Of a stretch of 64,000 bases of DNA, positions 1 to 64,000 are shown piece after piece. Positions within the stretch are counted from its first letter, which is position 1, and every line of letters begins with the position of its first letter. Origin of the DNA: Bacteroidaceae bacterium (GTDB lineage: Bacteria; Bacteroidota; Bacteroidia; Bacteroidales; Bacteroidaceae); contig JAFYQK010000021.1 in assembly GCA_017547165.1 (NCBI GenBank), positions 22,615 to 86,614 of the forward strand, given 5' to 3'. The translations under genes were made by a program, and so were the position numbers. A model generated the notes under the pieces. The model was given only the letters and a program-made list of their open reading frames with translations, was not told the DNA's origin and did not search any database.

Positions 1-284
1 CTGTAATCACGATGTTGGTTGGCATATGCAAGAGTTGCTTTTGCTATCGGATTACGTCCTAAACCGAGATGATACAATTTTGCATGATGCGTCTCAAAAA
101 CGACAATCAAGTCAAGTAAACTCTCTCGGTTACTCAGTTGGCCAAACATCATTGCAAGCATCTGATTCCAACAAGTGAATTGCTTCACATAACGATTGCC
201 GTCATACTTGCGAACATAGTTGTTGAACTGAGTTCTATTTAGGAAAGCTGTAAGTTGTGCAAAAACGTATCGGTCTTGAAACAT
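1..284 (-). mobile_element. IS4-type transposase, N-terminal part, cut by window edge
   Basis: Reading the minus strand from the ATG at 284 gives 94 residues with no stop, starting MFQDRYVFAQLTAFLNRTQF and containing CWNQMLAMMFGQLSNRESLL. This is the start of the DUF4372-type N-terminal domain found on many Bacteroidota IS4-family transposases. The catalytic DDE part lies outside the window, so it cannot be judged whether the element is intact. A -7 like box (TAACTTTG on the minus strand, 307-314) sits about 23 bp upstream of the start. The outer end of the element is probably between 314 and about 410; GGACAGTAG at 399-407 is a possible terminal repeat, but without the other end this is a guess. 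Confidence 0.75.
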
Positions 285-306
285 AGCAGTCAAATGATTT
301 TGCCTG

Positions 307-314
307 CAAAGTTA
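307..314 (-). promoter_or_regulatory. -7 box of the transposase gene
   Basis: The minus strand reads TAACTTTG here, matching the Bacteroidota TAnnTTTG -7 box, 22 bp before the transposase ATG. No clear -33 TTTG was assigned. Confidence 0.4.
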
Positions 315-569
315 CAGATTCAAGTCCGTTTCATTTTGAAAACCTACTTAATAGACTATATTTCAATTATTTCTAAGAACGATTAACTTACTTTTATTGG
401 ACAGTAGTGAAATGTCTATGCAAATATATATAAAAAAGCGATACCTTTTAGCGTCTGCATTATAAAATTTGCAGAGTAAATGACTTGTTAACGTTTTTTG
501 TGTCTTACTTGGCTTGAGGTTAAATAGGTATTTTCGGAAAGCTGGTTAATGGTTTGGATTATTTTTATC
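315..569. other. Intergenic stretch, IS end and helicase 3' flank
   Basis: No open frame of note. It probably holds the outer end of the IS element and the 3' flank of the helicase gene. No convincing terminator hairpin was found. Confidence 0.4.
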
Positions 570-1997
570 CTATTCTTCTATTTGTACTTCTGGCCAATTG
601 ACAAGATATACATGTCTTGTGGCGCGGGTAATAGCTGTGTATAACCATCTGATATAGTCTTCGTTAAGCATATCTTCAGTGATATATCCTTGGTCGATAT
701 AAACATCTTCCCATTGTCCTCCTTGTGCCTTGTGGCAAGTGATGGCATAAGCATATTTGATTTGTAATGCTCCATAGTGACGGTCATTTTTGACAGCCGT
801 CATTAGATCCCTCTTGTTTTTTATTTCTGAATAGTCTTCACAGACCTGTGTGAACAAACTCTGTTGCTGTTCTTTGGTTAAAGCTGGAGCGTCAGAATGT
901 AGTGTGTCAAGCAACACTACTGTGTTCAATTCTGTCGGAACTCCTTCTTCTTTATTTTCCTCCCCTTGATTGTTGTTCCTATCTAAAAGTTTCAACGAAG
1001 CATCTGCAAATCTAAATCCATAGAGTTCCCTTTCATTGTATATGCGCGTTACTTCTGCCATTTCTCCGTTGGCAATAAGGTCCTTGTTGTTCAGGTATTT
1101 GTTTTTGGCTACCATAACCATATCGCCCCCACCGAGTTCGCAATCATAATCAAGAATACGATTTCTAATGCCCATGTTGTATATGTTGGCCCTTTTGTTG
1201 CTTCTTGTTATAACGATAGTTCCTTCCTTGCTGCAATTCCAATAACTTTGCTCAAGGCTTTCTATTAGTTCTTCACCGCTAACAACCGAAATATCAGGAA
1301 ATGATATACGTATTTTGGGGATTGCATCATAATTTTCTATACATTGTCTCAATGTTGTCGCATTCCATAGAATACCAGACGAATCTAATTGCCTTACAAC
1401 CTGTGTCAGTTCTGCGGAAATTACCCTCATTCCATATCCTTCTAATTCTGTTCTTTCTAAGGCGGGAGAGCATATTTCACCTATAGGAGGTAGCTGTGCA
1501 GTATCTCCAATAATAATAAGTTTGCACCCTTGGCACGAATACACAAACTGAATAAGATCATCAAGAATCCTCCCGTCCCCAAATACGCTTCCTGCTAGTC
1601 CGTCATTTGCAATCATAGAAGCTTCGTCTACTATGTATAAAGTATTTGTCTTCAAGTTTGGAGCAGCGGTAAATCTTTCATCTCCAAAAGTTTTTTGTCT
1701 GTAAATATGCTTATGTATTGTGCCAGCTGGGAACTGGGCATAAGCACCCATAACTTTGGCCGCCCTGCCGGTTGGTGCAAGGAGAACTACGCGTTGCTTT
1801 AGTATCTGTAGTGTTTTTACTAAAGCACCCACTAACGAGGTTTTGCCTGTGCCAGCATAGCCTTTCAGCAAAAAAATGCTATCATCCTCTCTGCTCAGCA
1901 GAAAGTCGCACCATAAACCAATAACATAATTCTGTTCTTGTGTAGGTTCGTGATGAAAGTTTTCAAGTATTAAGGCTCTGAAATCTTCACTTATCAT
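570..1997 (-). CDS. RecD-like ATP-dependent DNA helicase (superfamily 1)
   Basis: A 475-residue AAA/RecD-like helicase. Walker A is GYAGTGKT near residue 46, followed by the PTGRAAKVM segment typical of RecD/TraA-type helicases. Walker B is in YIVDEASM, the GDTAQLPPIG motif III follows, and the C-terminal UvrD-like motif is YAITCHKAQGGQWEDV. The order and spacing of the motifs are complete, so an active 5'-3' DNA helicase is expected, acting in the cytoplasm in recombination or repair. It is shorter than RecD2 and lacks RecBCD partners nearby, so it looks like the stand-alone helicase common in Bacteroidales. It diverges from the gene at 2095 across about 100 bp. Function is inferred from family membership; the family assignment is strong. 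Confidence 0.88.
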   Translation of the reverse strand: MISEDFRALILENFHHEPTQEQNYVIGLWCDFLLSREDDSIFLLKGYAGTGKTSLVGALVKTLQILKQRVVLLAPTGRAAKVMGAYAQFPAGTIHKHIYRQKTFGDERFTAAPNLKTNTLYIVDEASMIANDGLAGSVFGDGRILDDLIQFVYSCQGCKLIIIGDTAQLPPIGEICSPALERTELEGYGMRVISAELTQVVRQLDSSGILWNATTLRQCIENYDAIPKIRISFPDISVVSGEELIESLEQSYWNCSKEGTIVITRSNKRANIYNMGIRNRILDYDCELGGGDMVMVAKNKYLNNKDLIANGEMAEVTRIYNERELYGFRFADASLKLLDRNNNQGEENKEEGVPTELNTVVLLDTLHSDAPALTKEQQQSLFTQVCEDYSEIKNKRDLMTAVKNDRHYGALQIKYAYAITCHKAQGGQWEDVYIDQGYITEDMLNEDYIRWLYTAITRATRHVYLVNWPEVQIEE

Positions 1998-2049
1998 AAA
2001 ACTTTAATAAAAAAAAGAGTGAAAATATCGTTAGTTGGATTCTTTTTCT

Positions 2050-2057
2050 TAACTTTG
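2050..2057 (+). promoter_or_regulatory. -7 box before the 2095 gene
   Basis: TAACTTTG matches the Bacteroidota TAnnTTTG box and lies about 38 bp upstream of the start codon. No well-spaced -33 TTTG was seen. Confidence 0.45.
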
Positions 2058-2094
2058 CGATGCGAATGTACAAAAATAAAATGAAATAAAGGAC

Positions 2095-2787
2095 ATGAGA
2101 AAACTAATTAATTCGGTATTGACCGTATGTGCTATTGCCTTGGGCATTTTGTGTTGGCGCAGTATTCAGGACGACATTAACTTCGAAAAGGATGTGGCAT
2201 ATCGTGAAGCACAGGTAAAGGTTCGTTTGCTTCAGATTAAGGCTGCCGAGGAAGCTTACAAGCAACAGCACCCAGAGGGAGCATATTGTGCAGACTGGAA
2301 TGTGTTGATTGAATTTGTTAAGAATGGTAAGTTGCCTATTGTTATCAAGGAAGGTGTTCTTTCTGATTGGCACATGGAGCATGGTTTGACAGAAGCAAAG
2401 GCTGCGGCTATCATCAATAGCGGTAATGCTGAAGAAATAGCTAAGAATTTCCTTACAGGTTTCCGTCGTGATACTATTTGGGTATCTTTGGTAGATAGTC
2501 TTTATAAAGGCTTGAATCTTAATTATGACTCTCTCCGTTATATCCCCTTCTCTCAAGGTGATACTTTTGAAATTATCGCATGTCCCAATACCACAAAGAG
2601 TGGTGCTATCATTCAGGTGATGGAGTGTAATGCCCCTATTTCAAGCTATCTTAAAGGTATGGGTAAGTTAGGCGACAGAATGATTAAGAACAAGATAGTA
2701 GAGTCAGAGGAGCGTGGTTCATATCCTGGCTTAAAAATCGGTGAAGCTGGTAATGCATGGAATAACAATGCCGGTAACTGGGAATAA
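2095..2787 (+). CDS. Conserved membrane-anchored hypothetical protein
   Basis: A 230-residue protein with one N-terminal hydrophobic segment (residues 5-22, LINSVLTVCAIALGILCW) and a soluble remainder. Residues 30-60 are a charged helix (YREAQVKVRLLQIKAAEEAY), so the architecture resembles a pilin-like membrane anchor followed by a helical spine, although no prepilin cleavage motif was identified. I do not recognise a named domain. It starts a likely operon: the next gene (DUF3822) begins inside its last codons. The pairing with DUF3822 and rsmD suggests a conserved housekeeping cluster, but a function cannot be given. Confidence 0.75.
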   Translation: MRKLINSVLTVCAIALGILCWRSIQDDINFEKDVAYREAQVKVRLLQIKAAEEAYKQQHPEGAYCADWNVLIEFVKNGKLPIVIKEGVLSDWHMEHGLTEAKAAAIINSGNAEEIAKNFLTGFRRDTIWVSLVDSLYKGLNLNYDSLRYIPFSQGDTFEIIACPNTTKSGAIIQVMECNAPISSYLKGMGKLGDRMIKNKIVESEERGSYPGLKIGEAGNAWNNNAGNWE

Positions 2788-3508
2788 ATCTTTATTAAAC
2801 TATAGCCTGTCCATCCGTCTTTGTACGGATGGATTTTCTTTTCTTGTAAGTAGTCTTGGTTCGGGTCAGACGCTGTTACAAGAAACCTTGCGTTGTGGAG
2901 ATAAAGAGACAATGTCTGAAGCTCTTGTTCGTGGACTTCAACTGCCTCGTATTGCAGGCAGACACTACGAACGTGTTATTCTTTATTCTACCTTGCCAAG
3001 CACTCGTGTGCCTCTTGACGAATTCCGGCGTGAGGATATGCTAGCGTTGTATCGTCTGACATTTTCAGGGGGGGCGTATCGTCCCGAGGAAATGTGCTTT
3101 CAGGTACTCCCTTCTTTGGAGGTGGTGGAGATATTTCCTCTTCAGATTTCAATTGTGCAAGCATTGAAGCAACACTTTCCTAGTGCTCTTGTTCAGGGAC
3201 TTTATGGAGCAATGTTGTGCCATATTGCAGAGATGCAGCAGGGAAGCATGTTGCCGGTGAGTTATCATGCCGTTGTACTTGATGGTGGAGTATTGATTGC
3301 GACGTTGAACCGTGGCAAATTACATTATGCTAACATTTTTCGTGCCGTAGGTAATCAAAACATATTGTATTTCATACTTTATGTATGGAAAACTCTGGCA
3401 TTAGATGCGTGGCACGACTTGTGTACGCTATACTCTGCAGATCAGGATTTATATAATGAGGTTTGCCAATATCTCGCAAATGTGGAGCTTCGTGATATGA
3501 ATATTTAA
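2768..3508 (+). CDS. DUF3822 family protein
   Basis: A protein of 246 residues if the ATG at 2768 is used; in-frame GTG 2741 and ATG 2753 upstream are alternatives. The chosen start gives MPVTGNKSLLNYSLSIRLCTDGF, where the SIRLCTDGFSFLV segment is the usual N-terminus of DUF3822 proteins in Bacteroidales. The family has an actin/hexokinase-like fold by repute, but its role is unknown. Its first 20 bp overlap the end of the preceding gene, so translation is probably coupled, and rsmD follows after 209 bp. DUF3822 next to rsmD is a recurring order in Bacteroidales. It contains a G7 run (3069-3075) within codons for Gly-Gly-Ala. Confidence 0.7.
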   Translation: MPVTGNKSLLNYSLSIRLCTDGFSFLVSSLGSGQTLLQETLRCGDKETMSEALVRGLQLPRIAGRHYERVILYSTLPSTRVPLDEFRREDMLALYRLTFSGGAYRPEEMCFQVLPSLEVVEIFPLQISIVQALKQHFPSALVQGLYGAMLCHIAEMQQGSMLPVSYHAVVLDGGVLIATLNRGKLHYANIFRAVGNQNILYFILYVWKTLALDAWHDLCTLYSADQDLYNEVCQYLANVELRDMNI

Positions 3509-3689
3509 TATACTCTAATCGCTTTAGGTAGGTTTTAAAAATTACCCTCGTGTTATTTAATGTCTGTTGTGCCGTAGATTAGAACAAGCATCGTGGTCTA
3601 TGTGAGTAATTCAAAAGAAAACTAAAAAGATACAAGCAAGAGATATTAAAGAACCGCAGTTATTGGAATTCTACCTTTTAAATTGTAAA

Positions 3690-3712
3690 CTAATTTATAG
3701 AATCTACCTTTA
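3690..3712 (+). repeat. Short intergenic repeat, copy 1
   Basis: The segment CTAATTTATAGAATCTACC plus TTTA occurs again with one mismatch (T to C) at 48568-48590. In this copy a related GAATTCTACCTTTTA lies just upstream at 3666-3680, in direct orientation. It sits immediately before rsmD. Confidence 0.45.
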
Positions 3713-3717
3713 TTAAT

Positions 3718-4251
3718 ATGCGTGTAATTACAGGAAAATACAAGGGGCGTCATTTTGAAATTCCTCGTAGTTTTAAGGCAAGACCTACCACGGATTTTGC
3801 CAAGGAAAACCTATTTAATGTTCTTAACTCCTACATTGATTGGGACGCAGAACCTATAGCTCTTGATTTGTTCGCAGGTACAGGTAGCATTACTTTGGAA
3901 CTTCTTTCTCGTGGTTGTTCTCGTGTCATCTGTATTGAGAAAGATCCGCTTCATTTTCGCTTCATCAAAGAGTTTTTAGATAAACTTCAGGAGTTGTCAG
4001 CTATACCTATTAGGGGAGATGTTTTTAAATATATAAGCCAATGTCGAGAAAAATTTGATTTCATATTCGCCGATCCCCCATATATTCTTAAGGAAATTCC
4101 TGAACTGCCAGATATGATTTTGGAGCGCAATATGCTTAAGGAGGGTGGTCTCCTTGTTATTGAACACGGAAAGGATCACAGTTTTGTAAATCATCCACGT
4201 TTTGTGGAACATCGTCACTATGGTAGTGTGAACTTCTCTTTCTTTCAATAG
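3718..4251 (+). CDS. rsmD: 16S rRNA (guanine(966)-N(2))-methyltransferase RsmD
   Basis: A 177-residue class I SAM methyltransferase that methylates G966 of 16S rRNA in the small subunit. The N-terminus MRVITGKYKGRHFEIP and the RPTTDFAKENLFN segment are diagnostic of RsmD. The SAM-binding motif I is LDLFAGTGSITLELLSRG (about residues 49-66), the acidic ribose-binding residue is in IEKD, and the catalytic motif IV is ADPPY (about residues 119-123). Length matches the family. It follows DUF3822 and is followed, after about 140 bp, by the large fusion gene, which has its own promoter. Confidence 0.93.
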   Translation: MRVITGKYKGRHFEIPRSFKARPTTDFAKENLFNVLNSYIDWDAEPIALDLFAGTGSITLELLSRGCSRVICIEKDPLHFRFIKEFLDKLQELSAIPIRGDVFKYISQCREKFDFIFADPPYILKEIPELPDMILERNMLKEGGLLVIEHGKDHSFVNHPRFVEHRHYGSVNFSFFQ

Positions 4252-4341
4252 TTTAATTCTCAAAGGCATGTCATCTTATGTATGCTATGCCAAATACTTG
4301 TAATTTACCGCTATAATACTCCCCGTTAGTCGTCAATACTT

Positions 4342-4373
4342 TTTGGTGATGTCGGGGATTTTGTGTATATTTG
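4342..4373 (+). promoter_or_regulatory. Canonical Bacteroidota promoter of the 4392 fusion gene
   Basis: TTTG at 4342-4345, a 20 bp spacer and TATATTTG at 4366-4373. The spacing fits the Bacteroidota primary sigma factor. Because the -7 box covers a possible TTG start at 4371, it also decides the gene start: the ATG at 4392, giving a leader of roughly 12 nt. Confidence 0.7.
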
Positions 4374-4391
4374 CACAAAACTGCATTAAAA

Positions 4392-7300
4392 ATGAATAGA
4401 CAAATTGATTGCTTTATTCCTTGGTCTGACGACTCGCAATGTGTTCTTACCAAGCAAGCGTTGATATCCGATAACAATGTTGCCAATGTTTTACAGTTAA
4501 CAGAAAGTGTTGGTGCTACCAAAACAATAAAATATATTGCAGAAACGGCTTCGGCACCATATGTGTTGCTTTACACCAAGTACGATACTTTGCAGCTTGG
4601 ATTTCATGCTCTTGATCGCATGCTCACTGTGGCTAAAGACTATGATGCCTTAATGCTCTATGCGGATCATTATATAGAATTACCTTCTGGCAAACGTCAG
4701 CCAATGCCATTGATAGATTATCAGGTGGGTAGTGTAAGAGATGATTTTCAGATGGGTAGTTTGCTTCTTCTAAAGACTGAGGTATTAAAGAGGTATATTT
4801 CTCAGCCTAATCTGCATCGTTATCAATATGCTGCCCTATACGATTTGCGCCTCTTCCTGTCACGCGAGAAATTGCCGGTCCATATTCAGGAGTTTCTTTA
4901 TACAGAGGTGGAGACTGATACTCGTTTGTCTGGACAGAAACAGTTTGACTATGTGGATCCTCGTAATAGGGTTCGCCAGGTAGAACTTGAACGTGCATGT
5001 ACGCGCCATTTGCGTGCTATCAATGCGTATCTCCATGCCGGAGAGTTTGATACCATCAAGTTTGAGGATTCTGATAAGTTTAATGTAGAAGCTACTGTTG
5101 TAATACCCGTTCGTGATCGTGTTCGTACTATAGCAGATGCTATTGAGAGTGTACTTAAGCAGAAAACCGCCTTTACCTTTAATATAATGGTGGTTGATAA
5201 CGGATCTACTGATGGTACATCTAATGTAATAGAAAAATATACTGCCGACCCTAGAGTTATTCATATCCAGCCTCAACGCAATGACTTAGGTATTGGTGGA
5301 TGTTGGAATATGGCTGTTCATGACGATAGGGTGGGACGTTTTGTAGTACAGTTGGATAGTGATGATCTCTATAGTGGGGAAGATACTTTGCAGCGCATTG
5401 TGGACATGTTCTTCCAAGAGAATGCCGCAATGGTGATTGGAAGCTATAGAATGTGTGATTTCCAACTTGAAACTTTGCCTCCAGGTTTGATTGATCACCG
5501 CGAATGGACTTCTCAAAATGGACGCAACAATGCTTTGCGCATTAATGGTCTCGGTGCCCCACGTGCATTCTATACTCCTGTTTTGAGGGAATTACAAATT
5601 CCCAATACTAGTTATGGCGAGGATTATGCTTTAGGTCTTATGATAAGCCGTCGTTATCGTATCGGACGCATCTATGATGAGTTGTATCTGTGTCGCAGAT
5701 GGGAAGGTAATAGTGATGCGGCTTTAAGTCAGGAGAAAATAAATAGGAACAATTCTTATAAGGATCAGTTGCGTACTCAAGAGATACAAGCTAGATGTCT
5801 TTTGAATAAATTGTGGCAACACGAAGTAAATGCCGAGGAAGTGGAGAACTTCTTCCAATCAGAAGTGGAGAATTGGGATCTTGCGCGTGATAATTACGCT
5901 AACCTTGATAAGGCAGAAAGCCGCACCCTCGTCCTTAAGTCAGAAGACGGTAGACTTGCTGATAGCCGAGGTCTGCAAGAGATTAGTCTTGCTGTTCAAT
6001 GGAATCCTGCCCGTATTGTCTCTACAGGAGCAAGTGTTACACCTGAGGCCATTGAGGCGCGCCCCTGTTTCCTTTGTGATCACAACCGACCAAAGCAACA
6101 GAGTTCACTTAAGATGGAAAAGCATTACCAAATATTGGTAAATCCATATCCCATTCTTCCTCAGCACTTCACAATTCCTGCGCGTCGACACACTCCCCAG
6201 CAGATATGGACCCATTTTGGGACAATGCGTCATATGGCGTGGACAATGCCTAAACACATCGTATTCTACAATGGTCCGAAGTGCGGAGCTTCTTGTCCCG
6301 ATCACATGCATCTTCAAGCTGGTCTGCGTGGCATAGTGCCAATAGAGAGGGATTGGAAGATGTACGAAAACAACCTGCGTAAAATATATCCTCTTACAGG
6401 CGAACAGACTGCCTCAATGCACGAGGCAGGTAACAATAGCGATAGATGTGGACTATTTGTACTTGAAGGTTATCCATGTCCCGTGTTTGTTATACGTAGT
6501 TTGCCTTCAGATACCGATAGTCTTTTGTGCCAAAGATTATATCAAACATTGCCTGTTATTGAAGGCGAAACAGAACCACGCATCAACCTTATTGCATGGC
6601 GTCAGGAAGGAGGAATTGGCAGAGAGGACGAAATAGTTACCGTTATTTTCCCACGTAAGAAACATCGTCCCAACTGTTATTATGCTGATGGCGAAGAACG
6701 CCTGGTGGTTTCTCCTGGTGCTTTGGATATGGGTGGTTTGTTGATCACTCCCCGTGAGGAGGATTTTCGTCGCATTACTTCCGAACACTTCGTATGCATA
6801 TTGCAGGAGGTTAGTTTGACCACTGAAGAGATACAACCTATTATTGCCAGCATTACCGATGCTCCGCAAGAGGAAAAAACATCCCTTGGATCAATGTCTA
6901 ATGCCCACCCAGTATCGGTGCCCGGGTATGAACAAGCCGAGGAAACTCAGGTTGCTGTGGGTATTATGAGTGACACTAGAATATCGTTCCAAATCAATGG
7001 AGAATATACAGCTAAAGGACATAATGTCAGTGGTGTCCAAGAGGTGGAACTGGAGGATGGTTCTATCCGCTGGAACGGTCAGTTATATCAAGATCTTACA
7101 TTCCGTCCAGTAGAACAACCCGATGGCGCGGTATCAAGTTTCTCATTACATAATGTTACCATAGGTGTTAGTTTCCATTGGGAACGTCAAGAGATGCAGA
7201 CTTTCCAGGGTATACTTAATTTCACCGTTCACGAAGATAAGATAGTTGCCATAAACAAACTTTCTGTTGAGGATTATCTCTCAAGTGTCATTTCAAGTGA

Positions 7301-8189
7301 GATGAATGCCAATTGTCCGAAGGAGTTCCTTAAGGCTGCCGCAGTGATAAGTCGAAGTTGGCTTCTTGCACAAATACAAAAGCGCAAGTCACTGGGAGAG
7401 CAGAATCAAGCATTTTTTGCTTTCACAAAGACAGATAAAGAGATAGTTCGATGGCGCGATCGTGAGGACCATACCATCTTTGATGTCTGTGCTGACGATC
7501 ATTGTCAAAGATATCAAGGCATCACTCGTGCCACCAATCCCCAAGCGCGTGAGGCTGTAGAGTCTACACGAGGCGAAGTACTGGTGTATGAAGGAGAAAT
7601 ATGTGACGCACGTTTCTCTAAATGTTGTGGTGGTAGAACCGAGGAGTTTAAGTATGCTTGGGAGAATATTCATAAGCCATATTTGCAAAGTGTTGCGGAT
7701 CCCTACTGTAATACTCATGATTGGGAACTGTTATCTCGTGTACTCAATAAATATGACCAAGAGACAGAGAATTTTTATGAATGGGATTTAACTATAAACC
7801 AGAAAGATTTGTCGGTATTGCTGAAAGAGCGATATGGATATGAGTTTGGAGAGATTCTTGCTCTAAATGCTATAGAGCGTGGTCCTGGAGGTCATCTTTC
7901 CAAACTTGAGATAGTAGGCACAGAGCATACCCTTGTTATTGGCAAGGAACTTGAGATACGCCGAGCCTTGAGCAAGACTCACCTTCTTTCCAGTGCTTTT
8001 GAAATTGCTCCGATTCTTGTGGATGGAACAGAGATACCTTGCGGCTTTAATCTTCATGGATATGGCTGGGGACATGGAGTCGGTATGTGTCAGATAGGTG
8101 CGGCGGTAATGGGCCAGCAGGGACATCCTTATCAAGATATATTGAAGTTCTACTATACTGGTGCCGATGTTGTTAAGGTAATAAAATAA
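4392..8189 (+). CDS. Three-part fusion: GT2 glycosyltransferase, DUF4922 HIT-like domain, SpoIID/LytB domain
   Basis: A 1265-residue protein starting [11 protein letters not shown]. Residues 1-200 resemble a degenerate glycosyltransferase fold. Residues about 234-480 are a GT2 catalytic domain ([28 protein letters not shown] at about 322-325, YGEDYALGL). Residues about 540-850 match DUF4922, a HIT/GalT-like nucleotide phosphorylase or transferase domain, with CFLCDHNRP (near 560) and the HxHxQ signature in DHMHLQAG (near 640). Residues about 950-1265 are a SpoIID/LytB domain ([41 protein letters not shown] near 1223), a family that includes peptidoglycan lytic transglycosylases. No signal peptide or membrane segment is visible, which is odd for a wall-acting SpoIID domain. 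Function is inferred: possibly assembly or turnover of a glycan. Domain calls are strong, the overall role is unknown. Confidence 0.85.
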
Positions 8190-8205
8190 AAAGTCAATAT
8201 CCTTA

Positions 8206-9255
8206 GTGAAACAAGATATTCTAATAGCAGAGAACTTAGAGGCAAGTGTCACCTCTTCCATCAATAATGTGAGGTTTGATAAACTTGTTGTTCTTACCGA
8301 CACTACTACCAACCAACATTGTTGGCCATTGCTTTCTGCTCTGCCTGTTTTTAAAGGAGCGCATGTGATAACAATCGCCCCAACAGATGAGGCGAAAAAC
8401 CTTGCGACTCTGTCCGATGTGTGGATGGCTCTTCAGCAAGCTGGTGCATCGCGTCATTCTTTGCTTGTCAATTTGGGCGGTGGCATGGTTACTGACCTCG
8501 GAGGGTTCGCTGCAAGTACCTTCAAGCGTGGTATGGCATACATCAATATTCCTACCACATTGTTGTCACAGGTAGATGCCTCTGTTGGTGGCAAGACTGG
8601 AATAAATTTTGGTGGACTGAAGAACGAGATAGGTGTTTTTAATTGTGCTCGTACTGTAATTTTAAGTAGTGTTTTTCTACGAACACTCGACCACGCCAAT
8701 CTATTGTCGGGATATGCAGAAATGCTCAAACATGGATTGCTCAGTAATAATGAGAACTGGTATGAGTTGTTGTCATTCGATTTAGAAAATCCCAACTTTG
8801 ACCAACTTCAGCAGCTGGTGGCAAAGAGCGTGGCCATAAAGGAGTCGGTCGTTAATCAAGACCCCACGGAAAATGGTATCCGCAAGGCTCTGAACTTGGG
8901 ACATACAGCAGCACATGCCATTGAGAGTCTTGCCTTGCAAGAGGGGCGTACTGTATTGCACGGATATGCTGTGGCTTGGGGATTGATGATGGAATTGTAT
9001 CTCAGTGTTCGTAAATGTGGTTTCTCGGCTAAAGTTATGCATCAGTTAGAGGCTTTTGTAAAGCAGCACTATGGCAAGTTTCAATATGAGTGCAAGCACT
9101 ATGAGATGCTGTACAACTTTATGACCCACGACAAGAAAAACCAAAGTGGCATTGTCAATTTCACTCTAATGGCCAGTATTGGAGATATCTGCATAAACCA
9201 GACAGCTACTCAATATGAAATAGAAGAAATGCTTGATTATTATCGGGAGAACTGA
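8206..9255 (+). CDS. aroB: 3-dehydroquinate synthase AroB
   Basis: A 349-residue enzyme that converts DAHP to 3-dehydroquinate, step two of the shikimate pathway, using NAD and a divalent metal. NAD-binding LLVNLGGGMVTDLGGF (residues 84-99), the PTTLLSQVDASVGGKTGIN block, the metal-ligand segment SGYAEMLKHG and NLGHTAAHAIES plus LHGYAVAWG carry the usual metal and catalytic residues. The start is GTG at 8206, 16 bp after the fusion gene's stop, so the two are probably co-transcribed. The first metal-site Glu and both His regions appear intact. Confidence 0.93.
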   Translation: MKQDILIAENLEASVTSSINNVRFDKLVVLTDTTTNQHCWPLLSALPVFKGAHVITIAPTDEAKNLATLSDVWMALQQAGASRHSLLVNLGGGMVTDLGGFAASTFKRGMAYINIPTTLLSQVDASVGGKTGINFGGLKNEIGVFNCARTVILSSVFLRTLDHANLLSGYAEMLKHGLLSNNENWYELLSFDLENPNFDQLQQLVAKSVAIKESVVNQDPTENGIRKALNLGHTAAHAIESLALQEGRTVLHGYAVAWGLMMELYLSVRKCGFSAKVMHQLEAFVKQHYGKFQYECKHYEMLYNFMTHDKKNQSGIVNFTLMASIGDICINQTATQYEIEEMLDYYREN

Positions 9256-9365
9256 TTTCCAATAGACGTTACTTTTAAGATATTATAAAGTTTTTTGTAT
9301 AAATAAATTAAACTTTATTGTCGTTTTCTTGTCACATAAATTAATGTGTCTGATATAATTTTTTT

Positions 9366-12300
9366 ATGAAAAATAAGTTATTTCTCCTTCTGTCAGCAAC
9401 TTTTCTAATGTTGCTAAGTCCTGAGATTGCCTTTGCCCAAAAATACACTATAATTGGCAAGGTAACAGAACGTACCACAGGTGAAGTATTGCCAGGTGCA
9501 ACAGCAGTATTGCTTAGTCCCAAGGATAGTTCTCAGGTTACAGGTGCAGCAAGTGCCAGCAATGGCGTTTTTACCATCTCCTCTAAGCAGCCAGGAAAGT
9601 ATATTCTGCGTGTCAGCTATATGGGTTATCGGACCTTGTGGAAGAATCTTGATATACAAAAGGGTAGGGAAAAAACAAACCTGGGCACCTTATCTATGGA
9701 AGAGGATGCAAAGCTAATGAAGCAAGCCAATGTTGTGGTAAGATTAGCACAGGTGGAGATGAAGGCAGATACCTTTGTATATAATGCAGATGCCTATCGT
9801 ATGCCAGAAGGCGCTGTGCTAGAGGAACTTGTAAAGAAATTACCTGGTGCGGAGGTAACCGAGGATGGTAAGATAACCATAAATGGTAAGGAGGTAAAGA
9901 AAATTATGGTGGATGGTAAAGAGTTTTTTGCCAATGATACCAAATTGTCCATGAAGAATATTCCAACCAAAATGGTTAAGAACATTAAGGCGTACGATAG
10001 GCAGAGTGACTATAGTCGTGTTACTGGTATAGACGATGGTGAAGAAGAAACCGTTCTTGACCTTACGGTAAAGAAGGGAATGAAGGAGGGTTGGCTTATT
10101 GATATTGAAGGTGGTTATGGTACTAAGGGCAGATACATGGGTAAGGTAAATGCCATGCGTATCTTAGATAATCTGCAGTTTGCTGTTTTTGGAAATTTTG
10201 ATAATTCAAGCAACAACGGTGGTGTTGTTTCAAATCAGTATGGTGGTGCAAATGTTGCTTGGGAGAATGGGAAAAGGGATTACGAAGCAGGTCTGTTCAA
10301 GATAGGAGGAAGTGTTAGGGCCAACCGTTCTTTCCGTGAAAATCTTTCAAGGAGTAACTCGGAGACATTCTTGCAAGGAGGTGCAAGTACATGGAGCAAC
10401 TCTATGAATACAAGTGAGAATTTGAATTGGGGAGTTAATGCCGATCTGCGATTGGAATGGATGCCCGATTCTATGACAAATATGATATTCCGTCCCTCAT
10501 ATTCGCATTCAGAGTCAAAGTCGGAGTCATATAGCGCTTCAGTAACCTTTGACAAGGATCCTTACGAGGCAGGCATGGAGTATCCTTTAGAGGAGTTTGA
10601 TTCTTTGGATGCAGACAACCACAGGTTGTACGAAGATATTCTGGTTAACAGCAATGTCAATAGAAATATGTCGCGCAATGTCAGTAACAATGCAGGTGCG
10701 TCTTTTCAGGTAAACCGTCGATTAGGCAAACCTGGTCGTAATATTACACTGAATTTATATGGTAACTATTCACATTCTAAGAATCTGTCATGGAGTATAT
10801 CAGATATCCTGTATTATAAAACCAAGGACAATACATATACTAACAGGTTCAATGATAATCCCAGCACAAACTATAATATCAATACACGACTGAGTTATAC
10901 TGAACCTCTGAACAAATATATGAATCTTCAGGGTAGTTATCAGTTCCAGTATCGTTTCTCTGATAGTGACCGCTCGATGTATGACTTGCATGAATTGCTG
11001 CAGGAACATCCCGAGTTCCCTGATTATATGCCGTTGACCAAGGAACAGCTGTATATGGGTTATATACCTGGGGTGGATACACTTAACTGGTTGCTGAATA
11101 GGGAGAATTCGCAGTATGCTACTTATAATGAATACAATCACGATGCACAACTGCTTTTGCGATATACTCGTAAGTTTGCCAATGAGCAGGAGTTGCGTTT
11201 TAACTTCGGTGCTTCGTTTCAGCCACAGACCACCCACATGGACTACAAGAAGAATTCGCTAGATACCACTGTGGTGCGAAATGTCTTTAATTGGGCGCCG
11301 CGTATCCATGCTCGTTGGAAGATAAACCAGGGCAGTCAGTTGCAGTTCCGTTACAATGGTCGCATTTCACAACCAAGCATGACGAATCTGCTGGAGGTTA
11401 TGGACAACAGTAATCCTCAGAATGTGAGTATCGGTAACGCGGGTTTGGAGAGCAGTTGGACAAACCGAATCAATTTGAATTATAATGCATATGTACAACC
11501 AAAGCAGATGGGGTGGGCTGTAAATGCCTCGTATAGTGCAACTGACCGTTCTGTTTCTACTGCTACTATCTACGATGCAGAAACGGGCAATAGGTACACT
11601 CGTCCTATGAATATAGATGGCAACTGGAATACTAGTGCTTACTTGATGTTCAATACGGCTTTGGATACAGCCAAGCATTTTTCGATACATACAACGGCCA
11701 ACCTAAGATATTCCAATAATGTTGGTTATATCTCCTCGGCAATCAATGGGTTGCAGACACCACAGACTGTTGAGGACATGCAGAACTTGTTTAAGGATGC
11801 ATACAATCGGGGGCTACTTGGCAAATCAACAACAAAGGATTTAGGAATAGGCAGCAACATGCGTCTTAACTACCGTACAGAATGGGGCGAGACAGGCTCA
11901 GTTGAGTTCTCATTGCGTGGTGGTTTCAATTATCAGCATGCCAGGAATGATAACAATGAAAGAGCAAATATGGACACGTGGAACTTTAACTATGGTGGTG
12001 ATATGACTATTACTGCACCATGGGGTACAACGCTCAGTACAGATATCGGACCTCAGTATCGACGTGGTTATGCCGACGAGAACATGAATACCACAGAACT
12101 TATCTGGAATGCTCGTCTTCAGCATGCTTTCCTTAAGAAAAGAAATCTCATTGTTAGTGCCCATTGGTATGACATATTGGGCGAGCGTAGCAACATTTCA
12201 CGATCAATCTCTGCCACCATGCGCTCTGATACCGAGACCAATGCAATCTATTCTTACGTTATGTTTAAGGTGACGTATAAACTAAATCTGCTTGGAGGCA

Positions 12301-12380
12301 AGAGTGCCAATTCTGGTCATCGTGGCCCTGGTGGTCATGGTCCTGGTGGCCCACCGCCAGGAATGCACCGTATGTGGTAG
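9366..12380 (+). CDS. Outer-membrane beta-barrel protein with CarboxypepD_reg-like N-terminus
   Basis: A 1004-residue protein with a signal peptide (LFLLLSATFLMLLSPEIAFAQ, cleaved near residue 24). Residues about 27-115 form a carboxypeptidase-regulatory-like domain (YTIIGKVTERTTGEVLPGATAVL and ISYMGYRT-like RVSYMGYRTL). Then comes a plug-like region (LPGAEVTEDGKITINGKEVKKIMVDGKEFF) and a long barrel rich in alternating Tyr, Asn and Arg. This is the TonB-receptor-like outer membrane protein family of Bacteroidota that lacks a SusD partner. The C-terminus ends in a Gly/Pro/His-rich tail (GGHGPGGPPPGMHRMW) that could bind metal. The substrate is unknown. A strong terminator follows at 12396. 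Confidence 0.85.
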   Translation: MKNKLFLLLSATFLMLLSPEIAFAQKYTIIGKVTERTTGEVLPGATAVLLSPKDSSQVTGAASASNGVFTISSKQPGKYILRVSYMGYRTLWKNLDIQKGREKTNLGTLSMEEDAKLMKQANVVVRLAQVEMKADTFVYNADAYRMPEGAVLEELVKKLPGAEVTEDGKITINGKEVKKIMVDGKEFFANDTKLSMKNIPTKMVKNIKAYDRQSDYSRVTGIDDGEEETVLDLTVKKGMKEGWLIDIEGGYGTKGRYMGKVNAMRILDNLQFAVFGNFDNSSNNGGVVSNQYGGANVAWENGKRDYEAGLFKIGGSVRANRSFRENLSRSNSETFLQGGASTWSNSMNTSENLNWGVNADLRLEWMPDSMTNMIFRPSYSHSESKSESYSASVTFDKDPYEAGMEYPLEEFDSLDADNHRLYEDILVNSNVNRNMSRNVSNNAGASFQVNRRLGKPGRNITLNLYGNYSHSKNLSWSISDILYYKTKDNTYTNRFNDNPSTNYNINTRLSYTEPLNKYMNLQGSYQFQYRFSDSDRSMYDLHELLQEHPEFPDYMPLTKEQLYMGYIPGVDTLNWLLNRENSQYATYNEYNHDAQLLLRYTRKFANEQELRFNFGASFQPQTTHMDYKKNSLDTTVVRNVFNWAPRIHARWKINQGSQLQFRYNGRISQPSMTNLLEVMDNSNPQNVSIGNAGLESSWTNRINLNYNAYVQPKQMGWAVNASYSATDRSVSTATIYDAETGNRYTRPMNIDGNWNTSAYLMFNTALDTAKHFSIHTTANLRYSNNVGYISSAINGLQTPQTVEDMQNLFKDAYNRGLLGKSTTKDLGIGSNMRLNYRTEWGETGSVEFSLRGGFNYQHARNDNNERANMDTWNFNYGGDMTITAPWGTTLSTDIGPQYRRGYADENMNTTELIWNARLQHAFLKKRNLIVSAHWYDILGERSNISRSISATMRSDTETNAIYSYVMFKVTYKLNLLGGKSANSGHRGPGGHGPGGPPPGMHRMW

Positions 12381-12395
12381 CACTATGAAGAATAA

Positions 12396-12440
12396 ACGAG
12401 CGGAGCCTTGTCTGATTGGACAAGGCTCCGCTCGTTTTAT
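12396..12440. terminator. Bidirectional rho-independent terminator
   Basis: A perfect 17-bp stem (12396-12412 with 12419-12435), a 6-nt loop and T-rich flank lie between the convergent barrel-protein and DUF349 genes, so it can serve both strands. Confidence 0.9.
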
Positions 12441-12460
12441 AATCTTGGAGAGATTTACTT

Positions 12461-14155
12461 TTACTTTGTTTCCTTCATCTTTTGGGCCATGATACTCAAC
12501 TCTGCCTTCAAGGCATCCACCTTTTTTTGGAGTTGGTCAACAAGTGAATTACCCTTCTTTGATGAGGCGGTGAGGAAACCGATATTGTTCTCGTAGGTGC
12601 GAATTTCGGCTTGCAGCTGTTCGTAGATACGCTGCATGCGCTGACGGTCGCCACCTGCCGATTCCTGAATCTTTTGGAATCTATTTGCGGTGCGCTCCTG
12701 AATACGTGCACTGCGAGAACGCTCGTAGAGTTTATCGCATACCTGGCGGTATTGGCTGTAGCAGCAATCCTTTTCCTTGAAAGGAACATGACCAACGGCA
12801 TTCCATTGAGCCTGAAGTTCCTTTACCTTATCTATATTGATATCGCCTTCTGCTTCGAGAAGACCCTGAAGCTGTGAGGTTATCTCCTGCTTCTTCAAAA
12901 GATTTTGCTTTTGGATGTCGCGCTCTCCGCTGGTAGCCTGTTTCTTGGCATCAAAGAATGTGTCGCAAGCTGTTGTAAACTCCTTCCATAGTTGGTCGCT
13001 GAATTTGCGAGAAACAGGACCGATGCTCTTCCACTCCTTTTGTAGAGCAACAAGTGCTTCTGTTGTGGCGCGCCAATCGGTGCTGCTGCTCAATTCCTGT
13101 GCCTTTGCAACAAGTGCTTTCTTCTTCTCAAGATTTTCTGCCTGTCCTTCCTTAAGGTTCTTGAAGTATTCGGCCTTACGTGTGAAGAATTGATCGCAAG
13201 CCTGACGGAAACGCTCAAAGATAACAGCATTTTGCTTTTGTGGGGCATAGCCAATGGTGCGCCATTGGGCTTGTGACTCAAGAACCTGTTTTGTAAAAGC
13301 TTCCCAGTCTATCTTTTTGTCAGCCTCGCCAATTTGGTTGAGAATAGCTTCGGTTTGTTCACAAAGGGCAGTCTTTTGAGCAAGGTTTTCTTCCTCGCGA
13401 GCCTTGATGCCCTCGAAGTGAGCCTGATGACGCTTGTTGATTTCCGTAGATGCGTTCTTAAAACGGGCCCATAGATCTTCGCGCTTCTCACGCTCTACAG
13501 GACCAGTTTCTTTCCACATCTGGTGGAGTGCCTGCAACTGTCCGAATGCGCTCAATACATCCTCAACATTCTGCAATGCTTCTGCCTTCTCGCAGAGGTC
13601 GGTCTTTATCTCGAGGTTCTTGCGGAAGTCATAGTCGCGCATCTCATGTCCCAACTTCAAAAGATCGTAGAATTGCTCGGTGTAGAGCTGATAGTTCTTC
13701 CAGATTTCAGTGCTTTGTTCGGCTGGAACGGCACCAATTTCCTTCCACTCTTGCTGAAGTTGCTTGAACTTGTCAAAGTTAGCACCTGCTTCTTCGGGAG
13801 TTGTGACCAATTGCTGAATCTGTTCAAGAATGGCAATTTTGCTTTGGAGGTTGCAGGCACGCTCTTCTTGAAGGCGCAATTGCTCAGCAGCGCGACGCTC
13901 GCGTATTGTCTGCATTGCCTGACGAAATGTCTCCTCCAAAGGATCCATGACGGGAACATAAGTGGCTAAATCTCCACCTTGTTCAATAAATTCTTGGCGT
14001 GCCTGTTGGAGCGCCTGGTTCTGATAACGATAGAAGAGTTGCTTGAGTGTGTCAAGTTCTGCCTTTTCGGCAATAATTTCAGCCTGTGCCAATTCTTGTG
14101 CACGGGCAATAACTTCTTCCTTGTTGTTTAGCTGTATGTTTTCTATTTTTTCCAT
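12461..14155 (-). CDS. DUF349 repeat protein
   Basis: A 564-residue, highly charged, mostly helical protein with five DUF349 repeats, recognised by a W-K/R/N-x-x-G-x-V/A core: EWKEIGAVP, MWKETGPVE, QWRTIGYAP, EWKSIGPVS and QWNAVGHVP. Each is followed by an aromatic-rich F-x-x-A/V-C-D-x-F segment. The C-terminus (residues about 500-560) is predicted coiled coil. No catalytic motif is visible. DUF349 proteins are common in Bacteroidota and are thought to be structural or nucleic-acid-associated; the role here is unknown. No signal peptide, so cytoplasmic. Confidence 0.85.
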   Translation of the reverse strand: MEKIENIQLNNKEEVIARAQELAQAEIIAEKAELDTLKQLFYRYQNQALQQARQEFIEQGGDLATYVPVMDPLEETFRQAMQTIRERRAAEQLRLQEERACNLQSKIAILEQIQQLVTTPEEAGANFDKFKQLQQEWKEIGAVPAEQSTEIWKNYQLYTEQFYDLLKLGHEMRDYDFRKNLEIKTDLCEKAEALQNVEDVLSAFGQLQALHQMWKETGPVEREKREDLWARFKNASTEINKRHQAHFEGIKAREEENLAQKTALCEQTEAILNQIGEADKKIDWEAFTKQVLESQAQWRTIGYAPQKQNAVIFERFRQACDQFFTRKAEYFKNLKEGQAENLEKKKALVAKAQELSSSTDWRATTEALVALQKEWKSIGPVSRKFSDQLWKEFTTACDTFFDAKKQATSGERDIQKQNLLKKQEITSQLQGLLEAEGDINIDKVKELQAQWNAVGHVPFKEKDCCYSQYRQVCDKLYERSRSARIQERTANRFQKIQESAGGDRQRMQRIYEQLQAEIRTYENNIGFLTASSKKGNSLVDQLQKKVDALKAELSIMAQKMKETK

Positions 14156-14251
14156 AATCTTTATATAACGATGAGTATGCTCTAGTCACATCTCCTAAGG
14201 AACTTAGCACTTCGTTCCGCCTGTTTAAACAAATGTTGTTCTCCCGTTTGT

Positions 14252-15178
14252 CTAAATCCATTTCTTATGCCTGAAGAACCACCAGAAGAGTAGTGTTATT
14301 AAGGTGGTGAGCACTATAGCCAGCGGGAATCCCCACCACACGCTCTCCATGCCGTTGATCAGGTTCATGCCGAACAACGATGCCATCAATGTGGGGAACA
14401 TCATGATAATGGAGATGGATGTAAGCATCTTCATTACTTGCGACACATTATTGTTGATAAGGTTGGCATATGTGTCCATTGTTGAGTCCAAGATGTTGGT
14501 GTAAATGCCTGCCGTTTCGCGAGCCTGGGCAAACTCGATATTAACGTCCTCAATAAGATCGGCATCCAGCTCGTCAACCTTTAACTTGAACTTTAGCTTT
14601 GAAAGCAAAGTTTCGTTACCTCGGATAGAAGTGACGAAATAAGTCAGCGAATCTTGAAGACGTGACAAAGCTATGAGGTCGGCGTTGTCTACCTTGCGAT
14701 CAAGGTTTCTTTTGCTCTGGTCGATAAGCGACTGTATCTGTTTCAGACGCTTCAAGTACCATACTGCACTACTCAGGAACAGACGGAACACCATATCAAC
14801 CGAATCGGTGAAACCCAAACCGCGTCTTTGTTGGTAGGTGACAAAATCAATCATCATATTTGTCTCGAAATAACAAACACTGATGCAGATATCGTCCTTC
14901 ATGATAATACCCAACGGGATAGTCGTGTAAGGAGTGCGAGAGCGAACCTCCTTGACATAAGGGATACGCAGAATTATCAGCGCCCATCCTTCGTCGCGGT
15001 CATAGCGAGGCCGCTCATCGGTATCGGCAATGTCACCAAGGAAATATTCGGGTATGCCCAGTGACTGCTGCAGAAACTGAGTGTCCTCCTCGTTGGGACA
15101 AGTTACCTGAACCCAACAGTTTGGAGCCCATTCATCTATGGTGTGTAATCCGTTTTGAGTGTTCCAAAAAGTTATCAC
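14252..15178 (-). CDS. CorA-family divalent cation transporter
   Basis: A 308-residue CorA protein for Mg2+ or a related divalent ion. The large N-terminal cytoplasmic domain is followed by two C-terminal transmembrane helices (about residues 248-268 and 280-300) with the signature GMN in SLFGMNLING at the end of TM1, which forms the pore entrance. A long stalk helix (residues 150-240) precedes them. The start is GTG at 15178. The length fits the shorter CorA variants. A -7 like box lies at 15218-15225. It runs in the same direction as the DUF349 gene, 96 bp apart. Confidence 0.88.
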   Translation of the reverse strand: MITFWNTQNGLHTIDEWAPNCWVQVTCPNEEDTQFLQQSLGIPEYFLGDIADTDERPRYDRDEGWALIILRIPYVKEVRSRTPYTTIPLGIIMKDDICISVCYFETNMMIDFVTYQQRRGLGFTDSVDMVFRLFLSSAVWYLKRLKQIQSLIDQSKRNLDRKVDNADLIALSRLQDSLTYFVTSIRGNETLLSKLKFKLKVDELDADLIEDVNIEFAQARETAGIYTNILDSTMDTYANLINNNVSQVMKMLTSISIIMMFPTLMASLFGMNLINGMESVWWGFPLAIVLTTLITLLFWWFFRHKKWI

Positions 15179-15217
15179 TTCAGTACGTTTTTAATGCCGT
15201 TCAGACAAAATTGCCTA

Positions 15218-15225
15218 CAAATATA
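15218..15225 (-). promoter_or_regulatory. -7 box for the corA-like gene
   Basis: The minus strand reads TATATTTG about 40 bp upstream of the GTG start, with a TTTA about 18 bp further up as a weak -33 element. Confidence 0.5.
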
Positions 15226-15420
15226 CTAAAAAGTGCTAAAAAATAAACGCGTGGGAATGTTTTTTTATAAAAGATGTGTCTTTTTGTGTGGGTGTTGCCC
15301 GAAAAATGTGGCGGCATGCCGCATGCCTGTGGTTTGTTATGCATTGTGCTGGCAATGCAAAGGCAGAGAAACATTGCTGTTCCTCTGCCCATTGTATGCT
15401 ATTGCTGGAAAAATCGATGT

Positions 15421-17583
15421 TTACCAATCCTGTGCCTTGGCGTACTCTTTGGTTGCCATTTTCCTGTCCAGCGTCTGTCGGCTGAAACATGGGAAGATGT
15501 AGTCTTTGCCATGTGTGGCGCCAACGTTGCCAAACCATGCGGAATAGTGTTGCTTTTCCTCCTCGGGATACCAGCCCATTACCCAGTTCATGTTGGGATT
15601 GCCACCAGCTTTGTAGTCTTGATTGAAATACTTTATGAAATTGGTATTGTCGTTGAATGGATACTTCCATTCTGTTCCCTGAGAGGAGGTTATCACCTTG
15701 TAGTCGTCGTTCCACTTGTGACACAGGCCAACTGCGGTGATATAGTTGTTGCGGTCTGAATTGGGACCTGCAAATTTCAGACAAACCCATTTCTCGTCAA
15801 TGGCGGGATAGTTCATGCCTTCCTGAGACGAATCTCCACGAGGCGTGTAACCAAATTCGTCTGATTGCTTTTTCTGCAAGAATGCAATATTTTCGATGGG
15901 AATACATGAATTCTCGTAGTCGAGAGCCACATACCAAAGCTGGTCGGTATTGTCACTTACTGACAGGAAGTTGTTGCTGGAGGTCTCTACCATCTTGCCC
16001 CACTCGTCGGAGTCGTGGAAATTCTTGTTCAGTACCAATGGAATATAGTTGCGCACAACGCCATCAGGGCCTTCAAACTGTCGGTCAGTAGCAGGCTCCT
16101 TGTGTCCGTTTTCGCCTCTTACCATCATGAAATCGGCTACGACAAGACGGTTATTTGTGGTGTCGGCGTTTTCTTTGATGTACTTGTCGAGATTTTCTTT
16201 CAACGCATTTCGGCGAGCCTCGTCGGCAGCAAGGTACCACAGGGGAATCAGGCAGCACATGTTCTCAACGGGACTATAGGACACGAGTGCAAGGTTGGAG
16301 TTTTCGTCGGCTATGCTTGCACTCCAATTGTCGAAGTCGCCAGACTCATTGCCACCACGTACTTCAAATTTGTACTCTTCTTCGCTTGTTTCCTGAAGAT
16401 CGGAGTTTGAAGACTCTTTTCCATATTCTAATGTGCCACCTTGCATGGCCTGTGCCTGCAGGTATGACTCCATCCAGTTCTTGGCTTCGCCCTGTCCCTT
16501 CTTCTTGCAAGAGAGAGACAAGCTAAAGTCAGAGGAAGTAGAGGTATAGTATGATGTTGCTTTACGGCGATAGTATGCAGTGAATGTACCGCCAAACACA
16601 CCACCAGTTGTGACGTGGGTGCCGTATTTGTCAAGCAATTTAGATATGCCTTCGTAGGTGTTGGGGTAGGCTTGATAGAGAGAACTTTCGGGGTTGTTTA
16701 ACAAATCGTAGGCATCTTCTGACATATAAGGGGTATAGAGATCGGGACCAGAATTTTCTTCTGTGAATTTACCTCCCAAATAATAGGCAACGAAAGTCTT
16801 CTTATATATATCTATATGGTATTCGAATTCCTCGGCACTTTTTGTAGACTTGCTCCAGCCTTTAGACAGAGAACCTGTGAACATGGACCCCTCCCAAATT
16901 TTTTTAGTCCAGTTGTTCGTGCTGCTGATGCCTACGTTGCGGGCTACTTCTGATGTTGCCTCGGAGTATGAGGCATCGCTGATTTCAGTGCCGTTTCCAA
17001 CGGGGTTGTGCGATTCCTGCACCTTATTGTCTGCCCACAGAGCTTTTATGCTCAGCAAATCGAAGCGGGGAGTGGCGAGGAGCTCTCCATTGACAATGTT
17101 TACACCCTTGCCAATCTGGTCAAGATAAGGATGGGGGAGAACTACGTTTTTCATGCGCTCTTCGTCCTGACAGATTAGGTAGACTGTGTCCTTGCTTTCC
17201 TCCGATGTTTCGGCACGAGTACTGCCGGGTTTGGGTAAATATACCTTTGTGACGAACGGAGTCATGTCTGACTTGTCCTTTAGCTTCAGTACCAGGAACT
17301 CCTGCTTCTCCCCTTGTCTTACAGAGTATTCGAATCTGTCGTTTTCTGGGTCAATGCCAAGAATAGCTACTGCGTTCAGGGGAATTGCAATCTCTTCGGT
17401 AAGCCAGGGGTTGAACTTAAATACTTGCTTGCTCATGTTGCTGGTGCTTGCAAGCTCAAATTCAGCGATACTCTCCTTTTGTGGGATGTAAATCTCTGGG
17501 GTGTCCGACTCACAGCTTGTTGTTGCAAGCACGGAGAATGCCAGCACTAATACATAGATGATGTTCGAAAATGATAATTTCAT
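15421..17583 (-). CDS. MACPF-domain (perforin-like) lipoprotein
   Basis: A 720-residue lipoprotein. The signal ends VLAFSVLATTSC with the lipidated Cys at about residue 24, followed by acidic ESDTPE, which fits the Bacteroidota surface-export signal. The MACPF signature is YGTHVTTGGVFGG at residues 320-332, matching Y-G-T/S-H-x7-GG. Around it lie helix/strand segments rich in Ser, Thr and Tyr. The C-terminal region (about 500-720) is Trp-, Asp- and Asn-rich and may be a binding domain. MACPF proteins form membrane pores. In Bacteroides, the BSAP toxins are lipid-anchored MACPF proteins that kill related strains, so an antagonism role is possible, but not all bacterial MACPF proteins are toxins. 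It is the second gene of a two-gene operon with the DUF3089 lipoprotein. Confidence 0.85.
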   Translation of the reverse strand: MKLSFSNIIYVLVLAFSVLATTSCESDTPEIYIPQKESIAEFELASTSNMSKQVFKFNPWLTEEIAIPLNAVAILGIDPENDRFEYSVRQGEKQEFLVLKLKDKSDMTPFVTKVYLPKPGSTRAETSEESKDTVYLICQDEERMKNVVLPHPYLDQIGKGVNIVNGELLATPRFDLLSIKALWADNKVQESHNPVGNGTEISDASYSEATSEVARNVGISSTNNWTKKIWEGSMFTGSLSKGWSKSTKSAEEFEYHIDIYKKTFVAYYLGGKFTEENSGPDLYTPYMSEDAYDLLNNPESSLYQAYPNTYEGISKLLDKYGTHVTTGGVFGGTFTAYYRRKATSYYTSTSSDFSLSLSCKKKGQGEAKNWMESYLQAQAMQGGTLEYGKESSNSDLQETSEEEYKFEVRGGNESGDFDNWSASIADENSNLALVSYSPVENMCCLIPLWYLAADEARRNALKENLDKYIKENADTTNNRLVVADFMMVRGENGHKEPATDRQFEGPDGVVRNYIPLVLNKNFHDSDEWGKMVETSSNNFLSVSDNTDQLWYVALDYENSCIPIENIAFLQKKQSDEFGYTPRGDSSQEGMNYPAIDEKWVCLKFAGPNSDRNNYITAVGLCHKWNDDYKVITSSQGTEWKYPFNDNTNFIKYFNQDYKAGGNPNMNWVMGWYPEEEKQHYSAWFGNVGATHGKDYIFPCFSRQTLDRKMATKEYAKAQDW

Positions 17584-17598
17584 ATGTAGAATATTTTA

Positions 17599-17606
17599 GG
17601 GGGGGG
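17599..17606. repeat. G8 homopolymer tract upstream of the MACPF gene
   Basis: Eight G in a row (C8 on the coding strand) lie 15 nt before the MACPF start codon, in the short gap after the DUF3089 stop. Slippage here would change the leader length rather than the reading frame. Confidence 0.7.
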
Positions 17607-17610
17607 ATTA

Positions 17611-18609
17611 TTACTGTTCGCTGAAATAAGCGTCTATCCTTTTCTGTGCATTCTCGGCAATGTTGTAATAGTATAGCTTAAAATCGCACCCATGCAGGGC
17701 ATATTCGCCAATACCCTGCTCGTTCTCAGGCTGCTCAGGCATACCTACTATAAGAACTTCGTACTTACGTGCGGGGTCGTACATTACCTGGGCAGAGTAG
17801 CGCTCGCGTGTGCTGAGTGCTCCAAGGTTTCGGGGGTCATCTGCCTCCACCTTCTCGTAGTCGTGCTTCCATGAAATGGGGTTTATGGACATGGCCCCTT
17901 CGTGGCATACCAGATTGTATGAACCGAATTCTCCGTTTTCCATGCGTTCGCAATTCCATGAGATTACCACACGTGTGTCGGTCTCTCCTTCGGCAAACTT
18001 CAGGTGAGTGTTTTCTTCAAAGTAGTCTTGGGAATAGGAATATCCCAATGGGTAGGCAGCAACCATGCGGCCATACACCTCGGGATGGTCTGCCATGTAG
18101 TCTGAAAGAAGGTATTTCAGTACATTAGAACCCTGCGAGTGTCCGGCCAGGATAAAAGGACGCCCGCAGTTGTAGTGTTCTAAGTAGTATTCAAATGCCG
18201 CCTTTGCATCTGAATATGGTGTGCCAGCCACCATTTCCTCCTGTTCTTCCAGGGGATAGTTGAGCAGTTTCATGGCATCCAGCTGGCGATAATAAGGTGC
18301 ATATACATTGGCAACACTTTCGAAGCATGAAGCCTGTTCTTCATATACGCCTGGAACCTTTGCGCGCATGCTGGCATTGTCTATGGTATTTATAATATCG
18401 TCTTCTTCGGTTGCCTCCCAGCTGGTGGGGTAGAGATAGAACACGTCTACCGCCTTTTCAGCAGTAGAAATCTTTACCCAATTGTTGGTGTCGGAGTAAT
18501 CAACGGAAGCTTGTTCGTTGGGTTCTGCCTCATCATTGTCGCAACTGCCCATGGTGAAGCTGAGCATCGCGGCCATAATAACCATTCCTGTAGCTCTAAA
18601 TGTCTTCAT
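17611..18609 (-). CDS. DUF3089 alpha/beta-hydrolase lipoprotein
   Basis: A 332-residue lipoprotein: the signal MAAMLSFTMGSC ends in a Cys at about residue 23, followed by DNDEAEPNE, an acidic stretch typical of surface-exported Bacteroidota lipoproteins. The mature protein matches DUF3089 (VDVFYLYPTSW near residue 53, YAPYYRQLDAM). The nucleophile elbow is GHSQGSNVL (Ser near residue 158). The catalytic Asp and His were not assigned with certainty. Substrate unknown; an esterase or lipase-like activity at the cell surface is inferred. It is 27 bp upstream of the MACPF gene on the same strand, so the two are probably one operon. Confidence 0.8.
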   Translation of the reverse strand: MKTFRATGMVIMAAMLSFTMGSCDNDEAEPNEQASVDYSDTNNWVKISTAEKAVDVFYLYPTSWEATEEDDIINTIDNASMRAKVPGVYEEQASCFESVANVYAPYYRQLDAMKLLNYPLEEQEEMVAGTPYSDAKAAFEYYLEHYNCGRPFILAGHSQGSNVLKYLLSDYMADHPEVYGRMVAAYPLGYSYSQDYFEENTHLKFAEGETDTRVVISWNCERMENGEFGSYNLVCHEGAMSINPISWKHDYEKVEADDPRNLGALSTRERYSAQVMYDPARKYEVLIVGMPEQPENEQGIGEYALHGCDFKLYYYNIAENAQKRIDAYFSEQ

Positions 18610-18957
18610 AATTGTAAAGTTTTATAGAATATGTTTTTTTGTTCAATCTCAATACTATGACGAAAGTTTTATGGCTTGTCATAGAGGCTTTTCCCGACTA
18701 GGCTATCTGTGCTCCAATGGGCTTTAGACCGTTTCGATTATTCAGAATGCCCTCGGAGTTTCAGCTGCTTCTAATGCTTTTGCCCTTGCAAAATAAGGCA
18801 AAAGTATTGATAAGCCTGTCGCTGTTTTACAAAAAGCAGTGTTTCAGTTTTACAAAAGATAGTTTTGAGGATGCCGTTTATATAGTGTGGTAGAAACAAA
18901 AAACGCCCATTTCATGGGAGAAATGGACGATTTGGGGATAAAACTGGCCAAGCAATC
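18610..18957. other. Regulatory gap between DUF3089 and the AraC-type gene
   Basis: About 350 bp without a gene. On the minus strand it holds a terminator for the AraC-type gene (18897-18928) and a possible promoter for the DUF3089-MACPF pair (TACTTTTG on the minus strand near 18797-18804). GTTTTACAAAA occurs twice, near 18825 and 18848, a possible operator. No coding frame was recognised. Confidence 0.45.
18897..18928 (-). terminator. Terminator of the AraC-type regulator gene
   Basis: On the minus strand a 9-bp stem (GTCCATTTC with GAAATGGGC, one wobble pair) and 6-nt loop is followed by GTTTTTTG. Confidence 0.75.
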
Positions 18958-20004
18958 CTATTGGTGGCCCTCTGTGGAAGACTCCATCCACTTGTGGTAA
19001 TGCCTCCATGCTGTGGAGCGATGACGGAATCCTGCATGGAAGAAAAGTTCTTGGATATTGGCTTGGGGATTGCGTTTCAACTCTTCGGCCACATAGGCTA
19101 TGCGGCGTCTGGAAATGTATTCGCTGAAAGTCATTCCTACATTGCGCTTGAAGGCATCGTTTACGTAGGTGCGGTTGGAGAAGACTTGCTGCGTCAGGGT
19201 TGACAGGTTCATGTCTGGGTTGCGCCACCCCTTGTTGTCATCTATTATCACTAATATCTTCTTCCAAAGATGGTCGTGCTCAAGGTTCGTATTCGTGCTT
19301 TCTTCCAGAAGTTCAGGTTGGGCGGGCATTACAACCAGGCGTTCATTCAGTTCATAATGTGTTATTCCAAAGAAAAAGCCTGTCCATGTAATCTGATGAA
19401 AGAGTACTAAAATGGGTGCATGAGTCAGCTGTATCAGAAAATGCAGTAGTCCAATCAGGCAGAACCCCATGGCATAGGCCATAATGAGTTTCTTGTCGAC
19501 GCTGCTCCGACGCCAATCATAGGGGACAAGAAAGAGAGAAAAACAATAGAATAGCATCGTGCAAATGGCGAATAGACGAAACAACACGTTGAACTCGCCA
19601 AGGTGCAGCCAAAGGTCGGCATAATTGTTTAAGGTAGTGTACTCGATGCCTGCACACATGCCCACGAACACCAATATAAGCAGGGGGGCTAACAACAGGG
19701 CGTACACCTTGACTTTGCTGATTGACGGCCGGATAACCTCGAGAGGATACAAGAAGAAGGTCATCTGCATGAGCAGTGGCACAAAGGTATGCTCAGGTTC
19801 AAAAAGGGTTGCGTCAACAACTAAGCTCTCGTTCCAGGTGCGAAAAATAAATACGAAGGTAGTCAGGGCAGACAACCAGCTGAATATTGCCTGAATGTGG
19901 CGGGAATAGTCGCCAGTTTCTTTGCGGCGCCTCCATAGCAAGATGCCGCAGGCGGTGAGTCCTATGGTCATCAGCAATAGGACTATTGTGAATATTACTT
20001 TCAT
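18958..20004 (-). CDS. AraC-type HTH regulator with N-terminal membrane domain
   Basis: A 348-residue protein. The N-terminal 230 residues hold about six to seven hydrophobic segments (for example VIFTIVLLLMTIGLTACGIL, VYALLLAPLLILVFVGMC, LFAICTMLFYCFSLFLV). The C-terminal 100 residues are an AraC/XylS helix-turn-helix domain (DMNLSTLTQQVFSNRTYVNDAFKRNVGMTF and ISRRRIAYVAEEL, FFHAGFRHRSTAWRHYHKW). Membrane-embedded AraC regulators are common in Bacteroidota. Its start is 4 bp from the ksgA stop, so it is translated from the ksgA message. The neighbouring MACPF/DUF3089 pair, in the same orientation but separated by a terminator, is a possible target (inference). Confidence 0.85.
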   Translation of the reverse strand: MKVIFTIVLLLMTIGLTACGILLWRRRKETGDYSRHIQAIFSWLSALTTFVFIFRTWNESLVVDATLFEPEHTFVPLLMQMTFFLYPLEVIRPSISKVKVYALLLAPLLILVFVGMCAGIEYTTLNNYADLWLHLGEFNVLFRLFAICTMLFYCFSLFLVPYDWRRSSVDKKLIMAYAMGFCLIGLLHFLIQLTHAPILVLFHQITWTGFFFGITHYELNERLVVMPAQPELLEESTNTNLEHDHLWKKILVIIDDNKGWRNPDMNLSTLTQQVFSNRTYVNDAFKRNVGMTFSEYISRRRIAYVAEELKRNPQANIQELFFHAGFRHRSTAWRHYHKWMESSTEGHQ

Positions 20005-20008
20005 GAAG

Positions 20009-20788
20009 TTACTTCTTGGTATCTGCCATGTGTATTGTTATGTCATTGGTCAGCAGTATGAATTGCTCTACGGAAAGTTGCTCCGGACGCATGGTTCCAA
20101 ACGGATGCTCTGCTGGAATCAGCCCCTTCAGCGAGCCTCTCAGCATCTTTCTTCTTTGCTGGAAACTCTGCTTAACTATGCGTGTGAGCAGCGCGACATC
20201 GCACCCGGGGTCGGTGACACCGTTGCGTGTCATGCGTATCACAGCAGAATGCACCTTGGGCGGCGGGTTGAACACACCTGGAGGCACGGTGAAGAGGTAA
20301 TCCACATCGTACCACAGCTGTATGAGCACCGTGATGATGCCGAAGGCCTTTGTGCCGGGCTTGGCAGCCAAACGTTCGGCAACTTCCTTCTGTATCATGC
20401 CCGTACAACATGGGATATAATCCTTGAAGTCAAGCATCTTGAAGAATATCTGTGATGAGATGTTGTAGGGGTAGTTGCCGGTGAGTACAAATTTGCCTCC
20501 ATCGAAGGTGCGGTCAAGGTGCATTTTCAGGAAATCGTCGGCAATGATGTTGTCTTCAAACTCGGGATATGTCTTGCGCAGGTATTCCACGCTTTCTGAG
20601 TCCAGTTCCACCACTTTCAGTGGGCGTGGCTTCTGCATCAGGTATTGGGTCATTACACCCATGCCAGGACCTACCTCAAGTACGGGTATGTCTGGATATG
20701 CGTCAACAGTGTCGGCAATGCGCTTTGCTATGCTGAGGTCTGTCAAAAAATGCTGTCCGAGAAACTTTTTCGGCTTAACGAGGGGCAT
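20009..20788 (-). CDS. rsmA: 16S rRNA dimethyladenosine transferase KsgA/RsmA
   Basis: A 259-residue class I methyltransferase that dimethylates A1518 and A1519 of 16S rRNA late in small-subunit assembly. The start MPLVKPKKFLGQHFLTD is the family N-terminus. SAM motif I is VLEVGPGMGVMTQYL, and the catalytic NYPYNISSQIFFKML contains the NxPY motif. An ORF extends nine codons further upstream, but MPLVKPKK is the conserved start. It forms an operon with the AraC-type regulator, whose ATG follows 4 bp after the stop. The upstream side is divergent with the flippase-like gene. Confidence 0.93.
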   Translation of the reverse strand: MPLVKPKKFLGQHFLTDLSIAKRIADTVDAYPDIPVLEVGPGMGVMTQYLMQKPRPLKVVELDSESVEYLRKTYPEFEDNIIADDFLKMHLDRTFDGGKFVLTGNYPYNISSQIFFKMLDFKDYIPCCTGMIQKEVAERLAAKPGTKAFGIITVLIQLWYDVDYLFTVPPGVFNPPPKVHSAVIRMTRNGVTDPGCDVALLTRIVKQSFQQRRKMLRGSLKGLIPAEHPFGTMRPEQLSVEQFILLTNDITIHMADTKK

Positions 20789-20867
20789 ATATAGGATTTT
20801 TTTGTATTTTTGCATACGAAGATACGGAGATTTAAGTAATGTACCAAAGAAATCGCCTTTTTATTTT

Positions 20868-21860
20868 GTGAAGCAAATCCTGAAACATATACTGAGAATA
20901 GTTTTGCCCTTGCTTCTGGCTACCGTGATATTGCACTGGATGTACCGGGGAGTGGACTGGGGTGGCGTGTGGGCTGCCCTGGAGGGTGGAATGAACTGGT
21001 GGTGGATGCTCCTGAGCATGCCCTTTGGCGTGTCGGCACAGCTCTTCCGCGCCTTGCGTTGGAGAGTGGTACTGAAGCCCATGGGCGAGAATCCGCGCCT
21101 GTCTACCTGTTGCAACAGCATCTTCCTTAGCTATGCCTCGTCTTTGGCAATTCCACGTGTAGGCGAGGTGCTCAGGTGTGGTGTGCTCTCAAAGTATGAG
21201 AACATCAGTTTTACACGCCTTGTCGGTTCCGTAGTGAGCGAACGTGTGGTGGACATGAGCATGGTGTTCCTCTTTTCGTTGGTGACCATGCTTACGCAGA
21301 TACCTGTGTTTATGGATTTCTTCGACAAGACGGGCCTCAATCTCGGAGGCTTTCTCTGCAGTCTCACCTCTGCTGGCTATTGGGTCACAGGCATTTGTGC
21401 TCTGTCGGCTCTGGTGCTTGTATGGTTTCTGGTGAAGAAGCTGAAGCTTTTCTCCCGTACTAAGGAGAAGCTTTCCAAGCTTACGGAAGGCATGATGAGC
21501 GTGGCGCGTTTAAAGAACCCCTGGCTTTTCCTCCTCTACAGCGCTGGCATCTGGCTCAGCTATTATCTGCATTTCTATATAGCCTTCTATTGCTTTGACT
21601 ATACCGCAGGCCTCGGTCCTGTGGCGGCTCTTGTAGCTTTTGTGGTAGGGTGCTTTGCCGTGCTGGTTCCCACGCCTAACGGGGCAGGTCCCTGGCATTT
21701 TGTGGTGAAGACCGTACTGGTGCTCTATGGCGTGCAGGACAACGATGCCGCCGTCTTTGCCCTCATAGTTCACACCCTGCAGACCATGCTCACCGTGGTG
21801 CTCGGGCTTTATGCTCTGGCTGCCCTGGCCATGACGAGAATGAGGAAAACTGAAAGGTGA
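20868..21860 (+). CDS. LPG synthase-type flippase-like membrane protein (UPF0104)
   Basis: About 330 residues with roughly eight hydrophobic segments (for example ILRIVLPLLLATVILHWMY, MVFLFSLVTMLTQIPVF, WLFLLYSAGIWLSYYLHFYI). The ALRWRVVLKPMG, RVGEVLRCGVLSKYE and PTPNGAGPWHFVV motifs match the lysylphosphatidylglycerol synthase TM region family, also called UPF0104. In MprF, this domain flips a lipid; here no synthase domain is attached, so a lipid or precursor transport role is inferred. The start is GTG at 20868; the longer frame upstream runs antisense to ksgA and is rejected. A -7 box TATTTTTG is at 20805-20812. Its stop codon lies in the 7-bp repeat at 21845. Confidence 0.85.
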   Translation: MKQILKHILRIVLPLLLATVILHWMYRGVDWGGVWAALEGGMNWWWMLLSMPFGVSAQLFRALRWRVVLKPMGENPRLSTCCNSIFLSYASSLAIPRVGEVLRCGVLSKYENISFTRLVGSVVSERVVDMSMVFLFSLVTMLTQIPVFMDFFDKTGLNLGGFLCSLTSAGYWVTGICALSALVLVWFLVKKLKLFSRTKEKLSKLTEGMMSVARLKNPWLFLLYSAGIWLSYYLHFYIAFYCFDYTAGLGPVAALVAFVVGCFAVLVPTPNGAGPWHFVVKTVLVLYGVQDNDAAVFALIVHTLQTMLTVVLGLYALAALAMTRMRKTER

Positions 21861-21872
21861 AAACGGAAAACC
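21845..21872 (+). repeat. Heptameric tandem repeat, GAAAACT type
   Basis: Four drifting 7-bp units read GAAAACT, GAAAGGT, GAAAACG, GAAAACC. The stop codon of the flippase-like gene (21858-21860) lies inside the array. Confidence 0.65.
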
Positions 21873-21934
21873 CTCCTCTCAAGTCCTCTTCCGTCCTCTT
21901 CCCCCCCAAAAAACAAAACCTAAAATTAATAAAT

Positions 21935-23380
21935 ATGACTATCAACGACCTTAACCCAAGAGAGATTTGGCAGAACTTCCATCTGCTTACACAAGTGCCC
22001 CGTCCAAGCGGACATTTGCAGAAGGTGCAGGAATTCCTTCTTCAGTGGGCTGCCGAGCGCGGTATAGAGGCATTCAAGGACAATGCCGAGAACATCGTCA
22101 TGCGCAAGCCCGCCACACCTGGCAAGGAGAACTGTCGCACTGCTGTGCTTCAAGCCCATATGGATATGGTTCCTCAGAAGACCGATGAGAGCACACACAA
22201 TTTTGAGACAGATCCCATTGAAACTTGGGTAGATGGAGAGTGGCTTAAGGCAAAGGGAACCACCCTGGGCGCTGACGATGGTATTGGTGTGGCTGCTATC
22301 ATGGCCGTAATGGAGGCCAAGGATATCGAGCACGGTCCTTTGGAAGCTCTTATCACTGCTGACGAAGAAACATGCATGTATGGTGTGAACCACCTGAGTG
22401 CAGATACTCTTAAGGGTGATATCCTTTTGAATATTGATAACGAGAATATGGGAGAATTTGTCATCGGCAGTGCTGGTGGTGTAAACATTACCGCAACTAT
22501 GAAGTATCAAGAGGTGGATACCGATGCCGACGATGTTGCTGTAAAGGTTTGCGTAGCAGGTTTGCGTGGCGGTCATTCTGGTCTTGAAATTAACGAGGGA
22601 CGTGGCAATGCAAACAAACTTCTTGCTCGCATTGTGCGTCAGGCAATACTTGACGACGAGGCTCGTCTTGCTTCATGGAAGGGTGGCAATATGCGCAATG
22701 CTATTCCTCGCACAGCAGAGGCCGTGTTAACTTTGCCCAAAGAGAATGTTGACGACCTGAAGGAATTGTGCGAGTTCTGCCAGAAACAGTTTGTCGATGA
22801 GTATCGTGGTGTAGAGCATAGCATAGAGGTCACTCTGCATGAGGTTGCTCTTCCTGCCAAGCAGGTTCCCGTAGAGATTCAGGACAATCTCATCAGCGCT
22901 ATCATGGCATGCCACAACGGCGTGTTGCGTTTCATTCCCAGCATTCCTCGTGTTGTAGAGACAAGCAGCAACCTTGCTATCATTAACATTGGCGAGGGCA
23001 ATGCAGAAATTCTTATTCTTGCCCGTAGCAGTTGTGACACTCAGTTGGAGTTCTTGCAGGAGATGATGGTATGTACCTTTGGTATGGTTGGCATGAAGGT
23101 TGAGTTTGGCGGACAGTATGGTAGTTGGCAGCCCAACTTTGACTCTCCAATCGTAGCTAAAATGGTAGAAGTTTATAAAGATTGTTTCCATGAGGATGCC
23201 AAGGTAGAGGTATGTCATGCAGGACTTGAGTGCAGTATCATCGGCGCTGTTTATCCCAACATGGATTTGGTTAGCTTTGGTCCCACCCTGCGTTCTCCTC
23301 ATACTCCAGATGAGCGTTGCAATATTCCAAGTGTAGAGAAGTTCTGGGTATTCCTCAAGGCCCTGCTGGCAAGCATTTAA
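21935..23380 (+). CDS. pepD: Aminoacyl-histidine dipeptidase (M20)
   Basis: A 481-residue M20 metallopeptidase that cleaves Xaa-His dipeptides and other dipeptides. The start MTINDLNPREIWQNF is the family start; a longer frame upstream runs into the heptameric repeat. The metal-binding motifs are AVLQAHMDMVPQK (first His and Asp), GADDGIGVAAIMAVME (second Asp, DDG) and ADEETCMYGVNHL (catalytic Glu-Glu). The lid/dimerisation domain lies at residues about 210-390, with GLRGGHSGLEINEGRGNANK, and a late metal His is in RSPHTPDERC. Length is that of PepD. Likely cytosolic. Confidence 0.92.
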   Translation: MTINDLNPREIWQNFHLLTQVPRPSGHLQKVQEFLLQWAAERGIEAFKDNAENIVMRKPATPGKENCRTAVLQAHMDMVPQKTDESTHNFETDPIETWVDGEWLKAKGTTLGADDGIGVAAIMAVMEAKDIEHGPLEALITADEETCMYGVNHLSADTLKGDILLNIDNENMGEFVIGSAGGVNITATMKYQEVDTDADDVAVKVCVAGLRGGHSGLEINEGRGNANKLLARIVRQAILDDEARLASWKGGNMRNAIPRTAEAVLTLPKENVDDLKELCEFCQKQFVDEYRGVEHSIEVTLHEVALPAKQVPVEIQDNLISAIMACHNGVLRFIPSIPRVVETSSNLAIINIGEGNAEILILARSSCDTQLEFLQEMMVCTFGMVGMKVEFGGQYGSWQPNFDSPIVAKMVEVYKDCFHEDAKVEVCHAGLECSIIGAVYPNMDLVSFGPTLRSPHTPDERCNIPSVEKFWVFLKALLASI

Positions 23381-23383
23381 TAG

Positions 23384-23475
23384 AGAACGGTGATCGGTTA
23401 GCGTGGAGCGGTAATGTTCGTTCCCCGCTAACCGCTAACCGCTCATCCGCTTCCCGTTTTCACCTTCCCGTTTGA
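23384..23475 (+). repeat. Heptameric tandem repeat with an inverted half, GCTAACC type
   Basis: Seven-bp units (GAACGGT, GATCGGT, TAGCGTG, GAGCGGT and, in opposite orientation, GCTAACC twice, GCTCATC) fill the gap between pepD and ilvA. The two halves are partly complementary (CGGTTAGCG with CGCTAACCG), so the transcript can form a stem. Confidence 0.65.
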
Positions 23476-23479
23476 AAAG

Positions 23480-24682
23480 ATGAATTTAGACGAATTGTAC
23501 AAAGCACGATATGTGCTCAATGGTATTATCAGGCGTACGGATTTGGTTCAAGCTCCACGTTTAAATCCGGATGCCGACATATATCTCAAACCAGAGAATC
23601 TCCAAGTTACTGGTTCGTTCAAGGTTAGAGGGGCATGCTATAAGATATCACAACTTTCCGAAGAAGAGAAACGACGTGGTGTCATAGCTTGTTCTGCAGG
23701 CAATCATGCCCAGGGCGTGGCATTAGGAGCTACGCATGCTGGTGTTAAATCACTTATCTGTTTGCCAGAAGGAGCTCCCATCAGCAAGGTTGAGGCGACT
23801 CGTCGATATGGAGCCGACATATGTCTTGTTCCTGGTGTTTATGATGATGCCTACAACCATGCCCTTAAACTTAGAGACGAACATGGCTATGCTTTTGTAC
23901 ATCCTTTTGACGATGAGAAGGTAATCGCTGGTCAGGGCACTATCGGACTTGAGTTGCTTGAGCAATTACCCGATGTACAGGTTGTTGTCGTGCCCATCGG
24001 TGGCGGTGGATTGGCAAGTGGCATCGCCTATGCAATCAAGAGTCTAAATCCCTCTGTCGAGGTATGGGGAGTGCAGGCTGCCGGAGCACCCAGTATGTAT
24101 CAGAGTATGACCGATGGTCACAAAAAGTGCCTTTCTGGAGTGAGTACTGTTGCCGATGGCATTGCCGTGAAACAGCCAGGCGATATCACCTACGAGATGT
24201 GTCAGAAGTATCTTGATGGTATTGTCACCGTAACAGAGGATGAAATTTGCGCTGCCATACTTGCCATCATTGAGCAACAGAAGATGGTGGTAGAGGGAGC
24301 TGGAGCTGTAGCCGTGGCGGCCGCTATGTTTGGCAAGGTTCCTGTGACTGGCAAGAAAACGATCTGCATCTTGAGCGGTGGCAATGTAGATGTAACTATA
24401 CTCAACCGAGTTATCCATCGTGGTTTGGTTAAAAGTGGTCGCATTTGTAAATTCACTGTAAAGTTAGAAGACAAACCCGGACAACTTGTTGGTGTTAGTC
24501 AGATTATTTCTTCTAAGGGTGGCAATGTGGTGAAGGTTAGTCATGAGCGTAATGATGACTCTGACCGTGTAACCGATTGTATTCTTCAAATTCGAGTTGA
24601 GACACGTAATATGGAACATATAGATTCCATATGCTCTGCCCTCGAAGAAGCTGGCTTCGATGTAACTTGCCAAATACATTAA
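23480..24682 (+). CDS. ilvA: Threonine ammonia-lyase with ACT domain
   Basis: A 400-residue PLP enzyme that deaminates threonine to 2-oxobutanoate, the first step of isoleucine synthesis. The PLP lysine is K48 in SFKVRGA, the phosphate-binding loop is GGGGLASG (near residue 175), and SAGNHAQGVA contacts the substrate. Residues about 325-400 form an ACT domain (FTVKLEDKPGQLVGVSQII) that suggests allosteric control by isoleucine or valine. The one-ACT-domain form is shorter than E. coli IlvA and typical for Bacteroidota. It precedes ridA by 38 bp, and ridA acts on the product of this enzyme. Confidence 0.92.
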   Translation: MNLDELYKARYVLNGIIRRTDLVQAPRLNPDADIYLKPENLQVTGSFKVRGACYKISQLSEEEKRRGVIACSAGNHAQGVALGATHAGVKSLICLPEGAPISKVEATRRYGADICLVPGVYDDAYNHALKLRDEHGYAFVHPFDDEKVIAGQGTIGLELLEQLPDVQVVVVPIGGGGLASGIAYAIKSLNPSVEVWGVQAAGAPSMYQSMTDGHKKCLSGVSTVADGIAVKQPGDITYEMCQKYLDGIVTVTEDEICAAILAIIEQQKMVVEGAGAVAVAAAMFGKVPVTGKKTICILSGGNVDVTILNRVIHRGLVKSGRICKFTVKLEDKPGQLVGVSQIISSKGGNVVKVSHERNDDSDRVTDCILQIRVETRNMEHIDSICSALEEAGFDVTCQIH

Positions 24683-24720
24683 GAAAGTAAAGTAAAGGTA
24701 AAAAACGTAAAAGAATAACT

Positions 24721-25095
24721 ATGAACGTAATCAGTACAGACAAAGCGCCTGCGGCTATCGGTCCATATAGTCAGGCAATAGAAGTAAATGGTATGGTATT
24801 TTGTAGCGGTCAGATACCTATTGATCCTGCTACTGGTAATTTTGTAGAGGGTGGTATCCAGGAGCAGACCCGTCAGGTACTGATAAATGCCTCTCAGGTT
24901 TTGGCTGCAGCTGGCACCGACCTTTCTCATGTGGTGAAGACAACTGTATTCCTTAGTGATATGGCAAACTTTGTTGCCATGAACGAAGTTTATGCACAGT
25001 TCTTCAGCCAGCCTTTCCCTGCACGCTCTGCCGTAGCGGTGAAGGACCTTCCCAAAGGTGCCTTGGTCGAGATCGAGGTTTGGGCAGTTAAGTAA
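24721..25095 (+). CDS. ridA: RidA family enamine/imine deaminase
   Basis: A 124-residue protein that hydrolyses 2-aminoacrylate and 2-aminocrotonate, the reactive intermediates made by PLP enzymes such as IlvA. The family signature is in APAAIGPYSQAI, and the catalytic Arg is in PARSAVAV near the C-terminus. Length is standard. It sits 38 bp after ilvA on the same strand and is followed by a strong terminator, so it is the last gene of the operon. The functional link with IlvA supports the call. Confidence 0.92.
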   Translation: MNVISTDKAPAAIGPYSQAIEVNGMVFCSGQIPIDPATGNFVEGGIQEQTRQVLINASQVLAAAGTDLSHVVKTTVFLSDMANFVAMNEVYAQFFSQPFPARSAVAVKDLPKGALVEIEVWAVK

Positions 25096-25111
25096 TTTAG
25101 AAACTATATGA

Positions 25112-25156
25112 TTTTAGGGTTTCCTGGCTTGTCTTGGGAAACCCTAAAATCTTTTT
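25112..25156 (+). terminator. Rho-independent terminator after ridA
   Basis: A perfect 13-bp stem (25112-25124 with 25137-25149), then TCTTTTT. It can also serve the convergent patatin gene. Confidence 0.9.
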
Positions 25157-25181
25157 GGAAGTTTTTGGTAATCATAGGAAA

Positions 25182-25221
25182 TCCTAAGTCGTCCTATGTT
25201 GTCTTAGATTATCCTAGAAAT
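25182..25221 (+). repeat. 10-bp period tandem repeat, TCCTA core
   Basis: Four head-to-tail 10-bp units begin TCCTAAGTCG, TCCTATGTTG, TCTTAGATTA, TCCTAGAAAT. Degenerate further copies continue on both sides to about 25253. It lies between the ridA terminator and the 3' end of the patatin gene. Confidence 0.6.
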
Positions 25222-25253
25222 AATAGGGAGAATTCTAATATTTTAGGGATATT

Positions 25254-26093
25254 CTAATCTTTTTGTAAATTGAATGTTTTTTCTGCTGCGTCGCGGCCCA
25301 TTTGATAGACGATTTTCATCTTTTCTATGTTCTGCTCGGTACGCCCTATGGGAAGCGTGTCGTTGGGGGCTATGACAGTAATGCGACCAGCCTTTTCCTC
25401 TTGTGCAAGATATTCAAGTTGAGCGTTGTACATGATGTGGCGACGGTTCATTATCTTTATGATAGCAGGGTATTTGCGCATGAAGGTGCGGAAGAGAGGC
25501 ATCAGTTTGGTGCGCTTCTTAGTGAACCCGAGCGGTTGGGTTAGTACAACAATGTTGTAATCAAAACCTTGCTCCTGAAAATATTTTAGAGGTATGCTGT
25601 CCGCCATACCGCCATCAAGCATCAGTCTACCTCCCACCTTCACCGGTTTTGAGACCAAAGGTAGGGAAGAAGAGGCGCGAAGCCATTCCATGAACTCATA
25701 GTTGACAGGAGCAGTGAGGTGCTTGTAGACGGGCTCGCCTGTGAGTACATCGGTGCACACGATATGGTATTCCACATTGCTCTTGTTGAAGGTCTCTTTG
25801 TCGAAGGGGTCGAGCACATCGGGCAGGGTATGATAGGCAAACTCGCCATCCATCAAATTACCTGTGCGTAGAAGGTTGCGCACTCCCATATATCGAGGTT
25901 CGTCCTTCATGTTGATGTTGTAGCGTAAAATTCTGCCCGGTTGCTTGGAAATATAGTTGCAACCAAAGCAAGCCCCAGCAGAGACACCTACGATACCATC
26001 TACCTTGATGTTGCGCTCCATCATCACGTCAAGCACTCCTGCCGTAAAGAGTCCACGCATGCCTCCACCTTCAAGTACGAGTCCAGTTTTCAT
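25254..26093 (-). CDS. Patatin-like phospholipase
   Basis: A 279-residue patatin-domain protein, a Ser-Asp dyad lipid acyl hydrolase. The oxyanion-hole motif is LEGGGMRG at the N-terminus, the nucleophile is in GVSAGA (GxSxG, Ser near residue 41) and the catalytic Asp is in LDGGMAD (DGG). The start MKTGLVLEGGG was chosen because it directly precedes the glycine loop, and the upstream 13-codon extension covers a hairpin. No signal peptide or membrane anchor, so probably cytoplasmic or peripheral; short YjjU-type patatins have this layout. Substrate not known. Confidence 0.87.
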   Translation of the reverse strand: MKTGLVLEGGGMRGLFTAGVLDVMMERNIKVDGIVGVSAGACFGCNYISKQPGRILRYNINMKDEPRYMGVRNLLRTGNLMDGEFAYHTLPDVLDPFDKETFNKSNVEYHIVCTDVLTGEPVYKHLTAPVNYEFMEWLRASSSLPLVSKPVKVGGRLMLDGGMADSIPLKYFQEQGFDYNIVVLTQPLGFTKKRTKLMPLFRTFMRKYPAIIKIMNRRHIMYNAQLEYLAQEEKAGRITVIAPNDTLPIGRTEQNIEKMKIVYQMGRDAAEKTFNLQKD

Positions 26094-26102
26094 AGTATAT
26101 TG

Positions 26103-26142
26103 CAAAAAAACTCTCCCCAAACCTCTCTGCAAGAGAGGGGAG
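26103..26142 (-). terminator. Terminator between the small 26230 gene and the patatin gene
   Basis: On the minus strand, CTCCCC pairs with GGGGAG around an inner CCTCTCT/AGAGAGG hairpin, followed by seven T. It lies about 10 bp upstream of the patatin start, so it could also act as an attenuator. Confidence 0.6.
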
Positions 26143-26229
26143 TGGTATCAACAGGAAAGTCTGATATTGATTTAATTTTTAAGTATACTCATATCTTCTC
26201 CCACCTTTTGGGGAGGTATGGAACTCTGT

Positions 26230-26475
26230 TTACATCATCGCGCCCAGAATACGCTGGAAGAAACCGGGATGCTCTTCCTTCCAATGCTGGATGGCATCGT
26301 TGAGGGCTTTAACATCTACCTGCTCGGGAGTGAGCACACGACCATCCTGCATCTTCACGGTGATGTTAAGATTCTCGTCCGATGTAGAACTCTCTATGCC
26401 AGCATGGTTCAGTACCAAGTGTCCCTCGCAAGCATCGGTGAGGGCGGTGAGCATATTCAATGTTATTTCGTCCAT
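26230..26475 (-). CDS. Small conserved hypothetical protein
   Basis: An 81-residue acidic protein starting MDEITLNMLTALTDACEGHLVLN; a 10-codon extension upstream has no support. It contains two helical blocks and an EHPGFFQRILG C-terminus. No membrane segment or signal. I do not recognise the family. Translation is in a compact frame with normal codon use, and it has its own terminator at 26103. It diverges from the alpha-2-macroglobulin gene. Confidence 0.6.
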   Translation of the reverse strand: MDEITLNMLTALTDACEGHLVLNHAGIESSTSDENLNITVKMQDGRVLTPEQVDVKALNDAIQHWKEEHPGFFQRILGAMM

Positions 26476-26573
26476 AAAATGCTGTGTTTTTAATTTACTG
26501 CCCAAAGTTATATAAATAAATTTAAAACTTGCGTAGAAAATGTTTAATTAAAGATAAATAGAACACTTTTTAG

Positions 26574-26605
26574 TTGTTTAGTATTAGGTAATTATATTAC
26601 TTTTG
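26574..26605 (+). promoter_or_regulatory. Promoter of the alpha-2-macroglobulin gene
   Basis: TTG at 26574-26576, a 21 bp spacer and TACTTTTG at 26598-26605. The start codon is at 26630, so the leader is short. Confidence 0.6.
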
Positions 26606-26629
26606 CAGATAGACATAAAATAATAATTG

Positions 26630-29600
26630 ATGAAAAAAATATTTGCTATACTATTTCTTGTGGTCTTATTTATGACGCCTTCGGTGACGATGGCTCGTGA
26701 AGACAATCTGGCGAAAATCCTTGAACAGTGCCTTCTGAGAGAAGAAAATTCACCCGACAGTATAGAATACAATTTACAACTTCTAGAGAAGGAACGCGAA
26801 TCTACAAGCGGAGTACGCCGTGCCGTTTATAGTGCCATTCTGGCAAAATTGTATGCTACACGAGCATATTCAGATGTGACAGGCGAGTGGCACAAGAGGA
26901 GTGTTCAACTCTTCCGCGAAGCCCTTGCCGACCCCGAACTTCTCTATAACACCAACACCAAGGACTGGGTACCTGTGGTGAAGAGAGGCAGGAACGAGAA
27001 GATATACGGCCGCAATATGCTCTATGTGGTATGGAGGGCAGCCAATGAGCATTTTGCTGACTCGGTGATGACCGAGCAGGAGCTGTTAGACTTCTACATG
27101 GCACACGGCAACAAGAAACCTGCCACCGTGAAGGCCGAGCAGGAACGCTTGAGGTTAGAGAACGATTCGATAGAAAAACTCACACCGCGTATGGTGGTGT
27201 CTATGGCCGAGGTCTACTATCCCGGCGATTCCTTGTGCATAGGTCTGGACACCTTCAATGTGAAGCAGGTGGAATGGAAGGTACTGGACACTCGAGGCAA
27301 ACTTGTGGGTAAGAATATGCTTTTGGCTCCCACGGTGCCAGGTCGCTACACCTTGGAGTTGAAGTGCAAGACCGACGTGCGTCTGGAAAAGAAGTTGGAG
27401 AAGATAAAGGTGGACTTTGTAGTGTCCACGCTGCATTACTTCATTATGGACATGCCTGGCAAGCAGACGCGCGTCACCGTTGTGGATGCTCGCACCGGCA
27501 AACCATGCCCGGAGGCCACGGTAGTGAAGGACCTGAAGAATAATAAGGTCGTACAGGTGGTGCTGGGTGCAGACAGTTGCCTGCCTACAACAAGATACTA
27601 CGAGCGCTACAATTATAATGCTCCCTCTAAGAAGGAGCAACCCCGTGTGGCAATATATACCGACAGGGCTATATACCGCCCTGGTCAGATGGTTCAACTC
27701 TCTGCCATCCTTTATAGTGTGAAACATTGGGATGCCAAGGTGAGGGAACCAAGAGAGTGCAAGGTGCAACTGCTTGACGGAAGGTCTAACAAGGTTCTTG
27801 TCGACACCATTGTGTGCTCCGATGCTTTCGGTACTCTCAGTGCCACATTACAGATTCCCGAGGATATAGCCTTAGGATACCATTTGCTGAAGGTGGACGG
27901 CACATATCACGATATCCGTGTGGAGGAGTACAAGCGTCCTCACTTCTATGTGGAGATGGACGAGATGCTTAAGGAAGTGAGCATAAGTCCCTTGGAGGAA
28001 ACTGAAGGTGAGACGCCCAAGGATAGTCTGATAACCCTGTCGGGTCTTGTCATGAACTACGACGGCACTCCTGTGCGCGGTGCCAGAGTGACGGCAACAT
28101 CACGAAGGGTACATTGCTGGTGGAGGAGACAGACGGCAGAGGATGTCCGCAATCTAGACACCATATATACAGATATGGAAGGTCGTTTCACATTGAAAGT
28201 GCCAGTGAGCAGAAGCATGCTCTATCGCTATGCTCCCACGCAGAAGGTGGAGGTATCGGTGCTCTCTGCCCAAGGCGAGACACAGACGGACATCAGCATC
28301 GTTCGCCTGTTTGCTGACCCACCAATGGAGAGCGCGGTAACCAAGGCAATGGGGTGGCTGGAGTGCCCTGTGGACACCTTTGATGCCGCCACCCCTGCAC
28401 AATTGGAGTTCAGAATGAAGGAGGGAGAACAGCGCTATATCTTCCTTACCGCCTTTGCCGGCGAGAATGTGGCAATAGATACGGTCATGTTCCTTACCGA
28501 CACATTAACTTGTATGGAGATTCCCTACAAGGAGGAGTATGCCGACGGACTTCTATTGAATGTGACATATTGCAGGAATGGTAAAATGGACGGAAAGCAG
28601 CTAACATTGCGTAAGAGACTTCCCGATACAAAACTCTACATGCATTGGGACACTTTCCGCGACTATACCCAACCCGGAACCACGGAGCAATGGACCTTGC
28701 GCGTGCTTGATGGCAATGGACTTCCTGCCAATGCCAATGTGATGCTGGGTATGTACGATGCTTCGCTGGATGCCTTTGCCAAGAACGAATGGTCGTTCTC
28801 CTTGCCTATGAACCATTGCATACCTTATAGTCAGGTGACTGGATATAATTGGTATAAAAAGAACTGGAAAAGCCGATGGATGGAATTCCAGGTATGGGAG
28901 AATAGGATACCGTATTATGAGTTTAGCAGGTTTGACGGTCGTTATTTAAACAAGAGAAGAAAAGAATTTGCCGGAGGCTGGACAGCAGGCTCTGTGAGGG
29001 CATTCGATGCTAATAAACTCTACTCTAAAAAGACAAGCGCCGATATCCTTGGTGAGGTGCCTATAGCAGGCGAGGAACTTCTTGATGCTTCAACCGAGCA
29101 GGCCTTTGCCGATGTAGAGATAAGGACCGACTTCAGCGAGACGGCAATGTTCATGCCCCAGTTGCGCACCGATGCCGAGGGTAGGGTGGCTATAACTTTC
29201 ACCATACCACAGAGTCTGACCACGTGGCGCTTGAATGGTTTGGCACATACCCAAGATATGCGCATAGGCACATTGTCGGAAAAGGTGGTGGCACGCAAGG
29301 CACTGACCTGTAAGTTGCATCTGCCAAGATTTGTGCGCGAGAAGGACAATCTGTCGTTCTCCGTTCAGATAGCCAACACAGGCGAGGTGCTTCAGCAAGG
29401 CAAAGTTCAGGTGCAAGTGATGGATGCACATACCGACAAGGTGCTGATGAAGAAGACCCTCCGTTTCAAAGCAGACAAGGATAGGGACACTCTTCTCGTG
29501 CTTTCATATCAAGTGCCTGAGGGCATTGAAGGACTCAAGTTCAAGGCCGTTGCTCTTGCCCAGAAGGATAGCGATGGCGAGCAGAGGGAGATACCTGTGC

Positions 29601-31051
29601 TGACTTCTGTTGTTGAACTCACGGAGAGCAGGGCACTGACATTGGAACCAGGCGAGAAACATACGGTGGACTTGCGCACGCTCTTCCCCGACGGTGCGCA
29701 GAACAAGCGAGTGATAGTGGAGAAGGTTTCCAACCCCGTTCAGGTGGCCGTAGATGCCTTGCCCCAGGTGGCGCAACCCTCACATGACGATGTCCTTTCC
29801 TATGCCTCTGCCTACTATGCCGCATACAAATTGGGCATGCCTGACACTACGTTCTTTATAAATAAGGTATATACCATGCAGAAGGAGGATGGCAGTATGC
29901 CCTGGTACGATGGTTTGGCTGGCAATGCCTACCTCACGCGCGAGGTGGGTTATCTGCTTGCTCGTCTTAACTCTGCCAACCTCAATGCTCGGAAGGTGAT
30001 GGTTGGCATCAAGCGTTATCTGAAGGCATACCTAGAGGAGAGCATCGACAACCGTAAGGAGTACAACAAGGATTGGACGGCACAGTTGTCCGACCTCCGC
30101 ACCCTCTATGTTCTTGTCAAGGATGGCAATACCGATAAGGAAAGCCTGCAATTGGTTAAGAAGGTCCTCAAGCGACTGCCCGACAACATTAAGGATATGG
30201 ATAGCGAATACATAGCCATTGCCATGATAGTGAAGCATGCCCTGAAGGAGGCTGTGCTGAAGGATGGTGTGGCGGTATTGAAGTCAAGACTGACTCACAA
30301 GGACGGCACCTACCTTGCCTATCGTGGTGGTGCATGGCCCAGCATAGACCGTCGTCTGCACATCCACACTCAGGTGATGGAGGCATGGCAAACCGTTTGT
30401 CCGCAGGACACGGAAACCCTCGCAGGTATGCAGGAGTGGCTCTTGAATCAGAAGAGGACACAGGGTTGGAAGACACCCATTGATTGCATTGATGCTGTAT
30501 ATGCTCTCACCGGTGGAGAGTTTGATGCCGATGCCGATGCCGGGGTGCAGAGAGATACCATTGATTTGTCCAAGATAAAGTCAGTAACTCTTGCCAACGA
30601 TGGCAACAAGGTGATGTGGGCGGCCGTATATGGTGAATACACTATGCCTGTGGAGAAGGTAGAAGCTTCGGGTATGGACATAACTCTGCAACGCACCTTC
30701 AGCACAGAGCCGACCAAGGTGGGCAACCGCATAAAGGAGAAGATACTTATTGATGCCAAGCGCGACTATGAGTACCTTGTACTCAGTGTGCCTCGTGCCG
30801 GATGTGCCGAGCCTGTGAACATGCTCTCGGGATGCGGATGGCAAAAGGGTGTGTCCTACTATATGCAGGTGCGCGACAATCGTACCGACTATTTTATCCC
30901 CTCACTGCCACATGGCAAGTATATCATCGAGACGGAGATGACGCTGGAGCGCCAAGGCAGTTATGCCACCGGAGTGCCTACGATAAAGTGCTGTTATGCC
31001 GAGGAGTTCAGAGCACACACCCAAAGTGAGATAATAGAGGTGAAGGAATAA
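26630..31051 (+). CDS. Alpha-2-macroglobulin family protein without thioester
   Basis: A 1473-residue protein with a signal peptide (IFAILFLVVLFMTPSVTMA). After an N-terminal TPR-like region (residues 30-180) come macroglobulin-like domains with an MG2 segment (PRVAIYTDRAIYRPGQMVQLSAI near 345), a bait-region-like stretch and the A2M domain (ETAMFMPQLRTDAEGRVAITFTIPQSLTTWRL near 850). The C-terminal part is the alpha-toroid (complement-like) domain. The CxEQ thioester motif expected at its start is absent; the site reads VAQPSHDDV (about 1045-1055). Such thioester-free proteins in Bacteroidota are periplasmic or outer-membrane associated and their exact role is not known. Start is ATG at 26630. 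Confidence 0.88.
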   Translation: MKKIFAILFLVVLFMTPSVTMAREDNLAKILEQCLLREENSPDSIEYNLQLLEKERESTSGVRRAVYSAILAKLYATRAYSDVTGEWHKRSVQLFREALADPELLYNTNTKDWVPVVKRGRNEKIYGRNMLYVVWRAANEHFADSVMTEQELLDFYMAHGNKKPATVKAEQERLRLENDSIEKLTPRMVVSMAEVYYPGDSLCIGLDTFNVKQVEWKVLDTRGKLVGKNMLLAPTVPGRYTLELKCKTDVRLEKKLEKIKVDFVVSTLHYFIMDMPGKQTRVTVVDARTGKPCPEATVVKDLKNNKVVQVVLGADSCLPTTRYYERYNYNAPSKKEQPRVAIYTDRAIYRPGQMVQLSAILYSVKHWDAKVREPRECKVQLLDGRSNKVLVDTIVCSDAFGTLSATLQIPEDIALGYHLLKVDGTYHDIRVEEYKRPHFYVEMDEMLKEVSISPLEETEGETPKDSLITLSGLVMNYDGTPVRGARVTATSRRVHCWWRRQTAEDVRNLDTIYTDMEGRFTLKVPVSRSMLYRYAPTQKVEVSVLSAQGETQTDISIVRLFADPPMESAVTKAMGWLECPVDTFDAATPAQLEFRMKEGEQRYIFLTAFAGENVAIDTVMFLTDTLTCMEIPYKEEYADGLLLNVTYCRNGKMDGKQLTLRKRLPDTKLYMHWDTFRDYTQPGTTEQWTLRVLDGNGLPANANVMLGMYDASLDAFAKNEWSFSLPMNHCIPYSQVTGYNWYKKNWKSRWMEFQVWENRIPYYEFSRFDGRYLNKRRKEFAGGWTAGSVRAFDANKLYSKKTSADILGEVPIAGEELLDASTEQAFADVEIRTDFSETAMFMPQLRTDAEGRVAITFTIPQSLTTWRLNGLAHTQDMRIGTLSEKVVARKALTCKLHLPRFVREKDNLSFSVQIANTGEVLQQGKVQVQVMDAHTDKVLMKKTLRFKADKDRDTLLVLSYQVPEGIEGLKFKAVALAQKDSDGEQREIPVLTSVVELTESRALTLEPGEKHTVDLRTLFPDGAQNKRVIVEKVSNPVQVAVDALPQVAQPSHDDVLSYASAYYAAYKLGMPDTTFFINKVYTMQKEDGSMPWYDGLAGNAYLTREVGYLLARLNSANLNARKVMVGIKRYLKAYLEESIDNRKEYNKDWTAQLSDLRTLYVLVKDGNTDKESLQLVKKVLKRLPDNIKDMDSEYIAIAMIVKHALKEAVLKDGVAVLKSRLTHKDGTYLAYRGGAWPSIDRRLHIHTQVMEAWQTVCPQDTETLAGMQEWLLNQKRTQGWKTPIDCIDAVYALTGGEFDADADAGVQRDTIDLSKIKSVTLANDGNKVMWAAVYGEYTMPVEKVEASGMDITLQRTFSTEPTKVGNRIKEKILIDAKRDYEYLVLSVPRAGCAEPVNMLSGCGWQKGVSYYMQVRDNRTDYFIPSLPHGKYIIETEMTLERQGSYATGVPTIKCCYAEEFRAHTQSEIIEVKE

Positions 31052-31078
31052 TTATAACAACAACAAATACTACCTGTC

Positions 31079-32071
31079 ATGAAGAAAATCATGTTCGTGC
31101 TGCTATTGTCAACGCTGATAGCATGTAGCGGTGGGGGAGGCGAAAAGAAAACCATGATGGCTCCCTCAAAAGGTTTGCCGAGTGAATTATTGTTGGTGGT
31201 TGACGAGGGTTTGTGGCAGTCGGACATCAAGGATTCTATCAATGCTATAGTAGAGGCACAGGTACCTGGATTGATGAGTGCCGAGAAGATGTTTCGTGTA
31301 ACCCGTATATTCAGCAAGGGCTATTCGGCCACCTACACCACCTTCCACACCAAACTTATAGTTCGTTTGGATAAGTCGCTCAAGCAACCAATGCTGGGAT
31401 TGAGTCGTAATGAGTATGCCGTACCCCAACTGCAACTCCTTGTTGCTGCACCCACCAAGGAGGCGTTGCGTGAGTTCCTACCCAAGAATGCAGAAAAAAT
31501 AATCGATATCCTCACCGACTTCCAGATAGAGATGCGTGTGGCCCAACTGAAGAAGAAGTTCAGCAAGAAGGTAGACGATGACCTGAAGGCTGTTTTGGGT
31601 ATGTCCATACGCGTGCCCGACAATATGCGTGCTACAAAGAAGGGTGAGAACTTCCTTTGGGGTGGTACCAATCTGCTCGAGAAGGACCTCAATATAGTGG
31701 TATATACCTACGATTGGCATGGTGAGAACATAGCCGATGCACACTATTTTGCCAACAAACGCGACTCTGTTATGGAGCGCAATATCCCTGGTGACAAGGA
31801 GGGACAATGGATGGAAACAGTGCGTGAGAAGGTAAACAACTCTCCCTTGGTTACATGTAAGTCTTGCAAACTAAATGGTAAACAGGTGGTAGAATCTCGC
31901 GGTTTGTGGCAGATGCGCAATGGTGCTCTGGGCGGTCCCTTCGTGTGTCTCTCTCGCGTGGATACAACGGCAAACAAGGTTATCGTTGCCGAAGGCTTTG
32001 TATACTCTCCGTCAACCGACAAGCGCGACCTCATACGCCAAATGGAGGCAGCCCTCAGAACTTTGAAGTGA
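31079..32071 (+). CDS. DUF4837 family lipoprotein
   Basis: A 330-residue lipoprotein; the signal LLLSTLIAC ends in a Cys near residue 16 followed by SGGGGEKK. The mature sequence (LPSELLLVVDEGLW, FSKGYSATYTTFHTKLIV, DNMRATKKGENFLWGGTNLLEKDLNIVVYTY) matches DUF4837, a Bacteroidota-specific family of unknown function. It follows the alpha-2-macroglobulin gene by 27 bp and is probably co-transcribed, which suggests a shared role at the cell envelope. Confidence 0.82.
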   Translation: MKKIMFVLLLSTLIACSGGGGEKKTMMAPSKGLPSELLLVVDEGLWQSDIKDSINAIVEAQVPGLMSAEKMFRVTRIFSKGYSATYTTFHTKLIVRLDKSLKQPMLGLSRNEYAVPQLQLLVAAPTKEALREFLPKNAEKIIDILTDFQIEMRVAQLKKKFSKKVDDDLKAVLGMSIRVPDNMRATKKGENFLWGGTNLLEKDLNIVVYTYDWHGENIADAHYFANKRDSVMERNIPGDKEGQWMETVREKVNNSPLVTCKSCKLNGKQVVESRGLWQMRNGALGGPFVCLSRVDTTANKVIVAEGFVYSPSTDKRDLIRQMEAALRTLK

Positions 32072-32094
32072 TAGTGTGTAAGTCTAATATGATT

Positions 32095-32125
32095 CCGCAA
32101 CATCTCAAAACAAGAGGTGTTGCGG
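32095..32125 (+). terminator. Terminator after the DUF4837 gene
   Basis: An 11-bp stem (32095-32105 with 32115-32125, one G-T wobble) around a 9-nt loop, followed by a T-rich ATGTTTGTTTG. Confidence 0.65.
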
Positions 32126-32202
32126 ATGTTTGTTTGTTACGTTCCAAAAGTAATTGGGCAAGCAAATAAACAGTAGATATACGTGTTTATAAAAATGTAC
32201 AT

Positions 32203-32303
32203 AACGTTTGGTACAAATAGACCCAATATTGTGTACAATACTCCTGAATATTGTGTATATTGCTCCTCAATGTTGTAGATATATTATAAAAAGTGCTCTT
32301 TTT
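32203..32303 (+). repeat. 22-bp period tandem element, copy A
   Basis: Four head-to-tail 22-bp units: 32203-32224, 32225-32246, 32247-32268 and 32269-32290. Each begins AAyrTT, and the first three have GTA at positions 10-12; units 2 and 3 share AATATTGTGTA at the start and CTCCT near the end. AGTGCTCTTTTT follows at 32292-32303. The same arrangement occurs on the minus strand at 63553-63653. The similarity extends about 15 bp upstream. No open frame lies here. See the findings. Confidence 0.75.
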
Positions 32304-32454
32304 ATTTATATTATGCTTTCTTGTTGTCTTTATATCGCTACGGTTACAATTTTATCTGCATGTTAATATAGCATGGATTCCTTTGACATACGTTAATGGA
32401 AAGTAATTTTGTGTTGATTAGCGGAGAGCGTCGGTTCGGATTTAATCAAATAAA

Positions 32455-32486
32455 TTTGTGAAATCGCTCACTTATTTGTAATTTTG
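32455..32486 (+). promoter_or_regulatory. Canonical promoter of the DUF1573 gene
   Basis: TTTG at 32455-32458, a 20 bp spacer and TAATTTTG at 32479-32486, just before the start codon at 32492, so the transcript is almost leaderless. Confidence 0.75.
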
Positions 32487-32491
32487 TACCC

Positions 32492-33547
32492 ATGATATTA
32501 AGGATTTTGATATTTTTATATGTGTTTGTGATAGGGGCTTTGGCCTGCGCACAACCTAAATTTGTGGCTGATACTGATATTCATAAGACTGGTGAGATTC
32601 AGTTTCAAAGGCCTCATACTATGTTGCTGGGTTTTACCAACAAGGGTACTAAGGCGTTGCATATAAAAAAGGTGGTGGCTTCGTGTGGGTGTACCAAGGT
32701 AAAGTATCCGCATGGAAACATCGCTCCGGGCGACAGGGGAGAGATAGAAGTTACTTTTGATGCCGCTATGTTGGGCTCGTTTAATAAGTATATCGAGGTG
32801 TTCACCAATGCTGGAAAGGAACCGGAGTTTCTTTCTTTTCAGGGAAGGGTGGTGACCGAGGTTGCCGACTTTACGAGAGGTTTTCCCATAGACTTGGGTA
32901 ACGTCAGGATGAATACCAATTACATCGAGTATGATAATGTGCGAAAGGGTGATGTGTTAGCGGCAGAGCTTTCGGTGGTGAATACCGACCATCTGGCATA
33001 CCGACCCCAACTTATGCATCTGCCTCCGTACCTGACGGCTCAGTATGTTCCTGAAAATATTCCTGGTGGCAAAATGGGTGTGATACGCCTCATTCTGGAT
33101 ACCAATGGTTTGGAAACTTATGGATTGAATCAGACGAGCATCTATTTGGCAAGGTTTTTGGGCGATAGAATTAGCGAGTCTAACGAGATAGTAGTGTCGT
33201 CAGTACTGGTGCCTGCGGTGGGAGAAACCAAGCAGAATGGAGCAAAACTTGTTTTGAGTACGGATGAGATAGTATTTAACGGAAAGGCCAAGAAACCCAA
33301 GGCTGTGTTGAAAGTGAGCAACGAGGGCACTGCTCCGCTCACGATACACAATCTGCAGGTCTTCAATCATGCCGTTGAGGTGGCATTGTCTAACAAGGTG
33401 ATTCAACCAGGCAAGTCGGCAAAACTTTCGGTGTCGGTAAAGAAATCGTTGCTTGAAAGGTTTAAGGCTCGTCCGCGCGTGCTTCTTGTGAGCGATGACG
33501 CAGACACTCCTGTGAAGATTGTAAACATAAGGTTGGCAGACGATTAG
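32492..33547 (+). CDS. DUF1573 domain protein
   Basis: A 351-residue exported protein with a signal peptide (ILIFLYVFVIGALACAQ). Two or three immunoglobulin-like DUF1573 (ASPM-SPD2-Hydin type) repeats follow: the first has FTNKGTKALHIKKVVASCGCTKVKYP, with the family CGCT motif, and GDRGEIEVTFD; the last has KVSNEGTAPLTIHNLQVF. These domains are common in exported Bacteroidota proteins, probably for protein contacts. Function not known. Both conserved Cys are present. It has a near-leaderless promoter. Confidence 0.85.
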   Translation: MILRILIFLYVFVIGALACAQPKFVADTDIHKTGEIQFQRPHTMLLGFTNKGTKALHIKKVVASCGCTKVKYPHGNIAPGDRGEIEVTFDAAMLGSFNKYIEVFTNAGKEPEFLSFQGRVVTEVADFTRGFPIDLGNVRMNTNYIEYDNVRKGDVLAAELSVVNTDHLAYRPQLMHLPPYLTAQYVPENIPGGKMGVIRLILDTNGLETYGLNQTSIYLARFLGDRISESNEIVVSSVLVPAVGETKQNGAKLVLSTDEIVFNGKAKKPKAVLKVSNEGTAPLTIHNLQVFNHAVEVALSNKVIQPGKSAKLSVSVKKSLLERFKARPRVLLVSDDADTPVKIVNIRLADD

Positions 33548-33591
33548 TTTTCTCCTTTCTTATTGATATTTATAAAATAGGTAAATATAGT

Positions 33592-34689
33592 ATGGAGCAT
33601 CCAGAGAATAGCGCAGAATATGCAGGGTTGGTGGTGAACAAGGGAGTGGAGCAACCATCGAGCATAAATCCGTATCTAAAGCGTGGCAGGTTTGTTAGGC
33701 GTAGACTGACTGCCAATGACTATGTAGAGGGTATCCTCAAGGGGGATTCTTCCATATTAGGACAGGCGGTGACGTTGGTGGAGAGCACCCTGCCCGAGCA
33801 TATCGCCATAGCACAGGAGGTGATAGAAAAATGCCTTCCGTATAGCGGAAAGAGTGTGCGCATTGGTATCAGTGGTGTACCTGGTGCAGGCAAGAGCACG
33901 AGCATAGATGAGTTTGGAGTGCATGTCCTGAAAGAGTATGGCGGAAAGCTTGCTGTGCTGGCCATTGACCCAAGTAGCGAACGAACGAAGGGTAGCATAC
34001 TTGGCGACAAGACACGAATGGAGAAACTGTCCGTACACCCCAAGTCGTTCATACGTCCCAGTCCCTCGGCTGGTTCGCTGGGTGGCGTAGCTCGCAAAAC
34101 TCGTGAAACCATTATTCTGTGTGAGGCGGCAGGTTACGATAAGGTGTTTGTGGAAACCGTAGGAGTGGGGCAGAGCGAGACGGCTTGCCACTCAATGGTT
34201 GACTTTTTCTTGCTCATCCAATTGGCTGGTACGGGTGACGAACTCCAGGGCATAAAGCGTGGCATCATGGAGATGGCCGACGGCATTGTTATTAATAAGT
34301 GCGATGGCAACAACGTGGAGAAATGCCATTTGGCTGCAAGTCATTTCAAAAATGCTCTGCATCTCTTCCCTACACCCGAAAGCGGATGGCACCCCGAAGT
34401 GCTGTGCTATAGCGGTTTCTATGGCCTGGGTATCAAGGAGATTTGGGATATGGTCTACAGGTATGTGGACTTTGTCAAGGCAAACGGATACTTCGAGCAT
34501 CGTAGAGCCGAGCAGGCAAAATATTGGATGTACGAGAGCATAAACGAGAGTTTGCGCAACAGTTTCTTCCAAAATCCTCGCATAGAGCAGATGCTGGACT
34601 TGGAGGAACAGGCTGTGCTCAATGGAGAGAAAACATCATTTGTTGCTGCTAAGCAACTTCTGGATATGTACTTTGCACTCCTCCATTAA
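33592..34689 (+). CDS. meaB: Methylmalonyl-CoA mutase-associated GTPase MeaB
   Basis: A 365-residue P-loop G protein that loads and protects the B12 cofactor of methylmalonyl-CoA mutase. Walker A is GVPGAGKST (near residue 100), followed by AIDPSSERTKGSILGDKTRM, the RPSPSAGSLGGVARKTRE switch block, VETVGVGQSE (Walker B region) and the guanine-specificity NKCDG. Length and motifs match MeaB/ArgK. The mutase subunits are in this window at 57.7-61.7 kb rather than next door. Its last 54 bp overlap the convergent ispH gene. Confidence 0.93.
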   Translation: MEHPENSAEYAGLVVNKGVEQPSSINPYLKRGRFVRRRLTANDYVEGILKGDSSILGQAVTLVESTLPEHIAIAQEVIEKCLPYSGKSVRIGISGVPGAGKSTSIDEFGVHVLKEYGGKLAVLAIDPSSERTKGSILGDKTRMEKLSVHPKSFIRPSPSAGSLGGVARKTRETIILCEAAGYDKVFVETVGVGQSETACHSMVDFFLLIQLAGTGDELQGIKRGIMEMADGIVINKCDGNNVEKCHLAASHFKNALHLFPTPESGWHPEVLCYSGFYGLGIKEIWDMVYRYVDFVKANGYFEHRRAEQAKYWMYESINESLRNSFFQNPRIEQMLDLEEQAVLNGEKTSFVAAKQLLDMYFALLH

Positions 34690-35508
34690 CCACTTGGGGG
34701 TGCTTGTGGCACCGCATATTCCGATAGAGTCACATTCGTTCAGCCAGCTGGGGTCTACCTCGCTGGCTGTGTCTATCATATAGCTGCGAGGGTTTACTCC
34801 GAGGCATTGTGAAAAGAGAACACGCCCATTGCTGCTCTTCTTTCCGCAGACAAAGAGTATCACGTCATGGCGTGTGGCAAAGTCTCTGATGTGTGGCATG
34901 CGATTGGCAACCTGCCGACAAATGGTATCGGCATACTTGAATGTGGCCGAGGGTGAGATGTGCTCCTGTATATATTCTACAATGGAACGGAATCCGTCTA
35001 ACGATTTGGTGGTTTGACTGTACAGACTGATGTCGCGGGTGAAGTCGAGTTGGCTGACTTCGTCGGGACTCTCTATCACAATGGCAGTGCCTTCTGTCTG
35101 CCCAACAAGTCCTAAAACCTCGGCATGTCCATTCTTTCCAAATATGACAATCTGCTTTTTGTGTCCTTTGTCACCGAGATATTCCTTTCGGATGCGCTCC
35201 TGAAGATGCAACACCACGGGGCAGGTGGCATCAATGATGTGTATGTTGTTTTCCGAAGCTTTTTGGTAAGTGGATGGCGGTTCTCCATGGGCGCGAAGCA
35301 AGACATTGGCATCCTTGAGTGTATTAAACTCCTGATGCCCAATGGTGATGAGTCCCAACTGTTGCAAGCGATTACACTCCTTGCCGTTGTGCACAATATC
35401 GCCCAGGCAATAGAGATTCTTTCCATTGCTCAACTCCTCCTCTGCTTTACCTATGGCTCGGGTTACTCCGAAGCAGAAGCCACTTCCTTCGTCAATTTCA
35501 ATAACCAT
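34636..35508 (-). CDS. ispH: 4-hydroxy-3-methylbut-2-enyl diphosphate reductase IspH
   Basis: A 290-residue Fe-S enzyme, the last step of the MEP isoprenoid pathway. The three cluster cysteines lie in GFCFGVTRA (near residue 12), [11 protein letters not shown] (near 95) and [13 protein letters not shown] (near 267). The substrate-binding AHGEPP segment is present as HGEPPSTY, and SSNGRVL matches the substrate Ser/Asn positions. It overlaps the 3' end of cmk by 46 bp and runs in the same operon as porQ and cmk. Its own 3' end overlaps meaB on the other strand. Confidence 0.92.
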
Positions 35509-36155
35509 TCTTGCTGTTCCTGGATTGTCATGTGGCTATTGTCTAACACGATGGCATCGGGGGCCTGTGTCAGAGGGGATATCTCGCGATGTGAGTCGAT
35601 GTAGTCCCTTTCCTGCACATTTTGGAGTATGTCCTCGTAGTTGCATGCCTCTCCTTTTGCGGTAAGCTCGTCGTAGCGTCGCTGAGCTCTGATTTCGGCA
35701 CTTGCGGTGACAAAGATTTTCAGTTCGGCATCAGGGAAAACAACAGTACCGATGTCTCTGCCGTCAAGGATGACTCCCTTGGCCTTGCCCATCTCGCGCT
35801 GTTGGAGTACCATGGCTTCGCGCACAAATCCCAGTGTGGCGATGGGACTTACATGGTTGCTCACCTCAAGAGTGCGAATCTTGTCTTCAACGCGCTCTCC
35901 GTTCAGGTATGTGTCTGGGCGACCGGTTTCGGGGTTGAACTTAAAGGATATTTTTATGTTGGGCATCGCCTGTTGCAAACGATGGGTGTCGATGTTGTTC
36001 TCAGAATCTATCATTCCATTCTGCATGGCGTAGTATGTTACACTACGGTACATCGCGCCAGTATCAATATAAACATATCCAATTTCTTTGGCCAAATTCT
36101 TTGCCATTGTGCTTTTTCCGCATGACGAGTGGCCATCGATAGCGATTGTAATCAT
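35463..36155 (-). CDS. cmk: Cytidylate kinase
   Basis: A 230-residue kinase for CMP and dCMP. The P-loop is [15 protein letters not shown] at the N-terminus, [10 protein letters not shown] binds the nucleoside, and [22 protein letters not shown] carries catalytic and base-binding residues. The start [11 protein letters not shown] was preferred over an upstream extension of 22 residues because it begins right at the P-loop strand. It lies 7 bp after the porQ stop and overlaps ispH by 46 bp, so translation is probably coupled in a porQ-cmk-ispH operon, an order also known from Porphyromonas. Confidence 0.93.
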
Positions 36156-36162
36156 ATGTGTG

Positions 36163-37197
36163 CTATTTTGTTTCTGTTTTTGTGATTGATGTATCTGGTG
36201 TTTTCTTTTGTTTCTTCTCAAACGAATAGGCTATGTTGAAGGACAGGGCTGGGGCGCCCGAAGCGTAATTGCCATAGCCGATTCCCACCTTAATGCGCTT
36301 TATATTGATGCCAGCGCCAAAGGTGAGGCCTGCGGCTCCCTTGAGTTGGTTGCCACGACGGAAATTATATCCCATGGCAAGCCAAAAACGACCTTGGTAA
36401 AGGGTGAGGTCAGCACCAAGATCGAGGTGGTTCAAGAATATCTGGAAACCGTTGACCTTGCCATCAATGCTGGTGTGGTATCCTTTGCTCCAGTGAAACA
36501 TGTCGTAGAACATGAGGTGAAGTCGGAGTGGCAAACGCCCAATTCCCTTGCTAATGCCAAACTGGAGATCCATAGGCAGGGATTCGGCTACATCGCCGAA
36601 TGCCGATACCTGTCCGCCAAGATTTGCTGCAACGACAGAGAATGAGAAGTCCTTATCTTCGTTAAAATAATTGAGTCCAAGGTCCACTGCCAGCGCAATG
36701 CTTGAATATCCAGCATAGTTGGAGTACAGGAACTTACCGTTGACACCACCTGCCCAGCGGTCGCTCAGAAGGTAACTGTATCCGAAGGCTGCATTGAGGT
36801 CAAGAGCACTGCTGTTGCCCAGAAAATTTCCCTCACTATCTCTTTCGGGAATATCCCCATAACCAACGAACTGTGCCATGGCTGCCCAGGTGCCTCTTTC
36901 TCTGTGAGCTTGGACATAACTGATGCTCCCGGCATTGCTTCCTTTCATGAAGGTGAGAAAGTTGAAATTGAGCGTCTTATCACTTACAGAACTCATTAGC
37001 GATGGGTTCTGGAAAACAAGCGAAGCATCATCTTCAATCAATGAGATGTTCTTTCCTCCCAATGCAAGGGTATGCGACGAGGTAGGCAGGTTGAGGAAAT
37101 CATATATGGTTTTGTTGTTCTGCGAATGTGATGTCTGGGAAAATACTAACAAACAGATACAGCAAAATGAATATGATGCAAATTTACTATAGTTCAT
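36163..37197 (-). CDS. porQ: Type IX secretion protein PorQ
   Basis: A 344-residue protein with a signal peptide ([17 protein letters not shown]). The mature part begins [25 protein letters not shown] and continues [15 protein letters not shown], both typical of PorQ, followed by a FadL-like beta barrel with many aromatic-ended strands. PorQ is an outer-membrane part of the type IX secretion system attachment complex (PorU, V, Q, Z). The first gene of porQ-cmk-ispH. A -7 box is at 37216-37223. Start ATG 37197 was chosen; a 30-residue extension lies upstream. Confidence 0.85.
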
Positions 37198-37215
37198 GGA
37201 ATAGTGATTTGACTT

Positions 37216-37223
37216 CAAAGATA
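37216..37223 (-). promoter_or_regulatory. -7 box of the porQ-cmk-ispH operon
   Basis: The minus strand reads TATCTTTG, 18 bp before the porQ ATG. No well-spaced -33 TTTG was found. Confidence 0.45.
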
Positions 37224-37319
37224 GAATATATTGTCTTATATTGAGAGATGTTCGGTGCAAAAAATGCATTTTGACTAAAAAAAACATAGGTGAGGAGTGA
37301 GTATGTAAAAAAAAAGTTC

Positions 37320-37327
37320 TACATTTG
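37320..37327 (+). promoter_or_regulatory. -7 box of the tonB-like gene
   Basis: TACATTTG, 37 bp upstream of the ATG at 37365. Confidence 0.45.
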
Positions 37328-37364
37328 CCTTGCAGTTGTGTATAAAAACGAAAAAAATATATCT

Positions 37365-38078
37365 ATGGAAGCAATCAAAACAGTTAACGAAGAACTTCGT
37401 AAACAAAAGTCAACCAGTCTGCTTATTGGTTATGTGGTTGTGCTGGCTGCCATGTTCGTGGCTTTTGAGTACACTACCCGTGATGTGGTTGTGCAGGATG
37501 ATGGTAAAATCTACGAAAGTGTTGTGCTTGAGGAAGATATGATTCCCATCACTCAGCAACAAGAGGTAGTTGCTCCTCCTCCAGCAGCTCCCAAGGTAGC
37601 AGAAATTATCAACATCGTTGAAAATGACACAGAACTTCCCGAAGAGGAGATTGAAACCAGCGAGGAGGTGAATCAGGCTATCACTACCGTTGTGGGTACA
37701 GGCGCTCCTACTGCAGTTGCTACTGGTCCTGTTGGTCCTATTGTTGAGGAGGTTGATGACGACCGCATCTTTGATGTTGTAGAGGAAAATGCTTCATTCC
37801 CCGGTGGTGACGAAGAGTGTATGAAGTGGTTGATGAAGAACATCAAGTATCCCGCAATTTGTCAGGAGCAGGGTGTTCAGGGTCGTGTAATCGTTGCTTT
37901 CGTTGTTAACCGTGACGGTTCTATCGTTGATGTTAAGGTTGTTCGTTCTCCAGACGAGAACCTTTCTGCCGAGGCTGTTCGCGTTGTTAAGTTGATGCCT
38001 AAGTGGAAGCCTGCTCGTCAGGGTAACAAGACAGTACGTTCTCGTTTCAACTTGCCCGTAATGTTCCGTTTGGGTTAA
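37365..38078 (+). CDS. TonB family energy transducer
   Basis: A 237-residue inner-membrane protein. One N-terminal membrane helix (SLLIGYVVVLAAMFVAFEY, residues about 18-37) anchors it, an acidic and Pro-rich linker spans the periplasm (VVAPPPAAPKV, EEIETSEEV), and the TonB C-terminal domain occupies the last 80 residues (FPGGDEECMKWLMKNIKYP, GVQGRVIVAFVVNRDGSIVDVKVV, MPKWKPARQGNKTVRSRFNLPV). It transmits the proton-motive force to outer-membrane receptors. The ExbB/ExbD partners are 2 kb downstream. The start ATG at 37365 was chosen over a 25-codon extension that overlaps the -7 box. Confidence 0.9.
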   Translation: MEAIKTVNEELRKQKSTSLLIGYVVVLAAMFVAFEYTTRDVVVQDDGKIYESVVLEEDMIPITQQQEVVAPPPAAPKVAEIINIVENDTELPEEEIETSEEVNQAITTVVGTGAPTAVATGPVGPIVEEVDDDRIFDVVEENASFPGGDEECMKWLMKNIKYPAICQEQGVQGRVIVAFVVNRDGSIVDVKVVRSPDENLSAEAVRVVKLMPKWKPARQGNKTVRSRFNLPVMFRLG

Positions 38079-38091
38079 TAATAAATATTTT

Positions 38092-39066
38092 ATGTACAGT
38101 TCAGAAGAAATTCTGGCTATGATAAATCAGGGGCTTGACGACCTTCAGTTGGATCGTCAGCCCCTTGGTTTATATAAGCCAATAAGGTATGTACTTGGAA
38201 TGGGGGGGAAGCGTGTGCGTCCAGTCTTGATGCTCCTTGTATATAATTTGTATAAAGATGACTTGCAAAAGGTCCTGCCGGTTGCTTTGGGCGTTGAGAC
38301 ATACCATAACTACACTCTACTGCATGATGATGTTATGGATAGAGCCGATGTCAGACGCGGCCATCCCTGTGTGCATAAAGTATGGAACGAGAATACTGCC
38401 ATCCTTAGTGGAGATAGTATGTTGGTGATGGCATATCAGTTGGTGGCACAATGTCAGTCGGAGCATTTGAAGGAGGTTTTGGATTTGTTCACCCAAACGG
38501 CTCTTGAAATAGGCGAGGGACAACAGTATGATGTTGATTTTGAGCAGCGTATGGATGTACGTCCCGAGGAGTATGTTGAGATGATACGTCTCAAGACAAG
38601 TGTGCTTTTGGCATGTGCTATGAAGTTGGGTGCCATTATGGCTGGAGTTCCCGAAAAAGATGCGGAACTGATGTATGGCATCGGCGAGAGCGTAGGTTTG
38701 GCTTTTCAGTTGCAGGATGATATGCTTGATGTCTATGGAGATTATGAGACGTTTGGCAAACGCATAGGTGGAGATATTCTATGCAACAAGAAGACTTATA
38801 TGCTGATTAAAGCTCTCGAGGGAGCAAATGCCGAACAGCGTGCCGAATTGGAGCGTTGGCTTATGGCTACTGATTATAACGAAGAGGAGAAAATTGCGGC
38901 CGTTAAGGCGTTGTACGACAGTATTGGTGTTCGTGAAATATGCCAGAGTCTGATCAATGACTATTTCAAGAAGGCTCAAACGTTGTTGGACGAAGTCTCT
39001 CTCTCTGTTGAGAAGAAGCAGATTCTTTGGCAGTATATCCTCACGCTTTTAGGAAGAAAAAGTTAA
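38092..39066 (+). CDS. Polyprenyl diphosphate synthase
   Basis: A 324-residue isoprenyl diphosphate synthase that extends allylic diphosphates with IPP, using Mg2+. The first aspartate-rich motif is LLHDDVMDRADVRRG (DDxxD) near residue 83, and the second is QLQDDMLDVYGD (DDxxD) near 206. Short GGKRVRP at residues 35-41 binds IPP. Length and the single small residue before the first motif fit a short or medium-chain producer, but chain length cannot be read from sequence alone. It starts 13 bp after tonB and its stop overlaps the tatD start by 1 bp. Confidence 0.9.
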   Translation: MYSSEEILAMINQGLDDLQLDRQPLGLYKPIRYVLGMGGKRVRPVLMLLVYNLYKDDLQKVLPVALGVETYHNYTLLHDDVMDRADVRRGHPCVHKVWNENTAILSGDSMLVMAYQLVAQCQSEHLKEVLDLFTQTALEIGEGQQYDVDFEQRMDVRPEEYVEMIRLKTSVLLACAMKLGAIMAGVPEKDAELMYGIGESVGLAFQLQDDMLDVYGDYETFGKRIGGDILCNKKTYMLIKALEGANAEQRAELERWLMATDYNEEEKIAAVKALYDSIGVREICQSLINDYFKKAQTLLDEVSLSVEKKQILWQYILTLLGRKS

Positions 39067-39821
39067 TGATAGATACACACAGCCATATTTATGTAGAGGA
39101 TTTTGAAAAAGACCTTGATGAGGTCGTTTTAAGAGCACAACAGGCTGGAATAGAGAAGATTCTCTTGCCAAATATCAATGAGGAGAGTGTTGGTCGTATG
39201 TTTGCCTTGGTCGACAGGTATCCTGCCTATTGCTCTGCCATGATAGGACTTCATCCCGAGGATGTTCGCAAGGATTGGAAGCAGGTTTTGGAGAGAATGG
39301 AACCTTATCTCGACAGGGCTGTTGCTGTGGGCGAAGTGGGGCTGGATTTCTATTGGGATGCAACCTACAAATCAGAGCAGTTGGATGCTTTTGAATACCA
39401 GATAGAATGGGCAAAGAAGTACAACCTTCCTTTGGTCATACACATGCGTAAGGCCGAACCCGAACTGCTTGCTATAATGGACCGCCATAGAGATGACAGG
39501 CTGAGGGGTGTCTTCCATTGTTTCGGCGGAAGCAAGGAGTCTGCATCGCGATTCCTTAAACATGAGGGTTTTGTGCTTGGTATCGGAGGTGTGGTGACAT
39601 TCAAGAACAGTCACCTGGCTGAGACCTTGAGGCATGTGCCTATGGATAGGATTGTTCTTGAGACTGACGCCCCATATCTGACACCTGTTCCCTTTAGGGG
39701 AAAGCGAAACGAACCGGCTTATGTCAGACATGTTGCCGAGTTCCTGTCAAACCTGTATGGCGTATCTTTGGAGGAGATTACCGAGGTTACCAATTCTACC
39801 GTGAAGCGAATTTTTGGCTAA
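39066..39821 (+). CDS. TatD family metal-dependent hydrolase
   Basis: A 251-residue TatD-type TIM-barrel DNase/hydrolase. The metal ligands are in MIDTHSHIY (HxH near residues 5-7), the conserved GEVGLDFYW segment (Glu near 92), VIHMRKAEPE and FHCFGGSKE (His), and the final Asp is in LETDAPYLTP. The start ATG overlaps the polyprenyl synthase stop by 1 bp, so translation is coupled. Family members act on 3' ends of DNA or on D-amino-acyl tRNA-like substrates; which applies here is not known. Confidence 0.9.
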   Translation: MIDTHSHIYVEDFEKDLDEVVLRAQQAGIEKILLPNINEESVGRMFALVDRYPAYCSAMIGLHPEDVRKDWKQVLERMEPYLDRAVAVGEVGLDFYWDATYKSEQLDAFEYQIEWAKKYNLPLVIHMRKAEPELLAIMDRHRDDRLRGVFHCFGGSKESASRFLKHEGFVLGIGGVVTFKNSHLAETLRHVPMDRIVLETDAPYLTPVPFRGKRNEPAYVRHVAEFLSNLYGVSLEEITEVTNSTVKRIFG

Positions 39822-39960
39822 ATAATGTGTTAAAAGCGATTTGGATATCATGAGCCAATATTAACAGGGCAATAATGCTTGGTAGATGTCTCTATTATTG
39901 ACTGAATCTTAATATAAATATGTAAAAACACCGCGATAAGGCAACTTTTTTGTTAAATAG

Positions 39961-39992
39961 TTGTGTTAAGTCGGTTAAAAATCATATTTTTG
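39961..39992 (+). promoter_or_regulatory. Promoter of the tRNA-Ser gene
   Basis: TTG at 39961-39963, a 21 bp spacer and TATTTTTG at 39985-39992, 17 bp upstream of the tRNA. It might also serve the downstream exbB operon. Confidence 0.65.
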
Positions 39993-40009
39993 TATCCGCA
40001 AAGTGCTTT

Positions 40010-40097
40010 GGAGAGGTGCTCGAGTGGTTGAAGAGGCACGCCTGGAAAGCGTGTATACGTCAAAAGCGTATCACGGGTTCGAATCCCGTTCTCTCCG
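40010..40097 (+). tRNA. tRNA-Ser(GGA)
   Basis: An 88-nt class II tRNA. The acceptor stem pairs GGAGAGG with TCTCTCC (one G-T pair at the end), the anticodon stem CACGC/GCGTG holds the loop CTGGAAA with anticodon GGA, a long variable arm (TACG...CGTA) follows, and the T arm has GGTTCGAATCC. The CCA end is not encoded. It reads UCC and UCU serine codons. Confidence 0.95.
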
Positions 40098-40159
40098 CAC
40101 AGAAGAGTTTTGACGATAAAATTAAACTATAATAATAAACCTAAAAAATTACCAAAACA

Positions 40160-41002
40160 ATGAAAAAGTTTTTTGCTATTGTTGCGATGGTAGCTGCATG
40201 CTCTTTCGCTTCAACTTCATCTGTAATGGCTCAGGAAGATGCAGCTGCTGTTGATTCTGCTGTTGTTGATTCTGCTGTTGTTGATTCTGCTGCAAGTGAG
40301 GTAGCTGAAGAGGCTGCTCCTGTTGAGGCTGCTGCTCCCGTTGAGGAGGAAGAGAACCTTCACAAGACATTGAAGACTAAGTTCATCGAGGGTGACGCTG
40401 GCTTTATGTCATTGGTTGCTATCGCATTGGTTCTTGGTTTGGCTTTCTGTATTGAGCGCGTTGTTTATTTGAGCTTGGCTCAGGTTAACACTCGCAAGTT
40501 CTGTGCTGATTTGGCTGCTTTGGTAGCTGCAGGCAAGGTTGAGCAGGCTATTGCTAAGGCTAAGGCTACTCGTGGTCCTGTTGCTCAGATTAGCCGTAAG
40601 GCTTTGGAGTGCTTGAACAGCAACGACCAGAACGATATGGCAACTATCGAGCGTACCATTAATATGGAGGCTGAGGTACAGGGTTCTTACCTCGAGGAGA
40701 ACTGCTCATGGATCACTTTGTTCATCGCTATGGCTCCTTCTCTCGGTTTCTTGGGTACTGTGATCGGTATGGTAATGGCGTTCGACGACATCCAGCGTGC
40801 CGGTGATATCAGCCCCACTGTTGTTGCTGGTGGTATGAAGGTGGCTTTGATTACTACCATTTTCGGTATCGTTGTTGCTTTGATTCTTCAGGTATTCTAC
40901 AACTTCATTTTGGCTCGCGTTGAGGCTCTTACCGGTAACATGGAAGAGGCTGCTCAGGAACTTCTGGTAATGTGCGTAAGAAGCGAGAAGAGCAAGAAGT
41001 AA
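40160..41002 (+). CDS. exbB: MotA/TolQ/ExbB proton channel protein
   Basis: A 280-residue ExbB homologue, with a cleavable-looking signal (IVAMVAACSFASTSSVMAQ) and then an Ala/Val/Glu-rich linker with repeated VDSAV units. The channel core has three membrane helices (about residues 78-98, 180-200, 220-245) and the conserved FIAMAPSLGFLGTVIGMVMAF and LITTIFGIVVAL segments that form the proton path. It forms an inner-membrane complex with ExbD and TonB. First gene of an operon with the 41060, exbD and second exbD genes. Confidence 0.9.
   Translation: MKKFFAIVAMVAACSFASTSSVMAQEDAAAVDSAVVDSAVVDSAASEVAEEAAPVEAAAPVEEEENLHKTLKTKFIEGDAGFMSLVAIALVLGLAFCIERVVYLSLAQVNTRKFCADLAALVAAGKVEQAIAKAKATRGPVAQISRKALECLNSNDQNDMATIERTINMEAEVQGSYLEENCSWITLFIAMAPSLGFLGTVIGMVMAFDDIQRAGDISPTVVAGGMKVALITTIFGIVVALILQVFYNFILARVEALTGNMEEAAQELLVMCVRSEKSKK
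40249..40292 (+). repeat. 15-bp tandem repeat inside exbB
   Basis: Three copies of about 15 bp (GTTGATTCTGCTGTT) encode VDSAV units in the linker after the signal peptide. Changes in copy number would keep the frame. Confidence 0.7.
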
Positions 41003-41059
41003 TTTGTTCGAGTATCTAAAAATTAAAGTCTCAACAGTCATTATAAAGGAGAAATAATA

Positions 41060-41545
41060 ATGAAACTTCAAAATATTTCAAGATACGCTTTGTTGGCTGT
41101 AGTTGGTCTCAGTCTTGTCGTTTTCTTTGTCTTCTTCGGTTTGTGGGGAGATGAGAAAATGGGTGAGTATGATGCCCCCGCATTCACAGACCTTTTGCTT
41201 GTGTGGATGTATATCTTGGGCGTTGTTACTACAGTTTTGACAGTGTGGTCTGTTGTTAAGACCGCTATGGGCGCTAAGAGTGCTGGCTCTGGATCTGCTT
41301 CAGGCGTACCAAGCACCAAGATTACTGTTTGCACATGGGCTCTGTTTGTTGCGTCTTTGGTTATCGGTTATGTAATCGGTCTTGGCGCAGAGGAGTTTGT
41401 TGCAGCTGACGGTACAGTTACAAGCAGCTTCATGGTAACAATTACAGATATGTTCATTTGGAGTATCTATATCTTGTTCCTTGCTGTTATTGTTGCTGTT
41501 GGTGTAGCAATGAGTGGTGTTTTAACCAAGACTGCATCTAAGTAA
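41060..41545 (+). CDS. Membrane protein in the exb operon
   Basis: A 161-residue protein with about four hydrophobic segments (residues 8-28, 45-67, 90-108 and 127-150) and a short Gly/Ser-rich cytoplasmic loop (GAKSAGSGSASG). No recognised domain. It lies between exbB and exbD and is 57 bp after exbB, so it is expressed with the proton-channel complex. A membrane protein in this place is common in Bacteroidales, which suggests a helper or extra subunit (inference). Confidence 0.75.
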   Translation: MKLQNISRYALLAVVGLSLVVFFVFFGLWGDEKMGEYDAPAFTDLLLVWMYILGVVTTVLTVWSVVKTAMGAKSAGSGSASGVPSTKITVCTWALFVASLVIGYVIGLGAEEFVAADGTVTSSFMVTITDMFIWSIYILFLAVIVAVGVAMSGVLTKTASK

Positions 41546-41566
41546 TTAACGTTAAAACAGAAAGAT

Positions 41567-42157
41567 ATGGGTAAGAAAAAGAAAAAAGTGCCTGCGTTGA
41601 ACTCAAGTTCAACTGCTGACATATCTTTTATTTTGCTTATCTTCTTCCTTGTGACAACTTCAATGGATACTGATAGCGGTCTTTCTCGAAGACTGCCTCA
41701 GCCACCAGATAAGGAACAAGAAGATGCGCAGATTGACGTTAAGGAAAGAAATGTACTTAATGTGAGATTGAATGCAGCAGGTGCCTTGATGTGCAACTCA
41801 GACATTATAGATGTGAACTTGTTGTGCGATCGTGCAAAGGAATTCATTGCTAACCCCAATGATTTAAGCACTTTGCCTGAAAAGCATGCAAAGACCATCG
41901 ATTTGTTGGGTAACTGTTATGTAACAGACAAGCACGTCATTTCTGTACAGACCGACCGTGGTACACCTTACGAAGTTTACTTCCAGGTACAGAACGAGTT
42001 GGTTCGCGCATACAATGAGTTGCGTGACGAATTGGCAAAGAGCAAGTTCGGTCGTCCCTACGAGGCTTTGACAGACGAGCAGAAGGTAGCTGTACGAGCT
42101 TACTATCCCCAGAAGATCTCTGAGGCAGAACCTAAAACATATGGAGGAACCAAATAA
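41567..42157 (+). CDS. exbD: ExbD/TolR biopolymer transport protein (first copy)
   Basis: A 196-residue ExbD-type protein with one N-terminal membrane helix (DISFILLIFFLVTTSMDTDSG, residues about 18-38) carrying the proton-handling Asp of the family at the start (ADISFILLIFF). The periplasmic C-terminal part is longer than the usual ExbD. It is preceded by 21 bp and overlaps the second ExbD gene by 1 bp. Confidence 0.87.
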   Translation: MGKKKKKVPALNSSSTADISFILLIFFLVTTSMDTDSGLSRRLPQPPDKEQEDAQIDVKERNVLNVRLNAAGALMCNSDIIDVNLLCDRAKEFIANPNDLSTLPEKHAKTIDLLGNCYVTDKHVISVQTDRGTPYEVYFQVQNELVRAYNELRDELAKSKFGRPYEALTDEQKVAVRAYYPQKISEAEPKTYGGTK

Positions 42158-42615
42158 TGGCAGGATTTAAGAAAAAAGAAAGTCGCGAAATGCCTGAGAT
42201 GAACACATCATCTCTTCCTGACTTGATCTTCACCATTTTGTTCTTCTTTATGATTGTAACAACCATGCGTGAAGTTACATTGAAGGTTAAGTTCACTGTT
42301 CCTTCTGGTACAGAATTGGAGAAGTTGACAAAGAAGAGTGCTGTAAGTTATATCTACGTTGGTCCTCCAACAGATGCGCTCCGCGCTCAGTTGGGTAGCA
42401 GCACACGTATTCAGTTGAATGACCGTTTTGCTGAGCCACGTGAAGTTATGGACTTTGTCGCTCAGGAGCGTCAGGGAATGACAAACCAGGCAGAGCAGAT
42501 CATCTCTATTAAGGCTGATTCGCGCACTCAGATGGGTATCATTACTGATATTAAAGAGGTATTGAGAAAGTCTTGGGCTCTGCGTATCAACTACTCTGCA
42601 ACTCGTAGAAATTAA
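42157..42615 (+). CDS. exbD: ExbD/TolR biopolymer transport protein (second copy)
   Basis: A 152-residue ExbD-type protein with the membrane helix and proton-handling Asp in SLPDLIFTILFFFMIVTTM (residues about 15-33). The C-terminal half is periplasmic. The ATG overlaps the stop of the first ExbD by 1 bp. Two different ExbD subunits after one ExbB is a frequent Bacteroidales arrangement. A terminator follows. Confidence 0.87.
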   Translation: MAGFKKKESREMPEMNTSSLPDLIFTILFFFMIVTTMREVTLKVKFTVPSGTELEKLTKKSAVSYIYVGPPTDALRAQLGSSTRIQLNDRFAEPREVMDFVAQERQGMTNQAEQIISIKADSRTQMGIITDIKEVLRKSWALRINYSATRRN

Positions 42616-42636
42616 TTTTCATCGAAAACTGATATA

Positions 42637-42672
42637 ATGAACGGGAGTCCCTATGACTTCCGTTCATTTGTT
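42637..42672 (+). terminator. Terminator after the exb operon
   Basis: A 13-bp stem (42637-42649 with 42655-42667, one G-T wobble) around a 5-nt loop and a T-rich tail TTGTTT. Confidence 0.75.
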
Positions 42673-42699
42673 TAAATGACATTAAATATACGATATATT

Positions 42700-43191
42700 A
42701 TGCAGATAAACATTATTGCAGCTGTAGCACAGAATAAGGCTATTGGACACGACAACAAGTTGCTTTATTGGTTGCCCAATGATTTAAAGAGGTTCAAGAC
42801 CCTAACCTCAGGACACACTATTGTTATGGGTAGAAAGACTTTCGAAAGTTTGCCGAAGGGCGCTTTGCCTAACCGCAGGAATGTGGTTTTGTCTAATAGT
42901 ATTAGCGAACTTCCTGGTGCTGAGGTGTTTTCAGATTTAAATTCTGCTTTGGCTTCTTGCAACGAGAATGAGGTAGTGTATATTATAGGTGGTGAAAGTG
43001 TATACCGTGAATCTCTTTCTATAGCCGACAGATTATGTCTTACAGAGATTGACGCTTTACCAGAGATTGCTGATGCTTTTTTCCCAGATTTTACCTTGAC
43101 AGAGTGGAGGGAGGAGTGGAGCGAATCCCATGTCTCTGATGAGAAACATGCGCATAACTATAGGTTTGTAGATTATGTGAGAGTGCCATAA
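42700..43191 (+). CDS. folA: Dihydrofolate reductase
   Basis: A 163-residue DHFR that reduces dihydrofolate to tetrahydrofolate with NADPH. The N-terminus INIIAAVAQNKAIGHDNKLLYWLPND includes the catalytic acid (D in PNDLKRF) and the LYWLPND motif, followed by VMGRKTFESLP and VYIIGGESVY (NADPH binding). Start is ATG at 42700; eight upstream codons are rejected because they precede the conserved MQINIIAAV. It is followed closely by thyA, the enzyme that makes its substrate. Confidence 0.93.
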   Translation: MQINIIAAVAQNKAIGHDNKLLYWLPNDLKRFKTLTSGHTIVMGRKTFESLPKGALPNRRNVVLSNSISELPGAEVFSDLNSALASCNENEVVYIIGGESVYRESLSIADRLCLTEIDALPEIADAFFPDFTLTEWREEWSESHVSDEKHAHNYRFVDYVRVP

Positions 43192-43229
43192 CCCAGAATC
43201 CTTTCCTATTACACAATACTTAGATTCTT

Positions 43230-44027
43230 ATGAAACAATACATCGATTTGCTCAATAGAATACTCTCTGAGGGAACAACAAAAAGCGACCGTACAGGTAC
43301 TGGCACTATCAGCATCTTCGGTCATCAAATGAGATTCAATCTCGAGGAAGGTTTTCCTTTGCTGACTACAAAAAAGGTTCATCTCAAGAGTATTATTTAC
43401 GAACTTCTCTGGTTTCTTCAGGGCAATACCAATGCCAAATGGCTACAGGAGCGTGGTGTGCGCATTTGGAATGAGTGGGCTGACCCAGAGACTGGCGACC
43501 TTGGTCATATCTATGGATATCAGTGGCGTTCTTGGCCAGATTACAATGGAGGTTTTATTGACCAGATTCAACAGGCTGTGGATACAATAAAGAACGATCC
43601 CGATTGTCGTAGAATAATTGTGTCTGCATGGAATGTAGCAGATTTGGACAACATGAACCTACCTCCTTGTCATGCCTTCTTCCAGTTTTATGTGGCCAAT
43701 GGCAAGTTGTCTTTGCAACTCTATCAGCGCAGTGCTGATACGTTTTTGGGCGTGCCTTTCAACATTGCATCTTATGCTCTTCTTTGTATGATGATGGCAC
43801 AGGTATGTGGCTTGAAACCAGGTGAGTTCATACATACCACTGGCGACACACATATCTACACCAACCACATGGAACAGATTCACGAACAGTTGTCTCGTGA
43901 GCCCCGTTCGCTTCCTCGTATGATACTTAATCCCGAGGTCAAGAACATCTTTGACTTTAAGTACGAGGACTTCACTCTTGAGGATTATGACCCATGGCCT
44001 GCCATCAAGGGAGTGGTGTCCGTTTAA
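43230..44027 (+). CDS. thyA: Thymidylate synthase
   Basis: A 265-residue enzyme that makes dTMP from dUMP with methylene-tetrahydrofolate. The catalytic Cys is C147 in [12 protein letters not shown], the dUMP-binding Arg set is in [16 protein letters not shown] and [11 protein letters not shown], and [20 protein letters not shown] is the family signature. Length is standard. It is 38 bp after folA. The stop codon falls in the first unit of the heptameric repeat at 44022. Confidence 0.95.
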
Positions 44028-44073
44028 CGCTGAGCGGTGAACAGTGAGCGTTTAGCGTTTAGCGGATGAGCGC
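44022..44073 (+). repeat. Heptameric tandem repeat at the thyA end
   Basis: Seven units of 7 bp drift from GTTTAAC, GCTGAGC, GGTGAAC, AGTGAGC to GTTTAGC twice and GGATGAG. The thyA stop lies in the first unit. Confidence 0.7.
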
Positions 44074-44089
44074 AAAACAGAAAATTTCT

Positions 44090-45313
44090 ATGCAACAACT
44101 ACCAGAGGATTTCATAACCCTGATTAGGGAACACTATGGCGAGAGTGATGCCGAGGCTTTGTGCTGTGCCTTGCTCAATACAGAGCCGGAGGTGTCTGTG
44201 CGTCTAAACAGACGTAAGATTAAGCTCAATGAGGCATTGCACCCGTTGCTTGACCTGGACAAGGTTGATGGTGTGAATGCTGTTGAATGGTGTGATGATG
44301 CCTTTTATCTTTCCGAGCGTCCTCCATTTACCTTCGACCCTCTTTTGCATGTAGGTGCATATTATGTTCAGGAAGCATCTTCAATGTATGTGGCAAAGTT
44401 GATGAAGGATTATGGTCCCGATATTCAATGTAGTGCATTGGACCTTTGTGCGGCTCCTGGTGGAAAGAGTACTCTCTTGGCTGGACTTTTACCCGAAGGT
44501 TCATTGCTGATTAGTAATGAACCGATGCCCAAGCGTGCTCATATCCTTGCCGAGAATATGCAGAAATGGACTCGTATGCCTTTGGGAGAGTATCCAGTTG
44601 AGTGTATGGTTACCAACAATTATCCTGCTGATTTCGGTGCTTTCTCTGATTGTTTTGATGTGGTAGTTACAGATGTGCCTTGTTCTGGCGAAGGTATGTT
44701 CCGTAAGGATGAACAGGCCGTAGCAGAATGGAGCATGGATAATGTGATGATGTGCGTTGAACGCCAGCGTGGCATTCTTCAAGACATTTGGCATACTCTC
44801 CGTGATGGTGGTCTGCTTATCTATAGTACTTGCACCTTCAACAGGCACGAGGACGAGGAGAATGCACAATGGATATGTTCTTATTTGGGAGGTGAACTTC
44901 TTGAGCAGCGTCATTTCTTGCCCGGTCGTGATAGGGGAGAGGGTTTTTACTGTGCAGCTATACGCAAAACGAAAGGAGTAGAGACTACTGACACATTCTT
45001 TGATTCAGGTGAGTTCTCTGCGCATAAGGCCTCTGTCATCCGCAAGGCACAGCGTACGCTTAGGCTAATGCCACAAGTGTTTGTATGCGAGGGTCCACTG
45101 ATAGACTTGTCTTACGACCAAGCCTTGAGTTATCTTCGTAGAGAAGCAATTCGTGTTGATGCTCCAAAGGGACCAGTTACCTTATCCTATATGGGGCTTC
45201 CTCTCGGACCTGGCAAGGGCGTGGGTAACAGAATCAACAACCTTTATCCCGATGCATGGCGAATAAGGACCAGTTATACCAAGAAGTGGAGTCTTGGGGA
45301 AACGGAAAACTGA
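44090..45313 (+). CDS. NOL1/NOP2/Sun-type rRNA cytosine-C5 methyltransferase (RsmF-like)
   Basis: A 407-residue RNA 5-methylcytosine methyltransferase. SAM motif I is LDLCAAPGGKSTLLAGLL (near residue 120), motif IV with the first Cys is DVPCSGEGMFRKD (near 208), and motif VI with the catalytic Cys is IYSTCTFNRHEDEEN (near 252). The C-terminal third is an RsmF-type PUA-like region. Start ATG 44090 was chosen: the eight-codon extension comes from the heptameric repeat. Its stop also lies inside a 7-bp repeat. The target base is not assigned; RsmF (m5C1407) is likely. Confidence 0.87.
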   Translation: MQQLPEDFITLIREHYGESDAEALCCALLNTEPEVSVRLNRRKIKLNEALHPLLDLDKVDGVNAVEWCDDAFYLSERPPFTFDPLLHVGAYYVQEASSMYVAKLMKDYGPDIQCSALDLCAAPGGKSTLLAGLLPEGSLLISNEPMPKRAHILAENMQKWTRMPLGEYPVECMVTNNYPADFGAFSDCFDVVVTDVPCSGEGMFRKDEQAVAEWSMDNVMMCVERQRGILQDIWHTLRDGGLLIYSTCTFNRHEDEENAQWICSYLGGELLEQRHFLPGRDRGEGFYCAAIRKTKGVETTDTFFDSGEFSAHKASVIRKAQRTLRLMPQVFVCEGPLIDLSYDQALSYLRREAIRVDAPKGPVTLSYMGLPLGPGKGVGNRINNLYPDAWRIRTSYTKKWSLGETEN

Positions 45314-45346
45314 AAGCTGAAAACGGGAAATTGAAAACTGAAACGA
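45305..45346 (+). repeat. Heptameric tandem repeat at the RsmF-like gene end
   Basis: Six units of 7 bp: GAAAACT, GAAAGCT, GAAAACG, GGAAATT, GAAAACT, GAAACGA. The stop codon (45311-45313) lies inside the array. Confidence 0.65.
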
Positions 45347-45386
45347 AGGTACCGACGGTGAAAGCGAAACATATATAAACGAGATT

Positions 45387-45812
45387 ATGAAACAGCATAT
45401 GCACGAATTTCGAACTTACTTTTATGCCAAGAGTCCGTTGATGAAGGTTACGGCTGTTCTCTATGCCTTTGTCTTTGTGGTAATGGTTGTGTTCTTCTCC
45501 ATAAATATGGAACTTATCGTTACCCAAGGAACCCTAGCGTTGGCCTATGGATTATTCGTCTTTTGTTCGTTGGCTATGCTCGTGCGCTCTTTGCTTCTCA
45601 TTTATGAGACTATTGTGGTAGATGAGGATAAGCAGGAACTAAAATATCGTCTTTTACGCAAGACCATCCCGTTCAAGGAAATAAATCAGATTAAGAAGGT
45701 CCGTGACGGGCAGTTGCGTATCCTTACTTCCAAGGGAGTATATCCCGTTTCCGTGGAAGATGTGGAGGCGTTTATTATTTTGTTAAATACACTGATTAAC
45801 TTCAAACGATGA
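45387..45812 (+). CDS. Two-helix membrane protein with PH-like C-terminal segment
   Basis: A 141-residue protein. Two hydrophobic helices (about residues 22-40 and 49-70) are followed by a charged cytoplasmic tail (VVDEDKQELKYRLLRKTIPFKEINQIKKVRDGQLRIL) that resembles bacterial PH-like domains; this is a similarity, not a firm domain hit. Function not recognised. Its stop overlaps the start of the next gene by 4 bp (ATGA), so the two are coupled. Confidence 0.7.
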   Translation: MKQHMHEFRTYFYAKSPLMKVTAVLYAFVFVVMVVFFSINMELIVTQGTLALAYGLFVFCSLAMLVRSLLLIYETIVVDEDKQELKYRLLRKTIPFKEINQIKKVRDGQLRILTSKGVYPVSVEDVEAFIILLNTLINFKR

Positions 45813-46903
45813 CCAAGGTTCTTCTGCATTGTTGTTGCGCCCCATGTTCCAGCGCCATCATAGAGTGGATGATGCAAAACGGCATCCAACCTGTGCTCTA
45901 TTATTGTAATCCCAATATCTTCCCTGAGGAGGAGTATCTTATCCGCAAGAACGAGTGTACACGGTATGCAGAGCATTTGGGATTGGAGATAATAGATGAT
46001 GACTATGACCATACATCCTGGTCTTGTGCCATTAGAGGTCATGAAGACCAACCCGAGCGTGGCAGTCGTTGTCTGGAGTGCTTTCGTATGCGTTTGCTCA
46101 GTGCTGCCAGATGTTGTCGGCGCTTGGGCATAGAATCATTTACCACCACACTGGCAAGTAGCCGTTGGAAAAGTCTTGAACAGATTTCCATAGCAGGGCA
46201 TTGGGCAGCAGAGCAGGTTGGCCAGGTTCGTTTTGACGACCGCAATTGGCGCAAAGGAGGTTTGCAACAACGCCGCAATGAACTACTGAAGGAAAACGCG
46301 TTCTACAATCAAGTCTTCTGTGGTTGCGAGTACAGTCTTGCCGCTCGTTTGCCTATGATGCAGAAACCGGAGATACGCAAATGGATAAAGGGATTGAAGT
46401 CTGCGCGTTCTGCCGAATGGATGAAGCAGAAGAGCAACGAGATATGTTCTTCCCTGCTTGCAGATGGACTTTGGCGAACTGCCGGCACGGTATTGCTTTA
46501 CCATCCATTGCCGGGCGAGGTAGATACCGCCCTTCTTTTGGATAATGCCACGAATATGGGCAAGCGTGTACTTTTGCCCAAGGTTGTGGGAGACGAACTT
46601 GAACTTCGTGTCTATACCCCTAGTTCCCTACAGCTTGGAGCCTATGGTATAATGGAACCCACAGGTCCGCTCTTTCCTTCCGACTCCTACTCAAACATGG
46701 ACCTTGCCGTTGTTCCTGGTGTGGCATTCAATAGGCTTGGAGCACGTCTCGGTCGTGGTAAGGGTTATTACGACCGCTTGTTATCCAAAATGCCACATAT
46801 ATATAAAATAGGTATATGTTTCCGTTTTCAGTTGCTCTCCACCCTTCCCGTAGACGAGCACGACATTACAATGAACGAGGTGATAACAGAACCTAGTGTA
46901 TAG
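45809..46903 (+). CDS. Fusion of epoxyqueuosine reductase QueH and 5-formyltetrahydrofolate cyclo-ligase
   Basis: A 364-residue fusion. Residues 1-185 match QueH (DUF208), which reduces epoxyqueuosine in tRNA to queuosine: the Cys-rich start HCCCAPCSSAI (residues 7-17), SRCLECFRMRL, and FCGCEYSL near residue 172 give the iron-site and Fe-S ligands. Residues about 190-364 match 5-formyl-THF cyclo-ligase (MTHFS): LLYHPLPGEVDTALL, KRVLLPKVVGDELELR and the signature FNRLGARLGRGKGYYDRLL. Both halves look complete. The ATG overlaps the preceding stop by 4 bp. It lies 2 kb from folA and thyA. The two halves have no known direct pathway link. Confidence 0.88.
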   Translation: MTKVLLHCCCAPCSSAIIEWMMQNGIQPVLYYCNPNIFPEEEYLIRKNECTRYAEHLGLEIIDDDYDHTSWSCAIRGHEDQPERGSRCLECFRMRLLSAARCCRRLGIESFTTTLASSRWKSLEQISIAGHWAAEQVGQVRFDDRNWRKGGLQQRRNELLKENAFYNQVFCGCEYSLAARLPMMQKPEIRKWIKGLKSARSAEWMKQKSNEICSSLLADGLWRTAGTVLLYHPLPGEVDTALLLDNATNMGKRVLLPKVVGDELELRVYTPSSLQLGAYGIMEPTGPLFPSDSYSNMDLAVVPGVAFNRLGARLGRGKGYYDRLLSKMPHIYKIGICFRFQLLSTLPVDEHDITMNEVITEPSV

Positions 46904-47010
46904 GCAATAAAATGCTTTATCCCAAATCGGTTATTAGCGCGTAACACTCTAATGAAGCCTTCTTTTCGTCATCTGTTCTAAAAGCAAGGACTGAGGGGTG
47001 TGAGTATGAA

Positions 47011-47091
47011 GGAGAACGAAAACGGACTGTAGACTGTAGACACTGTGGACACCCTTTGGCAATAAATAAAGATGGCATCACATTGCGTGGT
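47011..47091 (+). repeat. Left arm of long inverted repeat
   Basis: Two exact matches (33 and 24 bp) to the reverse complement of 48531-48624. The 33-bp block includes the last codons and stop of the cytochrome c peroxidase gene sequence, plus two GACTGTA heptamers. Confidence 0.9.
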
Positions 47092-47156
47092 CCTATTTAT
47101 CGCCTTATTGCTATCATTTTTATGGAAGAATCCATTAAGTTCAGAAATAATATGTT

Positions 47157-47164
47157 TATCTTTG
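47157..47164 (+). promoter_or_regulatory. -7 box of the 47202 gene
   Basis: TATCTTTG 37 bp before the start codon. The -33 element is not clear. Confidence 0.45.
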
Positions 47165-47201
47165 CCATCTATGTTTTTTACCTGTGAAACTTAAATAATA
47201 T

Positions 47202-48467
47202 ATGAAAAAAACGATTTTTATTTTATACCTTTTGTTTATTTCGCTTGTCAACATGTCTGCGCAGGATGTTATTATATGCAGGAATGGTGATGAGATGATA
47301 TCTAAGGTGCTAAAGATTTCTTCTTCTGAGGTTGAGTATAAGAAATGGTCAAACCAAGACGGTCCAACTTATACCATCAGCAAGTCTGAGGTTTTTATGA
47401 TAAAATACAAGAATGGCGAGAAGGATGTGTTTAAGGAAACACCTGCTCAGACTATGCCAGAACAAGTGCAGACTTCTGTTCCACAAGAACCTGAGGAACC
47501 AGTATTGGCGGCTCCTGCGGCTAACAATGCGGAACTGATAGCTCTGTATAATAATGAGGTACATGAGTATGTCCCTGAGAATCCAAATAAAAATAATGAT
47601 AAACCAGCTAAAAGTTTTATTGGTACATTGGGGATTACTTCATCCTCAATACTTTCAACTGATGATATTGAGATCTCGCTGTTGCCTATACAAGAAGCGA
47701 TAGGAGATAAAGCGTTATTTTCTACAGGCATTAAGATAGGTAAAGTTTATTCAGGTATTAATGAAAATTGGTTAGGGGATATTATAAAAATCAATTCTTC
47801 GTTTTCTGCACATGTGAAATATGCAATAATTATAAAAAACAAGACCTCACGCCCTATTTATATAGATAAAGCCGCTTGTTTGGGTAAGTCTTCTACGGGC
47901 AATGCCAAAACATATTTTGATCCACAGGAATTTACGATAACAGAAGGTGGTAATTCTGGAACAGGTGCGAATGTAAATTTAGGTTCCGTTGCCAATGCGT
48001 TGGGAATTGGAGGTGTAGTTGGAACTCTTGCCGATGGCGTAAATGTTGGCGGAAACAATGGGAAATTCAGTACTGTGACAAGGACATATAAAAATGAAAG
48101 AGTTTTGAAAATTCCTCCAAAATCTTCATTGGCTCTTTCTGAAGATAGTTATGAGTCTTACCCGATAGAAAAATATGCATTGATTGTTACAGGTGCTTAT
48201 GAATATTTTGGTATGCCTAACCTGTCTTTAAATATAGATGAGAAAGTAAAGTTTGCAGAAAATAATACTCCCAAAAAGATAGATTATACAATTACATATT
48301 CTTCTGACAAAGATTTTGCAAAGAGTTTTGTAGTTAATTTCGGGGTATATTTAAAAGATGCCTTTGGTATAAAAGTAAATATGCGTCGTGGAATTATTAA
48401 GTCATTTGACAATCGTATAAAATTATCACATAACACCCTTGTTGTCATAAAAAGTGAGGTAGACTGA
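47202..48467 (+). CDS. Hypothetical exported protein with NGDE repeat-like N-terminal domain
   Basis: A 421-residue protein with a signal peptide (FILYLLFISLVNMSAQ). The first domain (residues 20-75, DVIICRNGDEMISKVLKISSSEVEY and GPTYTISKSEVFMIKYKNGEKDVF) is a beta-rich module seen in many Bacteroidota surface or exported proteins. The rest is Ser/Thr/Asn-rich, with a Gly-rich stretch near residues 247-290 that is hydrophobic (NLGSVANALGIGGVVGTLADGVNVG). No named domain or catalytic motif. The coding sequence is more AT-rich than its neighbours. It is flanked by inverted repeats and may be an inserted unit. Confidence 0.7.
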   Translation: MKKTIFILYLLFISLVNMSAQDVIICRNGDEMISKVLKISSSEVEYKKWSNQDGPTYTISKSEVFMIKYKNGEKDVFKETPAQTMPEQVQTSVPQEPEEPVLAAPAANNAELIALYNNEVHEYVPENPNKNNDKPAKSFIGTLGITSSSILSTDDIEISLLPIQEAIGDKALFSTGIKIGKVYSGINENWLGDIIKINSSFSAHVKYAIIIKNKTSRPIYIDKAACLGKSSTGNAKTYFDPQEFTITEGGNSGTGANVNLGSVANALGIGGVVGTLADGVNVGGNNGKFSTVTRTYKNERVLKIPPKSSLALSEDSYESYPIEKYALIVTGAYEYFGMPNLSLNIDEKVKFAENNTPKKIDYTITYSSDKDFAKSFVVNFGVYLKDAFGIKVNMRRGIIKSFDNRIKLSHNTLVVIKSEVD

Positions 48468-48470
48468 CTC

Positions 48471-48478
48471 CCCCCCCT
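48471..48478. repeat. C8 homopolymer after the 47202 gene
   Basis: Eight C, four bp after the stop codon. It could vary in length by slippage, but it does not affect the coding frame. Confidence 0.7.
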
Positions 48479-48521
48479 CGCTCGCTATTCAATGGCAAGA
48501 AAAAGTGATGAAGTCAGGAAT

Positions 48522-48554
48522 AAAGATGGCACCACGCAATGTGATGCCATCTTT
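48522..48554. terminator. Hairpin between the convergent 47202 and peroxidase genes
   Basis: A perfect 10-bp stem (AAAGATGGCA, 48522-48531, with TGCCATCTTT, 48545-48554) around a 13-nt loop. It may terminate both genes. A second hairpin follows at about 48556-48587. Confidence 0.65.
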
Positions 48555-48624
48555 AGGTATGTTCTACTAATTTATAGAACCTACCTTTAGGGTGTCTACA
48601 GTCTACAGTCCGTTTTCGTTCTCC
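48531..48624 (-). repeat. Right arm of long inverted repeat
   Basis: Exact inverted copies of the left arm blocks at 47011-47091 (24 bp at 48531-48554, 33 bp at 48592-48624). The 48603-48624 part lies inside the peroxidase gene and includes its stop. An additional hairpin element (48555-48591) is inserted between the two blocks on this side only. Confidence 0.9.
48568..48590 (+). repeat. Short intergenic repeat, copy 2
   Basis: The CTAATTTATAGAACCTACC segment matches 3690-3712 with one change. Here it forms one side of a hairpin with GGTATGTTCTA at 48556-48566. Confidence 0.45.
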
Positions 48625-50003
48625 GATGTCAGTTTCTTGCCTTGATACTCACCGGTGAGGGTACGCAAGAAGGCAACGATATAGGTAATTTCAGCATCGT
48701 TGAGTTCTGCATCACACTGGTACTTGGCCATATCGCGGACAGCTTCTTCCATAGTGGCACGAGTGCCATCGTGATAGTAGGGCCATGTGAGTTCGATGTT
48801 GCGCAGACCGGGAACCTTGAAGCGATGACGGTCGCGCTCGTCTTGTGTTTGCTTGAAACGACCGTTGTCCTCTTCGGTAAGTTCAGTACCACGAACCTCG
48901 AAATAGTGTTGGCGCAAGCCCATCAGTTCGTAAGACTCGCCACCAAGGTTCATACCAACGTGGCATGTAGCACAGTTGTTGGCCTTGAACAGGTCGTAGC
49001 CACGAAGTTCGTCGGCGGTAAGTGCCTCATTGTCGCCCAACAACCATTTGTCGAACTGTGAGTTGGGAGTGATGAGAGTGCGCTCAAACTCCTCGATGGC
49101 ATTGGTAATGTTTGCCTCAGTGATGCCATCGGCATAGAGGGCATTGAACTCAGCAACGTACTTTTCGTCTTGCGCAAGTTTTGCTATGATCTCATCGAAA
49201 GAAGTAGACGCCATCTCTACAGGGTTCAGTGGAGGACCGGCAGCCTGCTCGGCAAGTGTCTTGGCACGTCCGTCCCAGAACTGCACGAAGTTGTAGACGG
49301 CATTGTATGTTGTGGGAGCATTTACCCCACCCATATTGTTTGCAACACCCTTTGAATACTGAAGATTGTCCACACCACCAGTATTAAGGCCATGACATGT
49401 GGCACAAGAAACGGTGTTATCTACTGACAGGCGTGTGTCGTGATAAAGGCTAAAGCCAAGCGCCACCTTGCGTGGGTCAGTCTCTGCCTTGGCAATGATG
49501 GGACGAACAGGCTCACCGGCACGCTCGTCAGAGAGACCATCGTTGTAGTATGCCATACGGTAATCGCGTGCCCACTCAACAATCATTGCAGCCTTCTTGT
49601 CGGTCATCTGGCTACCCCAGTGCACGAGGTAGTACTTTGCCATTGGCATGCGCTTGTCCATTGATACCTTCTCAATCTTGGCAACGTCTACAGGATTTGG
49701 AATGCCGCCATCTTTCAGTTTTGCCATAATGCCCTCGATGTCGAATGCACGGTAGCCTTCCTCAATGTCTGTCTTCACCATATCACCTGCCAAAGGGATA
49801 TTGGCATAGAACGGAAGTTCTGGATTTGCACTATGGCAGCTGATGCAACCGCCACTCTCCAAAATAGCAGCAACGCGTGCCTCTGGAGCTAACTCCTCAG
49901 ATGGTGTCGAGTATGCTGTCATCACACGGCAGGTGATCCAGCCGCATGCTATAAGCAGCAATGTAACGCCAATCAGGAACTGACCTCTTTTTTGCTTTTT
50001 CAT
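48603..50003 (-). CDS. Cytochrome c peroxidase with an extra N-terminal heme-binding domain
   Basis: A 466-residue periplasmic protein, anchored by an N-terminal helix (FLIGVTLLLIACGWITC). Residues about 40-160 are a heme-binding domain with CISCH at 53-57. Residues about 170-450 are a bacterial di-heme cytochrome c peroxidase (CCP/MauG) with CATCH at 200-204 and 344-348 and the QFWDGRAKTLAEQA segment typical of the family. It reduces H2O2 using c-type hemes and low-potential donors. The heme ligands all appear present. The downstream ccsA and ccsB genes (18 bp and beyond) attach heme to c-type cytochromes, which fits. Its last codons are copied in the inverted repeat at 47011. Confidence 0.9.
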   Translation of the reverse strand: MKKQKRGQFLIGVTLLLIACGWITCRVMTAYSTPSEELAPEARVAAILESGGCISCHSANPELPFYANIPLAGDMVKTDIEEGYRAFDIEGIMAKLKDGGIPNPVDVAKIEKVSMDKRMPMAKYYLVHWGSQMTDKKAAMIVEWARDYRMAYYNDGLSDERAGEPVRPIIAKAETDPRKVALGFSLYHDTRLSVDNTVSCATCHGLNTGGVDNLQYSKGVANNMGGVNAPTTYNAVYNFVQFWDGRAKTLAEQAAGPPLNPVEMASTSFDEIIAKLAQDEKYVAEFNALYADGITEANITNAIEEFERTLITPNSQFDKWLLGDNEALTADELRGYDLFKANNCATCHVGMNLGGESYELMGLRQHYFEVRGTELTEEDNGRFKQTQDERDRHRFKVPGLRNIELTWPYYHDGTRATMEEAVRDMAKYQCDAELNDAEITYIVAFLRTLTGEYQGKKLTSENENGL

Positions 50004-50020
50004 AACTTTGATATTATTGG

Positions 50021-50803
50021 TTATTGATTATATGTATGTATGCTTGTTTCTGCCGAGGGCAGGTAGTTGATGCCATACCAGCACATCTGTAAAGCAAGGA
50101 ATCCCAGCAGTATTGTTGTGTGATACATCCATCTTCGGGAGGTATTCATCACACTTGGTGCCAAATGAATGGCAATAAGATATAATCCCCATGTGGCGAC
50201 AGCCCATGATTCCTTGGCATCCCAACTCCAATATGCTCCCCATGCTTCCTTTGCCCACAAAGAACCGGTGAGCATGCCTATGGAGAGAAATGCAAGACCG
50301 GTATACAGGAGTTTCTCTATTGCCATATCCATGTCGTTGTTTCTTCGTACAAGTGCTACGGTTGAGAGGAGTGTGGCGCATCCGAGCAGGGAGTATGAGA
50401 ACATATAAACAGAGACATGGGGCACAAACCACACGCTTTGCAAGGCTGGCATAAGTGTCTGGTCGTGAATCTCTGGTTTAACGATGTTTATGATGATGAA
50501 TACACCTGCCAGTACGGTGGAAAATAGCATTATCCATCTGTATTTCCAGCGTGAGTATGTGAAGAGTCCTGCCACAAGGAGGAAGAAGGAGTACCATAGT
50601 CGTGTCTCTCCCATGGTGCGAAGTGGTGGGCGCTCAAGTACGATCCATAGCATGGCAATGAAACCTGCCATTCCAATAATCGCCAGCAACATTAAAGCAG
50701 TTGCCCAAACGTTACGGCTTTTGCCAAGTGCTGCAATAACAGCACCAGTAGTGGCAAGCACCATCACTACTGCAGCCCATACGGGGAATATGTTCCAACC
50801 CAT
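50021..50803 (-). CDS. ccsA: Cytochrome c assembly protein CcsA
   Basis: A 260-residue membrane protein with about eight hydrophobic segments. The WWD-type heme-handling motif is in WGAYWSWDAKESWAVATWGLY (near residues 187-207), and conserved His residues occur in PHVSVYMFSY and nearby the C-terminus. CcsA works with CcsB to export heme and attach it to cytochrome c in the periplasm (System II). It is shorter than plant or Gram-positive CcsA but complete. It lies between the peroxidase and ccsB genes on the same strand, so the three form an operon. Confidence 0.87.
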   Translation of the reverse strand: MGWNIFPVWAAVVMVLATTGAVIAALGKSRNVWATALMLLAIIGMAGFIAMLWIVLERPPLRTMGETRLWYSFFLLVAGLFTYSRWKYRWIMLFSTVLAGVFIIINIVKPEIHDQTLMPALQSVWFVPHVSVYMFSYSLLGCATLLSTVALVRRNNDMDMAIEKLLYTGLAFLSIGMLTGSLWAKEAWGAYWSWDAKESWAVATWGLYLIAIHLAPSVMNTSRRWMYHTTILLGFLALQMCWYGINYLPSAETSIHTYNQ

Positions 50804-50813
50804 AGTAAGTAAC

Positions 50814-50884
50814 GTTTAATGTTTAATGTTTAATATTTTCCACTCACCGCTCACCGCTCACCGCTCACCGCTCACCGCTCACCG
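50814..50884 (-). repeat. Heptameric tandem repeat at the ccsB end
   Basis: Three GTTTAAT units (50814-50834) and six exact CTCACCG units (50843-50884) on the plus strand. The CcsB stop codon (50865-50867) lies in the CTCACCG run, so the last residues VSGER are coded by the repeat. Confidence 0.9.
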
Positions 50885-51806
50885 TTTTCCTCGGTCCCTG
50901 TACAAACAAGAGCATGGCACCTGCAATCAGCATTATTATGCCTGTTGCAGCCAACCATTGCCATGGCTCGTTGACAATTTCAATAACGGCATATCTTTCT
51001 CCATAAGGTGATGTTCCAAAGCTGACAAGATATATCTTTTCGCTTAGTGTGCGTGCGTACGGATGATTTACCTTCAAGGATATAACTTTATCCTCAACCT
51101 TTATCTGTGCTTCGTAGTGCGTGGGTGCACCGTTCTCGGACTGTTTAATGCTGAAGGATTCCAATTCTATGGTATAGGGCAAGAACCTCTGTTTGCCCTC
51201 CATAGTATATGCTTCGTTGGAGGGATAGTGATGAGCAGCTGTACGCAGTTGTACGCGGTCTGGTGCACCCCAGAAACCGGCACCAAGAGCCATAAGTAGT
51301 CCGATGTGTACAAGGCAGAAACGCCAACGTATGCCCTTTGCATTACGCCAACCACGCAGCACTATAAAACAGATGTGAGTAAGCACAAAGAAGATGGTCA
51401 ATACCACCGGCCATGTTGTTGTCGATGGTTCGCGCTCCAAGCCAAGTGTCACTCCCAGGGCAACCATAATGGCAAGAGATAGCCACGTTGCCTCGCGTGA
51501 AAGCATAAATCGGGAACTGGCATTATTGGCTCTGTCACGATACATCATCGTTATCAGCATCATCCACAATGCTAAAACAAAGATGTTAAGAGGGAAACAA
51601 AATAGGTCTAAGGGGAAATTGCCCAAGCACAACTGTGCCACAATAGATAATGTAGCAAATCCTACCAATATGCAGCCACTGGTCAATGATTTTTTATATG
51701 ATGCCAATATTGCCATAACTGGCGTTAAAGGTAATCTTATTTTTTGGAATATAGATTTCTTGACTACGAAAATATGAGCGAATCCTATGGATTGTAATGT
51801 GCTCAT
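50865..51806 (-). CDS. Cytochrome c biogenesis protein CcsB/ResB-like
   Basis: A 313-residue membrane protein with four or five hydrophobic segments (for example GCILVGFATLSIVAQLC, LNIFVLALWMMLITMMY, WLAATGIIMLIAGAMLLFV) and a periplasmic part with LPYTIELESFSIKQSENGAPTHYEA, which matches the ResB/CcsB fold. It works with CcsA in heme delivery. The chosen start at 51806 overlaps the PorE stop by 4 bp (ATGA), which favours coupling. A second start at 51716 is possible. The C-terminus runs into the 7-bp repeat. Confidence 0.8.
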   Translation of the reverse strand: MSTLQSIGFAHIFVVKKSIFQKIRLPLTPVMAILASYKKSLTSGCILVGFATLSIVAQLCLGNFPLDLFCFPLNIFVLALWMMLITMMYRDRANNASSRFMLSREATWLSLAIMVALGVTLGLEREPSTTTWPVVLTIFFVLTHICFIVLRGWRNAKGIRWRFCLVHIGLLMALGAGFWGAPDRVQLRTAAHHYPSNEAYTMEGKQRFLPYTIELESFSIKQSENGAPTHYEAQIKVEDKVISLKVNHPYARTLSEKIYLVSFGTSPYGERYAVIEIVNEPWQWLAATGIIMLIAGAMLLFVQGPRKTVSGER

Positions 51807-53791
51807 GGCAAACCATAGGTGGTGCGCATAACACGGAATTCTGTACGCCTGTTCAGTGCATTGCAGATTTCTTGCTGTGCCTCATCTGGTAAAGCTAAAA
51901 TAAAACTTTCGGTAAGTGTATCGCCAATTTGCAGGAACGGATTTTGCTCAGCCATTCTACGGTTTATTACTTTAGGTCGCTCTTCGCCGTATCCCACAGG
52001 AATCATTCTTTGCGGAGCTATACCCTTTTGTACAAGATGATTCACAACGCTCTCTGCTCTTCGTTGGGAAAGGCGCAAGTTATACTCATCCCTTCCTCTA
52101 TAGTCACAATGTGACGAAAGTTCAATAGTAACGTTTGGATTTTCTGTGAGCAACATGGCAAGACTATCCAAGGCAATGGTGCTTCCTTCAGTGAGTTCTG
52201 CACTGTCAAATTCGTAAAAGACATTACGTATCAGTACAGGATCTGTCATGCTTGCCAAAGGAAACTGAAGCACATGTTGGCGAGAAATGCTGCTTGTGTC
52301 AATATGTATCTCCTGCTTATGGTTGAGATAGCCTTGACAAGTGCCTAATAGGACATAGTCTACATTTGGTTTCACTTCCTGCTCAAATGAACCGTCAGGT
52401 TTTACTGATAGTCGCAAATTTGTGCCGTCGTTGCCAATCATGTAAACCATTGCACCTGGCAATTCATATCCATCCTTCTCATACACCCATCCTTTGATAC
52501 TTTGCACCACTTCTGGGCACTCAAAGGACATTATCTGATCCCAACCACGTCCATTGCCTCTGTTCGTTGAAAAGAACCCCCGGTTGTTGAATCCCTCAAA
52601 AGTCATGCCAAAGTCGTCACCAGCAGAATTCATTGGGTATCCGAGAGACTTTATTTGCCACATATTGCTGCTATCCTGTTCGGCAACAAACAAATCCAGA
52701 CCTCCCATTCCGGGATGGCCATCTGATGAGAAATATAAATCTCCATTTGGGCGGAATGTGGGGAACACCTCGTCACCAAATGTATTTATGTCAGAACCTA
52801 AATTCTCAGGAATAGCCCAACTTTGTTCGTCGATGGCAATTCTCCATAAGTCCATACCTCCAAAGCCTCCAGGCATGTCACTTGAAAAATACAACCATTT
52901 TCCATCGGGTGAGACTGCAGGATAAGCAAATGAAGAAAGAGTGTCATTAGAAATCTTTAGTTCTTGCGCCTTGCTCCACGAAGCATCGCTTCTGGCACTT
53001 GACATGATGGTTGCATAGCGAGGGTAGTTGGGGTCGTGAGTACAACGAGTAAAATACATTGTCTTGCCGTCTGGTGTAAAACAGCAAGCTCCGTCCTCGT
53101 ATTCGGTATTGATTTCTCCCTCAACAGTTTCTGGTTTACTCCATTTCCCCTTGTCGTCCTTCTTACTATAGAAGATGTCAGCCATTTTTACGCCAGTGAT
53201 GCCGCTTAATTCGTTGCCAGAGGCTTGTTGTCTGGTTGTCGTAAAATAGATTTGATCCCAGTCTTCTCCATACAGCATTGGTGAATAATCGGCCCTTCTG
53301 CTTGCCAAAATGGGAAGTTTCTTTATACTGTACAATGACCCTTTCTTCTTTAAATCTCCAGCTAACAGGCATCCTTTCAATCCATTTTGTGCTTCAATGG
53401 ATTCTGGAATGCTATCAAGAAAAACAGTATAATTTTTTATTGCATCATTGTATTTGCCCATCCAATGTTGCATCTGTGCCAGTCTCAATACGGGCTCCAT
53501 ACCACCAACCTTGTATCGAACCGCATTCTGATATCCTCCGGCAGCCTTCGCGCTATACCCTATTTTTCTATAGCACTCTGCCATTTTAAAAGCCCTTTCG
53601 CCTCGCTTTGCTTTTTCTTTTACAGGAGTATGCGAATACGCTTTTTTATATTCTTCCGCGGCATCGAAATACTCTCCGATAGCATAATATTTTTCTGCCT
53701 TTTTGGCATAATTGTCAGCACCGCATCCAGTTATGATGAGTAGTAGGGCGGCAATGCCAATAAGGTATAGAGGTGTCCTTTGCTGGGGCAT
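51803..53791 (-). CDS. porE: Type IX secretion protein PorE-like (TPR, beta-propeller, OmpA)
   Basis: A 662-residue lipoprotein; the signal LIGIAALLLIITGC ends in Cys near residue 23. Domains in order: TPR-like helices (about 28-135, KYYAIGEYFDAAEEYKKAY), PD40/WD40-type beta-propeller (about 170-400, CFTPDGKTMYFTR, AVSPDGKWLYFSSDMPGG, FRPNGDLYFSSDG), a carboxypeptidase-regulatory domain (about 415-490), and an OmpA-like peptidoglycan-binding domain (about 530-660, IELSSHCDYRGRDEYNLRLSQRRAESV). This is the domain order of PorE, which links the type IX secretion system to peptidoglycan. Its stop overlaps the ccsB start. Confidence 0.85.
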   Translation of the reverse strand: MPQQRTPLYLIGIAALLLIITGCGADNYAKKAEKYYAIGEYFDAAEEYKKAYSHTPVKEKAKRGERAFKMAECYRKIGYSAKAAGGYQNAVRYKVGGMEPVLRLAQMQHWMGKYNDAIKNYTVFLDSIPESIEAQNGLKGCLLAGDLKKKGSLYSIKKLPILASRRADYSPMLYGEDWDQIYFTTTRQQASGNELSGITGVKMADIFYSKKDDKGKWSKPETVEGEINTEYEDGACCFTPDGKTMYFTRCTHDPNYPRYATIMSSARSDASWSKAQELKISNDTLSSFAYPAVSPDGKWLYFSSDMPGGFGGMDLWRIAIDEQSWAIPENLGSDINTFGDEVFPTFRPNGDLYFSSDGHPGMGGLDLFVAEQDSSNMWQIKSLGYPMNSAGDDFGMTFEGFNNRGFFSTNRGNGRGWDQIMSFECPEVVQSIKGWVYEKDGYELPGAMVYMIGNDGTNLRLSVKPDGSFEQEVKPNVDYVLLGTCQGYLNHKQEIHIDTSSISRQHVLQFPLASMTDPVLIRNVFYEFDSAELTEGSTIALDSLAMLLTENPNVTIELSSHCDYRGRDEYNLRLSQRRAESVVNHLVQKGIAPQRMIPVGYGEERPKVINRRMAEQNPFLQIGDTLTESFILALPDEAQQEICNALNRRTEFRVMRTTYGLP

Positions 53792-53897
53792 GGTGCTTTG
53801 TTTTCTGTTTGTGGGTTATAGGAGTTTTAGACAATCTAAGGTTTTCTTATGCTTTCCTATAATATCTATGATATAACGTAAAACCGGGTTATTTATT

Positions 53898-55811
53898 TTA
53901 CTTCTTTTTGTTCTTTTTTGCCACTTCTTCGGTGAGACTTACACGCCTGTTGCTATTGTCGCGCATTACCGTCATCACAATGTCGCTTACCATTTGTTTC
54001 AGTTCGGCAAGGAACTGGTGCGCGTCATATTGCTGTTGCTCTATTTGCCGCAGTTTGCGCTCCCAAATGCCAGTCAGTTCCGCACTTTTCAGCAACTCTT
54101 CCTGTATGATGCCAATAAGCTCCACGCCAGTGGGAGTAGCCCAAAGCGAAGTGCGCTCTTTGCGGATATAGCGACGACGGAATAGGGTCTCAATTATAGC
54201 GGCACGAGTAGAAGGACGTCCTATACCGTTTTCCTTTAGAGCATCCCTTAAATCCTCGTCTTCAACCATTTTGCCTGCTGTTTCCATGGCACGAAGCAAG
54301 GTTGCTTCAGTGTATGGTTTGGGGGGAGTGGTTTGTTTTTCTGCCAGATCAGGAATGTGGGGACCACTTTCGCCCTTGGTAAACTCAGGCAGAGTTTTTT
54401 CTTCCGAACTGCTATCCTGTGAATCCATGTTTGCTGTCCACAACACCTTCCAAGCTGGGTCGGTGATGTGTTTGCCAGTTGCTCGGAAAGCGATATTGTC
54501 CACATCACCTGTTATGGTGGTTGTTTCAAACAGGCAATCGGGGTAGAAGATGCCGATGAAACGTCGTGCAATAAGGTCAAAAACTTTCTTTTCTATTTCA
54601 GAAAGTCCTATTATAGGCTGTCCCGTAGGAATGATGGCATGGTGGTCGGTAACCTTCGAATTATCGAAGAACTTCTTGTCCTTACGAAGTTTCTGTCCCT
54701 TTATACGTTCCATCAGGTGAAAGTAGTCTTTAAGACCATTCATTATCTGTCCGCACTTAGGGTAGATGTCGTCTGGAAGGAACGTGGTATCTACACGTGG
54801 GTATGTTGATACTTTCTTTTCGTACAGACTCTGTACCAATTGTAAGGTCTGCTCTGCAGAAAAACCGAATTTTTTATTGCATTCTACTTGCAGACTTGTA
54901 AGGTCGAAAAGGCGTGGGGGGGCCTCCTTGCCTTTTTTCTTCTCTATCTTCTTAACAGTAAATGGTAAGTCCTTAATCCGGTCAAGAATTACCTGTCCCT
55001 CCTCTTTGGTTTTGAAACCTTTAGGAGTTTTTTCCTTTGTCTTGGTCTGCTTGGTTTGTTCTTCTCTAGAAATATTGTCTTCGCTTTGTTCCTCATCATC
55101 CATGACAACATTAAAAGTGGTGTTTCTATACGAGGTTGTCAGTACCCAATATGTGGTGGGAACAAAGTTTTCTATTTCCTGCTGACGGCGTACAATCAGA
55201 GCAAGTGTTGGGGTCTGTACCCTTCCTATGCTTAAAACCTGGTTGTTTTTTTGACTTCCGTCATTAGTGCGGTATTTTAGGGTGTACAATCTTGTCGCGT
55301 TCATGCCTAAGGTCCAGTCGCCAATGGCACGCATCAAACCGGCCTCATACAGACTTTGGTAGTGCGACTGGTCTTTAAGGTTTTGGAACCCTTCTCTGAT
55401 TGCCTCCTCGGTAAGGGATGATATCCATAAGCGTTGCACAGGACATTTTGCACCGGTCAGTTGCATCACCCATCGTTGAATCAATTCTCCCTCCTGCCCG
55501 GCATCACCGCAGTTTATTATGGAGTCGGCATTCTGCATCAAAGAAGCTATCACCTTGAATTGATGCTCCACACCCTTGTCCTGTTTTAGACGGATACCGA
55601 AGCGTGGCGGTATCATGGGCAGGGACCCCAGCGACCAGTACTTCCATTGCTGGTTGTATTCGTGGGGTTCTTTAAGTTCGCACAGATGACCGAAAGTCCA
55701 GGTCACCTGATATCCGTTTCCCTCCATATATCCGTCGCGGGAAGTTGTGGCACCAAGCACTTTTGCTATGTCCTTGGCAACAGACGGTTTCTCGGCAATG
55801 CAGACTATCAT
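53898..55811 (-). CDS. topB: DNA topoisomerase III
   Basis: A 637-residue type IA topoisomerase. The TOPRIM domain starts [20 protein letters not shown] and has the [10 protein letters not shown] acidic metal motif (usual DxDxEG form reduced to DAGQEG). The active-site Tyr is in [11 protein letters not shown], near residue 340, and [19 protein letters not shown] and [15 protein letters not shown] are family blocks. The start [10 protein letters not shown] was chosen; ATGA overlap with the next gene's stop supports it. Lys-rich C-terminus (KKNKKK). Confidence 0.9.
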
Positions 55812-57514
55812 GCAACACAAAGCAGCAGTATTATCAGCTGCGCGGTAAGGATTCTGAGGAACATGCTAAGGGGGTAAACAGTGCTATAGCCTACGGCAGG
55901 AGCATCGTTTGACGCGGTTTGGTTGGCAAAAGCAAGTGCTGGTGGGTCGGTGTTGGCACCTGCTATAAGTCCCATCAATGTGAAGTAGTTGAGTTTATAA
56001 TACAACTTGCCTACTAAACCCATTATTAAGATGGGTATGGTGGTAATAAGGAATCCGCACCAAACATAGTGAAGTCCGTTTCCTTCTATCACGGTGTTCC
56101 AGAAATTAGCTCCAGCCTTTATTCCTACGCTCGCAAGGAACAACGCCAATCCCATCTCTCTCAACATAAGGTTGGCACTGGTTGTGGTATATGCAACAAT
56201 CTTTGCCTTATAACCAAAGCGTGCCAGCAGAATGGCTATGATCAGCGGACCACCGGCCAGACCCAGTTTTACAGGAGTGGGCACGCCAGGTACGGCAAAA
56301 GGAATGGAACCGAAGATGATGCCAACGAATATACCGATGAATATGGCTGTCAGATTGGGGTGGTCCAGTTTCTTTACCGAGTTGCCCATCTTGCTCGCCA
56401 CGCGGTTTACTGCGTCTTCGGGACCTACTACTACAATGCGGTCACCAACCTGTAGTCGCAGATGTCTTTCAGCAAAAAGGTTCATGCCGCCACGCTTCAC
56501 TCGGGTTACATTCACACCATATACACTTGAGAAATGCAACTCAGCCAATGTCTTGCCATTCATCTTGGACTGGGTTACCAGCACATGCTTTGTCACCATT
56601 GGCACATCCTGCTTTTCCCAAATCACTTCTTCCTGTGGACCAATAAAAGCACTGATTGCCTCGGCGTCGTCTTGTGCACAGTTGACGAACATCTTATCGC
56701 CAATATGTATAATGGTATCCTTGTTGGGGATACTTACATGTCCGTTCTGTAGTATGCGGCTGCACACGAAATCACGGCCAAGAAACTCTCGAACTTGCAG
56801 AATGGTTCGGTTGGCTAGTGCTGGATTGGTGGCTACAATAGTCATCTTGTGTGGGGTGACATGCGGATTGGCCGCTATCTCATTTTCTATTTGTTTCTGC
56901 TCTTTTGTTAGCGAGGTTCGGGTCAGGATGCGGATTAATATAGTGGCACTAATGATTCCCACTACGCCAAGGGGGTATGCGCAGGCATAACCATTGGCTA
57001 TAAGGGGAGCCGCTTCAGAACCGAAAACGGTATTACACGCTTCTGTAGCAGCACCCAGACCTGGGGTATTTGTTATGGCACCGCAGAGCACACCCACCAT
57101 CATGGCTAAATTATGACTGTTTTGGCCAGGCATGCCATTGCCGTCATAGAATATAAGGAAGAACAGACCTATGCAGCACAGTACATTCAACAGTATTATG
57201 CCCACAGCCAGAAGGTTCATGGTTATGCCACCTTTCTTGAAACTCTCAAAGAAACCAGGACCAACCTGCAAACCAATGCAGTAGACAAACAGAATTAGTC
57301 CAAAGTCTTGCACAAAGGTTAATGTGGATGTGGTTCCGGTAAGTCCGATGTGTCCAGCCAGAATACCTGCGAAAAGTACAAATGTAACTCCTAAAGAAAT
57401 ACCAAAGAATTTTATGCGTCCCAGTGCCAAACCAATGCTGATTACACCTGCATACAGCATCACTATGTGTCCTATGCTGTCGGTTGATGTGATAAGTGAA
57501 TTTAACCAATCCAT
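55808..57514 (-). CDS. AspT/YidE-family putative transporter
   Basis: A 568-residue membrane protein. The N-terminal and C-terminal halves each have about five hydrophobic helices with the duplicated AspT/YidE motif: [19 protein letters not shown] near 75 and [17 protein letters not shown] near 475. In between lie two RCK_C (TrkA-C) domains (about 215-290 and 300-385) that usually bind a ligand. The AspT-type exchange of aspartate for alanine is one known activity, but substrates vary. It overlaps topB by 4 bp. It is divergent from mutA across 160 bp. Confidence 0.85.
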
Positions 57515-57552
57515 AGCTTACCTGTTGATGATTTTAATGTGTGATTTTATTG

Positions 57553-57560
57553 CAAAAATA
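57553..57560 (-). promoter_or_regulatory. -7 box for the transporter-topB pair
   Basis: The minus strand reads TATTTTTG, about 38 bp upstream of the transporter start. A well-spaced -33 box was not found. Confidence 0.45.
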
Positions 57561-57601
57561 CTCAAAAATCCAACATCATATCTACTTTTGTACGATTTAA
57601 T

Positions 57602-57632
57602 TTTGTTGAGCAATTAAAAATATGTACTTTTG
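57602..57632 (+). promoter_or_regulatory. Promoter of mutAB
   Basis: TTTG at 57602-57605, a 19 bp spacer and TACTTTTG at 57625-57632, 42 bp upstream of mutA. A second TACTTTTG lies at 57583-57590. Confidence 0.7.
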
Positions 57633-57674
57633 TTCGAAATATATAGCAAAATAACATTATATAAACAGTTAAAA

Positions 57675-59534
57675 ATGGCAGATAACAAAGAAAAACTTTT
57701 CTCTGATTTTACTGCTCCCTCGGCTCAGGAATGGCGTGAGAAGATTGAGGTTGACCTCAAGGGTGCGGACTATCAGAAGAAAATGGTATGGAGAACCAAC
57801 GAAGGTTTTTCCATGGAACCCTTCTACCGTAAGGAGGATGTGGAGAATCTGGCAACAGTGAATGCTCTTCCCGGCGAGTATCCCTATGTTCGTGGCAACA
57901 AGACTGCAGACAACTCTTGGTATGTTCGTCAGGACATCAAGTGTGGCGAGTGTGCCAAGGAGGCTAATGCAAAGGCATTGGACGTATTGAACCGTGGTGT
58001 TGATTCACTGGGTTTCATTCTTCCCAGCGAGTATGTTAGCAAGGAGTACATCGAGACTTTGCTCGAAGGCATCCTGGCAGATTGCGTTGAGTTGAACTTC
58101 CGCACTTGTCAGCGTTGCAGCGTAGAGTTGGCTCAGATCCTTGTCGCTTATTTCGAGGCAAAGGGTTACGACAAGGCTCGTTTGGCTGGTAGCATCAGCT
58201 TCGACCCCCTGGACAAGATGGTCATGAAGGGCAAGGATACAGAGAAGTTGCTCCCCGTTGCCAAGGCAATGGTTGAAACTCTTGCCGCATATCCCCAGTT
58301 CCGTGCCGTAGCAGTTAATGCTTACCGACTCACTGATGCTGGTGCTTACAGCTACCAGGACCTCGGCTATGCTTTGGCTTGGGGTAACGAGTACATGGTT
58401 CAGCTCACCGAAGCTGGCGTTCCTGCAGAACTCGCTGCACAGAGCATCAAGTTCAACCTGGGTATCAATGGCGTTTACTTCATGGAGATTGCCAAGTTGC
58501 GTGCTGCTCGTATGTTGTGGGCTCAGATTGTTGCTCAGTACACCGAGTGCAAGGAGGCAGCAAAGATGCATATCTGCGCTTACACCACAACCTACAACCA
58601 GACCGTGTTCGACAGCTATGTTAACATGCTCCGTTCTCAGACCGAGGCCATGAGTGCTGCTTTAGGTGGTGTGGACAGTATGGTTGTTGTTCCTTTCGAT
58701 GCTCCCTACGAGACTCCCACCGACTTTGCAGAGCGTATCGCTCGCAATCAGCAGCTGTTGCTGAAGGACGAGTGTCACTTCGACCGCATGGTTGACGTGG
58801 CTGGCGGTTCTTACTTCATCGAGCAGCTCACCAAGTCTCTCAGTGAGCAGGCATGGAAGCTGTTCCTCTCTGTTGAGGAGCAGGGTGGCTTCCTCGCTGC
58901 TGTTAAGGCAGGTGCCGTTCAGACTGTTATCAACGAGACCAACGCCAAGCGTCATGCCGATGCCGGCAAGCGTAAGGAGTTCCTTTTGGGTACCAACCAG
59001 TTCCCCAACTTCACCGAGAAGAGCGAGGGCAAGACTCCCGTTGCATGCTGCTGCAAGAGCAAGTGCGGTTGTGGCGAGGCTCCCGCTATCGCTTCTATCG
59101 AGGAAAGCCGTCTTGCTAGCGAGTTCGAGGCTTTGCGCCTGACAACAGAGAAGGCCGAGAAGGTTCCCGTGGCATTCATGCTCACTATCGGTAACTTGGC
59201 TATGCGTCAGGCTCGTGCCCAGTTCTCTTGCAACTTCCTGGCTGCTGCCGGTTACCAGGTTGTTGACAACCTCGGCTTCAAGACTGTTGAAGAGGGTGTT
59301 GATGCTGCTATGGCTGCTGGTGCAGACGTTGTTGTCATCTGTTCAAGCGACGACGAGTATGCAGAGTATGCTATTCCCGCATTCCAGTATTTGAATGGTC
59401 GCGCAATGTTCGTTGTTGCAGGTGCTCCCGCTTGCAGCGAGGATCTGAAGCAGGCCGGTATCGAGAACTTCATCCATGTCCGTGTTGACCAGTTGAAGAC
59501 TCTCAAGGAGTATAACGCTAAACTTGGTATCTAA
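57675..59534 (+). CDS. mutA: Methylmalonyl-CoA mutase small subunit
   Basis: A 619-residue beta subunit of the B12-dependent mutase that interconverts succinyl-CoA and methylmalonyl-CoA. Residues about 1-440 are the TIM-barrel-like mutase domain ([57 protein letters not shown]). Residues about 495-619 are the degenerate B12-binding fold that lacks the DxHxxG His, as in other small subunits. Between the two lies a short Cys-rich stretch (C458-C460, C464 and C466, [11 protein letters not shown]), not expected in MutA. The start ATG 57675 was chosen, and MFEIYSKITLYKQLK upstream is rejected because it spans the -7 box. mutB follows after 4 bp. Confidence 0.92.
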
Positions 59535-59538
59535 TCTT

Positions 59539-61710
59539 ATGGCACGCAAATCATTTAGTAATATAGACATCTTTGCCGGCATTGAGGCAAAGAACGGCCA
59601 GCAATGGCAACAGGAAAATGGTATCACTGCCAACTGGAAGACAGCCGAGCAGATTGATATCCAGCCCGTATATACAAAGGAAGACCTCGAAGGCATGGAG
59701 CACCTCGACTTTGGTGCAGGTATTCCTCCCTTCCTCCGTGGCCCCTATAGCATGATGTATCCCTTCCGCCCATGGACCATCCGTCAGTATGCAGGTTTCT
59801 CTACTGCCGAGGAGTCCAACGCTTTCTATCGCCGTAACCTGGCAGCAGGTCAGAAGGGTCTTTCCGTAGCATTCGACCTTCCCACTCACCGTGGTTACGA
59901 CCCCAACAACGAGCGCGTGGTTGGCGACGTTGGTAAGGCCGGTGTTAGCATCTGCTCTTTGGAGAACATGAAGACCTTGTTCGCAGGTATCCCCCTGAAC
60001 AAGATGTCTGTGTCCATGACCATGAACGGTGCTGTGTTGCCAGTTCTCGCATTCTACATCAATGCTGGTCTTGAGCAGGGTGCTCAGCTCGAGGAGATGG
60101 CAGGTACCATCCAGAACGACATCCTTAAGGAGTTCATGGTACGTAATACCTACATCTACCCACCAGCATTCTCAATGAAGATTATTGCTGATATCTTTGA
60201 GTTTACTTCTCAGAAGATGCCTAAGTTCAACAGCATTTCTATCTCCGGTTATCACATGCAGGAGGCTGGTGCTACTGCCGACATCGAGTTGGCTTACACC
60301 TTGGCCGACGGTATGGACTATCTCCGCGCAGGTATCAATGCGGGTATTGATGTGGATGCTTTTGCTCCCCGTCTCAGTTTCTTCTGGGCTATCGGCATGA
60401 ACCACTTCATGGAGATTGCCAAGATGCGAGCCGGTCGTCTGTTGTGGGCTAAGATCGTTAAGAGCTTCGGTGCCAAGAATCCTAAGTCTATGGCTCTCCG
60501 TACTCACTCTCAGACCTCTGGTTGGTCTCTGACAGAGCAGGATCCTTTCAACAACGTAGGTCGTACCTGTATTGAGGCAATGGCAGCAGTATTGGGTCAC
60601 ACCCAGTCATTGCACACCAATGCTCTCGACGAGGCTATCGCTCTGCCCACCGACTTCTCTGCCCGTATTGCTCGTAATACCCAGATCTACATCCAGAACG
60701 AGACTGAGGTTTGCAAGCACATCGATCCATGGGCAGGTTCTTACTATGTTGAGAAACTCACTCAAGAACTTTACACCAAGGCTTGGGCTCACATCCAGGA
60801 GATTGAGGAGCTTGGCGGTATGGCAAAGGCTATCGAGACAGGTCTTCCCAAGATGCGTATCGAGGAGGCTGCGGCTCGCACTCAGGCTCGTATTGACTGT
60901 GGTACACAGACCATCGTTGGTGTCAACAAGTATCGTCTCGATCACGAGGATCCCATCGATATCCTCGAGATTGACAACACCGCTGTTCGTTTGCAGCAGG
61001 AGGAGGCTCTCAAGGAACTGAAGGCTAACCGCGATGAGGCTCAGGTTAAGGCTGACCTCGAGGCCATCACTCGTTGCGTTCAGGAGTTCCAGGATGGCAA
61101 GAAGAGCGAGCAGAACTTGCTCGACCTTGCTGTTCGTGCAGCAGGCCACCGTGCCACATTGGGTGAGATTTCAGACGCTTGCGAGGCAGTCGTAGGTCGT
61201 TATAAGGCAGTAATCAGAACTATCAGCAACGTGTATTCATCAGAAAGTAAGAGCGATGCTCTCTTCCACGAGGCATGCGCATTGACAGAGGAGTTTGCTA
61301 AACTCAATGGTCGTCGTCCCCGCATCATGATTGCCAAGATGGGTCAGGACGGTCACGACCGTGGTGCTAAGGTTTGTGCAACAGGTTATGCCGACTGCGG
61401 TTACGATGTGGACATGGGTCCCTTGTTCCAGACTCCTGCCGAGAGTGCTCGTCAGGCTGTGGAGAACGACGTGAATATCGTAGGTGTAAGCTCTTTGGCT
61501 GCTGGTCACAAGACTCTCGTTCCTCAGATCATCGAGGAATTGAAGAAGCTCGGCCGCGAGGACATCATGGTTATCGCCGGTGGTGTTATCCCTGCTCAGG
61601 ACTATGACTTCCTGTATCAGGCAGGCGTAGCAGCTATCTTCGGTCCTGGTACTCCCGTAGCATACTCTGCCGTACAGATGATGAAGATTCTGTTGGGCAA
61701 GGAAGACTAA
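59539..61710 (+). CDS. mutB: Methylmalonyl-CoA mutase large subunit
   Basis: A 723-residue catalytic subunit. The N-terminal barrel binds the CoA ester ([24 protein letters not shown] near residue 70-95, [12 protein letters not shown]). The C-terminal B12-binding domain has the DxHxxG motif at D604, H606 and G609 ([13 protein letters not shown]), where the His replaces the lower ligand, followed by [15 protein letters not shown] and [14 protein letters not shown]. Length is normal. It pairs with mutA, 4 bp away. With MeaB, it supports propionate/succinate fermentation. Terminator at 61743. Confidence 0.95.
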
Positions 61711-61742
61711 CACAATAGACTTATCATCTATTATATATTAAT

Positions 61743-61780
61743 AAGGTGGCGCATCCTTTCTGGGTGCGCCACCTTTTCTT
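61743..61780 (+). terminator. Terminator after mutB
   Basis: A near-perfect 14-bp stem (61743-61756 with 61762-61775) around a 5-nt loop and TTTTCTT. Confidence 0.9.
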
Positions 61781-61893
61781 GATACCCGCAACGCGGCATT
61801 CCTGATAGCCTTTGTCTTTTTTGTGGTGCGATATCATTTTTATGCCGCCACCATGTAAAAAAGAGATATGAGTTTTTCTTTTTTTGGGAAAAA

Positions 61894-61910
61894 GTTGCTA
61901 TCTTTGCAAC
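61894..61910 (+). promoter_or_regulatory. -7 box with overlapping inverted repeat, hipBA
   Basis: TATCTTTG at 61899-61906 overlaps the inverted repeat GTTGC-N7-GCAAC (61894-61910). It is a good candidate for the HipB operator, so the module is probably autoregulated. The -33 region is not clear. Confidence 0.55.
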
Positions 61911-61949
61911 AAATAAAATATTGTTTGTTTGTTGGCAAAAAAGATTGCT

Positions 61950-62267
61950 ATGAATAATATATTATTGATTAGTATTGATACTCCAGGTGATGTTGCTAAG
62001 CAAATTGCCGCAAGGGTTAAGGCCCGTCGTTTGGAATTAAACCTGACACAGGAGGGGCTTGCGTCAAGAGCGGGGGTTAAATTCGCAACCTATCGTCGTT
62101 TTGAGCAGTCTGGTGAGATATCGTTGCGAGGTTTGCTTCAAATTGCTTTTGCACTGAATTGCCTTGATGAGTTTAATGGACTTTTTGCTCAAAAACAGTA
62201 TCAGTCACTTGATGATGTTTTGAAAGAACAGGATGTTAAACGTAAAAGAGGAAAGAAAAATGAATAA
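61950..62267 (+). CDS. hipB: HipB-type XRE helix-turn-helix antitoxin
   Basis: A 105-residue protein with a Cro/C1-type HTH domain (IAARVKARRLELNLTQEGLASRAGVKFATYRRFEQSG, residues about 19-56), followed by a Lys-rich tail (KEQDVKRKRGKKNE). The tail may be the part that fits the toxin. The start ATG at 61950 was chosen over a TTG 21 bp upstream. It overlaps hipA by 8 bp. HipB-type antitoxins repress their own operon together with HipA. Confidence 0.82.
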   Translation: MNNILLISIDTPGDVAKQIAARVKARRLELNLTQEGLASRAGVKFATYRRFEQSGEISLRGLLQIAFALNCLDEFNGLFAQKQYQSLDDVLKEQDVKRKRGKKNE

Positions 62268-63336
62268 TATCAAACAAATAGAGGTTATATATTCTGGCCA
62301 GCTTGTTGGCCGTTTGGTCTTGACTGGGGATAGACTATGCGCATTTGAATATTCCTCTGAGTGGCTTGTCTCAGGATTCTCTATTTCTCCCTTTGAGTTG
62401 CCATTGCGCAATGGGGTATTCATTGCTAAGCCTCGCCCTTTCGATGGCGGATTTGGAGTATTCGATGATTGCTTGCCAGATGGCTGGGGGTTACTTGTTC
62501 TTGATAGATATTTACAGCAACAAGGAATAAATCCATGTAACCTCACCCTTCTGGACCGCCTCGCATTGGTTGGAACTACAGGGCGAGGGGCATTGGAATT
62601 TAGACCAGACAAGAGTGTTGTTACCAAACAGGAGTATGCAGATTTCGAGAAACTTGCATTAGAAGCAGAACAAATACTTGATAGCGACGATTATAATGGT
62701 GAGGGCATTGAGGAGTTCCAACATCGAGGAGGTTCTCCAGGTGGTGCTCGTCCAAAGATTTTCACTCGCTGGGAGAATAAGGAATGGATGGTTAAGTTTC
62801 GTGCAAGGAGAGATCCCAAGCGTATAGGTCAAGACGAGTATAATTATTCGTTACTTGCTAAAGAATGTGGTATTGAAATGCCCGAGACACGACTATTTGA
62901 GGAAAAGTATTTTGGAGTGCAACGCTTTGATCGTACGCCAAGTGGCAAACTACACGTCGTAAGCATTGCTGGACTTATAGGAGCCGACTATCGCATGCCA
63001 AGTATAGATTATGCACATATTTTTCAGGTATGTGCTTCGCTTACCCATAGTGTAGCGGAATTGTGGAAGGTTTATCGTCTGATGGTTTTCAATTATTTAA
63101 TCAAGAATAAAGATGACCACGCCAAAAACTTTGCCTTTATATATCGGAATGACGAATGGCACTTCTCTCCTGCATACGACCTTCTGCCTAGTGACGGTAT
63201 GAATGGTTTTCACACCACTTCTATCAATGACAGCATTGAACCAACAAAGGACGACTTGATATCCGTTGCAGTAAAAGCAGGATTGAATAGAAAAGAAGCA
63301 GAAGATATATTCACGTTTATAAGTCGGGTTCTATAA
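62260..63336 (+). CDS. hipA: HipA-type serine/threonine kinase toxin
   Basis: A 358-residue HipA-like kinase. The N-terminal HipA_N/couple region reads YSGQLVGRLVL and GFGVFDDCLPDGWGLLVLDRYL; the glycine-rich loop is GGSPGGARPK (near residue 155); the ATP-binding and catalytic residues are in KFRARRDP, VQRFDRTPSG, IKNKDDHAKNFAF (catalytic Asp) and FSPAYDLLPS (metal Asp). All key residues seem present, so it is probably active. HipA proteins phosphorylate glutamyl-tRNA synthetase or other targets and cause growth arrest. The gene overlaps hipB by 8 bp. Confidence 0.85.
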   Translation: MNNIKQIEVIYSGQLVGRLVLTGDRLCAFEYSSEWLVSGFSISPFELPLRNGVFIAKPRPFDGGFGVFDDCLPDGWGLLVLDRYLQQQGINPCNLTLLDRLALVGTTGRGALEFRPDKSVVTKQEYADFEKLALEAEQILDSDDYNGEGIEEFQHRGGSPGGARPKIFTRWENKEWMVKFRARRDPKRIGQDEYNYSLLAKECGIEMPETRLFEEKYFGVQRFDRTPSGKLHVVSIAGLIGADYRMPSIDYAHIFQVCASLTHSVAELWKVYRLMVFNYLIKNKDDHAKNFAFIYRNDEWHFSPAYDLLPSDGMNGFHTTSINDSIEPTKDDLISVAVKAGLNRKEAEDIFTFISRVL

Positions 63337-63379
63337 ATTAGTCTTGAGTTATATGATGTGATACATACGCAATCGTTCA

Positions 63380-63505
63380 ATGATGATTAGCAAGTCACAG
63401 ATAAAGATGATGCAAGAGGAAATGTATGCCGATTTCTGTACTGCTATCTTCCCTTTATCCTATGGCAATGTGAATTCGGCGAATTCATATTCTGTCCTTA
63501 TGTAA
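63380..63505 (+). CDS. Possible 41-residue ORF after hipA
   Basis: An ATG frame starting MMISKSQIKMMQEEMYADF that ends at 63505. No domain recognised. It may be a remnant of a gene or chance. It includes an inverted repeat, GAATTC-GGC-GAATTC (63473-63487), near the end. Confidence 0.25.
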   Translation: MMISKSQIKMMQEEMYADFCTAIFPLSYGNVNSANSYSVLM

Positions 63506-63552
63506 AATTAATCTATGCCTATATAAAAGCAAAAAGAAAGGGTTATATAGGC

Positions 63553-63653
63553 AAAAAGAGCACGAAACAAAAAATATCCTCAACATTGAGGAGTATTGTA
63601 CCTAATATTTAGTATAAATGTACACAGTATTGTGTACAAATGTACTAAACATT
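63553..63653 (-). repeat. 22-bp period tandem element, copy B
   Basis: On the minus strand four 22-bp units run 63653-63632, 63631-63610, 63609-63588 and 63587-63566, then TCGTGCTCTTTTT (63565-63553). Unit starts read AATGTT, AATACT, AATATT, AATGTT, and the first three have GTA at positions 9-12. The order, number of units and tail match copy A at 32203-32303. Confidence 0.75.
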
Positions 63654-63846
63654 ATGTATATATTTTTTACGCCTATTTCAGGAGTTTATTTGCTTGTACA
63701 AATGCTTTTAATAAAGCTGTAAAAAACATTTTTGCTAATAGTTGAATTTGTAGATGTTAAAGTTCTATCGAGGCGTTCTCTAACCGCCATTCTTGGGTTA
63801 AATTGTTCGTAATTAGTTATCTTAAGTTAATTTCTTATAAAAAATC

Positions 63847-63877
63847 TTTGCTCGTGTTTGTAAAATCAGTAACTTTG
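63847..63877 (+). promoter_or_regulatory. Promoter near the window end
   Basis: TTTG at 63847-63850, a 19 bp spacer and TAACTTTG at 63870-63877. It drives transcription rightward, out of the window, into the leader described next. Confidence 0.65.
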
Positions 63878-63889
63878 CCCCGATATAAA

Positions 63890-63919
63890 TGAATATACCA
63901 CCCGAGTATGCTGATTAAT
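63890..63919 (+). CDS. Possible nine-residue leader ORF
   Basis: ATG at 63890 gives MNIPPEYAD and a stop at 63917-63919, 13 bp after the -7 box. The stop sits at the foot of a hairpin. A leader-peptide role is only a suggestion. Confidence 0.2.
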
Positions 63920-63971
63920 AATCCAAATAATTGTAAAATAACTGCCAAATTCCTTGGTGGTTTGGATTATT
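63917..63971 (+). promoter_or_regulatory. Structured leader hairpin
   Basis: AATAATCCAAA (63917-63927) pairs perfectly with TTTGGATTATT (63961-63971). An inner hairpin pairs CTGCCAA with TTGGTGG (63942-63960) with a wobble. It may act as an attenuator or antisense-like structure; the gene it would control is outside the window. Confidence 0.5.
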
Positions 63972-63975
63972 TTGT

Positions 63976-64000
63976 TAGCAAGCAAGCAAGCAAGCAAGCA
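63976..64000 (+). repeat. AGCA tetranucleotide repeat at the window edge
   Basis: At least five AGCA/AAGC units run up to the last base. The array continues outside the window, so its length is unknown. Confidence 0.8.

Follow-up and report, generated by a model that had tools for sequence, protein, structure and literature searches.

In the MatP/matS and ParB/parS systems, one sequence-specific DNA-binding protein has several target sites scattered over the chromosome. The HU-HIG proteins of Bacteroidetes, a group whose expansion was reportedly recognized by Burroughs et al. in 2017, have to our knowledge no established function. In one passage of PMC11035120, an HU-HIG protein is tabulated under cell replication and turnover, with nothing more said of it.

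A repeat of dispersed tandem units has been described in Porphyromonas gingivalis, in which BrickBuilt, a MITE/minisatellite, consists of tandem 23-nt repeats, with 19 intergenic copies scattered through the genome of one strain (Klein 2015, PMC4596501). According to that report, the sequence is confined to P. gingivalis and P. gulae and has outward promoter activity, and its smallest copy, of 84 nt and between three and four units, adjoins PGN_0872, which is listed as a PF00216 DNA-binding protein (PMC4596501). No HU-type ligand is proposed in the sections considered, and the terms ‘histone’, ‘nucleoid’, ‘HU family’ and ‘binding site’ do not occur in its main text (PMC4596501).

An element of similar appearance occurs twice in the window, the 64,000-nt stretch of Bacteroidaceae DNA that was analysed here. 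Its copies, A and B, are probably gene-less dispersed copies of an HU-HIG operator region, which would be autoregulatory at the gene and would provide a chromosomal docking platform elsewhere. This function as HU-HIG docking platforms is suggested by the presence of similar arrays, with other sequences, before HU-HIG genes in related gut bacteria. HU-HIG genes are not known to be preceded by word-specific dyad arrays, or to be dispersed together with them, and no link of such arrays to HU-HIG was found in the open-access literature among the matches listed.

The element in the window

Copy A (32137..32342, + strand; 206 bp), delimited by an alignment of 12 copies of 206-208 bp from its own genome, consists of a left arm, a four-dyad array and a right arm. 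The array (32195..32282, +), recognized in the sequence by the dyad symmetry of its units, is formed by four contiguous 22-bp dyads at 32195-32216, 32217-32238, 32239-32260 and 32261-32282. A sequence-only reading of the window had described four exact 22-bp steps with AAYRTT unit starts, and these cores are indeed found at 32203, 32225, 32247 and 32269, spaced exactly 22 bp apart; the GTA attributed to positions 10-12 of the units in that reading is also present, its true positions being 9-11. The left arm (32137..32194, +) includes a conserved AAAYAAA, marked by invariant alignment columns, and a TAnnTTTG box that faces outward (leftward), its outward offset being 42. The right arm (32283..32342, +) is, in the alignment, degenerate at the TATCTTTG position, which in the right arm of HU-linked copies probably serves the HU-HIG promoter as its -7 box.

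Copy B, located by profile search and alignment, lies in inverse orientation at 63514..63720 (- strand; 207 bp), with its four 22-bp dyads at 63574..63661 (-) in the sequence, as expected from the earlier claim of a second copy with the same unit length on the other strand. The best lag-22 self-match is 44/66 in both copies, as compared with a mean of 21.7 and a maximum of 34 for copy A, and a mean of 21.8 and a maximum of 35 for copy B, in 2000 dinucleotide shuffles each (p=0.0005 in both cases), and both are also called by Tandem Repeats Finder. Since the likeness of A to B holds over the whole element (144 of 208 aligned columns identical), it extends past the interval 32188..32303 first delimited; the 116-bp piece taken there as the unit is replaced by a conserved element of about 208 bp. 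The units are contiguous and alike and no unique spacers are present, and CRISPR is rejected, as it had been on first reading. A known RNA family, a match to which the same reading had named as refuting, is likewise rejected, since an Rfam 15 scan of the window gave no match at the repeat site at gathering scores and returned only a tRNA at 40010.

Two minor features of the window may be recorded here. A promoter-like sequence, CGCTC(A/G)CTTATT(T/C)GTAAnTTTG, recurs beside several genes, at 32460-32486 of the window and in the flanks of several copies of the element, and six AGCA repeats occupy the contig end at 63977-64000.

Copies in the genome and comparison with BrickBuilt

The 2.26-Mb draft genome (G000) harbours 14 copies of the approximately 208-bp intergenic element, including A and B; blastn yielded 14 matches at 12 loci, and a profile built from those 12 identified 14 loci. 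The further copies that the sequence-only reading had proposed to seek by profile are thus present in this genome, with more in its congeners. Element length is exactly 208 bp in 10 of the 12 aligned copies (A, 206; B, 207) and the mean column identity is 78%. None of the 14 arrays falls within a called ORF, and the flanking ORFs are divergent at five copies, convergent at four and tandem at three, the remaining two being without both neighbours called.

The core of the element is composed of four 22-bp dyads with the consensus TTGTCCTCAATATTGAGTACAA, which is self-complementary at 20 of 22 positions when seeded with the four units that copy A actually contains. In the 12 aligned copies, whose 48 units were read in fixed frames, the mean self-complementarity is 0.64, as compared with 0.29 in shuffled units. 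The whole element also forms a weak dyad about the array. In 10 of 12 copies its score is higher than that of any of 100 shuffles, for which the arms were slightly shorter (88 vs 100), the exceptions being copy B (0.48 vs 0.50) and C24b. All 14 copies are matched by the profile on the opposite strand as well, which is consistent with dyad units and a weak whole-element dyad. Four is the commonest number of units per site, both in the own genome (10/14 with a perfect palindrome composed from visible units as the seed, 13/14 with the real copy A units) and in congeners (14/18), and four-unit sites make up 7/12, 14/14 and 4/7 of those in the genomes G139, G140 and G141, respectively. In the assignment of ORF context, the arrays of L203 and G083_C138, flagged in ORFs, were set aside by eye because the ORF starts are probably too long; the array of L188 (G139) lies outside called ORFs, and L218 and L220 of G141 were left out of the classing.

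Compared by description, BrickBuilt is the closest described thing and looks like the same class (PMC4596501), so the element is not wholly undescribed, as had been supposed. Tandem 22-23-nt repeats occur here, too, at many intergenic loci; the two have in common tandem units, dispersed intergenic copies, a lineage-restricted sequence and a DNA-binding gene beside one copy. On the other hand, a BrickBuilt copy contains 1 to 22.8 units, as opposed to the usual four, and is described as having leader and tail segments and IS5-type terminal repeats with target duplications (PMC4596501). The BrickBuilt precedent favours the view that the element is a MITE-like non-autonomous mobile element, whose internal minisatellite is only incidentally periodic and which HU-HIG genes captured as a promoter. 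This view is considered rather unlikely: no terminal repeat with target duplication was seen by eye at the own-genome element in the aligned flanks listed, with boundaries approximate.

The HU-HIG protein beside the element

In two of the own-genome copies, C21 and C6, an HU-HIG gene begins 36 nt past the element, the gene at C6 running for 28 codons before the contig ends. The protein (P0001) is a member of the HU-HIG family (PF18291) by its Pfam score (60.5 bits, cut-off 26.2, E=2.1e-16) and is assigned to HU_rel by NCBIfam, while the L118, L139 and L155 proteins match PF18291 at 46-56 bits, above the gathering cut-off. PF00216, under which the protein next to the smallest BrickBuilt copy is listed, is the HU family. 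HU-HIG proteins combine an HU domain with a C-terminal domain that appears helix-turn-helix (HTH)-like, an assignment made from weak HTH-type Pfam matches for L139 and L155; this C-terminal part contains a conserved LTGLSRTTAxxEL segment. The 3' part of the HU-HIG gene is also found at three more contig ends, at C15 and at both ends of C22, and at least three near-identical own copies of the gene are therefore probably present.

At other arrays only remnants of the gene are found. A decayed HU-HIG piece follows own C26 (E 1e-13), approximately 11 HU codons and then a deletion, seen in the DNA alignment too, are found at G066_C139 and G086_C50 (E 0.15 and 0.26), and an HU remnant at own C12c was recognized by eye only. 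Such remnants would be expected if HU-HIG units duplicate and the gene decays while the operator-promoter region lingers without function, an explanation of the solitary copies that has some force but falls well short of being likely. The uniform 208-bp length of 10 of the 12 own copies, together with their column identity, argues against it.

The TAnnTTTG box stands at a fixed distance on the right-hand side of 6 of the 14 own copies (not A or B) and on the left of 3, with 1.4 expected per side. The right-hand excess and the activity of BrickBuilt pieces, which drive lacZ in E. coli (PMC4596501), would fit a regulon in which each element is a promoter/operator placing its neighbour gene under one regulator. 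This is improbable, and a neighbour-gene promoter is unlikely as the general role of the element, given that convergent ORFs flank 4 of the 12 own copies for which both neighbours are called and that the gene following copy A (32492-33547) seems to have its own promoter. The probable native promoter of this gene (32445..32491, +), outside the element, resembles by eye the region before the orthologue in the congeners G085, G086 and G070. Moreover, the HU copy of G140 has the box, while the other 13 sites of that genome are at chance level; the test is of little use in G139 and G141, since their HU copies, too, are without the box.

Arrays upstream of HU-HIG genes in Bacteroidales

The association of arrays with HU-HIG genes extends beyond the genus. 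Among 62 relatives of P0001 from Bacteroidales genomes, a sample of non-independent loci that includes some near-duplicates and the L112 copy of the congener G085, a 21- or 22-bp periodic array is found within 250 nt upstream of the gene in 50 (p<=0.01) or 55 (p<=0.05), whereas 12 have no directly upstream array at p<=0.01. The period is 21 bp in 42 of the 50 and 22 bp in 8. A periodicity score of at least 0.65 was obtained for 38 of the 62 HU-HIG upstream regions, as compared with 6 of 207 mechanically called ORFs from the same loci. In a scan of lags 12 to 40, 44 of the 62 HU-HIG regions scored at least 0.6 (43 at lag 21 or 22), as did 23 of the 207 control ORFs, 4 of them at lag 21 or 22. 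In three of these 4 cases (L119, L122 and L123), the control ORF is the gene next to HU-HIG on its 5' side. At these three loci HU-HIG lies downstream of another gene, which is preceded by the periodic array, and in L123 this 5' neighbour is a BT4734/VapE-like gene.

Dyad symmetry at or above the 95th percentile of random words is seen in 36 of the 50 array words (picked at match >=0.55). The word itself differs among HU-HIG paralogs, even within one genome, as exemplified by L115, L118, L123 and L127 of SUXW01. Since the arrays that recur in front of HU-HIG genes throughout Bacteroidales have unrelated words, one captured element is an unlikely source of the arrays, which weakens the mobile-element explanation.

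Array likeness is correlated with the proteins to a modest extent. In 45 arrays, the Spearman coefficient is 0.28 for C-terminal-domain identity and 0.20 for HU-domain identity, and with HU-domain identity removed, the partial correlation with C-terminal identity is 0.23 (permutation p=0.002). The 41 pairs with more than 70% C-terminal identity have a median array score of 29 against a background of 8, while pairs below 55% are at background. In a post hoc and small comparison among 57 proteins, GTAC is most frequent upstream of L118 (LSHTVAAKEL; 5) and L124 (LSHTSAALEL; 3), followed by three proteins with 2. The own HU-HIG also has LSHTVAAKEL, with GTAC in its dyads but only 2 upstream of own C21, and L121 (LSHTTAANEL), with 0, is a counterexample.

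Dispersed arrays in other genomes

In other genomes, the word found upstream of an HU-HIG gene recurs at sites away from it. G139, G140 and G141 were each searched with one HU-HIG array, and up to 1.5 kb per side, less at contig ends, was viewed; HU-HIG was found at 1 of 12 array loci fetched in G139, 1 of 14 in G140 and 2 of 9 in G141. The lack of an HU match at 11 of the 12 G139 loci and 13 of the 14 G140 loci within this distance, in which short stubs could escape, speaks against functionless remnants of duplicated genes, as do the four units at every G140 site. As observed by eye, 3 of the 12 G139 arrays (L183, L186 and L188) have the end of one shared repeat no more than about 30 bp away, perhaps that of an insertion sequence favouring arrays.

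The array of Parabacteroides distasonis WP_005856492.1 recurs in 9 records at 20 places (best of each E<=6e-3), and no HU match was found in 7 of the 8 fetched array regions other than the gene's own. The remaining one, L246, has an HU stub of 16 residues (E 2e-5), and L245 looks by eye like an HU operator-promoter region, with no HU gene found in its 4.1 kb; both would suit decay after duplication. At H17 the array overlaps a hypothetical ORF of 46 residues. With the array of B. finegoldii WP_022275387.1, 12 Bacteroides records were matched at E<=1; the 11 matches listed are all from B. finegoldii, with no place under an annotated gene among them, and the weakest match (E 0.4), like those in Carnobacterium, is no better than chance.

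Carriage by phages or plasmids is rejected: in viral contigs a pattern search, which detects close relatives only, found no relative and there was one distant phage match, and of 10 matches in a plasmid collection, the three records with annotated genes that were viewed all look chromosomal.

A proposed architectural role

Because 22 bp corresponds to about two turns of the helix, the sequence-only reading had offered three options: an array for a regulator, a site for a nucleoid protein or a mobile cassette with a regulatory role. Of these, the sequence evidence points to a protein-binding array with HU-HIG as the suggested ligand, and of the mobile cassette it is the dispersal that is demonstrated. 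In the favoured reading, in which A and B derive from an HU-HIG operator region, an HU-HIG dimer would read each 21-22-bp dyad via its paired C-terminal domains, and four dimers might bind next to one another along the same face of the DNA, which the HU domains could bend or wrap. At its own gene, the resulting nucleoprotein complex would form just upstream of the promoter and autoregulate HU-HIG, while solitary arrays may act as architectural nodes of the chromosome, in a role like that of MatP/matS, rather than mainly in the control of neighbouring genes. New sites could have two origins: in part, HU-HIG units may duplicate and then lose the gene, of which HU stubs survive beside some arrays, and in part the array itself may disperse.

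As in MatP/matS and ParB/parS, one protein would serve dispersed sites. However, matS and parS are single sites and are widely conserved, whereas the sites here are four-dyad arrays whose words differ among lineages and paralogs, and the folds of MatP and ParB differ from that of HU-HIG. Only tentatively can the proposal be widened to a Bacteroidales-wide chromosome-organising system, in which each HU-HIG paralog would have its own approximately ten four-dyad sites and protein and sites would change specificity together, giving private codes per species and paralog. If the arrays are HU-HIG sites, each protein comes with a readable target list, so that its function could be put to a direct test in gut commensals, Parabacteroides distasonis among them. 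Such arrays would also constitute a natural collection of protein-DNA specificity pairs and offer a possible explanation for BrickBuilt.

Sites in congeners

Nine of 139 genomes of the genus, including the own one, have a profile match at E<=1e-4 in a search whose filters can lose weak matches; the matches are clear in G000, G066, G070, G081, G083, G085 and G086 and weak in G054 and G105. Inspected by eye, the weak G054 match (L063) is a different periodic array, with a CCCAATGTTGG-type word of its own. No HU-HIG match was found in G066 or G081, and in G070, G083 and G086 none was close, only matches of 22-30% identity being obtained, all five being 69-88% complete MAGs in which HU-HIG could be missed. 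These genomes carry 1-5 arrays each; thus, unless the MAGs miss HU-HIG, arrays persist without a cognate gene, as they would if they were relics. In the HU-HIG of G085 (L112) the usual C-terminal part is replaced.

The evidence for constraint on solitary copies is mixed. Between own C9b and its orthologue in G083, the element is 85% identical with no indel over 204 bp and the flanks 67-68% with indels; for this site across the own/G083 and G086/G083 pairs, the element is at 85-86% without indels, as against 64-68% with indels in the flanks. The constraint seen between own C9b and G083 is at odds with a lingering region devoid of function. Within the closest pair of orthologues, from own C9b and G086, the flanks (97 and 95%) are better conserved than the element (93%), which favours that explanation. 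A second orthologous set gives 78-90% for the element, 83-88% for the upstream flank and 66-84% for the downstream flank, with the element between its two flanks in 2 of 3 pairs.

The two genes flanking copy A are also neighbours in G085 and G086, where the short intergenic region between them has no element, and at this locus G070 has an array with a different word. G081_C38 and G070_C19a, from different species and with different neighbour genes, have the element in common at 197 of 205 columns and share 121 bp upstream at 98.3%. Both this sharing and the element-free orthologues of the copy A region are as expected of a MITE-like element.

A second, GC-rich four-dyad family (CGCCACTGGCGA-type, with symmetric ends) occurs in G070 at 40 distinct loci (e.g. 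L104:2680-2790), with 80 matches over both strands. Six HU-HIG queries detected no HU-HIG within up to 1.5 kb of 15 distinct loci tested, and one weak HU-like frame lies approximately 900 bp from one locus. This second family, with no HU-HIG found at the loci tested, together with the congener arrays without a close HU-HIG, is the reason for which decay after duplication and MITE-like mobility are both retained as alternatives to HU-HIG docking platforms.

A transposon was considered and rejected. A transposase-like reading frame, which we take to be IS982-like, is interrupted at the element in G070_C19a and G066_C102; a short part of this stretch recurs at G081_C38 (E 6e-17), and it has only chance-level matches at the other copies. 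A small inverted-repeat element with TTAACCCAAATCGGTCATTAG-type ends is seemingly inserted inside the array element in L094 (G070_C19b) and L095 (G066_C102), and it is also found near own C23 (L013) and C12a (L014).
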